From IMG/VR virus record IMGVR_UViG_3300042402_002470, positions 1-29,317 of that record: a DNA stretch of 29,317 bases, one strand, 5' to 3'. Positions 1 to 29,317 of the stretch are shown here, piece by piece. The stretch's first letter is position 1, and the number at the start of each line of letters is the position of its first letter. Source of the DNA: a virus. A model generated the notes under the pieces. The model worked only from the letters and a program-made list of their open reading frames with translations, made no database searches and was not told where the DNA came from. Made by a program: the position numbers and the translations under genes.

Positions 1-25
1 AGTTCGATTCTCTGCACCCTCGCCA
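1..25 (+). tRNA. 3' end of a tRNA (cut by window edge)
   Basis: The first 25 bases read as a T-loop (TTCGATT), the 3' side of the T stem, the acceptor strand and an encoded CCA. The anticodon lies outside the window, so the isotype is unknown. It is the upstream neighbour of the next tRNA in the same + strand array. Confidence 0.6.
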
Positions 26-30
26 ATTAT

Positions 31-77
31 GACCGAATGTCACTGTACTGGTCTAGTCACCTTTATACACTTCGGTC
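31..77 (+). other. 7-bp stem-loop between two tRNAs
   Basis: GACCGAA at 31-37 pairs perfectly with TTCGGTC at 71-77 around a 33-nt interior, and T-rich sequence follows (GTCTTATTT). It could be a processing signal, a weak terminator or a tRNA relic; no D or T arm is visible. Confidence 0.35.
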
Positions 78-86
78 GTCTTATTT

Positions 87-161
87 GCGCCCTTGGACAA
101 GATGGATTGTCAGAGGATTCTAACCCTTAGTAGACGGGATCGTTACCCGTAGGGCGCACCA
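87..161 (+). tRNA. Putative amber-suppressor tRNA (anticodon CTA); alternative reading Arg(TCT)
   Basis: Acceptor GCGCCCT/AGGGCGC pairs perfectly, followed by A and an encoded CCA. The D stem GACA/TGTC has loop AGATGGAT, and the T arm is ACGGG-ATCGTTA-CCCGT. Canonical numbering from the D stem, with one base (A112) at position 26, puts the anticodon loop at 118-124 as TTCTAAC: U33, anticodon CTA, A37. This would read UAG. The anticodon stem is weak in this register (pairs 114-128, 115-127 and 116-126 form). Shifting one base gives loop ATTCTAA and Arg(TCT), but leaves no position 26. A third option is a 4-bp stem GAGG/CCTT with an 8-nt loop. A separate, clean Arg(TCT) gene exists at 5585, which makes a second copy less needed. 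Confidence 0.6.
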
Positions 162-167
162 ATTATT

Positions 168-245
168 TCTGGGTTATCCGAGACAATCTCCGCCTGTTAA
201 GCGGTTGGCTGTTTACAAGTCCGGTTTAGCTAACTGGATACTGTA
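168..245 (+). other. tRNA-Asn-like relic or hairpin pair
   Basis: CCGC-CTGTTAA-GCGG looks exactly like an Asn(GTT) anticodon arm. A 7-bp hairpin TCCGGTT-TAGCT-AACTGGA lies 3' of it. No convincing acceptor stem or CCA is present, so a degenerate tRNA or a leader structure of the following gene are both possible. Confidence 0.25.
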
Positions 246-292
246 AGACATAGACGATAATCTGGGGCGCTACACATCAAAGGAGAAATAAA

Positions 293-886
293 ATGTCGTA
301 GATTGAATATGCTTGTAAGGAATTAGTTTTCCATTTTAACAAAAAACACTTAGAAGACGATACTATCCCAATGTGGGTTATCAAGTTTCGTGGCGAAACA
401 TATTATGTTAATCATGTAGACTGCAGCGTTCCGTGGTCAACCAAAGAAACGCCAGATAACAATCACACTAAAGGCAGTATCAAAGTTAAGAACTGCTTAG
501 TGGTAATTGATGATTCAAACACAGCAATTATTACACCATTAACTGAAGAAAATAAGAAAACTCTCGAAAGTAAGAAAAAATTTACACGCATTATTACTAG
601 TTATGGTGCAAAGTTGAAGGCAGCAATCGACGACTTAGGACTCGAAACTGGTTATATTAAAAAAGCAGGCGGCGGCTGTAGCACGTTATGGTTCATTACG
701 GAGTTGTATAATTACGATGAGTTTTTTCAACTTAAGTTTGCTATGACAGGCACAGACTTGCGAGTGTTAAAAGAAAACGAAGACTACTTCAAAGCGTATG
801 GTTCATCAACAGATGAACAAGAATACATCGACGACGACGAAGATTTGTATGATGATGAGGATTACGAATCATTATACGAAACTTAG
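293..886 (+). CDS. Acidic unknown protein with an in-frame amber codon at codon 3
   Basis: The function is not recognised. The only good ribosome-binding site (AAAGGAG, 7 nt before ATG) precedes ATG 293, which opens ATG TCG TAG. From TAG 299-301 the same frame is open through 23 plausible codons (I-E-Y-A-C-K-E-L-V-F...) to ATG 371, and then for 171 residues to TAG at 884-886. ATG 371 has no Shine-Dalgarno sequence. The C-terminus is strongly acidic, with runs of D and E. The natural reading is one gene of 197 codons whose third codon is UAG, decoded by a suppressor such as the CTA tRNA at 87-161. Alternatives are weak initiation at 371, a recently inactivated gene or a sequencing error. The terminal stop is also TAG, followed by a hairpin at 899-917, with the next in-frame stop (TAA) at 923-925. 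Confidence 0.6.
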
Positions 887-898
887 ACTACAAACGTA

Positions 899-917
899 GC
901 AGTAACTAGGTTACTGC
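899..917 (+). other. 8-bp hairpin after the stop codon
   Basis: GCAGTAAC-TAG-GTTACTGC is a perfect 8-bp stem with a 3-nt loop starting 12 nt after the terminal TAG. No U-run follows, so it is not an intrinsic terminator. It could stabilise the 3' end or stimulate readthrough. Confidence 0.4.
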
Positions 918-969
918 CCGTATAACACCCCCGCTGTGATCCCAAGATAAGAACACAGAGGACCAGCAC

Positions 970-994
970 CCCACGCTTTCGGGCGTGGGCTTTT
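970..994 (+). terminator. Intrinsic terminator upstream of tRNA-Val
   Basis: CCCACGC at 970-976 pairs with GCGTGGG at 983-989 around TTTCGG, followed by CTTTT. It ends transcription from the 293 gene just before the tRNA-Val, whose 5' end follows the last T; it may also help define the tRNA precursor. Confidence 0.75.
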
Positions 995-1069
995 GCGGGA
1001 TTAGCTCAGTGGTAGAGCCGCTCGTTTACACCGAGAAGGTCGGGAGTTCGAACCTCTCATCCCGCACCA
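995..1069 (+). tRNA. tRNA-Val (TAC)
   Basis: Acceptor GCGGGAT/ATCCCGC, D arm with GTGGTAGAGC, anticodon stem CTCG/CGAG with loop TTTACAC (anticodon TAC), T loop TTCGAAC and encoded ACCA. A complete, canonical gene reading GUA and other Val codons. Confidence 0.95.
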
Positions 1070-1109
1070 ATTATTTTACAATTGTAATATATCCTTGTTA
1101 AAACTGAAT

Positions 1110-1117
1110 AATAAATA
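1110..1117 (+). promoter_or_regulatory. T4-type late promoter
   Basis: AATAAATA (followed by G) matches the T4 late -10 element TATAAATA at 7 of 8 positions and lies 24 bp before ATG 1142. The predicted start at about 1123 leaves a leader containing GGAG. Confidence 0.5.
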
Positions 1118-1141
1118 GTTTTAATTACGGAGAATACAAAT

Positions 1142-2011
1142 ATGGTTTATCACTTAGAAAATTCAGTCTGGGTTAAAAAGAATCATCCAGAAGGTCTTTC
1201 ACTCACTATGATTGAAGACACTGATCGTGTCGATGAGTTAATAAAACCTGCAATAAAACGAAAAGCAAAAGATAAGGTTGTAATTGACCTTGGCTGCGGT
1301 AGCGGACTATTAGGAATGTATGCATTTGATTATGGTGCAAAATTTGTTTACTTTGTTGAGCAAGATTCTTTTATGATTGAAACATTACGTAACAGTTTAC
1401 CTAAAATGCTAGATCCTAGTAAGTTTAAAATTATTCATAAATATGCACAGGATTTAACTCGTGACGATTTTGATTGTGGCGAACCAGAATTATGCGTCAG
1501 TGAATTACAAGGCCCACAATTATATGATGAGGGGTGCTGCCAATGTACATTACCTATTCGTCAGATGTATGAGAACTTAGTATTCATACCTGAAGTATAT
1601 CGATTAGACATTATCGAATCAGACGTTGATTATAGTAAGTGGCCGTGGCCGCAAAATGAAAAACGCTTGTTAGAGCATTATAAGTATATGTATTCCAAAA
1701 TAGGGTGGACAAACGGGTTTATTGGGTTAAGTCGTCTTATCGAATTAGTAAATCCAAAGAAAATAGGTGAGCTTATATACGACACGAGAACTGGTATTTT
1801 CAAAAATACTTTTACCACGCATATCACTGCGCCCCAAGGCAAAATGATTAATATGTTTGGAGTATGTCAATCAGATGAATTAGAAAATATTACAACCAAG
1901 TTTGGCTGGTATGTTTATCCTAGGCAAGAGCAAATATTGTTGACTGTGTATAACCCTAATACAGAGACAGATTCGAGGATTATGTTTTCCTTAGCATTAG
2001 ATCAAGATTAA
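1142..2011 (+). CDS. SAM-dependent methyltransferase, PRMT-like fold
   Basis: Residues 47-56 (VVIDLGCGSG) are the glycine-rich SAM-binding motif I. The acidic end of strand 2 follows (FVEQD, 71-75). Around residues 119-131 the segment SELQGPQLYDE resembles the double-E loop of protein arginine methyltransferases (glutamates 121 and 130). At 289 residues it fits a compact catalytic core plus a C-terminal beta-rich part. An N- or O-methyltransferase acting on a protein or small molecule is likely, but the substrate is unknown. GGAG lies 8 nt before ATG 1142, with a late-type promoter upstream. The stop codon directly abuts the 5' end of tRNA-Thr. Confidence 0.75.
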   Translation: MVYHLENSVWVKKNHPEGLSLTMIEDTDRVDELIKPAIKRKAKDKVVIDLGCGSGLLGMYAFDYGAKFVYFVEQDSFMIETLRNSLPKMLDPSKFKIIHKYAQDLTRDDFDCGEPELCVSELQGPQLYDEGCCQCTLPIRQMYENLVFIPEVYRLDIIESDVDYSKWPWPQNEKRLLEHYKYMYSKIGWTNGFIGLSRLIELVNPKKIGELIYDTRTGIFKNTFTTHITAPQGKMINMFGVCQSDELENITTKFGWYVYPRQEQILLTVYNPNTETDSRIMFSLALDQD

Positions 2012-2085
2012 GCCGGTATAGCTGAGTGGTTTAGCAGCTGATTAGTAATCAGCTGACGGGAGTTCGATTCTCTCTACCGGCACCA
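2012..2085 (+). tRNA. tRNA-Thr (AGT)
   Basis: Acceptor GCCGGTA/TACCGGC with A and CCA, anticodon stem GCTGA/TCAGC, loop TTAGTAA (anticodon AGT), T loop TTCGATT. It begins one base after the methyltransferase stop. A34 is unusual for bacterial tRNA-Thr and would need conversion to inosine to read ACC. Confidence 0.9.
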
Positions 2086-2086
2086 C

Positions 2087-2094
2087 ACTAAATA
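2087..2094 (+). promoter_or_regulatory. T4-type late promoter
   Basis: ACTAAATA overlaps the tRNA-Thr 3' flank and predicts a start near 2100. The following leader carries AAAGG before ATG 2122, so it would drive the three-paralogue operon. Confidence 0.4.
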
Positions 2095-2121
2095 CATTAT
2101 ATATTTTTAAAGGTGTTTAAC

Positions 2122-2910
2122 ATGAGTGTAAAATTTGTAATAGGTTTGACAGACGTACTAGAAAATGATTCGTTTTATCCTGCGCCATATCTTGCAGACA
2201 CGTACCAAGGACAAGCTAGTCAGTACGAAAAAGTAACATATGTTTTACAAAATAACAATACCTCAATAGAAAAAGCTTCTATAGAATGGGTATTAGACAC
2301 ATCGTTGCCTGCAGTTAATAATGTTTTGGGTATTATCGATGCTATTCAACAATCAATTTTAAGTGCCACTTATATATATGCACACAAGTATACACGAGAA
2401 GTGTTGCCTGGATTATTTGATAGTGATTATATCATCGACATGAAAAGTTTAGTTCCGATAGACGGACTGGTATTTCCTGAATATACTGATGTTGATTATG
2501 ATAATGTTTCAACAAATAAACCTCCGCTATATTGTACTCTGGAATTGGATGGAGTAGCTACAATGTTGTCAAATCAAGTAGACGAAACTCAGATGTTAGC
2601 ATACGCAATGGCCTACAATGATTTTTCATATTTAACTCCTGGACCCTTAATTAAATATGTTTATCCGACATTTAGAGTAAATTTTAGACATAGTAATGAA
2701 ACGATATTAAACAAGTCAATGTCGTTTGAACAACACACGTGGATGCATGATAACAAAAGTATATTAGAATCTAAAGGATACACTGAACTTGATAACAAAA
2801 ATAGGTTAGGGTGCCTTGTAATAGGACAACTTGTAGGGAGTTATCAAGACGCATTTTTAAAATCACAACAGTACACCAGGATTTGCAGAGTTGAAATAGT
2901 AAAGGAATAA
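2122..2910 (+). CDS. Unknown protein, paralogue 1 of 3
   Basis: Function not recognised. 262 residues, opening MSVKFVIGLTD. It shares with the next two genes the N-terminal KFV-GLTD motif, a central IEW...LPAV..V/L segment and a C-terminal block (ESKGY ... IGQL ... AF ... Y..ICR.EI). No signal peptide or membrane helix is seen. ATG 2122 is chosen over GTG 2113 because AAAGG sits at the right distance. It is first in a tight three-gene operon behind a late-type promoter, so the products are probably made late and may be virion or assembly proteins; this is inference. Confidence 0.7.
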   Translation: MSVKFVIGLTDVLENDSFYPAPYLADTYQGQASQYEKVTYVLQNNNTSIEKASIEWVLDTSLPAVNNVLGIIDAIQQSILSATYIYAHKYTREVLPGLFDSDYIIDMKSLVPIDGLVFPEYTDVDYDNVSTNKPPLYCTLELDGVATMLSNQVDETQMLAYAMAYNDFSYLTPGPLIKYVYPTFRVNFRHSNETILNKSMSFEQHTWMHDNKSILESKGYTELDNKNRLGCLVIGQLVGSYQDAFLKSQQYTRICRVEIVKE

Positions 2911-2912
2911 CA

Positions 2913-3677
2913 ATGTTAAAATTCGTAATAGGACTAACCGATACTGACAGCGATGCGTTTCATCCTAATCCGGATATTGCAGAATCATATGACGGCCTTG
3001 AAAATTTGATTGATAAAAATGTTTATGCATTGCATAAAAATGATACTGCAATTGAAAGAACAAATATTGAATGGATGTTAGATGATACACTGCCTGCAGT
3101 AACTAATTTGTTAACAGTGTTAGATGCGATCAAATCTGGGATACACATGACCTTAATACATTGTCATAAGTATAGACAAAACTTTGATTTGTACGACACT
3201 GATTTTTTAATAGAAATAAAAAATTTACTGCCTAACTTAGATCTGGTATTACCCGAATATACCCAGCTTGATTACGATAATATGTCAACAAATGAATGCA
3301 GTTTGGAGTTGGACAGTGGTGCAGCCGAGAGATGTGCAAATATCAATGATAACGAATTTTTAGTTCATGCCATGGAAACCGGTGATTATACTTTTTTAAA
3401 GGACGGTCCAACAACTAAATTTGTTTATCCTGCTTTTAGAATAAATTTTCGATACAATGTGAATGACAACGTTACTAATAAAACGATGTCAGCTGCACAG
3501 CAAGAATGGATGATAAACAACAAAGATCTCCTGGAATCAAAGGGATACTATATTTCTGATAGCAGAAATAGAATTGGTGCTCTTAAAATAGGTCAATTAA
3601 TAGGCACATATGAAGATGCATTTGCGAAAGCTCAGCAGTATAGCAAAATCTGCAGAGTGGAAATAATAAGGGAATAA
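2913..3677 (+). CDS. Unknown protein, paralogue 2 of 3
   Basis: 254 residues, the closest relative of the upstream gene: MLKFVIGLTD start, the same PEYT..DYDN.STN segment near residue 115 and the same C-terminal ESKGY...IGQL...ICRVEI block. Only two bases separate it from the preceding stop, and AAGGA overlaps the end of that gene. The conserved ends with variable middles suggest duplication followed by specialisation of a structural or recognition protein. Function unknown. Confidence 0.7.
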   Translation: MLKFVIGLTDTDSDAFHPNPDIAESYDGLENLIDKNVYALHKNDTAIERTNIEWMLDDTLPAVTNLLTVLDAIKSGIHMTLIHCHKYRQNFDLYDTDFLIEIKNLLPNLDLVLPEYTQLDYDNMSTNECSLELDSGAAERCANINDNEFLVHAMETGDYTFLKDGPTTKFVYPAFRINFRYNVNDNVTNKTMSAAQQEWMINNKDLLESKGYYISDSRNRIGALKIGQLIGTYEDAFAKAQQYSKICRVEIIRE

Positions 3678-3682
3678 TTAAT

Positions 3683-4444
3683 ATGTTGAAGTTTGTAGTT
3701 GGGTTAACTGACGTAATTGATTATGACGGGTTTATATATGATGATCAAGAAAATAACACAGATAGTGTGAATTATAATATTCGTAAACCCGCAACCGACG
3801 TTGAACAGGCTACTATTGAATGGCGTATAAACGTAGAGTTAGATGCAATAAAAAATGTTATACCAGTCTGGGAGAAAGTTATCAGAGCTCCGCATTTGTG
3901 CATGATAAGAATTAATTCAAATCCTGTGAGATATTATCCAGAATTTAAAGAATACATTTTATTTGTTTCATATATAAACTTAATACCAATGGCATCTGAT
4001 TTAATAAAACAATTCAGTGATAATGATTATGATCAATGTAATGGCGAAGTACAATTCGGAGACTTGTGTATACAAATGCACGAAAACATGATGTATGATG
4101 ATCTTCATAAATCTAATATTGACGATGCGTATTTTCAAAAAGATATATCAATTCTAGCAAATGCAGATGTCAGGGGATCAGTTGTACCTAAATTCTTTGC
4201 ACAATTTTTGTTACGTGGAGACGCACGACCCCACAGTTGGCTTAAAGATCAAGATTTTATAAACTTCATCACAGAGCATCAAGATGCTATAAAAGAAAAA
4301 GGCTATAATATTAATTCTAAACGAATCACTAACTATGGTTCTATAGCAGTCGGTAAACTGCTTACGGATCCAACTAAAGCATATGAATCGTTATCTAAGT
4401 ATCCTAGGATATGTAGAACAAGTTTTGTTCAAACCGAAGAATAA
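3683..4444 (+). CDS. Unknown protein, paralogue 3 of 3 (most divergent)
   Basis: 253 residues. The KFVVGLTD start, the ATIEW motif and the C-terminal EKGY...VGKL...YPRICR block place it in the same family as the two preceding genes, but the middle has diverged and the PEYT..DYDN segment survives only as DNDYD. It follows the previous gene after 5 bases. No known domain is recognised. Confidence 0.7.
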   Translation: MLKFVVGLTDVIDYDGFIYDDQENNTDSVNYNIRKPATDVEQATIEWRINVELDAIKNVIPVWEKVIRAPHLCMIRINSNPVRYYPEFKEYILFVSYINLIPMASDLIKQFSDNDYDQCNGEVQFGDLCIQMHENMMYDDLHKSNIDDAYFQKDISILANADVRGSVVPKFFAQFLLRGDARPHSWLKDQDFINFITEHQDAIKEKGYNINSKRITNYGSIAVGKLLTDPTKAYESLSKYPRICRTSFVQTEE

Positions 4445-4481
4445 TTTTTTTGTAATACGTCTAGATTGTCAAAGAAAACGG

Positions 4482-4510
4482 TTGACGAAGATAAATAAAA
4501 GTACTATATT
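4482..4510 (+). promoter_or_regulatory. Sigma70-type promoter for the leader RNA/tRNA cluster
   Basis: TTGACG, a 17-bp spacer and TATATT; predicted start near 4517. The spacer also contains GATAAATA, which resembles a T4 late element, so the same site might serve late transcription. Confidence 0.65.
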
Positions 4511-4538
4511 ACTAACATAAGCAAAAGGAAATCAAGAG

Positions 4539-4628
4539 ATGACTCACAATACTAAACACATGATTAGCATTAAGCGTTTTGAACGCCACGAGTATCTCTT
4601 TGGATTCTCGGAGGGTTATAGCGGATAA
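4539..4628 (+). CDS. 29-residue leader peptide ORF
   Basis: ATG 4539 is preceded by AAAGGA 9 nt upstream and runs 29 codons (MTHNTKHMISIKRF...) to TAA. It has no recognisable domain. Its last third contains both 5' arms of the alternative fold of the leader RNA, so ribosome position would decide whether the downstream terminator forms. It might instead be an ordinary small phage protein, or untranslated. Confidence 0.4.
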   Translation: MTHNTKHMISIKRFERHEYLFGFSEGYSG

Positions 4629-4655
4629 GTGTAAGTACACATAAACGCAATGACG

Positions 4656-4687
4656 CCCTCCAGTAGAGATACTAGGAGGGTTTTTTA
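4656..4687 (+). terminator. Intrinsic terminator of the leader RNA
   Basis: CCCTCC/GGAGGG (extended by AGTA/TACT with one bulge, loop GAGA) followed by six T. A strong Rho-independent signal lying 140 bp before the next tRNA. In the following 4688-4822 I see only an AGTGG/CCACT stem and no gene. Confidence 0.85.
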
Positions 4688-4822
4688 TTAGGCTAAAGTG
4701 GAAATGCGGAACGAGACTGCGAGTAACCACTATAAACAAACTCATATGGGCGTGTTAGAGGATGAAACGACCGGTGGTAACGGCGGAGTAAAAATTTAGC
4801 AGCAAGCTAATAATATTATTTT

Positions 4823-4893
4823 GGCGACACGGCAAGTGCCGACTCGGCTCTCATAAGGCTGAAGATTTGGAGCGTTACCAAATGTCGCTACCA
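4823..4893 (+). tRNA. tRNA-Met (CAT), shortened D arm
   Basis: Acceptor GGCGACA/TGTCGCT (terminal G.U pair), A and CCA; anticodon stem CGGCT/GGCTG with loop CTCATAA (anticodon CAT); T arm TTTGG-AGCGTTA-CCAAA. The D arm is a short CGGC-AAGT-GCCG hairpin, about four bases smaller than usual. CAT could also be an Ile2 tRNA if C34 is lysidinylated. Confidence 0.8.
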
Positions 4894-4912
4894 ATAACTC
4901 TATTTTTAGAAT

Positions 4913-5006
4913 AGGCAGAGCTAGGCGCAAAAGTAGCACATTCCCTAGTGTAGCGAAAAGAGGAGCAGGTGTAGGGACCCGGAGCATATCCCCTCGCTGC
5001 CTTTTG
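4913..5006 (+). ncRNA. Candidate structured RNA ending in a terminator-like stem
   Basis: AGGCAG (4913-4918) pairs with CTGCCT (4997-5002), followed by a T-run to 5005. Inside are GCTA-(10 nt)-TAGC, like a D arm, and other short stems. It is too irregular to call a tRNA; a decayed class II tRNA or a small RNA is possible. The preceding hairpin CTATT/AATAG (4900-4914) overlaps it. Confidence 0.35.
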
Positions 5007-5023
5007 TACAAGTAGAGTTTTAT

Positions 5024-5098
5024 TGCCTCTTAGCTCAGTGGTAGAGCAATCCCCTGATAAGGGATAGGTCACTAGTTCAAATCTAGTAGGGGCAACCA
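5024..5098 (+). tRNA. tRNA-Ile (GAT)
   Basis: Acceptor TGCCTCT/AGGGGCA, D arm TAGCTCAGTGGTAGAGCA, anticodon stem ATCCC/GGGAT with loop CTGATAA (GAT), T loop TCAAATC and encoded ACCA. Canonical. Confidence 0.93.
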
Positions 5099-5105
5099 AA
5101 TATAT

Positions 5106-5182
5106 CTCGCATAGGACTACTCGGTGATGGTCGCTGGCCTTTCAAGTCGGAGAAACGGGTTCGAAACCCGTATGCGGGACCA
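5106..5182 (+). tRNA. tRNA-Glu (TTC)
   Basis: Acceptor CTCGCAT/ATGCGGG with A and CCA, anticodon stem CTGGC/GTCGG with loop CTTTCAA (TTC), T arm ACGGG-TTCGAAA-CCCGT. It follows tRNA-Ile after 7 bases in the same array. Confidence 0.9.
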
Positions 5183-5194
5183 AATATAGATCAA

Positions 5195-5222
5195 GCCTAT
5201 AGGATCTCGAAAGTCTATAGGC
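5195..5222 (+). ncRNA. Hairpin whose loop complements the next RNA
   Basis: GCCTATAG (5195-5202) pairs perfectly with CTATAGGC (5215-5222). The 12-nt loop contains TCTCGAAA (5205-5212), the exact reverse complement of the 8-nt loop TTTCGAGA at 5250-5257 in the neighbouring tRNA-like RNA. A loop-loop (kissing) contact is therefore possible. Confidence 0.5.
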
Positions 5223-5224
5223 CC

Positions 5225-5290
5225 GCTCCTGAGGATAAGCCACTGAAAGTTTCGAGACTTTCTTTGCGGGGTCGTCACCCGCCAGGAGTA
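5225..5290 (+). tRNA. tRNA-like RNA with 8-nt anticodon loop and no CCA
   Basis: Acceptor GCTCCTG/CAGGAGT (7 pairs, first is G.U) and T arm GCGGG-GTCGTCA-CCCGC are clear. The anticodon arm is GAAAG-TTTCGAGA-CTTTC with an 8-nt loop, or 6 bp with a 6-nt loop. The D arm is reduced to about 11 nt (weak GG/CC). CCA is not encoded, unlike nearly all neighbours. It may be a decayed Arg(TCG) or Ser(CGA) tRNA, or a tRNA mimic. The following 5291-5413 holds hairpins CCAGA/TCTGG (5300-5314) and CTTGC/GCAAG (5317-5329) and a T-arm-like AGGG-TTCGAGT-CCCT, but no tRNA I can complete. Confidence 0.45.
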
Positions 5291-5413
5291 TAATTTAGAC
5301 CAGACTAGATCTGGATCTTGCTGGGCAAGAGAGTAAATGAAGCAGGGTTCGAGTCCCTAAACGATGAGTTCGATTCAATATCGTGCAGGTGCAAAAGGTT
5401 ACTGTTTAATTTT

Positions 5414-5500
5414 GGGGATGCGGCGAAGTTGGAGAGTCGCGGCGGACTGTAAATCCGTTCCTGTAAAGGTGAGTTGGTTCAAATCCATCCATCCCCACCA
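5414..5500 (+). tRNA. tRNA-Tyr (GTA)
   Basis: Acceptor GGGGATG/CATCCCC with A and CCA, anticodon stem GCGGA/TCCGT with loop CTGTAAA (GTA), long class II variable arm (CCTGTAAAGG) and T loop TTCAAAT. The long variable arm is normal for bacterial Tyr tRNA. Confidence 0.95.
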
Positions 5501-5505
5501 AATAT

Positions 5506-5581
5506 CCCTGGGTAGTTCAGTTGGTAGAACACATGCCTGAAGAGCATGGTGTCGGCGGTTCGATTCCGTCCCCAGGGGCCA
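5506..5581 (+). tRNA. tRNA-Phe (GAA)
   Basis: Acceptor CCCTGGG/CCCAGGG, G and CCA; anticodon stem CATGC/GCATG with loop CTGAAGA (GAA); T arm GGCGG-TTCGATT-CCGTC. Only 5 bases separate it from tRNA-Tyr. Confidence 0.95.
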
Positions 5582-5584
5582 TAT

Positions 5585-5660
5585 CTGTCTGTAGCTCAAC
5601 TGGAAGAGCAAGGGATTTCTACTCCCTAGGTTGCGAGTTCGACTCTTGCCAGGCAGGCCA
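5585..5660 (+). tRNA. tRNA-Arg (TCT)
   Basis: Acceptor CTGTCTG/CAGGCAG, G and CCA; anticodon stem AGGGA/TCCCT with loop TTTCTAC (TCT); T arm GCGAG-TTCGACT-CTTGC. Reads AGA/AGG, codons frequent in this AT-rich DNA. Confidence 0.93.
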
Positions 5661-5662
5661 AA

Positions 5663-5737
5663 CCTGATGTAGTGATAATGGTAGCACACTGAGCTGTGGA
5701 CTCGGTAGAGTTGGATCGTAACCAACCGTCAGGACCA
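5663..5737 (+). tRNA. tRNA-His (GTG)
   Basis: Acceptor CCTGATG/CGTCAGG, A and CCA; anticodon stem CTGAG/CTCGG with loop CTGTGGA (GTG); T arm TTGG-ATCGTAA-CCAA. The encoded bases lack an obvious G-1 for HisRS, but the host enzyme or processing could supply it. Confidence 0.9.
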
Positions 5738-5765
5738 AAAAGATTGAAAAAAGATAAAATAGTTG

Positions 5766-5794
5766 TTGACTCCAAGATGTCTTGAATGTAATGT
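5766..5794 (+). promoter_or_regulatory. Early promoter with AAGATGTCTT spacer element
   Basis: TTGACT, 17 bp, TAATGT. The spacer carries AAGATGTCTT, the same near-dyad motif found in the promoters at 10564, 6779 and 13332. It drives the gene at 5827. Confidence 0.6.
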
Positions 5795-5826
5795 ATAAAT
5801 GTAAGTTGAGAACAACGGAGACAACA

Positions 5827-6180
5827 ATGAAAGTTATCGTCCAGCATATCGACCAAGATCGTGATACTGGTGCTGTTTTGGGATTTACTAATGTCGCAGA
5901 AGTTAATGTGTGGCATACCGAAGACACAGATGAAGCACTCGAATATGCGTATCGTTGGACTAACAACGTGTCGGGGTCGTGGAGCATCAAGCTGCGAGAT
6001 ATGACACTGCGTGATGGTACTATGTTTGAGAACGGCGACTACAACGATGATGTAACTGTTCTTGTTCCCTTGCATAAAGGCATGGGACTGCGTAGCACTT
6101 CGATGTTTGACCGTATGGTTCTTAACGGCAAGACCTACAAAGTATCGATGGTCGGATTCACTGAACTGGAGACCGCATAA
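5827..6180 (+). CDS. Small unknown protein (117 aa)
   Basis: Start MKVIVQHIDQDRDTG with GGAG 8 nt upstream; the longer reading from 5782 is rejected because it would run through the promoter. No domain is recognised; it appears soluble with a mixed alpha/beta composition. It is first in a run of small overlapping early genes (TAATG overlap with the next), a pattern typical of T4-like host-takeover genes. Confidence 0.75.
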   Translation: MKVIVQHIDQDRDTGAVLGFTNVAEVNVWHTEDTDEALEYAYRWTNNVSGSWSIKLRDMTLRDGTMFENGDYNDDVTVLVPLHKGMGLRSTSMFDRMVLNGKTYKVSMVGFTELETA

Positions 6181-6317
6181 TGTCGGACGTTACTAAGTTT
6201 TTTGCAGTTGCACTCAATAGTGCGCTAGTAGTTATTGCAATTGGGATAGTAGTTAACTATGATCCTATGCGGGCAGCAATCGATCATGCTGTGCTAGTTG
6301 CAATTATGAGTGAGTGA
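6180..6317 (+). CDS. Small membrane protein (45 aa)
   Basis: The ATG overlaps the previous stop (TAATG). The 45-residue product MSDVTKFFAVALNS... has one hydrophobic stretch, about residues 8-26 (alanine, leucine, valine and isoleucine rich), consistent with a single inner-membrane helix. No family is recognised. It ends in an ATGA overlap with the next ORF, so it is translationally coupled on both sides. Confidence 0.6.
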   Translation: MSDVTKFFAVALNSALVVIAIGIVVNYDPMRAAIDHAVLVAIMSE

Positions 6318-6475
6318 TGAAGTTAGACCCTGAAGAAAGAATATTGTTAACAAAAGAGGAAACTGAGCGTATCGAAGACATATGTAAAGATCCTCCCGAA
6401 CCAACAGACTATGTAAGACGATATATTAACGCATATAGGAAGAAAGATGAAACGAAAACGCCAAAAGGTTCCTAA
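6317..6475 (+). CDS. Small charged unknown protein (52 aa)
   Basis: Begins in an ATGA overlap (MKLDPEERILLTKEE...) and ends TAA at 6475, overlapping the next gene by 29 bases in another frame. Highly charged, probably soluble. No domain is recognised; support comes from coupling and an uninterrupted frame. Confidence 0.55.
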   Translation: MKLDPEERILLTKEETERIEDICKDPPEPTDYVRRYINAYRKKDETKTPKGS

Positions 6476-6692
6476 AGAAAGGAACGTGTTTGTGGCTGCT
6501 GCATTGTTTCGCAAGGCAGGCGCACACACTAAAACAAACAAAGCGAAACGAAAACGTGAAAAACAAGATTTCACAGAAAACATTAGGACCGGTGCCCGAG
6601 CGGACGATGGGGACAGACTTTTAATCTGTAGCAGAAATGCCAACGTGGGTTCGAATCCCTCCCGGTTCACCATTATTTCGATGATACACTAA
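6447..6692 (+). CDS. Small basic conserved phage protein running into a tRNA gene
   Basis: 81 residues starting MKRKRQKVPKERN. The segment RNVFVAAALFRKAGAHTKTNKAKRKREKQDF is a pattern seen in small basic proteins of many tailed phages (my recollection of the family; function unknown). AGGAAGAAAG precedes the ATG. Conserved sequence ends near residue 43; the last 35 residues are the translation of the tRNA at 6586-6672 and its flank, so the original stop appears to have been lost or replaced where the tRNA sits. Confidence 0.6.
   Translation: MKRKRQKVPKERNVFVAAALFRKAGAHTKTNKAKRKREKQDFTENIRTGARADDGDRLLICSRNANVGSNPSRFTIISMIH
6586..6672 (+). tRNA. Class II tRNA with TTT anticodon (isotype unclear)
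   Basis: Acceptor GGACCGG/CCGGTTC with A73 and CCA, Leu/Ser-style D arm, anticodon stem ACAGA/TCTGT with loop CTTTTAA (TTT, Lys), a long variable arm GCA-GAAA-TGC and T loop TTCGAAT. The anticodon says Lys but the long variable arm is a Leu/Ser/Tyr feature. It overlaps the 3' part of the 6447 ORF. Confidence 0.85.
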
Positions 6693-6755
6693 CCGATGAC
6701 GGGAGGGGGTTTGATATACTGCCTGCCAAGATGGTTTAACTCCATACAGTGTATC
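6683..6755 (+). other. Stem GATACACT/AGTGTATC enclosing a T-arm-like hairpin
   Basis: GATACACT (6683-6690) pairs with AGTGTATC (6748-6755). Just inside the 3' strand is ATGG-TTTAACT-CCAT, which mimics a tRNA T arm next to an acceptor strand. No anticodon arm is evident and no CCA follows; a tRNA-like processing or 3'-end element is possible. Confidence 0.35.
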
Positions 6756-6758
6756 TTC
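6728..6758 (+). repeat. 31-bp direct repeat, copy 1
   Basis: Identical over 31 bases to 7226-7256. It starts AAGATGG and ends TATCTTC, with terminal AAGAT/ATCTT complementarity and an internal ATGG/CCAT hairpin. Confidence 0.85.
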
Positions 6759-6778
6759 AAAATAATTATAAAAAAGAC

Positions 6779-6807
6779 TTGACAAGTAAGAGCTCTTACG
6801 CTATATT
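6779..6807 (+). promoter_or_regulatory. Early promoter with perfect palindromic spacer
   Basis: TTGACA, 17 bp, TATATT. Spacer bases 6786-6799 are GTAAGAGCTCTTAC, a perfect 14-bp palindrome between -35 and -10, as expected for an operator. It drives the gene at 6838 and the RNA region beyond. Confidence 0.8.
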
Positions 6808-6837
6808 ATACATGTAGGAAGAAAAAAGAAGGTTGCG

Positions 6838-7023
6838 ATGACACTTTTTCGATACAAGAAAAACGGACTGCTGTATACCATTACTACCAATGTTCACGGT
6901 CGTGGTCATAAAGTATTTCCATATAAGCACTGTGTAGAAATTGGTGTGTCGTTTAAGCGGCGTTTCCGGGACTTTAAAAGTAACATGACGATGTCAGACT
7001 TTGTTACTGTTGCTGTTTGTTAA
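6838..7023 (+). CDS. Small basic unknown protein (61 aa)
   Basis: ATG 6838 follows AAGAAGG by 5 bases and lies about 25 bases from the predicted start of a strong early promoter. The product, MTLFRYKKNGLLYTITT..., is basic with several aromatic residues and no recognised domain. The first three codons match a start expected from the promoter-proximal leader. A structured RNA region and a tRNA array follow. Confidence 0.65.
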   Translation: MTLFRYKKNGLLYTITTNVHGRGHKVFPYKHCVEIGVSFKRRFRDFKSNMTMSDFVTVAVC

Positions 7024-7027
7024 CTGT

Positions 7028-7225
7028 TACGCTCTTTGAAAATTTAAAAACGGACTTGGTTGTGTGATAAACACGTAATGCCAAGTTGCACAAACAGAAG
7101 AAATTCTGTTTTCACATGCACTGGTTAATCCATCATAGAGAAGCAAGAGTGATCTTGTTGTCCGACGATAACATCATAGGGGTAAGGAACAGTGCAGTTG
7201 AAAACAGAGTTTTGGGGATTAGCTA
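7028..7225 (+). ncRNA. Structured RNA with two GNRA tetraloops and a long-range stem
   Basis: CTGTTTTC (7106-7113) pairs with GAAAACAG (7201-7208) and, after a small internal loop, TGCACTG (7117-7123) pairs with CAGTGCA (7190-7196). Inside is CAAGA-GTGA-TCTTG (7144-7157). Just upstream AACAGAA-GAAA-TTCTGTT (7093-7110) forms a 7-bp hairpin that competes for CTGTT. Both tetraloops fit GNRA. A boxA-like GCTCTTTGAAAA begins at 7030. No ORF covers this 250-bp stretch. Either a free RNA or a leader for the tRNA array. Confidence 0.5.
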
Positions 7226-7256
7226 AGATGGTTTAACTCCATACAGTGTATCTTCC
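7226..7256 (+). repeat. 31-bp direct repeat, copy 2
   Basis: Exact copy of 6728-6758. Here it lacks the upstream GATACACT partner and lies just before the ribosome-binding site of the 7277 ORF. Confidence 0.85.
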
Positions 7257-7276
7257 AAGTAATGCGGAGAATTTAA

Positions 7277-7429
7277 ATGACTGTAGAAGAAAGATTAGCA
7301 AAGTTAGAAGCAATTGTCGAAGTGCTTATGGATGATCCAGCAGTTCGTCATAAGATCGAAGTTGCTCGGCTAATGGCCGGCAGTAACAAAAATCCGATTC
7401 ATTTTGAAATTAAAGCAAACTATCAATAA
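7277..7429 (+). CDS. Small protein with N-terminal coiled-coil (50 aa)
   Basis: GGAG 7 nt upstream of ATG. MTVEERLAKLEAIVEVL... has a leucine heptad pattern over residues 4-18 and no other feature. It lies between the structured RNA and the Lys-Asn-Arg-Arg-Val tRNA array. Function not recognised. Confidence 0.55.
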   Translation: MTVEERLAKLEAIVEVLMDDPAVRHKIEVARLMAGSNKNPIHFEIKANYQ

Positions 7430-7432
7430 TAT

Positions 7433-7507
7433 GCGCCGGTAGCTCAGAGGCAGAGCAGGGAGCTCTTAACTCCAAGGTCGAGGTTTCGAAATCCTCCCGG
7501 CACACCA
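7433..7507 (+). tRNA. tRNA-Lys (CTT)
   Basis: Acceptor GCGCCGG/CCGGCAC (one mismatch at pair 2-71), A and CCA; D arm with AGAGGCAGAGC; anticodon loop CTCTTAA (CTT) on a stem with one terminal mismatch; T loop TTCGAAA. The several mismatches suggest drift, but all arms are present. Confidence 0.75.
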
Positions 7508-7512
7508 ATTGT

Positions 7513-7590
7513 TGTCCTAGAGTCGTCCGGGTGACGGCACCTGGCTGTTAACCAGGATGGAGAGAGGTTCGAGTCCTCTTAGGACAGCCA
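7513..7590 (+). tRNA. tRNA-Asn (GTT)
   Basis: Acceptor TGTCCTA/TAGGACA, G and CCA; anticodon stem CCTGG/CCAGG with loop CTGTTAA (GTT); T loop TTCGAGT. Canonical, 5 bases after tRNA-Lys. Confidence 0.93.
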
Positions 7591-7597
7591 ATATAAT

Positions 7598-7672
7598 GCC
7601 TCTATAGCTCAGTGGAAGAGCTCTGGTCTTCGAAACCAAGGGTCGGGAGTTCGAATCTCTCTAGGGGCTCCA
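7598..7672 (+). tRNA. tRNA-Arg (TCG)
   Basis: Acceptor GCCTCTA/TAGGGGC followed by T and CCA; D arm TAGCTCAGTGGAAGAGC; stem TGGT/ACCA with loop CTTCGAA (TCG); T arm CGGGAG with loop TTCGAAT. The U73 discriminator is unusual for Arg. Confidence 0.88.
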
Positions 7673-7677
7673 AATAT

Positions 7678-7753
7678 ACTTCCGTAGCTCAACTGGAAGA
7701 GCGCCGCCCTACGAAGGCGATTGTTAGGGGTTCGAGTCCCTTCGGGAGTACCA
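7678..7753 (+). tRNA. tRNA-Arg (ACG)
   Basis: Acceptor ACTTCCG/CGGGAGT, A and CCA; stem CGCC/GGCG with loop CTACGAA (ACG); T arm AGGGG-TTCGAGT-CCCTT. ACG is the usual bacterial Arg2 anticodon, converted to ICG by host TadA. Together with 7598 it covers all CGN codons. Confidence 0.9.
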
Positions 7754-7758
7754 ATAAA

Positions 7759-7835
7759 CGGCCGAAACTATGGTGTAGTCGGGCATTATGACATGATGCT
7801 GTCAGTGATCGGGTTCGATCCCCGGAGGCCGACCA
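7759..7835 (+). tRNA. tRNA-Val (GAC), weak acceptor
   Basis: The 5' CGGCC pairs with 3' GGCCG followed by A and CCA, but the inner two acceptor pairs are lost. The anticodon stem GCATT/GATGC has loop ATGACAT (GAC); the T loop is TTCGATC. The D arm is short (ACTA-TGGTG-TAGT). It is complementary in codon range to Val(TAC) at 995. Confidence 0.6.
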
Positions 7836-7844
7836 AAATAACTG

Positions 7845-7873
7845 TTGACACTGTGCTATACACAGTGTAACAA
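7845..7873 (+). promoter_or_regulatory. Promoter with dyad spacer (CACTGTG/CACAGTG)
   Basis: TTGACA, 17 bp, TAACAA. The dyad CACTGTG-CTATA-CACAGTG starts inside the -35 box and fills the spacer, a likely operator different from the AAGAGCTCTT type. It lies right after the tRNA array and would transcribe the tRNA-like RNAs at 7913-8270. Confidence 0.55.
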
Positions 7874-7912
7874 AGAGATACCGGAGCGACGAATCGAGTA
7901 GGATCGACTTTA

Positions 7913-8006
7913 CCAGGGTTTGTTTGAAAGATGGCGTCAGGCATGTGAGATAAGGTGCTGGTAACACTAGACTTGCTGGTGGGTTCAACTTCCCACGCTT
8001 TGGTCA
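7913..8006 (+). tRNA. Degenerate tRNA-Thr-like (GGT)
   Basis: GGTG-CTGGTAA-CACT reads as a Thr(GGT) anticodon arm and GTGGG-TTCAACTT-CCCAC as a T arm with an 8-nt loop. A possible acceptor CCAGGGT/GCTTTGG relies on three G.U pairs, and the D region is oversized. CCA is replaced by TCAA. Probably decayed or heavily remodelled. Confidence 0.3.
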
Positions 8007-8020
8007 AAATAATAAAATAT

Positions 8021-8126
8021 GCTGGGTCTAGCATGGTGCTGTCGAAGAGGTTGATCTCTCTTAGACGAAGTAGAGAAATGAAACGCTCATGTGCTTCATC
8101 CCGTTCGAATCGGACGCCCGGCACCA
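8021..8126 (+). tRNA. Oversized 106-nt tRNA-like RNA
   Basis: Acceptor GCTGGGT/GCCCGGC, then A and CCA, and a T-loop TTCGAAT on a short CCG/CGG stem are clear. The D position has AGCA-TGG-TGCT. The anticodon position has AAGAG-GTTGATCT-CTCTT (8045-8062, 8-nt loop). An extra ATGAA/TTCAT hairpin (8078-8099) fills the variable region. The length is about 30 nt more than a normal tRNA. It may be a tRNA with an insertion or a tRNA-like regulatory RNA; isotype not assignable. Confidence 0.45.
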
Positions 8127-8270
8127 AATTATTCACTATGCAAGAGGTCGACATCTTGTGTAGAGAGAACACTGCATACGTCTTAGGGCCACTCGGCGTA
8201 TCGGGAAACACGGTCTGAGTCATAGCTCAGATGCAGGGGTAAGAGTCCCAATTGGAGATGCCCGGAAATT
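8127..8270 (+). other. Hairpin-rich noncoding stretch
   Basis: Holds CAAGA-GGTCGACA-TCTTG (8141-8158), an ATACG/CGTAT stem with inner GCC/GGC (about 8177-8202), TCTGA-GTCATAGC-TCAGA (8214-8231, loop containing U-CAT-A) and GGG/CCC stems near 8240. None completes a tRNA. No coding sequence is convincing here. Confidence 0.35.
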
Positions 8271-8282
8271 AAAGGTATGAAA

Positions 8283-8315
8283 ATGCACTACAGAAAGTTT
8301 TACGACGACTTCTAG
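8283..8315 (+). CDS. 10-residue micro-ORF before the 8337 gene
   Basis: AAAGG lies 7 nt before ATG 8283, giving MHYRKFYDDF and TAG. The stop codon lies in the 5' arm of hairpin CTAGG-CTATAA-CCTAG (8312-8327), whose 3' arm leads into the AGGAG of the next gene. A terminating ribosome would open that hairpin, so translational coupling is likely. ATG 8277 is in frame but too close to AAAGG. Confidence 0.4.
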   Translation: MHYRKFYDDF

Positions 8316-8336
8316 GCTATAACCTAGGAGAAACAA

Positions 8337-8531
8337 ATGGCAAAATCACCTGTTTACGGCATGGGCCGTAATAGAAAACGCAACCAAGGACCTTTCCACG
8401 CCGCTGCGGCAAACGTCAACATGCGTGGCAAGAAAACTAAACATATGAGCTGCTGGTGCTGTGTATGCGTTGACATGCGTGAAAAGATACTGTATAATAT
8501 ACACACAAAGGAGATGAGAGATTTAGAATAG
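8337..8531 (+). CDS. Small basic Cys-rich phage protein (64 aa)
   Basis: Starts MAKSPVYGMGRNRKRN after TAGGAG. The C-terminal half contains K-HMSCWCCVCVDMRE, a Cys cluster (SCxCCxC) like that of small proteins found in many tailed phages, possibly metal-binding; function unknown. The N-terminal half is Arg/Lys/Asn rich, consistent with nucleic-acid contact. A perfect sigma70 promoter lies within its last third. Confidence 0.65.
   Translation: MAKSPVYGMGRNRKRNQGPFHAAAANVNMRGKKTKHMSCWCCVCVDMREKILYNIHTKEMRDLE
8470..8498 (+). promoter_or_regulatory. Perfect consensus sigma70 promoter inside a gene
   Basis: TTGACA, exactly 17 bp, TATAAT. It lies within the 8337 coding frame and would transcribe the hairpin (8557-8597) and tRNA-like genes at 8596 and 8688. 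Confidence 0.7.
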
Positions 8532-8595
8532 GTAGCTGCAACTACCTTGGCTAGGAGACTATCTTTAACGAACTTTGCAGAGTTGTTGATAGGTA

Positions 8596-8668
8596 GACTG
8601 TTTCGTCTATAGGATAGGATACCACTGCGGAGCCGGTGGAGAGGCAGGTTCGACTCCTGTAACAGTTT
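8596..8668 (+). tRNA. tRNA-Glu-like RNA, odd anticodon loop, no CCA
   Basis: Acceptor GACTGTT/AACAGTT; the TTCGTCTATAGGATAGGA D arm resembles tRNA-Glu; T arm GCAGG-TTCGACT-CCTGT. The anticodon arm is CCACT-GCGGAGCC-GGTGG with an 8-nt loop and no U33, so no normal anticodon is readable. The acceptor is followed by TTG rather than CCA. A hairpin (CTATC...GATAG) lies directly upstream. Confidence 0.45.
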
Positions 8669-8687
8669 TGCTCTTAGTCAGAAATTT

Positions 8688-8766
8688 GTCCTTGTAACGG
8701 AAATTGGTAAACCTCTTCCGTCGAGAGCGGCAGGATTTGTGGGTTCGAGTCCCACCAAGGACACCA
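8688..8766 (+). tRNA. tRNA, Leu-like (anticodon uncertain, GAG?)
   Basis: Acceptor GTCCTTG/CAAGGAC with A and CCA, T arm GTGGG-TTCGAGT-CCCAC, Leu-style D loop (GGAAATTGGTAAA). Two anticodon arms are possible: TTCCG-TCGAGAG-CGGCA (GAG) or CTCT-TCCGTCG-AGAG. Both lack U33. A real tRNA scaffold, but the decoding is unclear. Confidence 0.6.
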
Positions 8767-8774
8767 ATAATATC

Positions 8775-8803
8775 TTGACATTATATTAAACATAGCTTAC
8801 ACT
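8775..8803 (+). promoter_or_regulatory. Sigma70-type promoter for the phosphoesterase gene
   Basis: TTGACA, 17 bp, TACACT; predicted start near 8810, 17 bases before ATG 8827, with AAGAGG in the leader. Confidence 0.65.
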
Positions 8804-8826
8804 CTAGTTGTAATAAGAGGTATAAT

Positions 8827-9393
8827 ATGACGAAAGACATCTGGGTTATTAGTGATACGCACTTTAACCATGCAAATATTTTAAAGTTTACAGATAGCAA
8901 CACGGGAGAACTAATTCGTGGTGCTAAGTTTCAAACTGTGTCTGAAATGGACGAGTTTATGGTAGACCGTTGGAACAGCACAGTAAAGCCCGGAGATAAA
9001 GTTTATCACTTGGGCGATGTTATGTTTGGAGATAAAGAGTATTTCCAGAAGATGTGGCCTAAGTTACATGGACAAAAGCGTCTTATTGTAGGCAATCATG
9101 ATGACATTAAGTATTTGAGCAGCGGTGGGTTTTTTGCTAAAGTTCATATGTGGCGTATGATGACTGAGTTTGGCTTGCTGCTAACACATGTTCCTGTTCA
9201 TCCTAGTAACTTGCGAGTGTATGCTGTAGAAGGTGAATACAAAGAAGGCGACGTAGGAACAGTTCAAAAGACGTTTCTTAATGTTCATGGACATATTCAT
9301 CAACACCCAAGTCCGGAAGGACCGTATCGTAATATGAGTGTCGAAGCAATCGACTATACACCTGTTAACATCGAAGAACTGAGGATTAAATAA
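8827..9393 (+). CDS. Calcineurin-like metallophosphoesterase 1
   Basis: 188 residues carrying the complete metal-ligand set of the family: D10-T-H12, GD at 63-64, GNHD at 89-92, H121 (LLLTHVP) and HGHIH at 154-158. It should bind two metal ions and hydrolyse a phosphomono- or diester; compact phage members act on small phosphodiesters or nucleotides, but no substrate can be assigned here. AAGAGG lies before ATG. It begins a unit with a small membrane protein, an unknown protein and a second phosphoesterase. Confidence 0.88.
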   Translation: MTKDIWVISDTHFNHANILKFTDSNTGELIRGAKFQTVSEMDEFMVDRWNSTVKPGDKVYHLGDVMFGDKEYFQKMWPKLHGQKRLIVGNHDDIKYLSSGGFFAKVHMWRMMTEFGLLLTHVPVHPSNLRVYAVEGEYKEGDVGTVQKTFLNVHGHIHQHPSPEGPYRNMSVEAIDYTPVNIEELRIK

Positions 9394-9546
9394 ATGCTAG
9401 AAACCTTTCTATGGTATGTGTTGCCTAACATTGCACTGTTTGGAAGCCTTTGGTTAATTGCAAAAGGTATTGAACGCTTTATGTGGTTTTTAATTCAAAA
9501 CTATGATGACATTATGTCAGGTAAATTAACTCTAAGAAAGAAGTAG
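9394..9546 (+). CDS. Small single-helix membrane protein (50 aa)
   Basis: The ATG begins immediately after the phosphoesterase stop (TAAATG). MLETFLWYVLPNIALF... has one hydrophobic segment, about residues 5-23, and a basic tail ending in lysines, suggesting an N-out inner-membrane peptide. Unknown function; coupling to the upstream gene is the main support. Confidence 0.6.
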   Translation: MLETFLWYVLPNIALFGSLWLIAKGIERFMWFLIQNYDDIMSGKLTLRKK

Positions 9547-9551
9547 TGATA

Positions 9552-9884
9552 ATGAAATGGAAAACCGAAACCACTCCCTGTTCGGGCGAAAAACGCACAG
9601 TAGAATACTTTGCACTTCTTCCTACTAAACTTGACGATGGGTTTACTGTATGGCTACAAAAGTATTGGGCTGTTGAGACATGGGACGATGGCACAACTGG
9701 TGTTGGATTTGGATACTGGAAAACTAATAGAACTTCAATAGAGCATCCAAATAAGCCTAGCACTGGAAGTAATTACTGGAGAGAAGATCACAACAAAACT
9801 CCCAGTACAAACAATACGCCCAAAGATATTAACACAACACCTGTAAATCGACCACGTATACCTGGGCCAGGATGGGATGGATAA
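9552..9884 (+). CDS. Unknown protein (110 aa), Pro/Asn/Thr-rich tail
   Basis: ATG 9552 is used; GTG 9546 in the same frame overlaps the preceding stop. Residues 1-60 are rich in Trp/Tyr and alternate like a beta-strand domain; residues 65-110 are low complexity in Asn, Thr and Pro. No domain is recognised. The gene ends inside the start of the second phosphoesterase. Confidence 0.6.
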   Translation: MKWKTETTPCSGEKRTVEYFALLPTKLDDGFTVWLQKYWAVETWDDGTTGVGFGYWKTNRTSIEHPNKPSTGSNYWREDHNKTPSTNNTPKDINTTPVNRPRIPGPGWDG

Positions 9885-10536
9885 AATGACACTTACACGA
9901 CTAATCGGTGATATTCACGGCATGGTGAATGACTACAAAGCATATGCCATTGATAAATTCGAAGGGCCTACTATCCAGATCGGTGACTTTGGTATTGGAT
10001 TTGGCCAAGGTGATTATTGGCATGAAAGCGTAGATGATTACCATACTCGTGGAGGTCATCGTTTTATCCGTGGCAACCATGACAATCCAGGTATGTGCAA
10101 AACTATGAGCAGTTGGATTCCTGACGGCACGGTTGAAAATGATGTGATGTATATTGGCGGTGCGTGGAGTATTGACAATCCTGTTGCTCCTCCTGGCTGG
10201 TATCGTAGAACTGCCGGATATAACTGGTGGTTCGATGAAGAATGCTCAGATGAACAGTTTGAACAAATGTTTGAAACATACAAAACTGTTAAGCCACGTG
10301 TAATGATTACACATGATTGCCCTGCTAAAGTTTCGTATCCAATGTTTTGGGGCAGTGGTTTTATTAAAGGACCGGTGTATCCAAATCGTACCGGTGCATG
10401 GTTTGATCGGTTCATTGATGCATACGAACCCGAAGCGTGGTACTTTGGACATTGGCATAAGACTATGGCACACAAGCATGGTCGAACAATGTTTCAATGC
10501 ATCGGTGAACTAGATTATATTGACGTAGAACTATAA
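9877..10536 (+). CDS. Calcineurin-like metallophosphoesterase 2
   Basis: 219 residues with D12-I-H14, GD at 36-37, RGNHD at 65-69, THD (near 145) and a final GHWHK motif, the full family signature. It is not a close copy of the 8827 enzyme: the motifs are spaced differently and an 80-residue insertion separates GNHD from the third histidine. Overlaps the previous stop (ATGGATAA). ATG 9886 is an alternative start. Substrate unknown. Confidence 0.88.
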   Translation: MDKMTLTRLIGDIHGMVNDYKAYAIDKFEGPTIQIGDFGIGFGQGDYWHESVDDYHTRGGHRFIRGNHDNPGMCKTMSSWIPDGTVENDVMYIGGAWSIDNPVAPPGWYRRTAGYNWWFDEECSDEQFEQMFETYKTVKPRVMITHDCPAKVSYPMFWGSGFIKGPVYPNRTGAWFDRFIDAYEPEAWYFGHWHKTMAHKHGRTMFQCIGELDYIDVEL

Positions 10537-10539
10537 AAA

Positions 10540-10572
10540 GATTGTCAACTGTCACTTTGATGGTTGACAATC
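10540..10572 (+). promoter_or_regulatory. 10-bp inverted repeat overlapping the -35 box
   Basis: GATTGTCAAC (10540-10549) and GTTGACAATC (10563-10572) are perfect inverted copies; the right arm contains the TTGACA of the next promoter. It may be an operator, or a hairpin at the 3' end of the phosphoesterase mRNA (no U-run). Confidence 0.5.
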
Positions 10573-10592
10573 AAGATGTCTTACACTATATT
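10564..10592 (+). promoter_or_regulatory. Early promoter with AAGATGTCTTAC spacer
   Basis: TTGACA, 17 bp, TATATT. The spacer motif AAGATGTCTTACAC and the downstream TGTAGACAG match the promoters at 6779 and 13332. Confidence 0.8.
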
Positions 10593-10622
10593 ATAAATGT
10601 AGACAGCAAAGAGAGGCACTAG

Positions 10623-11018
10623 ATGGCATACGGTGATTTCGTTACTGCGGTTGGTGAAGAAGTTGGCATCGTTCGTCGTAACCGTTCCTACGGTGGCTTG
10701 TTGCTTTCTAAGTTCGGAACTGTAACCAAGATCAACGGTCACGGACACATCGTTGTCCAATGCGACGATAAGGAGTATCGCTTCACCAAGCGAGGTAATG
10801 CCTACAAGGACGATTATGGTCCTAGCTTGATCCATGCTGCTTCGCTCCGTGCAGAAATGGCACGTGACAACCGTCGTAAAGCTGTTAACACTGTTGCTCG
10901 TGAACTAGAACAGAAAGTTAAGGATGGCTGGGGCTATAGCGGCACTTTCCACGCTACCGAAACGATGATTTCCGAACTTGAAGCACTTGTTGCTAAACTT
11001 AAAGAAAGTGTAAATTAA
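10623..11018 (+). CDS. Unknown early protein (131 aa)
   Basis: MAYGDFVTAVGEEVG..., preceded by AGAGAGG. The middle (about 30-60) reads as a small beta-barrel-like segment (FGTVTKINGHGHIVVQC), reminiscent of KOW/SH3-type folds; the C-terminal 40 residues are helical and charged. Codon use is GC-richer than in flanking genes, as for several promoter-proximal early genes here. Function not recognised. It overlaps the next start (TAATG). Confidence 0.7.
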   Translation: MAYGDFVTAVGEEVGIVRRNRSYGGLLLSKFGTVTKINGHGHIVVQCDDKEYRFTKRGNAYKDDYGPSLIHAASLRAEMARDNRRKAVNTVARELEQKVKDGWGYSGTFHATETMISELEALVAKLKESVN

Positions 11019-11392
11019 TGGAACCAAGACTTTATATTGTAATGCGGCGTGACCTGTGGGATATGAACCCAGGCAAAGCTATGGCACAGGCTGCTCACGC
11101 TCAGGCAGACTTCGACTCACAGATTCCTGACGCTTTTGAATTTCGTGATGCTGTAATAGCATGGCGTGAAGATCGTAGTTTTGGTACCACGCTGGTGCTG
11201 CACGAACCTATAAACACAATGAGCAAAATTTCTATAAATGTAGGGCATTGGGGGTTTGTGACAGATCCAACTTATCCTTACCGTAACCACTACGGCGAAG
11301 TGTTCACTCGCAGTGAAGTTACTTGTATGTGGGCGTTTGCTTACACCGAAGCAGAACTGGAATACATGCGTCAATGGGATCTACATAAATAG
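11018..11392 (+). CDS. Peptidyl-tRNA hydrolase 2 (Pth2)-like protein
   Basis: 124 residues, the usual Pth2 length. The N-terminus LYIVMRRDL...NPGKAMAQAAHA matches the Pth2 pattern (strand, R.DL, GK.AAQ..HA helix). Pth2 cleaves the ester between a peptide and tRNA released from stalled ribosomes. In a phage with such a large tRNA set this would rescue its own tRNAs; that link is inference. It is coupled to the upstream gene by TAATG and ends in TAG. Confidence 0.75.
   Translation: MEPRLYIVMRRDLWDMNPGKAMAQAAHAQADFDSQIPDAFEFRDAVIAWREDRSFGTTLVLHEPINTMSKISINVGHWGFVTDPTYPYRNHYGEVFTRSEVTCMWAFAYTEAELEYMRQWDLHK
11384..11391 (+). promoter_or_regulatory. Possible late promoter before the radical SAM gene
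   Basis: CATAAATA at the end of the Pth2 gene, predicted start near 11397. A TTGTATAATTAATACAA palindrome with a TATAAT core (about 11413-11429) is a second candidate element. Confidence 0.3.
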
Positions 11393-11457
11393 AATCGATA
11401 CAATACTAAACTGTTGTATAATTAATACAATAAGCAATAATCAAGGATCTTAGAGGT

Positions 11458-12630
11458 ATGAAAAAAATTTGTGTAATGCCATGGATTAGTGTCGAAGTTA
11501 AAAACGATGGGCAGCTTTGTCCGTGTTGTATTTACAAAGATAACCCTAAAGATGCTGATGGCAATGTTTATAATATCAATACTCATACACTAGATGAGTA
11601 TATGAATAGTTCAGCACTAGCAAGCATACGACAGCAAATGTTAGAAGGAAAATCTTTACCTGGCTGCATTAAATGCTATGAAGAAGAACGTGTTAATATC
11701 AACAGTATGCGAATAAGAAAAAACAATCAATATAATTACAATTTTGAAAACAATTCAGCTGCTAACTTGTTGACTGTTGATCTAAAATTAAGTAATTTAT
11801 GTAATCAAAAGTGTGTTATATGTAACTCAATTTCTAGCAGTATGATTGCTGCAGAAAACAAAGAAATTTTACCAGATCAAAACAAACAGTATCAATATAA
11901 GTTGTTTAATTGGTATAAAATGGAAGATAAATGGGAACAATTAAAAAATAGCACAACACACACCTTGCATTTTGATCTGTACGGCGGTGAACCATGGCTT
12001 ATTAAAAAACAGTGGGAGTTTATTAAGCATTTAATAGATACCGGCCAAAGTAAAAATGTGTCTCTTAATTATGCAACCAATGGAAGCATACACGAAGACT
12101 ATTACTTTACCGAGTACTTCTCTAAATTTAGAAAAGTCACTTTATTGTATAGTGCCGATGGCATCGAAAACACATTTGAATATAACAGGTACCCAGGTAA
12201 GTGGGAAACATTTAAAGAAAATATTCTAAAAGCAAAACAATTTAAAGATGACAGATTAGGGCTGGCGGTGGCATATACGATAAGTGCATTTAGTATATAT
12301 AATGTTATTGACAGTTTAAATTTTTATAAAGAATACGACATTCCAGTTTGGTTTAACATGGTAAACGAAGATGAATTGAAGCCGGGATTACTTCCCGAAT
12401 CTGCTAAAGTTGAAATATTAAATCACATAAAATCCAATTGGAGATCTGATTTTAATTTAATTGACAATGTTGATTTGTTATTTTTTGAAAGTGAATTAAC
12501 TAAAAAAATTGACAAAAAATGGCAAGAGTTGTTTGTGTATAAGGTGAACGCAAGAGACACATATCGTAAAACTAAATTGTCTGATATTTTACCGTTCGAA
12601 TCAGTCATTAATTTATTAAAGGGTGAATAA
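11458..12630 (+). CDS. Radical SAM protein with N-terminal twitch/SPASM-like domain
   Basis: 390 residues. The 4Fe-4S/SAM motif is C115-x3-C119-x2-C122 within LSNLCNQKCVIC; GGEP and following strands of the TIM barrel come later (YGGEPWL). The N-terminal 80 residues hold further cysteines (C5, C21, C23, C24, C70, C73) in the order of a twitch domain, which would bind an auxiliary cluster. Such N-twitch enzymes occur in marine T4-like phages, and related SPASM enzymes modify peptides or proteins; the substrate is unknown. AT-rich codon use differs from the preceding early genes. GAGG precedes ATG. Confidence 0.82.
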   Translation: MKKICVMPWISVEVKNDGQLCPCCIYKDNPKDADGNVYNINTHTLDEYMNSSALASIRQQMLEGKSLPGCIKCYEEERVNINSMRIRKNNQYNYNFENNSAANLLTVDLKLSNLCNQKCVICNSISSSMIAAENKEILPDQNKQYQYKLFNWYKMEDKWEQLKNSTTHTLHFDLYGGEPWLIKKQWEFIKHLIDTGQSKNVSLNYATNGSIHEDYYFTEYFSKFRKVTLLYSADGIENTFEYNRYPGKWETFKENILKAKQFKDDRLGLAVAYTISAFSIYNVIDSLNFYKEYDIPVWFNMVNEDELKPGLLPESAKVEILNHIKSNWRSDFNLIDNVDLLFFESELTKKIDKKWQELFVYKVNARDTYRKTKLSDILPFESVINLLKGE

Positions 12631-12632
12631 TT

Positions 12633-13022
12633 ATGAAAAAATATACCGAGGAAGAACTGGTAATGGGATCTTCACAAGTAAGCGAAGAACTGTATCAATT
12701 CATAGCTTGTGACTACTACGCTACAGGCGAAGGCAGAACAGTGATGCTGTTAATTACCCGTGCATATCCCCATAGTGACGACTACGATGAAAATTATGAA
12801 CTTAAAGAAGGTCGCACACCTAAGGTGATCGCCGGTAGACAGTTTATCGAAGATTTTGGCGGATATTTTGCTATGGGTGCCGAAAATTTGCCCCGGGAAG
12901 AATTCCTCAAACGTTTCGGACATCACTTGCCCGAATATGTTCATAAAATTCTTGCCGTGAAAGGTGCAGACAGACCCGGTAATTTTAACTTTAAACAATC
13001 GCTTCATCTTAACTTTTCGTAA
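12633..13022 (+). CDS. Unknown protein (129 aa)
   Basis: ATG follows AAAGGGTG by 8 bases and lies 2 bases after the radical SAM stop, so it is in the same operon and might be its partner or substrate; it has no Cys-rich core, which argues against a classical modified peptide precursor. It is mixed alpha/beta, and the 80-115 region (ENLPREEFLKRFGHHLPEYV) looks like a helix-turn-helix-sized bundle. Function not recognised. Confidence 0.65.
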   Translation: MKKYTEEELVMGSSQVSEELYQFIACDYYATGEGRTVMLLITRAYPHSDDYDENYELKEGRTPKVIAGRQFIEDFGGYFAMGAENLPREEFLKRFGHHLPEYVHKILAVKGADRPGNFNFKQSLHLNFS

Positions 13023-13048
13023 TGTTAGCGTTACATGATGTGACATGC

Positions 13049-13056
13049 TATAAATA
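13049..13056 (+). promoter_or_regulatory. T4-type late promoter (exact TATAAATA)
   Basis: A perfect match to the T4 late element; predicted start near 13062, inside the 5' arm of the hairpin that hides the next ribosome-binding site. Confidence 0.7.
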
Positions 13057-13098
13057 TCCTTATGCGTTTAATCGCATAATTCAATCATATAAGGATAT
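13054..13098 (+). promoter_or_regulatory. Hairpin sequestering the Shine-Dalgarno of the 13102 gene
   Basis: ATATCCTTAT (13054-13063) pairs perfectly with ATAAGGATAT (13089-13098), which contains the AAGGA ribosome-binding site; an inner ATGCG/CGCAT hairpin stabilises it. Readthrough transcripts would be silenced; transcripts starting near 13062 lose the 5' arm and can be translated. Confidence 0.65.
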
Positions 13099-13101
13099 CT
13101 A

Positions 13102-13326
13102 ATGAAAACTCTTTCATCGTTTATTAGTCGCTGCGGTAGTAAAAAATCAGTCATTCGAGCCTCGAACGACATTCTGATAGTTAGTTTTTATCATGACGGT
13201 AAGTGTATAGGCGAAATCGAATACCCAGATAAAAGTTATCCTTATGTAAGAGATGCTGCAGAAAACTGGTCCATTGGTGTCATGACCGAAGAAACAATAC
13301 AAAAATATTCACAACAAGCTGCATAA
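13102..13326 (+). CDS. Small unknown protein (74 aa), late-controlled
   Basis: MKTLSSFISRCGSKK..., with AAGGA 6 nt before ATG hidden in the upstream hairpin. It appears soluble and mixed, with no recognised domain. The control elements suggest it is wanted only late in infection although it lies in an early block, as T4 does with lysozyme gene e. Confidence 0.65.
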   Translation: MKTLSSFISRCGSKKSVIRASNDILIVSFYHDGKCIGEIEYPDKSYPYVRDAAENWSIGVMTEETIQKYSQQAA

Positions 13327-13331
13327 ATCGG

Positions 13332-13360
13332 TTGACATCCAAGAGCTCTTACACTATATA
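13332..13360 (+). promoter_or_regulatory. Early promoter with AAGAGCTCTT spacer
   Basis: TTGACA, 17 bp (containing palindrome AAGAGCTCTT followed by ACAC), TATATA, then TGTAGACAG. Same family as 6779 and 10564. Confidence 0.8.
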
Positions 13361-13394
13361 TAATATGTAGACAGCGAAACAAAGGGTGATACAG

Positions 13395-13799
13395 ATGACC
13401 TATACCTTCGATGAGCAAATTGTTTCCGACCTCCACAAGGATGCTTACGGCTATCGTCCTTCCTCTTACTGGTGGAGCAACTGGATGTCGAGCACCAACG
13501 ACGAGAAGCAAGAAACTTGGGATGATCTCCTTGTTGCGCTTGACCGTTCAATCAAAGAAGAAAAAGACCGGCATAGTGCTGCCGAAGCAGCTTTTTCTCG
13601 GCTAATCCAGTCCACTATCAATTATGGCGCACGTGACGAAATCACTGCAATCCGCTGGATCCTTCAAGCTAAGAATCTTTCGGAGTTTGATCTTTCCTAT
13701 GGATCGGACTATGTAGCCTTCCTGTTCGACTTGCCTTACAAAAGCAAATACGATACGATGATTGGCGAAGTTTGCGAACAACTCAAAGAAACGTGTTGA
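13395..13799 (+). CDS. Unknown early protein (134 aa)
   Basis: ATG 13395 is placed 8 nt after AAAGGG; GTG 13386 is in frame but inside that site. MTYTFDEQIVSDLHKDAYGYRP... is mostly helical, acidic and rich in Trp/Tyr around residue 25. Proteins with this opening (LHKDAYG.RP) are common in T4-like phages, but I know no function. The stop TGA is embedded in the next promoter's TTGACA. Confidence 0.75.
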   Translation: MTYTFDEQIVSDLHKDAYGYRPSSYWWSNWMSSTNDEKQETWDDLLVALDRSIKEEKDRHSAAEAAFSRLIQSTINYGARDEITAIRWILQAKNLSEFDLSYGSDYVAFLFDLPYKSKYDTMIGEVCEQLKETC

Positions 13800-13824
13800 C
13801 AACTATACAGTCATGCGCTAATTT
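13796..13824 (+). promoter_or_regulatory. Promoter overlapping the preceding stop codon
   Basis: TTGACA, 17 bp, TAATTT, with a GCTAATTTAGC dyad at the -10. Drives the 13858 gene. Confidence 0.55.
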
Positions 13825-13857
13825 AGCATTATTGTTGGATAAGAAAGTTAGGATAAG

Positions 13858-14559
13858 ATGAAAATGAAAGTATCTAAGACTACATACAATACCGATTCGG
13901 TCCTTGCGCTTTCTATTGCGATTGACCGTGAACAGGGCTTTATCAAAAGCGGGTTTGGATACTACGATTATGGTCGTGGTATCCAAGTTCATGATAATAA
14001 AACTGCAATTGCTATGGCACTAGTTGCAACCGAACAGACGATTGATGTGACAGACGAAGATCGTGCCCTTGCACAAGTAATCAAAACGTCTTTTAAAGAA
14101 GAACTTATTGCAAAGAAGCTAATGAACAAGCTGAATCAGTTCGAAGAAAGCGTCCTTAACTCTATTGCAGTTGATGCGGTTGATAACTTTGGCGTTAGTA
14201 TTCTTGCTAGCTTGCCCAATAGCTACCGTGTGCAGAAAAAGCGTCAAACTCTAGATAACTGGTTTGATGCACATCGTGCTACAAGCGAGTTTGTTGGCAA
14301 GATTGGTGACCGTGTAAAGTTTGATGTTGAAGTCAAGGACGTTAAGTTTATCGCTAAGTTTGGCATTCACCTTGTTACTTGCATCAACGACGATGGTAAC
14401 ATTGTAAAGTTTTTCTTCAACCGTGAGCCTGATATTGCAGGACTGCTTGAAGGTAAGCGTATTGTTCTCACCGGTAAGGTTAAGACACACGATGTTAGCA
14501 AGTTCAGTGACTGCAAAGAAACTGTTCTGAATTACGTTAAGATCGAAAATAAAGGTTGA
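13858..14559 (+). CDS. Unknown early protein (233 aa)
   Basis: Starts MKMKVSKTTYNTDS after AGGATAAG; ATG 13864 is an alternative. The C-terminal third, about residues 145-230 (GDRVKFDVEVKDVKFI... VLTGKVKTHDV), reads like an OB-fold or similar beta-barrel that could bind nucleic acid; this is a composition-based guess. The N-terminal half is helical. Its GC-leaning codons match the other promoter-proximal early genes. Not recognised. Confidence 0.7.
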   Translation: MKMKVSKTTYNTDSVLALSIAIDREQGFIKSGFGYYDYGRGIQVHDNKTAIAMALVATEQTIDVTDEDRALAQVIKTSFKEELIAKKLMNKLNQFEESVLNSIAVDAVDNFGVSILASLPNSYRVQKKRQTLDNWFDAHRATSEFVGKIGDRVKFDVEVKDVKFIAKFGIHLVTCINDDGNIVKFFFNREPDIAGLLEGKRIVLTGKVKTHDVSKFSDCKETVLNYVKIENKG

Positions 14560-14583
14560 CTCCGCTGTCGCATATGTTAATGT
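14556..14583 (+). promoter_or_regulatory. Early promoter (16-bp spacer)
   Basis: TTGACT, 16 bp, TAATGT, then CTGTAGACAG as in the other early promoters; it lacks the AAGAxxTCTT dyad. Overlaps the preceding stop codon. Confidence 0.6.
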
Positions 14584-14616
14584 AAACTGTAGACAGAGAA
14601 AAAGAGGGTGACACCA

Positions 14617-15627
14617 ATGCAAAAAGTTCTAGTTCGTAGCGGCAGCTATCGCAACCTTGAGATTAAGGATACCGTGTTTACTTTGGTTAAGGAATATACA
14701 GAAGGCAAAGATAGTAACTATATTACTGTCGACGGCGCAGAACACGCCGGCTTGCCGAATTCCAAAGTTCGTATCAAAGTTACTCCAGACGACTTCGAGC
14801 TCATCGAGGGCGAATACGAAGTAACCCACCCAAGCAAACCTAACGTTGAAAACGACGACGATATTATGGATCGTTTGCGTGAACGATTCCAAATCCTTGA
14901 CGACATGAGCTATGCTGCATGTGACGGTGTTGTGCGGGGTATGATTGTTTCGGGACCTCCAGGTATAGGTAAATCGTATGGCGTCGAGAAAGTCATGCGT
15001 GAAGCTGAAATGATGAATAAGATGGGCGGTAGCGAACACACTACCGGACGTAAGTTTGGTGTAGAAAAAGGTGCTGCTAGTCCGATTGGCTTGTATAAAC
15101 TGCTTTACGAATACGCAGGTGCAGGCAGTGTGCTTGTAATGGACGATTGCGACAGTATTCTATACGACGAGCAGTCGCTGAACTTGCTCAAGGCAGCACT
15201 AGACAGCGGCACTAAGCGTTGGTTGAGCTGGCGTTCGGAAAGTCGTGTTCTCAGAAACGAAGGCATTCCTGATAAGTTCGAGTTTAAGGGTTCGATCATC
15301 TTTATCACTAACCTTAAGTTTGATAAAGTAAGAGGTAAAATTGGTCACCATCTTGAAGCAGTTATGTCACGTTGTCACTATATCGATCTTACGATTGACA
15401 CCTTCCGTGACAAGTTCCTTCGCTGCCGGCAAATTGTGCAAGACGGCATGTTGCAGCAATATTGCTTTACGCAAGCAGAGCAAAATGAGTTGCTAGACTA
15501 CATTTACGATAACCGTACTAAGTTGCGTGAGATCAGCTTGCGTACGGTTCTAAAGATTGCCGATCTCAAGAAGATGAACGGCAATAAATGGAAACGCTAT
15601 GCAGAGACAACTTGCATGAGGCGTTAA
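14617..15627 (+). CDS. AAA+ ATPase
   Basis: 336 residues from ATG 14617 (GTG 14608 rejected: it overlaps AGAGGGTG). Walker A is GPPGIGKS at 113-120, Walker B SVLVMDDCD at 171-179, sensor-1 asparagine N232 in IIFITN; SRCHYIDL marks the arginine-finger region. The first 80 residues form a separate beta-rich domain. It is not the clamp loader gp44, since sequence and length differ. A remodelling or DNA-transaction ATPase seen in marine T4-like phages; role unknown. Confidence 0.82.
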   Translation: MQKVLVRSGSYRNLEIKDTVFTLVKEYTEGKDSNYITVDGAEHAGLPNSKVRIKVTPDDFELIEGEYEVTHPSKPNVENDDDIMDRLRERFQILDDMSYAACDGVVRGMIVSGPPGIGKSYGVEKVMREAEMMNKMGGSEHTTGRKFGVEKGAASPIGLYKLLYEYAGAGSVLVMDDCDSILYDEQSLNLLKAALDSGTKRWLSWRSESRVLRNEGIPDKFEFKGSIIFITNLKFDKVRGKIGHHLEAVMSRCHYIDLTIDTFRDKFLRCRQIVQDGMLQQYCFTQAEQNELLDYIYDNRTKLREISLRTVLKIADLKKMNGNKWKRYAETTCMRR

Positions 15628-15637
15628 TCCAGACTGT

Positions 15638-15687
15638 CCCGACAGTGGCTCCTCTGTCACTGTCACTCTCACTCAACCACTGTCGGG
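15638..15687 (+). other. 11-bp stem with 28-nt pyrimidine-rich loop
   Basis: CCCGACAGTGG (15638-15648) pairs perfectly with CCACTGTCGGG (15677-15687). The loop repeats CTCTGTCACT units. No U-run follows; it lies between the ATPase stop and the terminator and probably protects the 3' end. Confidence 0.6.
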
Positions 15688-15694
15688 GCTACCT

Positions 15695-15730
15695 AAGGGC
15701 TAGTAAGATGTCTTACTAGCCCTTCTTTTA
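15695..15730 (+). terminator. Strong intrinsic terminator
   Basis: AAGGGCTAGTAAG pairs over 13-14 bp with its complement around a tiny ATGT loop, followed by CTTTTA. Its centre GTAAGATGTCTTAC is the same dyad as in the early-promoter spacers. It ends the early block. Confidence 0.85.
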
Positions 15731-15750
15731 TATAAGTATTTACGTAAAGA

Positions 15751-15779
15751 TTGACAAAAATTAACAGTTGTTTTATAGT
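15751..15779 (+). promoter_or_regulatory. Promoter for the uvsW-like gene
   Basis: TTGACA, 17 bp, TATAGT. The predicted start (about 15786) coincides with ATG 15786, implying a leaderless or near-leaderless mRNA. Confidence 0.6.
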
Positions 15780-15785
15780 CATAAG

Positions 15786-17288
15786 ATGAAATGTAATATA
15801 ATATTAAAAGACGAAGTTAATTGTAAGATAGAAAACCTACAATTAACAACTCGTCGTAAATTAGAAAAGAAATTAAAATTTCTCTTACCATATGCTTTCC
15901 ATAGCCCTGCTTATAAACTAGGACGATGGGATGGGTGCGTAGGATTTTTCACTACGGGCGGTAACACCTTTATTAATTGCTTACCTACTATTCTTCCTAT
16001 ATTAGAAGAAGACGGATACAGCATTGACATTGAAGATCAGAGAACACCATGGAAACTTGAGTTTCCAGAAATTCAAGAAGACCATTTTAGTCACAAAGTC
16101 TGGCCAGCAAAACATCCTGCAGCAGGCGAACCTGTTGTGTTACGTGATTACCAAGTAGAAATTATTAACAAGTTTTTAGCAAATCCGCAATCGTTGCAAG
16201 AGATTGCAACAGGTGCAGGTAAGACACTTATTACTGCAGCACTTAGTAACTTGGTTGAAATGTCAATCGACTTTGAAACTAAAGTAGAACAAAAACTTGT
16301 GACAGGTAAAAGTACTGCTCGTAGTATTGTAGTTGTCCCCAACAAAGACCTTGTTGTCCAAACAGAAGCAGATTATATTAACTTAGGTCTTGATGTCGGT
16401 GTGTACTTTGGTGATCGTAAAGATTTGAACAAAACACATACAATCTGCACTTGGCAAAGTCTTAACATAATCGACAAGCGTTTCAAAGATGGTGAAAGCG
16501 ATTATAGTTTAGCAGATTTTGCAGAAGGTGTAGTTTGTATCATTGTAGACGAAGTCCACCAAGCTAAGGCAGACGTGCTAAAAAAACTACTGTCCGGGCC
16601 GTTTAGTAATATACCAATTCGTTGGGGTCTAACAGGGACTATACCTAAAGAACAATGGGAGCGCCTTTCACTTGAAGTTAGTTTGGGAGAAGTTGTTCAT
16701 CAGTTAGCAGCAAGTGAACTACAAGAGCAAGGTGTGCTTGCACAATGTGAAGTTAATATACTGCAGTTACAAGATAATGTTACATACAGCAATTATCAGA
16801 GTGAGCTTACGTATCTGACTACTGACAAGAAACGACTTGATTACCTTGCTGGGCTAATACAAACATTGTCCGTTGATGGTAATACACTTGTTCTTGTTGA
16901 CCGTATTAAAACAGGTGAAGGTTTATTAGAACGGTTAGGCGATGATGTTGTCTTTATTAGTGGTAGCATGAAAAGTAAAGACAGAAAAGACGAGTATGAC
17001 GGTGTATCAGAAGCAAATAACAAAATCATTATTGCTACTTACGGTGTAGCAGCGGTTGGTATTAATATACCTAGAATTTTTAATCTTGTGTTACTAGAAC
17101 CTGGTAAAAGTTTTGTAAGAGTTATCCAAAGTATTGGGCGTGGTATCCGTAAAGCAAAAGACAAAGATAGTGTCCGTATATGGGATATTACTAGCAGTGC
17201 GAAGTTTAGCAAACGACATTTGACTGAACGTAAAAAATTCTACAAAGAGGCAAACTATCCTTTTGTAGTAGATAAGGTAAACTATTAA
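15786..17288 (+). CDS. uvsW: UvsW-like DEAD/DEAH-box helicase
   Basis: 500 residues. The N-terminal part (LGRWDG..., about 45-60) matches the small UvsW DNA-binding domain. Helicase motif I ATGAGKT is at 141-147, motif II DEVH follows, then TGT (motif III) and the C-terminal ATYGVAAVGIN and QSIGRGIRK (motif VI). T4 UvsW unwinds R-loops and branched DNA and directs the switch from origin- to recombination-dependent replication. ATG 15786 is chosen; the TTG at 15768 lies inside the promoter. The next gene starts in the stop codon overlap. Confidence 0.9.
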   Translation: MKCNIILKDEVNCKIENLQLTTRRKLEKKLKFLLPYAFHSPAYKLGRWDGCVGFFTTGGNTFINCLPTILPILEEDGYSIDIEDQRTPWKLEFPEIQEDHFSHKVWPAKHPAAGEPVVLRDYQVEIINKFLANPQSLQEIATGAGKTLITAALSNLVEMSIDFETKVEQKLVTGKSTARSIVVVPNKDLVVQTEADYINLGLDVGVYFGDRKDLNKTHTICTWQSLNIIDKRFKDGESDYSLADFAEGVVCIIVDEVHQAKADVLKKLLSGPFSNIPIRWGLTGTIPKEQWERLSLEVSLGEVVHQLAASELQEQGVLAQCEVNILQLQDNVTYSNYQSELTYLTTDKKRLDYLAGLIQTLSVDGNTLVLVDRIKTGEGLLERLGDDVVFISGSMKSKDRKDEYDGVSEANNKIIIATYGVAAVGINIPRIFNLVLLEPGKSFVRVIQSIGRGIRKAKDKDSVRIWDITSSAKFSKRHLTERKKFYKEANYPFVVDKVNY

Positions 17289-17788
17289 TGAAAATTTTAA
17301 CAGTAGAAAATAAGCCATACGACTTAGATTATGTGCCAGAAGAAATTGACGACATCCGTTATTGTGTGTTAGACTACAGCGATAAGAATAATGCTGATTA
17401 TATATTTGTGCCATTGGTATTTTTAGAAAGTTTTAACAGTCCGGCGGCAGTATTGAGATTAGGTTCACATAAGATAACTGTTCCATTGGATTGGAGTATC
17501 ATTGTTTGTGATCCAGAAGTTGGTGATCCAGAAGTGTTGCCCATCACAAGTTTAAATGACAGGGGCTTTAAAGCATTTTTGTTTAATCCGATTACAGGGT
17601 TTATACCAGACTTTGTAGAGATTGAAATTATTAACATATACCAAGACATGAGATGGTATTTTCCTAAACTAAAATATGGACACATTTTAACCATTCCAGT
17701 GCAAACAACCGATAACCCAAAGTGTGCATTTTTTGTTAAAGAAACAAGTAAAGTGCCGGACGTATTAAGTACAGATGACCTATGGTAA
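17288..17788 (+). CDS. Conserved T4-like phage protein of unknown role (166 aa)
   Basis: Coupled to uvsW (TAATG). The centre DRGFKAFLFNPITGFIPDFVEIEI...WYFPKLKYGHILTIPV and a C-terminal CAFFVKE resemble a protein I recall from marine T4-like phages beside UvsW or recombination genes; no function is known. It appears soluble and beta-rich, without catalytic motifs. A repeated GDPEV (two copies around residue 78) is a small internal duplication. Confidence 0.7.
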   Translation: MKILTVENKPYDLDYVPEEIDDIRYCVLDYSDKNNADYIFVPLVFLESFNSPAAVLRLGSHKITVPLDWSIIVCDPEVGDPEVLPITSLNDRGFKAFLFNPITGFIPDFVEIEIINIYQDMRWYFPKLKYGHILTIPVQTTDNPKCAFFVKETSKVPDVLSTDDLW

Positions 17789-18246
17789 ACAAATTAGACA
17801 TTAAAGAAGAAATGAGAGCAATTGACTGCCGAGATAAATCTTGGTGGGATAGTCTCACCGAAGAGGAACAGGGTAAAGTTAGTATCTTTGTTCTTATGAG
17901 ATATACTAGTGCAGTGGATAGTAAAAATTTCGATATCCAAGCACACTATTTGACAATGACAAATGATTTTGTTAATGTGCATAATAATATACTTCGACAT
18001 CATCCACAACTGCAACACCAACTATTACAATTAGTTGGTATCGGTGCGTCTCAATATCATCCATGGATTGCTCCTGGTAAACGTGGTAAGAAAAACAAGT
18101 TGCTAGAATGGCTTGCTGCACAATATCCTATATATAACGACGACGAGCTAGATCTCCTTGTTGCAACAAATACTAAAGAGGATTTTGTTGATCGAATGGA
18201 ACAGCAAGGCATGACACCTAAGGAAATTAAAGAACTATTCAAATGA
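17782..18246 (+). CDS. Conserved phage protein, DUF6433-like (154 aa)
   Basis: The pattern DSLTEEE...F..FVLMRY.S......Q.HYL..TND.VN.......HP.L...LL..VG.G......WI matches the DUF6433-type proteins of T4-like phages (from memory). All-helical, function unknown. Overlaps the previous gene by 7 bases and the next by an ATGA, so the whole 15786-19450 run is one translationally coupled operon. Confidence 0.7.
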   Translation: MVNKLDIKEEMRAIDCRDKSWWDSLTEEEQGKVSIFVLMRYTSAVDSKNFDIQAHYLTMTNDFVNVHNNILRHHPQLQHQLLQLVGIGASQYHPWIAPGKRGKKNKLLEWLAAQYPIYNDDELDLLVATNTKEDFVDRMEQQGMTPKEIKELFK

Positions 18247-18893
18247 TTACATGCGAGTACTGCAAACAAACATTTAAAACAGAGCGTACCGCTGCAGTCC
18301 ATATGTGTGACAAAAAAAGGCGCTGGATGCAAAAAACTATGCCAGAGTCTATTGCTGGATTTGAAGCATTTGACTTGTTTTACAGATTAGGTATGCAAAG
18401 TAAACCTAAAATATTTGATGATTTTGCTAACAGTCAATATTATAGCTCATTTGTCAAATTTGGTAGTTACTGCATTAATACTCGTGTTATTGATACCGAA
18501 GCATATACACGCTGGCTAATTCGTAATCAAGCTAAATTGAAAGATTGGCCTACTGATCGCATGTACAGTTTGTTTGTTAAAGAGCATTTGAAAAAAGAAA
18601 CTGTTGAAAGAGCATTAGAACGATTTGTTGAACATGCGAGTGAATTAGCATACTTTAATACATTCTGGGAAGATGCTAACGGCTATCTGATAGCCGATTG
18701 GGTAGAGACAGGCAAAATTAGTCCGTGGCTGCTTATATGCAGTAAACGTGGGCAATCTGCAATTGAGCGATTAAACAACGAACAGTTAGACAGAGTAGCA
18801 ACATGTGTTGACGCAGACTATTGGGCTCGTAAACGTGATTTAAATCCAGCTGATGCAGCATGGGTTAGTCATATAATTGATGGGAATATGTGA
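18243..18893 (+). CDS. Zinc-finger protein, T4-like conserved unknown (216 aa)
   Basis: Residues 4-24 (CEYC-x12-H-x-C) form a C2H2/C2HC-type zinc finger, followed by DKKRRW. The remaining 180 residues are helical with many aromatic residues and no catalytic signature. Related proteins occur in the replication/late-transcription neighbourhood of marine T4-like phages; a DNA- or RNA-binding role is likely but unproven. Confidence 0.7.
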   Translation: MITCEYCKQTFKTERTAAVHMCDKKRRWMQKTMPESIAGFEAFDLFYRLGMQSKPKIFDDFANSQYYSSFVKFGSYCINTRVIDTEAYTRWLIRNQAKLKDWPTDRMYSLFVKEHLKKETVERALERFVEHASELAYFNTFWEDANGYLIADWVETGKISPWLLICSKRGQSAIERLNNEQLDRVATCVDADYWARKRDLNPADAAWVSHIIDGNM

Positions 18894-19450
18894 TGGATAT
18901 TGATATTGATTTAGCTAATCGGCAAGACATTTTAAAATTGCTTAAACATGTACCAGCACGTTTAGGTGATCGTAAACATAATACTGGTGTATACTTTCAT
19001 CGTGTTCCAACCGATCCTTTTAAAAATGTTTGCACTGTAGATCATAAGGATGCAGAAGAACACGGGTATTTTAAGATAGATTTACTTAATGTAAATATAT
19101 ATAAGGATATACGTGATGATTTGCATCTTAACAATTTAATGAATACAGAACCCTTATGGGAATTACTAGAACATGCTGAGTTTTGTTCACAAGTGTTTCA
19201 TTTATCTGGTAACGAAGAATTGGTGAAGAAGATAAAGCCGAGCAATTTAGAACAGTTAGCAATCACGTTAGCATTGATTAGACCGTCTAAACGTTATTTG
19301 ACAAAAGAAATTGATTGGGAACGTATATCCAGAGAAGTATGGCTTAAGCCTTCGGACAGTAGTTATTACTTCAAAAAGGCACATGCCTTTAGTTATGCAA
19401 TGGCAGTAGTAGTGCATATGAACTTAATATGTGAAAAGTTACAAGGTTAG
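18893..19450 (+). CDS. Fragment related to DNA polymerase III alpha (DnaE/PolC fingers)
   Basis: 185 residues from ATG 18893 (ATGA overlap). HGYFKIDLLNVNIY, then KPSNLEQLAITLALIRPSKR and, near the C-terminus, FKKAHAFSYAMAVVVH, follow in order the signatures KxDLLG, LALxRPG and F-K-HA-AYA of bacterial replicative polymerase alpha subunits. The palm aspartates and PHP domain are absent and the protein is far too short for polymerase activity. It may be a co-opted fragment that binds host clamp, DNA or replisome. Confidence 0.65.
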   Translation: MDIDIDLANRQDILKLLKHVPARLGDRKHNTGVYFHRVPTDPFKNVCTVDHKDAEEHGYFKIDLLNVNIYKDIRDDLHLNNLMNTEPLWELLEHAEFCSQVFHLSGNEELVKKIKPSNLEQLAITLALIRPSKRYLTKEIDWERISREVWLKPSDSSYYFKKAHAFSYAMAVVVHMNLICEKLQG

Positions 19451-19458
19451 AAATAAAA

Positions 19459-20208
19459 ATGCAAGAGATAGATAGAAACAGATTTGTTAATGATATTGAA
19501 CACGAAGGATTCACTGTTCATCAAAATATTTTCGATCCTGAAAAAATCGCTGAATTAGATGCATATGCTGCAACACTACCTCCGCAACGTGGCCACGACA
19601 AAGACAAAAAATGGTATGGTTGGAACAATGTATCTGAAATGCAAGATCCATTAAATCAAGTTGATTGGGCGTATTACTGGACACCTAATGTTTATCATCC
19701 TTATATCGAAGAGATTAAACACCATCTTGCACCATCAGTTGATCAAATCTTTGGAATAGGTAACTGGGTATGGCACATACAAGATTTTATTGTGCTATAT
19801 CCCGGCATGAATTTCAGAAGACCACATATTGATACTCCATATCGTTTTAAAGAGTTTAGATATTCTAAAGAATTGTTAGGGTTGCAGTTCATGGTAATGA
19901 TGTGTGATTTTAATGAAAACAACGGAGCAACTGGATACGTTCCGGGAACACACAAATATTTTTATGATGCTATTGATATGCGAGATCGGCCGGAAAGTTG
20001 GGACATATTTTTTGCAGACAATTATAAGCAATATACTGCGCCAGCTGGTAGTTTTGTATCGTGGCACCCACGGTTGTTGCATAGCACAATGCCAAATAAA
20101 ACAGATACTATTAGACGAGCATTATTAATACATGCATCGGAAAAAACTACTGCAAGAAGATTAGAAGTAGTTGATCCACAAGTTAACACTAAATTAAGAA
20201 AAACCTAA
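19459..20208 (+). CDS. Phytanoyl-CoA dioxygenase (PhyH)-family Fe(II)/2OG oxygenase
   Basis: 249 residues. The iron triad is H123-x-D125 (PHIDTPY) and distal H208 (RLLHSTMP), with R219 placed to bind 2-oxoglutarate. ATGYVPGTHKY is the family's core strand-turn. PhyH members hydroxylate small molecules or nucleobases using O2; marine myoviruses often carry them, with unknown targets. It starts 9 bases after the polymerase-like fragment. The 3' end overlaps the convergent minus-strand gene by four bases. Confidence 0.85.
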   Translation: MQEIDRNRFVNDIEHEGFTVHQNIFDPEKIAELDAYAATLPPQRGHDKDKKWYGWNNVSEMQDPLNQVDWAYYWTPNVYHPYIEEIKHHLAPSVDQIFGIGNWVWHIQDFIVLYPGMNFRRPHIDTPYRFKEFRYSKELLGLQFMVMMCDFNENNGATGYVPGTHKYFYDAIDMRDRPESWDIFFADNYKQYTAPAGSFVSWHPRLLHSTMPNKTDTIRRALLIHASEKTTARRLEVVDPQVNTKLRKT

Positions 20209-20585
20209 AATTTTCGAATAAGTTGAATATTTCTGCGCTTTACTCTACGTTGAATTATATTACTTAAACTAACAATAGGTCCGTGTATTACTTCGAAGTC
20301 TTTAAGGCTAAAAGTAACTAATGCGGGCCTGAACTTTTCAAATCTAGTTTTAAAAATAATGTTAATGGGTATCATTCTATTAGTCCCCCACCACCATTCT
20401 TCGCCTAGTTCTAAAAATTCTTTCTTATCTTCTATAGTTTTAACATTTTCAAAATTATACATACTTGCTAGATTATTATCTACGTTTTGTATAATACCAA
20501 TATACTCGTTCCCACCATATGAAATTAGTGTTAAGAACGGAAAGTCATCTAATAGTGTTTGATATTTTTTAGGCAGTGTTGTCAT
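20205..20585 (-). CDS. Conserved T4-like phage protein on the minus strand (126 aa)
   Basis: The only convincing intact minus-strand gene here. MTTLPKKYQTLLDDFPFLTLISYGG...EWWWGTNRMIPINIIFK... ends in VKRRNIQLIRKF; the WWW.(T/S)NR.IPINI and VSLS.I..RRVKRRNIQL patterns are ones I recall from cyanophage genomes, function unknown. ATG 20585 is chosen; TTG 20600 is an alternative. It converges on the PhyH gene with overlapping stops. Confidence 0.75.
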   Translation of the reverse strand: MTTLPKKYQTLLDDFPFLTLISYGGNEYIGIIQNVDNNLASMYNFENVKTIEDKKEFLELGEEWWWGTNRMIPINIIFKTRFEKFRPALVTFSLKDFEVIHGPIVSLSNIIQRRVKRRNIQLIRKF

Positions 20586-20599
20586 ATTATTACTTAGCA

Positions 20600-20607
20600 A
20601 ATAAATA
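20600..20607 (+). promoter_or_regulatory. T4-type late promoter
   Basis: AATAAATA followed by G; predicted start near 20613, which is the first base of GGAG, the ribosome-binding site of the 20626 gene. Confidence 0.55.
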
Positions 20608-20625
20608 GTATTGGAGATTTAAAAA

Positions 20626-21420
20626 ATGAATTATCAAGGTACCGCATACAGTTACAATCAAAGAGCAGAAATACTTGTTCCTAATAGAAGAGGGACAACA
20701 TATTTTGTTCCTCAGAATAGTAAGCCGTTAGTTATATACACTGGTCTTGATACCGATATTGAATTTTTTATAGCAGACAGCGGTAGAAAGCCAGTCAATC
20801 TTAACGGAAAAACATTTGTAGCCCGAGTTGTAGATAGAACCTCTGATAACGTTCGTTTAACTGAAACCCTTATTCCAATCGATTACGAAACTAGTAATCT
20901 AGTTATGCGTATTTCACAAGATGATACTGCAGACTTAGTTGCAGGATTATATGATCTTATAATTACTTATACTGATCCGCAAAGCAGAACTTTTGGGCTA
21001 CTAAGTGATCAAAACAACAGAATTAGTTTTGTTTTAGAAGTAAAAGAAAGTCCGCTTCCGGAATTAAGAGAAAGTGCATCACTTAGCACATTCACTACAA
21101 TCAGCGGCGGCTATTATACAAGTAGAACTGCAGGAACAGCACAATCGTTTAATAAAGATGGTACAAACACATGTGCTGTGTACTTAGACGGATATACTGG
21201 GGCATTTCATGCACAAGGAACACTAGAGCTAAACCCAACTGAATCGGACTGGTTTGCTATACAGTTAGATCCAGAAAATGCAGAAAACGAATATACATTT
21301 ACAAATGAAACAGACGTTGTTCCTTTCACATGGGACGGTATGTTTATGTGGGTCAGATTTTATCATATTCCAGCAGTTGGAAATACTGGAACTCTTGACA
21401 AAGTTCTATATAGAAACTAA
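20626..21420 (+). CDS. Probable virion/tail-associated protein (264 aa)
   Basis: Residues about 40-150 (KPLVIYTGLDTDIEFFI...GKTFVARVVD...ISQDDTADL..GLYDLIITYTD) have the strand pattern of the Ig-like N-terminal domain of baseplate upper (BppU-like) proteins; the C-terminal 110 residues form a second beta-rich, aromatic domain. Late promoter and GGAG upstream. A minor tail, baseplate or fibre component is likely; the exact role is unknown. It stands alone between replication genes. Confidence 0.6.
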   Translation: MNYQGTAYSYNQRAEILVPNRRGTTYFVPQNSKPLVIYTGLDTDIEFFIADSGRKPVNLNGKTFVARVVDRTSDNVRLTETLIPIDYETSNLVMRISQDDTADLVAGLYDLIITYTDPQSRTFGLLSDQNNRISFVLEVKESPLPELRESASLSTFTTISGGYYTSRTAGTAQSFNKDGTNTCAVYLDGYTGAFHAQGTLELNPTESDWFAIQLDPENAENEYTFTNETDVVPFTWDGMFMWVRFYHIPAVGNTGTLDKVLYRN

Positions 21421-21429
21421 TATTACTAT

Positions 21430-22446
21430 ATGATAGCCTTAGAATTTATTCGACAGCAAATACCACACGGCTGGCGGCAGACGCCTGGCGGTTGGATCAG
21501 TGGAAACTGTCCAATGTGTGCTACTCGTGGACACCGCTCCGACACTCGTCGTAGAGGCGGTATTATGTTTGTTGACGATAAGTTTCAATATAATTGTTTT
21601 AACTGCGGATACAAGACAGGCTGGAGTCCGGGCAGACGTATTAAAGACAGATTAAAAGACTTGCTTGTGCATTTTGGAACCGACCCTGCACAAATCCAAC
21701 GTGTGAATTTTGAACTACTTAAAGAAGCTGATGCTGTTAATGTTGCTAAACAGTTTCTCCCCGTTGCTACAGTTGAAGAAGTAAAGGTATATTGGAAAGA
21801 ATATGAGCTACCTCTTCATTCAAAGTTGCTGCAAGAAGTAGATACAGCAGAACTCACTGATGAACAATTAGAAAAGTTTATTGTTGCATGTGAATATGTG
21901 TCAAGTCGTAGTTTAGATTTCTACGACAAATGGCACTGGTCTCCTCACAGTCATTTTGCAAATAGAGTCATTTTGCCGTTTTATCATAACAATTTGATTG
22001 TTGGGTATACTGCTAGGTGGACACTATCCGAAAGATCGGCAGAAATGCCTAAGTATTATTTGCAAAGTCCAAAAAACTTTGTGTATAACTTAGATGCACA
22101 AGGTGACCATGAATATGTTATTGTTACCGAGGGTCAGCTAGACGCATTGCTAGTTGGCGGTGTTGCGCTGAATGGTAATACTCCAAATCCAACACAATGT
22201 AGTATTATCGATCAACTTGGTAAGAAAGTTATATTGTTACCAGATTTTGATAAGCCAGGGCTCGAAACAGTCAAGATTGCAATTAAGAGAAACTGGTCAG
22301 TTAGTTTTCCTCCATGGGAGAACTGTAAGGACGCAGGCGATGCAGTTGCCAAATATGGCAGGCTGTTCACTGTGCGTAGTATTTTGGATAGTGCTGAGAC
22401 CAGCAGCACAAAAATCCAGATACTTGCAAAACAACACTGTAAATGA
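21430..22446 (+). CDS. 61: DNA primase (T4 gp61-like)
   Basis: 338 residues. A zinc-binding domain with C27-x2-C30 and C56-x2-C59 (CFNCGYKTGW) is followed by a Toprim domain with VTEGQLDAL, LLPDFDKPG and DAGDAV in order. Together with the gp41-like helicase downstream it forms the primosome that makes RNA primers on the lagging strand. No strong Shine-Dalgarno is visible before ATG 21430. Overlaps the next gene by ATGA. Confidence 0.9.
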   Translation: MIALEFIRQQIPHGWRQTPGGWISGNCPMCATRGHRSDTRRRGGIMFVDDKFQYNCFNCGYKTGWSPGRRIKDRLKDLLVHFGTDPAQIQRVNFELLKEADAVNVAKQFLPVATVEEVKVYWKEYELPLHSKLLQEVDTAELTDEQLEKFIVACEYVSSRSLDFYDKWHWSPHSHFANRVILPFYHNNLIVGYTARWTLSERSAEMPKYYLQSPKNFVYNLDAQGDHEYVIVTEGQLDALLVGGVALNGNTPNPTQCSIIDQLGKKVILLPDFDKPGLETVKIAIKRNWSVSFPPWENCKDAGDAVAKYGRLFTVRSILDSAETSSTKIQILAKQHCK

Positions 22447-22658
22447 AACATATAAGTGCTATAACTAATACAGTAATAGATGATCATAAAAAATTTGCCT
22501 GGTTGCCGGTTAAACTCGATTCGAACAGAATTGTGTGGTTGACATATTATTATGAAATTGTTACATTTATGGCTATAAGTTCGGCCAAATATAACAATAT
22601 GTTAGATTGTGAAAAGTTGTCAGTAGACGAATACATTGTTAGGAAGTTGATGAGATGA
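22443..22658 (+). CDS. Small unknown protein between primase and helicase (71 aa)
   Basis: ATGA overlap at both ends, so translationally coupled to primase and helicase. MKHISAITNTVIDDHKKFAWLPVKL... is mixed, with no recognised domain. Its location suggests a replisome accessory role, but no gp59-like signature is visible. Confidence 0.65.
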   Translation: MKHISAITNTVIDDHKKFAWLPVKLDSNRIVWLTYYYEIVTFMAISSAKYNNMLDCEKLSVDEYIVRKLMR

Positions 22659-24052
22659 GTGAAGAATATACAGACGAATTACAAAAATTATATATTGAGT
22701 TTTTGCTAGCTGAAAAAGATCTGTATGTTCGGTGTAATGCTATCACAAGTCCGAAGTATTTTTCTAGGAAGTATCAGCCTACTATAGATTTTATGGACGA
22801 ACACGTAAGGAAGTATAACGATCTTCCTACACTAGAACAAATCAAAGCAAAGACACAACATCAATTCGACGACATTTCCGGTAAAGTAACAGACGATCAT
22901 AAAAAGTGGTTTATGGATGAATATGAAAAGTTTTGTCGACATAAGGCACTTGAAAACGCAATTTTACAAAGTGCTGATAAACTCGAAAAACACGAATACG
23001 GCGCAGTTGAACAATTAATCAAAGATGCAGTAGGTATTGGTCTTGCTAAGAACTTTGGTCTTAATTATTGGGATGATCCTGTTGGCCGTATTCAGAAGAT
23101 TAAAGACAACAGAGGACAAAACAGCACAGGCTGGGCAAGTCTTGACAAAATTTTGTATGGTGGATTTAACCCCGGTGAACTAAACATCTTTGCAGGCGGC
23201 TCGGGTTCTGGTAAATCGCTGTTCATGCAAAACATGGCATTGAACTGGGCGTTACAGGGTAAGAACGTTGTCTATGTAAGTTTAGAACTTAGTGAAGAAC
23301 TATGCTCTATGCGCCTTGACGCTATGCTTACAAATATGAGCACCGTCAATGTTATGCGTAACCCAGAGGACGTAGAACTTAAAGTTAAGATAGCATCTAA
23401 AAAAGCAGGCATATTACAGATTATTCAAATGCCCAACGGCGCTACTGTTAATGACATTAGAGCCTACATTAAAGAGTATCAGATACAAAAGCGTATCAAA
23501 GTTGATGCGTTGTTTGTTGACTACTTGGATCTTATGATGCCAGTTAGCGTAAAAGTAAATCCAAGCGATCAGTTCATTAAAGACAAGTATGTATCGGAAG
23601 AATTGCGTAACTTGGCAATTGAGTTACACATTTTGTTTGTTACCGCATCACAGCTAAACCGTAGTGCAGTAGACGAGATTGAGTTTGACCACAGTCATAT
23701 TGCAGGCGGTATTTCTAAGATCAATACAGCAGATAACTTGATTGGTATTTTTAGCAGTCGTGCAATGAGAGAACGTGGTCGTGTTCAAATTCAGTTTATG
23801 AAAACACGTAGTAGCAGCGGTGTTGGTACTAAACTAGACTTAGGATACAATATGGAAACATTGCGTATTACCGACTTGGATGAAGATGAACAAGATAGTA
23901 CCGAAAATCAAGTAACTAGTATCTATCAAAAGCTAAAAACAAAAAGCTCTATTACACCCGGAGAGCAAGCTGCACAGCCTGCAGCGCCTGTAATGACACA
24001 TTCTAATGTCAATACAGATAAGCTAAAAAGTTTACTTAAACGAAGAGAGTAA
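22655..24052 (+). CDS. 41: Replicative DNA helicase (T4 gp41-like, DnaB family)
   Basis: 465 residues, close to T4 gp41. An N-terminal helical collar domain (1-140), then the RecA-like core: Walker A GGSGSGKS at 181-188, EL-switch VSLELSEE, Walker B ALFVDYLDLM, ASQLNRS and a GGISKI-N-AD segment, ending with a low-complexity tail. Hexameric 5'-3' helicase at the replication fork that works with gp61 primase. ATGA overlap with the upstream small gene. Confidence 0.93.
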   Translation: MSEEYTDELQKLYIEFLLAEKDLYVRCNAITSPKYFSRKYQPTIDFMDEHVRKYNDLPTLEQIKAKTQHQFDDISGKVTDDHKKWFMDEYEKFCRHKALENAILQSADKLEKHEYGAVEQLIKDAVGIGLAKNFGLNYWDDPVGRIQKIKDNRGQNSTGWASLDKILYGGFNPGELNIFAGGSGSGKSLFMQNMALNWALQGKNVVYVSLELSEELCSMRLDAMLTNMSTVNVMRNPEDVELKVKIASKKAGILQIIQMPNGATVNDIRAYIKEYQIQKRIKVDALFVDYLDLMMPVSVKVNPSDQFIKDKYVSEELRNLAIELHILFVTASQLNRSAVDEIEFDHSHIAGGISKINTADNLIGIFSSRAMRERGRVQIQFMKTRSSSGVGTKLDLGYNMETLRITDLDEDEQDSTENQVTSIYQKLKTKSSITPGEQAAQPAAPVMTHSNVNTDKLKSLLKRRE

Positions 24053-24290
24053 GTGCTGAAGCAAAGATGTTGTTGACCTTATCTTTATCTATATATGATT
24101 CTGAACGACGAGCAGAGCCAAACGGAGTCAATAAGTATGAGCCTGTGTGCGCCAAATTGTAAGCCTATATTTTGCTCGCCTGTCATTGATGTTCTAGTTC
24201 TTATAAGCAATGAATCTGTTGTCCAGGTATCAGGTTGTCCGTAACTGCCATAAGTGCTGATCATCAATGCTTCAGCTAAAAATATTTACC
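24053..24290 (-). pseudogene. Frameshifted remnant of a minus-strand gene
   Basis: Read on the minus strand, 24267 downward gives MISTYGSYGQPDTW...RTRTSMTGEQNIG. After one missing base near 24164 the sequence continues in another frame as AYNLAHTGSYLLTPFGSARRSESYIDKDK. Both parts look protein-like, whereas the unshifted continuation does not. The parent family is not recognised; the composition is that of a virion protein. Imperfect 15-bp inverted repeats (GCTGAAGCA.../...TGCTTCAGC at 24056-24070 and 24263-24277) bracket it. Confidence 0.45.
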
Positions 24291-24299
24291 AGCTAAACC

Positions 24300-24307
24300 G
24301 CTAAATA
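24300..24307 (+). promoter_or_regulatory. T4-type late promoter
   Basis: GCTAAATA; predicted start about 24313, three bases before ATG 24316, so the transcript would have almost no leader. Confidence 0.5.
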
Positions 24308-24315
24308 GTGTTATA

Positions 24316-24588
24316 ATGAAGAAAAATACAAGATCCATTTTAGAAGAAATCAATGCAATGTCTCCTAAGCGAGACAAGAAGCAAATTGTTGAATCTAATG
24401 CACAACAAGTTATTATTACTGCTATTAATCTAATAAAGTTGATTAATGAAAGTTTTGATCCAGAGGTTGCAGAAGATTTAAACAAGCGTTTACTTGCTAG
24501 TATTCGACTACAGGATCCTAAAAAGTTTAGTAGAGGAATAGCAAAAATTGAAGATAAAAGACATCCTAAGTGGGACAGCGAAGCGTAG
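24316..24588 (+). CDS. Conserved T4-like phage protein (90 aa)
   Basis: MKKNTRSILEEINAMSPKRDK...ESNAQQVIITAINLIKLINE is a helical protein with a pattern I recall from T4-like cyanophages (RSILEEL....PKRDK...ES.A......AINLLKLI), function unknown. No Shine-Dalgarno, matching a near-leaderless late transcript. Overlaps the next gene by 41 bases and ends in TAG. Confidence 0.7.
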   Translation: MKKNTRSILEEINAMSPKRDKKQIVESNAQQVIITAINLIKLINESFDPEVAEDLNKRLLASIRLQDPKKFSRGIAKIEDKRHPKWDSEA

Positions 24589-25309
24589 GACTGGCAGAGG
24601 TCCACGTGTCAAGCGTCTACTTCAAAAAGAGTTAATAATTAGAGAAGGCGGCAATATCTTCGCCGATGCACAACCTTTTGCACATGAAATGATTCCTGAC
24701 ATTATTGCAACTGTTAATAAAGTCTTATCTCAGACCGGTGCAACTGCTATTCCAATTGGAAGCGGTGCAACACCAACTCCAGGTAAAATTAGTGGCGATT
24801 TAGATTTAATCGTCGATCAAGATACACTAGCCCGTGAATTCAAATTAGAAGATCCAAAATTAATAAGAAAAAAATTACGTCAAGTATTTGACCTTGCAGG
24901 ATTGCAAACAGGTCAAAGCGGCGTTAGTGTACATGTTAGAGTGCCAATGGAAGATCACTCACATCAAGTTGACATTATGGTTGTTCCTAATGCAGGCGAT
25001 GTTTCTAAATTCCATACACATGCTATTCCACAAGGCAGTCCTTTTAAAGGTGTTAACAAGCATATTGCAATGTCATATCTTGCAAAACAAAAAGGTCTCA
25101 AGTGGAGCGGATTCAAAGGTCTGTTAAAACGTGATGATGATAGCATGGTATCAAAAGACATTGATGATGTTGCTAAAATTCTATTAGGTCCAACCGCAAC
25201 CGCAAGAGATTTGGGCAGTGTAGAGGCTATAATGAACGCATTGCCAGATAAAGGCCAACAAATGCTAGCAGACCTAAGAGCAGATCCAAATTGGAAGGAA
25301 CTTGCATGA
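24548..25309 (+). CDS. Nucleotidyltransferase-like protein (pol-beta fold)
   Basis: 253 residues from TTG 24548 (GAGG 11 nt upstream; no in-frame ATG before residue 48). GSGATPTPGKISGDLDLIVD (71-90) provides the glycine-serine turn and the D84-x-D86 pair, and HQVDIMVVP supplies the third carboxylate near residue 138, the classical nucleotidyltransferase triad. It would transfer a nucleotide to a protein, RNA or small molecule. It is coupled by ATGA to a KxDG protein, and the two probably act together. Confidence 0.7.
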   Translation: MKIKDILSGTAKRRTGRGPRVKRLLQKELIIREGGNIFADAQPFAHEMIPDIIATVNKVLSQTGATAIPIGSGATPTPGKISGDLDLIVDQDTLAREFKLEDPKLIRKKLRQVFDLAGLQTGQSGVSVHVRVPMEDHSHQVDIMVVPNAGDVSKFHTHAIPQGSPFKGVNKHIAMSYLAKQKGLKWSGFKGLLKRDDDSMVSKDIDDVAKILLGPTATARDLGSVEAIMNALPDKGQQMLADLRADPNWKELA

Positions 25310-26382
25310 GAGCGTCTGATTTTTTATTTGAAGCTGCTAAAGTCGGTCGTGAGTGGCAACACTTAGAAGACCTAGTATTTGTTGACGGAAGTCAAGGTGC
25401 GTTACAAGCTGCAAAAATATTGCAAGATATGGGAAGCGGATCCACTGCACTTAATATTAAATGGGATGGCCGTATTGCAGTTTATTGGGGACGTGAACCA
25501 GACGGTACTTTTGTTTTAGTTGGTAAAAATGGCTGGGGCAAAGACAAATATACTTCACCTGAAGAAATGCAAACTGCTATAACAACTGCAGGTAAAGGTG
25601 AAGACTGGAGACAAAAATTAGGTGCAGATATGGCACAAGTTTTTGCTATTATGGAACGTAATACACCAGCTAACTTTAAAGGTTATGCATTTGGTGATTT
25701 GTTATGGTATCCCGGTGAACCATTTACTGCAACAAAAGAAGGCATTTCGTTTACTCCAAATAAAGTAACATATACTATTAATACTCAAAGTGAGTTAGGA
25801 AAACGTGTTGCCCGTAGTAGTGTTGGAATCGCAGCACACTTATATTACAAAAATTTCGGAGATTCAGAAGGAACACCGTTAACAGATGTTACTGCATTAA
25901 ATTCTAACGATGCGATTGTGCTAAACTCTAGAATCACATCATATCAAACAAAAATTGACACTAGTGCTGTGAATGAAATTGTGTCGTTAGCAAAAGCACA
26001 TGCTAACGAGATCGACGGGTTGTTAGCACCGCAGCCTGGATTAAGTGATATGAAAAACATCATATACACTTATGTTAACCAAATGAGCAGAGCTGGACGT
26101 TTAAGCGAGCTTGCAACCGGATTTATTGATTGGCTCAAAACAAGTAAAGTAAGCCCGCAAAAGCAAACTAAAATTCTTGCAATGCCCGAGAGCAAGTCTA
26201 TTCCTTTGCTCTTTGATTTAGTATTAAAAGTGCAAAGTGTTAAGAACGACATCATTGACCAATTAGATCAACAAACTGCAGACATAACTGCGTCAACAGA
26301 AGGTCAACCTGGCGGCGAAGGTTATGCAGCAAACATAGAAAAAGTTAAACTTGTTCCACGTCATCGGTGGACTCCAAGCTAA
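25306..26382 (+). CDS. KxDG protein, DUF6267-like, related to ATP-dependent ligases
   Basis: 358 residues from ATG 25306 (GGAAGGA upstream; TTG 25291 rejected). IKWDGR at 51-56 fits motif I (KxDG) of the ligase/capping nucleotidyltransferase superfamily; GYAFGDLLW and EGISFTPNKV follow like motifs III/IIIa and IV, and a C-terminal KVKLVPR is in the place of motif V. K52 would take AMP or GMP. Conserved in T4-like marine phages (I recall it as DUF6267); substrate unknown. It is not the T4 gp30 DNA ligase. Confidence 0.7.
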   Translation: MRASDFLFEAAKVGREWQHLEDLVFVDGSQGALQAAKILQDMGSGSTALNIKWDGRIAVYWGREPDGTFVLVGKNGWGKDKYTSPEEMQTAITTAGKGEDWRQKLGADMAQVFAIMERNTPANFKGYAFGDLLWYPGEPFTATKEGISFTPNKVTYTINTQSELGKRVARSSVGIAAHLYYKNFGDSEGTPLTDVTALNSNDAIVLNSRITSYQTKIDTSAVNEIVSLAKAHANEIDGLLAPQPGLSDMKNIIYTYVNQMSRAGRLSELATGFIDWLKTSKVSPQKQTKILAMPESKSIPLLFDLVLKVQSVKNDIIDQLDQQTADITASTEGQPGGEGYAANIEKVKLVPRHRWTPS

Positions 26383-26390
26383 GGTAAATA
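26383..26390 (+). promoter_or_regulatory. T4-type late promoter giving a leaderless start
   Basis: GGTAAATA; T4 geometry puts +1 six bases after the last A, which is exactly the A of ATG 26396. Confidence 0.45.
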
Positions 26391-26395
26391 TTGTT

Positions 26396-27136
26396 ATGGA
26401 GCAAAGGTATACAGCAAAAGAATATGCACAAATGTCGGGCGGTCATGTAATCGAAGACGTTGAATCTTCATTGCAGTTAAATTTTATCAATGATTTAAAC
26501 GAAAGCACCTTGTTTAGAACTCGTCAACAAGTGCAAACTACAGATGCTAAGTATATGATTGATTTTGCGTTTATTAACATGTTAACATTAGAGCTTCTAT
26601 TTAACGAATATGAGACTGCACCAATAGCACAAGCATATGCTGCAAAAACAATACAATATCAGAATTTTAATGATTATCAGCAAGCTGGGACAGATTTATA
26701 TATTGCACTAAACAGCATTTTAACAAAGAATGTTTCTGGCGGACAACATGCAGCTATTCAGTTTAATAAGTTAAATGTTCCTTATAATAAAATTAAAGAT
26801 TATTTGATTAAGTTAAGTAACGGAACCAAGTATCCAGGTTTAAATCCGTTTTTCTTTTTATTAGAGCGTAGTTTCGATATTACTAATTCTAATTACAAAG
26901 ATTTAAGAAGACTAATTGTGAATTGGTCAAATTTAGATGACGCTCAAAAAAAATTGGTAGTTACTCGATTGCTACAATTTTATAGAACAACAGCAATACG
27001 TAGCGAGTTATATCAAGTGTTAGATGATTATGCTAAGGCACAAGATTTAGAATTGAAAAACGTTAAAAATGCAGAAAAACCAAGATTGTCCGTTTCTCCA
27101 TTCCGTAATTTAGCAAGTCGAGTAATCGGGAAATAA
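26396..27136 (+). CDS. Conserved phage protein of unknown role (246 aa)
   Basis: ATG 26396 opens MEQRYTAKEYAQMSGGHVI; an in-frame upstream reading from 26351 lies inside the previous gene. Helical, with a repeated aromatic/Asn pattern; the middle (NPFFFLLERSFD) is hydrophobic but too short for a confident membrane helix. The C-terminal 20 residues are basic. No domain is recognised; late promoter directly upstream. Confidence 0.65.
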   Translation: MEQRYTAKEYAQMSGGHVIEDVESSLQLNFINDLNESTLFRTRQQVQTTDAKYMIDFAFINMLTLELLFNEYETAPIAQAYAAKTIQYQNFNDYQQAGTDLYIALNSILTKNVSGGQHAAIQFNKLNVPYNKIKDYLIKLSNGTKYPGLNPFFFLLERSFDITNSNYKDLRRLIVNWSNLDDAQKKLVVTRLLQFYRTTAIRSELYQVLDDYAKAQDLELKNVKNAEKPRLSVSPFRNLASRVIGK

Positions 27137-27151
27137 ATCACAGGTTAACTA

Positions 27152-27568
27152 TTGATACAACAATTTACTGCATACACGTTAGTTGATATTACAGAAACAA
27201 ATCTTTTTAACAGTCGAACATCAGACACAAAAAGTTATAATCAACAACAGAATTTAAACACACTAATACAGTTAATAGGTATGCGTAGTCAACCTATTAA
27301 CATATATGTGACTGCATTATCAACACAAGATTTAGCTAATTTTAGATTCGGAAAACAGTTTTCAGGACTACATAATGTATGGAAACTTAACTTTGCATCA
27401 GAGCATACGGATGTTTATAAACACAATGAAGATCCTGTGTATTTTTTAAAAGAGGATAGTGATGGCGCTGCATTTGTGTCTAAATTAGATGAAACTGTAA
27501 AGTTTAAACGCAGTACCTTTGAAACTAAAAATAAAAACAGTATAAACTTATACTTTTTAAATAGTTAG
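27152..27568 (+). CDS. Conserved phage protein, TTG start (138 aa)
   Basis: Opens (TTG)IQQFTAYTLVDITETN, with AGG 8 nt upstream; no ATG alternative exists near the N-terminus. Segments AYTLVDIT.T and NQQ.N..T..QLIG.R.QP are ones I recall from T4-like cyanophages. Mostly beta, soluble, unknown function. Ends in TAG. Confidence 0.65.
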   Translation: MIQQFTAYTLVDITETNLFNSRTSDTKSYNQQQNLNTLIQLIGMRSQPINIYVTALSTQDLANFRFGKQFSGLHNVWKLNFASEHTDVYKHNEDPVYFLKEDSDGAAFVSKLDETVKFKRSTFETKNKNSINLYFLNS

Positions 27569-27574
27569 TATCGT

Positions 27575-27582
27575 AATAAATA
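27575..27582 (+). promoter_or_regulatory. T4-type late promoter
   Basis: AATAAATA with predicted start near 27588. An 88-nt leader follows, containing a TTAGC-AAGAA-GCTAA hairpin before the 27676 gene. Confidence 0.45.
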
Positions 27583-27675
27583 TATTAATAAAATTAGGCA
27601 CAACACTTTGGCACAACATCTAAGGCTCCTATAAGCAAGTTAGCAAGAAGCTAATGAAGAAGTAGGCAGTGAACC

Positions 27676-27960
27676 ATGTCGGTAACACAATTAGAAAAAA
27701 CTAATTTAGAAGCACATGTTGACCTATGCGCTGAAAGATACCGTGTCTTGGAAGAAAAAGTAAAAAATATCAGTGATCGTCTAGATAACATAGAAGACAA
27801 AGTCACTGAATTGCGTGAAGAAGGTATCAAAGCATTTGCACAAATGCGTGAAGACAACCTTAAACAAAACCAAACAACTAACAAAATATTACTAGGTGCG
27901 GCTGCAAGCGTTGTAGCTGGCATACTTACAACTATCGTCGTTATATTAATGAGCATGTAA
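27676..27960 (+). CDS. Coiled-coil protein with C-terminal membrane helix (94 aa)
   Basis: Residues 15-60 form a heptad coiled coil (VLEEKVKNISDRLDNIEDKVTELREE), and residues 73-92 (ILLGAAASVVAGILTTIVVILM) a single membrane helix with a short tail. This tail-anchored topology occurs in phage holin-like, spanin-like or membrane-scaffold proteins. A late promoter upstream makes a role in lysis or assembly plausible, but neither can be chosen from sequence. Confidence 0.65.
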   Translation: MSVTQLEKTNLEAHVDLCAERYRVLEEKVKNISDRLDNIEDKVTELREEGIKAFAQMREDNLKQNQTTNKILLGAAASVVAGILTTIVVILMSM

Positions 27961-27964
27961 TTTT

Positions 27965-27972
27965 AATAAATA
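27965..27972 (+). promoter_or_regulatory. T4-type late promoter giving a leaderless start
   Basis: AATAAATA followed by GTTGT; the predicted +1 is 27978, the A of the ATG. Confidence 0.5.
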
Positions 27973-27977
27973 GTTGT

Positions 27978-28265
27978 ATGGATTTAAATGATTTAACACC
28001 AAACCGCCCAATTGTAGAAGCACAGCTAGTCTGGGCTCGTAAAGGCAAGTCTCTATCGAGAAAATATCGTTGCAGTGTCGGACACCGATCGGGTAGATTA
28101 GTTAGTAATCCTGGTCAATGTACACAGCCGGTAGATTTGAAAAAACAAATTGTTCTACGTAGAACTAAAGCAAAAATGGGTGTAAGATTACAAAAGAAAG
28201 CAAAGTTTACAAAACGATTTAATCCAGCAAGTATATCAGTCCGTAAACTTAATAAGGTGAAATAA
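27978..28265 (+). CDS. Basic conserved phage protein (95 aa)
   Basis: MDLNDLTPNRPIVEAQ then QLVWARKG...RKYRCSVGHRSGRLVSNPGQC, with many Lys/Arg (net strongly basic). Similar small basic proteins (ARKGK..RK.RC..G.R.GR.V..P.QC) occur in marine T4-like phages, near late genes. The two cysteines 18-20 residues apart could hold a metal. Possibly DNA- or RNA-binding; function unknown. No Shine-Dalgarno. Confidence 0.65.
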   Translation: MDLNDLTPNRPIVEAQLVWARKGKSLSRKYRCSVGHRSGRLVSNPGQCTQPVDLKKQIVLRRTKAKMGVRLQKKAKFTKRFNPASISVRKLNKVK

Positions 28266-28266
28266 A

Positions 28267-28530
28267 ATGAAAGTTAGTGACATTGTTGAAGCATACGGAT
28301 TAAATGACGAACCAGGGCGTGGCACATCTAACGCTACTGTAAGACAACAGCAATCAGGCGATCCTGCAAACCAGAACAAGCGTATAAACAACGACAACAA
28401 AAATGCAAATGATGAAGCTAACATCAAAGCAGCGCATGAATATCATAAAGAAAAGCGCAGACAATATGCGCCTACTGGTATTCCTAATAGATTACTAAAT
28501 CCACAACCTGTCCAAGGACAGCAACAATGA
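28267..28530 (+). CDS. Asn/Gln-rich low-complexity protein (87 aa)
   Basis: Starts MKVSDIVEAYGLNDEPGRG one base after the previous stop, with AAGGTGAAAT upstream. The rest is disordered and rich in N, Q, D, K and R (repeated N-D/N-K). The short N-terminal helix MKVSDI.EAY resembles that of other phage proteins in the cluster (e.g. MKIKDIL, MRASDFL), perhaps a shared targeting or docking segment. No function is known. Confidence 0.6.
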   Translation: MKVSDIVEAYGLNDEPGRGTSNATVRQQQSGDPANQNKRINNDNKNANDEANIKAAHEYHKEKRRQYAPTGIPNRLLNPQPVQGQQQ

Positions 28531-28754
28531 AAACATTTGTAACAAAAGGCGGGTTCCATACCTGGATTAATAGTAGAGAAAGTAAGTTTCTCGAAGAACA
28601 TTTTAACGGTAACGAGTTATTAGATAAAAAAGATTTGAACGAACGAGACGAATATATTGCACAAACACTTGTTAGTAGAGGTGTATTGGATAAAGTTGTA
28701 GATCGAAAATCAGTTAACTATAAGTTAAATGTCAATAATCTAAATAGGGAATAA
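28527..28754 (+). CDS. Small unknown protein (75 aa)
   Basis: ATGA overlap with the preceding gene. MKTFVTKGGFHTWINSRESKFLEEHF... is charged and helical; the C-terminal ERDEYIAQTLVSRGVLDKV looks like a compact helical hairpin with a winged-helix flavour. No family is recognised. Coupled at its end to the next gene (TAATG). Confidence 0.6.
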   Translation: MKTFVTKGGFHTWINSRESKFLEEHFNGNELLDKKDLNERDEYIAQTLVSRGVLDKVVDRKSVNYKLNVNNLNRE

Positions 28755-29236
28755 TGAAAGATTTATTAAAAGAGCTCAATAAGCTAAGTTACGCAATTGA
28801 TAAACAATTGCGTGAAACTGTTGATGACTTAGCAAAAGAAGCCTTAAAGGATGTTGAACTTGCTATTGCAATGACTCAAACAGTTACTGAAAATAGTTTA
28901 GAAGTTCAAAATTATAGAATAGATATTGTAGAACACGAATTTGCCGGACGTAAAAAGAAATTCTATAATATAATAGATACTGAAATTAATGAAACATTAC
29001 AAACAGAATTAGGATTATTCGAAACTGCACTAGCAATGGTTAAAGCATATATGTTAGGTAAGTCTAATACTATTCAAGAATTAGAAACCCACGATATGGA
29101 ATATTGCAATGCATTATACGAAGTGTATATGCATAAAAACAAAAAATATGTATTAGAGGATATTAGTTTAGCTAAAATTGATAATGCAACTCGTAAGTTA
29201 CAAGAAGCGAAACAAAAAATTATTAGAAAACTATAA
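28754..29236 (+). CDS. Helical/coiled-coil unknown protein (160 aa)
   Basis: Almost entirely alpha-helical, with long charged heptads (LLKELNKLSYAIDKQLRETVDDLA, LQEAKQKIIRKL), no catalytic motif and no membrane segment. TAATG overlap with the preceding gene. A structural, scaffold or chaperone-like protein would fit; not recognised. Confidence 0.65.
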   Translation: MKDLLKELNKLSYAIDKQLRETVDDLAKEALKDVELAIAMTQTVTENSLEVQNYRIDIVEHEFAGRKKKFYNIIDTEINETLQTELGLFETALAMVKAYMLGKSNTIQELETHDMEYCNALYEVYMHKNKKYVLEDISLAKIDNATRKLQEAKQKIIRKL

Positions 29237-29239
29237 ATA
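29232..29239 (+). promoter_or_regulatory. T4-type late promoter (exact TATAAATA)
   Basis: A perfect match overlapping the preceding stop; predicted start near 29245, followed by CAGGAA and ATG 29267. Confidence 0.65.
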
Positions 29240-29266
29240 TACATAACAGAATCAGGAACCGCTATC

Positions 29267-29317
29267 ATGTATTTAAATGACTTAAATTCAGCAAAACATA
29301 ATGTTCAAAAGATTAAT
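29267..29317 (+). CDS. N-terminus of a late gene (cut by window end)
   Basis: ATG 29267 with AGGAA 8 nt upstream behind an exact late promoter; 17 codons are visible (MYLNDLNSAKHNVQ...). Too short to identify. Confidence 0.6.
   Translation, partial: MYLNDLNSAKHNVQKIN

What the first reader, a model, noticed from the sequence alone, without database searches (positions are those of the whole stretch)
87..886. A gene with an in-frame UAG at codon 3, 130 bp downstream of a putative CUA (amber-suppressor) tRNA
The only good ribosome-binding site in front of this gene directs initiation at ATG 293, two codons before TAG; the frame then continues unbroken for 194 codons. The tRNA at 87-161, numbered canonically, has anticodon CTA. 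Suppression in the zero frame is exactly what the gene needs. TAG is also the normal terminal stop of several other genes here (for example at 11392, 19450, 24588 and 27568), so this is not genome-wide recoding but would be gene-specific readthrough, a possible switch that turns the protein on only after the phage tRNA accumulates. The gene's own terminal TAG is followed by an 8-bp hairpin and a TAA 13 codons on.
Basis: partly seen in the sequence, partly recalled or inferred. Interest (0 to 1): 0.75.

Follow-up and report, generated by a model that had tools for sequence, protein, structure and literature searches.

The report
Phage gene gated by amber codon
Many large bacterial viruses place a stop codon two to five codons after the start of one particular gene and carry their own transfer RNA that can read that stop, so the gene can probably be made only once the virus's own tRNA is working: a form of gene control that appears not to have been described.

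Summary
In the window, SD-ATG-TCG-TAG opens a gene whose protein-coding constraint begins right after the TAG, 137 nt downstream of a tRNA whose anticodon is CUA by homology (ARAGORN calls it UCU). Of 70 distinct related loci, 66 keep an in-frame TAG near the start, never TAA or TGA; wherever counted, an SD and ATG lie 2-5 codons before it. 65 of 70 carry a CUA-anticodon tRNA within the fetched flank, in 39 cases the only tRNA there. TAG remains an ordinary terminator elsewhere.

Starting instead from CUA tRNAs, the same gate turned up on two further gene families that are operon-linked or fused to each other or to the first: PTH2-like peptidyl-tRNA hydrolases and an HD-motif protein. It occurs in cultured phages: XacN1 (whose authors could not find the suppressor's target), CBB, pEa_SNUABM_47, ME3, RAS14, pT24, Arash. 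Most telling, the orthologous PTH2 gene has TAG in phage Phosso, which has CUA tRNAs, and TGA in phage Atu_ph07, which has a UCA tRNA.

Best explanation: dedicated suppressor-tRNA gating of one phage operon. Readthrough is strongly supported; its use as a timing or sensing switch, and the amino acid inserted, are inferred.

The parts
87..161 (+). suppressor-type tRNA, anticodon CUA (positions 34-36 by homology)
   Evidence: identical in L001 and L002; 71.6 bits with the CTA-tRNA covariance model R1 (it is one of the ten sequences in that model)
279..285 (+). Shine-Dalgarno AAAGGAG
   Evidence: 65 of 65 distinct TAG loci have an SD in front of the ATG that precedes the TAG
293..295 (+). start codon ATG
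299..301 (+). in-frame amber codon TAG at codon 3, the gate
302..883 (+). rest of the gated gene, 194 codons: N-terminal beta domain (residues 1-80, FHFNKKHLED...IPMW motif) and C-terminal alpha/beta domain (about 93-159)
884..886 (+). terminal TAG of the gene (not conserved; TAA in L001 and L003)
899..917 (+). 8-bp hairpin after the terminal TAG, with an in-frame TAA at 923-925
   Evidence: read directly; probably unrelated to the gate
5585..5660 (+). the phage's clear tRNA-Arg(UCU), which makes a second Arg(UCU) reading of 87-161 unnecessary

Best explanation
The gene at 293-886 is held shut by an amber codon placed two codons after its start and is opened by the phage's own CUA-anticodon tRNA, encoded just upstream on the same strand. 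Ribosomes start at ATG 293, reach UAG at codon 3 and either terminate (host release factor RF1) or, when charged phage tRNA(CUA) is present, insert an amino acid and make the whole protein. UAG stays a normal stop elsewhere, so this is a gene-specific gate and not a changed code. The same gate recurs on PTH2-like and HD-motif genes that are operon-linked or fused with each other or with this gene, so one phage module is the usual target. Shown by comparison: conservation of the TAG, coding constraint directly after it, co-occurrence with the CUA tRNA, and a matched change of stop codon and anticodon (TGA with UCA) in one lineage. Inferred: that readthrough actually happens, which amino acid is inserted, and that the gate's use is to delay or limit the product until the phage tRNA pool is established, or to sense release-factor activity.
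For: (1) TAG kept in 66 of 70 distinct loci (about 40-98% identical proteins), never TAA or TGA; all 65 counted have SD+ATG 2-5 codons before it; the codons before and after the TAG vary, so it is not a fixed DNA motif. (2) Between the TAG and the first internal ATG the differences fall on codon positions 7544/4380/21989, a coding pattern. (3) A CUA tRNA lies in 65 of 70 loci, same strand, 60 upstream at 21-3729 nt; in 39 loci it is the only tRNA in about 10 kb; two more are found elsewhere on the contig. (4) Reverse test from CUA tRNAs: over the sequence in hand, SD-ATG-(1-8 codons)-stop-open frame gives 94 unique TAG, 11 TAA, 11 TGA; the recurrent conserved families are TAG. (5) TAG-gated PTH2-like and HD genes; 33 of 53 distinct HD loci TAG-gated, none TAA- or TGA-gated. 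(6) Phosso PTH2: TAG at codon 4 with two CTA tRNAs; Atu_ph07 orthologue: TGA at codon 7 with a TCA tRNA (PMC6102473 reports that suppressor). (7) In L077 and Phosso, where the FHFNK gene has no TAG of its own, the PTH2 gene upstream carries one. (8) No genome-wide recoding: TAG ends 121 of 1437 predicted genes without extra backup stops.
Against: No protein or RNA data. The L038/L045/L049 clade has lost the TAG, keeps the tRNA, and no other gated gene was found on its partial contigs. L018 (150 kb contig) and L013 (23 kb fragment) have the TAG but no CUA tRNA was found. About a third of HD loci and all canonical PTH2 paralogues seen are ungated. The anticodon stem is weak: the 31-39 pair is mismatched in 37 of 61 distinct CUA tRNAs.
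Confidence: 0.92

Rival explanations
1. The ATG-(1-4 codons)-TAG is a mini-ORF; ribosomes terminate and restart just downstream at a non-canonical start, so no suppressor is needed and the tRNA is incidental.
For: Most loci have ATT right after the TAG (44 of 65), and ATT is a rare natural start codon.
Against: Other loci have AAA, ACT or AAC there. Restart would tolerate TAA and TGA, but only TAG is found wherever the partner is a CUA tRNA, and TGA where the tRNA is UCA. Many gated PTH2 genes have no start codon at all before their domain.
Confidence: 0.04
2. These phages use a TAG-recoded genetic code (code 15), and this is one recoded codon of many.
For: CUA tRNAs are the hallmark of such phages (PMC13037316, PMC10607447).
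Against: TAG ends 4-14% of genes in six contigs (about 22% in the window), with no excess of backup stops; a scan of about 1.3 Mb for conserved start-less frames after a stop left only this gene.
Confidence: 0.02
3. Readthrough is real but constitutive: the TAG fixes a low expression level or carries a special residue, and is not a switch.
For: Nothing here measures timing. The base after the TAG is A in 59 of 65 and G in 6, a context known (own knowledge) to favour suppression.
Against: The residue itself cannot be needed: in ungated relatives the protein starts at or near that point (L077 MEMVCKE..., L038 MIELACDD...) or is joined to other sequence (Phosso, Atu_ph07). No pyrrolysyl-tRNA synthetase reaches the family cut-off in 18 records.
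Confidence: 0.35
4. The tRNA at 87-161 is an ordinary Arg(UCU) tRNA, as ARAGORN says.
For: ARAGORN's call for the window, L001 and L002.
Against: It aligns in register with CTA in nine relatives; near homologues in L036, L050 and L033 also read CTA; a proper Arg(UCU) tRNA is at 5585-5660.
Confidence: 0.04

Closest known systems
Phage stop-codon recoding with suppressor tRNAs (code 15/TAG in crAss-like, phAss-1 and some jumbo phages; PMC10607447, PMC9523058, PMC13037316)
   Same: Phage-encoded CUA tRNA reads UAG as sense.
   Different: There many genes carry in-frame TAG; here TAG is a normal terminator and one start-proximal codon of one module is gated.
Orphan suppressor tRNAs of standard-code jumbo phages (XacN1 PMC5852040; RsoM2USA PMC8504454; Atu_ph07 PMC6102473)
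   Same: Same tRNAs. The XacN1 authors looked for readthrough targets and found none.
   Different: This work names candidate targets: in XacN1 an HD-PTH2 gene with TAG at codon 3; in Atu_ph07 a PTH2 gene with TGA at codon 7.
Gene-specific recoding of UGA/UAG as selenocysteine or pyrrolysine
   Same: A dedicated tRNA decodes a stop codon in particular genes.
   Different: Ordinary cloverleaf tRNAs, no special amino acid needed, no PylS found above cut-off; the codon sits at the very start, outside the conserved domain.
RF2 autoregulation (in-frame UGA with frameshift at codon 26 of prfB; own knowledge)
   Same: A stop early in a gene makes expression depend on termination efficiency.
   Different: Zero-frame suppression by a phage tRNA, not a frameshift.
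Synthetic amber-suppressor AND gates (own knowledge)
   Same: Logic: product only if mRNA and suppressor tRNA are both present.
   Different: Natural, conserved and widespread in phages.

Membership tests
suppressor tRNA (CUA anticodon) | tRNA cloverleaf with CUA at 34-36 | tested here: met
   complete cloverleaf and CCA; CTA in register with nine unambiguous homologues, although ARAGORN reads TCT
suppressor tRNA (CUA anticodon) | is charged and suppresses UAG in vivo | not testable with these tools
   needs tRNA charging or reporter assays
TAG-recoded phage (code 15) | TAG used as sense across many genes and avoided as terminator | tested here: not met
pyrrolysine system | tRNA-Pyl shape (single base between acceptor and D stems, 6-bp anticodon stem, small variable loop) | tested here: not met
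   two bases at 8-9, anticodon stem of at most 5 bp
pyrrolysine system | pylS encoded in the same genome | tested here: not met
   no match over the PylS_Cterm cut-off in 18 phage records; the host was not testable
PTH2 peptidyl-tRNA hydrolase (the second gated family) | Pfam PF01981 over its cut-off | tested here: met
   Phosso 72.9 and L221 88.9 bits (cut-off 23); the shorter type (L077/L184, L236) is below it at 19.6 and 16.6 bits, so only 'PTH2-like'
HD-domain hydrolase (the third gated family) | match to a known HD-domain family | tested here: inconclusive
   invariant YHDCGK motif, but no Pfam family matched
known protein family or fold for the window protein | match to a named family or solved fold | tested here: inconclusive
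   no Pfam or PHROG hit; N-domain best Z 3.3; C-domain Z up to 7.2 to ACT/ferredoxin-like folds, within the range of common arrangements

The most novel reading that the evidence does not exclude
Phages of several lineages run a dedicated tRNA-gated regulatory circuit: a phage suppressor tRNA works as a diffusible signal that licenses a translation-related operon (PTH2-like, HD-motif, FHFNK proteins) through a stop codon near its start, sensing tRNA charging or release-factor activity and so reporting on the state of the infected cell's translation machinery.
Probability: 0.5. Interest if true: 0.95.

Novelty: new variant of a known kind. Interest (0 to 1): 0.9.

Why it matters
Suppressor tRNAs in phages that use the standard code have been a puzzle; the XacN1 paper states that no target could be found. 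This gives concrete candidate targets in cultured phages (XacN1, CBB, pEa_SNUABM_47, ME3, RAS14, pT24, Arash, Phosso, RHph_I1_18) and makes the question testable with one peptide or one reporter. It also shows that gene callers systematically miss or truncate these genes: unannotated in RHph_I1_18, started at an internal ATG in XacN1, Phosso and Atu_ph07. It suggests natural gene control by a tRNA acting as a signal, and ties it to proteins that are likely to act on translation.

Tried and rejected
Rfam at E <= 0.1 did not list the 87-161 tRNA; a model built from the CTA tRNAs does, but it was one of the ten sequences in that model. Pfam and PHROGs gave nothing for the protein, and fold searches gave no convincing relative. 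GTDB genomes: no homologue. First genome-wide scans for conserved readthrough were swamped by antisense shadow frames; filtered versions left only this gene, and no excess of TAG over TAA. A close-relative search with Phosso's PTH2 found nothing, so PTH2 was collected by HMM within sequences in hand. I first took XacN1 as a counter-example because it lacks the FHFNK gene; its gated gene proved to be an HD-PTH2 fusion. RaK2's PTH2-like gene is ungated, and its two pattern hits look like Arg(UCU) tRNAs rather than CUA. Pyrrolysine was considered and rejected. Which synthetase charges the tRNA could not be decided from sequence: all 61 distinct CUA tRNAs have G1-C72, with N73 A in 48 and G in 13. 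The Borges et al. 2022 paper on recoding is not in the library, so it was not used.

Full report
What is in the window. The sequence reads AAAGGAG (279-285), ATG (293), TCG, TAG (299-301), then 194 open codons to a TAG at 884-886. A complete tRNA gene lies at 87-161 on the same strand, 137 nt before the in-frame TAG. ARAGORN labels it Arg(TCT); placed beside clear CTA tRNAs from nine related phages, its TTCTAA stands in the column of CTCTAAA, and the D stem, position 26 and the T stem then fit, so its anticodon is CUA. The phage has a clear Arg(UCU) tRNA at 5585-5660.

Relatives. A scan of 2.9 million viral contigs with the protein gave 26 loci, and with the alignment 400, of which the best 80 were kept. 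Reading the DNA in front of the conserved FHFNK motif, 66 of 70 distinct loci have an in-frame TAG and no locus has TAA or TGA as the gate. All 65 loci counted have a Shine-Dalgarno and an ATG 2 to 5 codons before the TAG. The number of codons before it varies, as do the codons on both sides, so it is not a fixed DNA motif. The stretch between the TAG and the first internal ATG (371 in the window) is under protein-coding constraint: differences at codon positions 1, 2 and 3 number 7544, 4380 and 21989. Translation therefore starts upstream of the conserved block, and the only ordinary start with a Shine-Dalgarno in front of it in the window is the ATG before the TAG.

The tRNA goes with it. 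My own cloverleaf scan and ARAGORN find a CUA-anticodon tRNA in 65 of the 70 loci, on the same strand, 60 upstream by 21 to 3729 nt and 5 downstream by 246 to 584 nt. In 39 loci it is the only tRNA within about 10 kb. Two further contigs carry one elsewhere. Missing are L013 (a 23-kb fragment), L018 (150 kb) and L019, which has a tRNA with an 8-nt loop GCCCTAAC 187 nt upstream. In the cultured phage RHph_I1_18 the gene is unannotated and an annotated tRNA-Pyl(cta) follows it directly.

Not a changed code. In six phage contigs plus the window and part of XacN1, TAG ends 121 of 1437 predicted genes and is not backed up by a second stop more often than TAA or TGA. A comparison across about 1.3 Mb for conserved frames that follow the same stop without a start, with coding-type substitutions and an SD+ATG upstream, left only this gene.

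Reverse test. A scan for CUA tRNAs alone returned 120 stretches. Across all sequence in hand, the pattern SD-ATG-(1 to 8 codons)-stop-open frame of 60 codons or more occurs with TAG in 94 distinct cases and with TAA and TGA in 11 each. Seventy-three of the TAG cases are the FHFNK family. The other recurrent TAG families are PTH2-like proteins and a family with an invariant YHDCGK motif, called HD here. Single unrelated cases occur for all three stops and are the background. In 53 distinct HD loci, 33 are TAG-gated, none TAA- or TGA-gated, 20 ungated or other. Canonical PTH2 paralogues in the same genomes are ungated, for example XacN1 ORF295.

Matched swap of stop and anticodon. Sinorhizobium phage Phosso has PTH2 (Pfam E = 3e-20) with TAG at codon 4 and two CTA tRNAs. 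The orthologue in Agrobacterium phage Atu_ph07 has TGA at codon 7 (ATG ATT GGC GAA CAC TTT TGA), and that phage has a TCA tRNA at 430713-430787, which PMC6102473 reports as an opal suppressor of unknown target. This is the strongest single piece of evidence that stop codon and tRNA work together. It is one swap; more such cases would make it firmer.

One module. Where the FHFNK gene has no TAG of its own, a gated PTH2 gene lies upstream in L077 (ATG AAA TAG, immediately upstream), Phosso and L221, with FHFNK ungated downstream. PTH2-like and HD genes are neighbours in L244, L278 and L324 and are fused in XacN1 and apparently in pT24. So the gate usually sits at the head of one functional module. 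One clade (L038, L045, L049) has an ungated FHFNK gene, keeps the tRNA, and I found no other target on its partial contigs.

Cultured phages. TAG-gated genes are present in XacN1 (ATG AAG TAG at about 243735, then 283 open codons of HD plus PTH2; GenBank starts ORF364 at an internal ATG, 243756), RAS14, CBB, pEa_SNUABM_47, ME3 (annotated CTA tRNA about 420 nt upstream), pT24 and Arash. Whole-record searches find CTA-type tRNA patterns in RAS14, CBB, pEa_SNUABM_47, pT24 and Arash. Mycobacterium phage Pier reads ATG TAG GTG and could start at the GTG, so it is left open. RaK2 is ungated and its pattern hits look like Arg(UCU) tRNAs. [quoted passage not shown] the gated HD-PTH2 gene is the candidate.

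The protein. AlphaFold gives an N-terminal beta domain (pLDDT 92 alone) and an alpha/beta C-terminal domain; no solved structure is convincingly similar. In viral models the N-domain also appears attached to DUF2061 proteins and to an APS kinase. Its function is unknown; its operon link with PTH2 suggests a role in translation (inference).

How it probably works. RF1 terminates most ribosomes at codon 3 until charged phage tRNA(CUA) is present; then full-length protein is made. The base after the TAG is A in 59 of 65 and G in 6, a context known to favour suppression (own knowledge). Readthrough is supported by comparison but has not been observed. Timing or sensing is a proposal. Pyrrolysine is unlikely (tRNA shape).

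Novelty. Searches of the held literature found suppressor tRNAs in jumbo phages and recoded phages, but no start-proximal gate and no target. Subscription papers and preprints are not held, so prior description cannot be excluded.

Noticed in passing
L031:4311 and L055:1576: An endonuclease-like ORF (GIY-YIG type by eye) sits between the tRNA and the amber gene and begins with a copy of the gene's own start (MS*IEYAC... in L031, MS*IEQ... in L055), as if a mobile element had inserted at the gate.
   Followed up: no
61 distinct CUA tRNAs of the FHFNK loci: Position 31-39 of the anticodon stem is mismatched in 37 of 61 (C-A in 26), giving a wide anticodon loop; all have G1-C72.
   Followed up: partly
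window 87-161, L036:4834-4908: T loop is ATCGTTA instead of TTCRANY (A54/T58 swapped), with the rest of the cloverleaf intact.
   Followed up: no
L019:4735-4811: tRNA with an 8-nt anticodon loop GCCCTAAC, 187 nt upstream of the amber gene; could be a CUA reader with an enlarged loop.
   Followed up: no
Phosso PV764938 171983-173142 (L334): A CTA tRNA, annotated 'Undet', lies just upstream of a phage-encoded gene annotated as serine-tRNA synthetase; possibly the enzyme that charges a suppressor.
   Followed up: no
L025:4971-4991: Two amber codons in frame (ATG AAA TAG GAA GAA CAT TAG GTT...), possibly a double gate.
   Followed up: no
L284:5416, L246:3223, L265:12487, L318:7976: Single further SD-ATG-TAG-open frames near CUA tRNAs with no family support yet.
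   Followed up: no
BFVD A0A6J5PX74, A0A6J5L4Y1, B2ZYE1: The FHFNK-type beta domain appears structurally in DUF2061 proteins and in the APS kinase of phage phiRSL1.
   Followed up: partly
Mycobacterium phage Pier MG812494, near 94677 (L416, start of the gene at 1174): ATG TAG GTG at the start of a peptidyl-tRNA hydrolase gene, with a tRNA-Pyl(cta) about 250 nt downstream of the gene; may be a gate at codon 2 or an ordinary GTG start.
   Followed up: no
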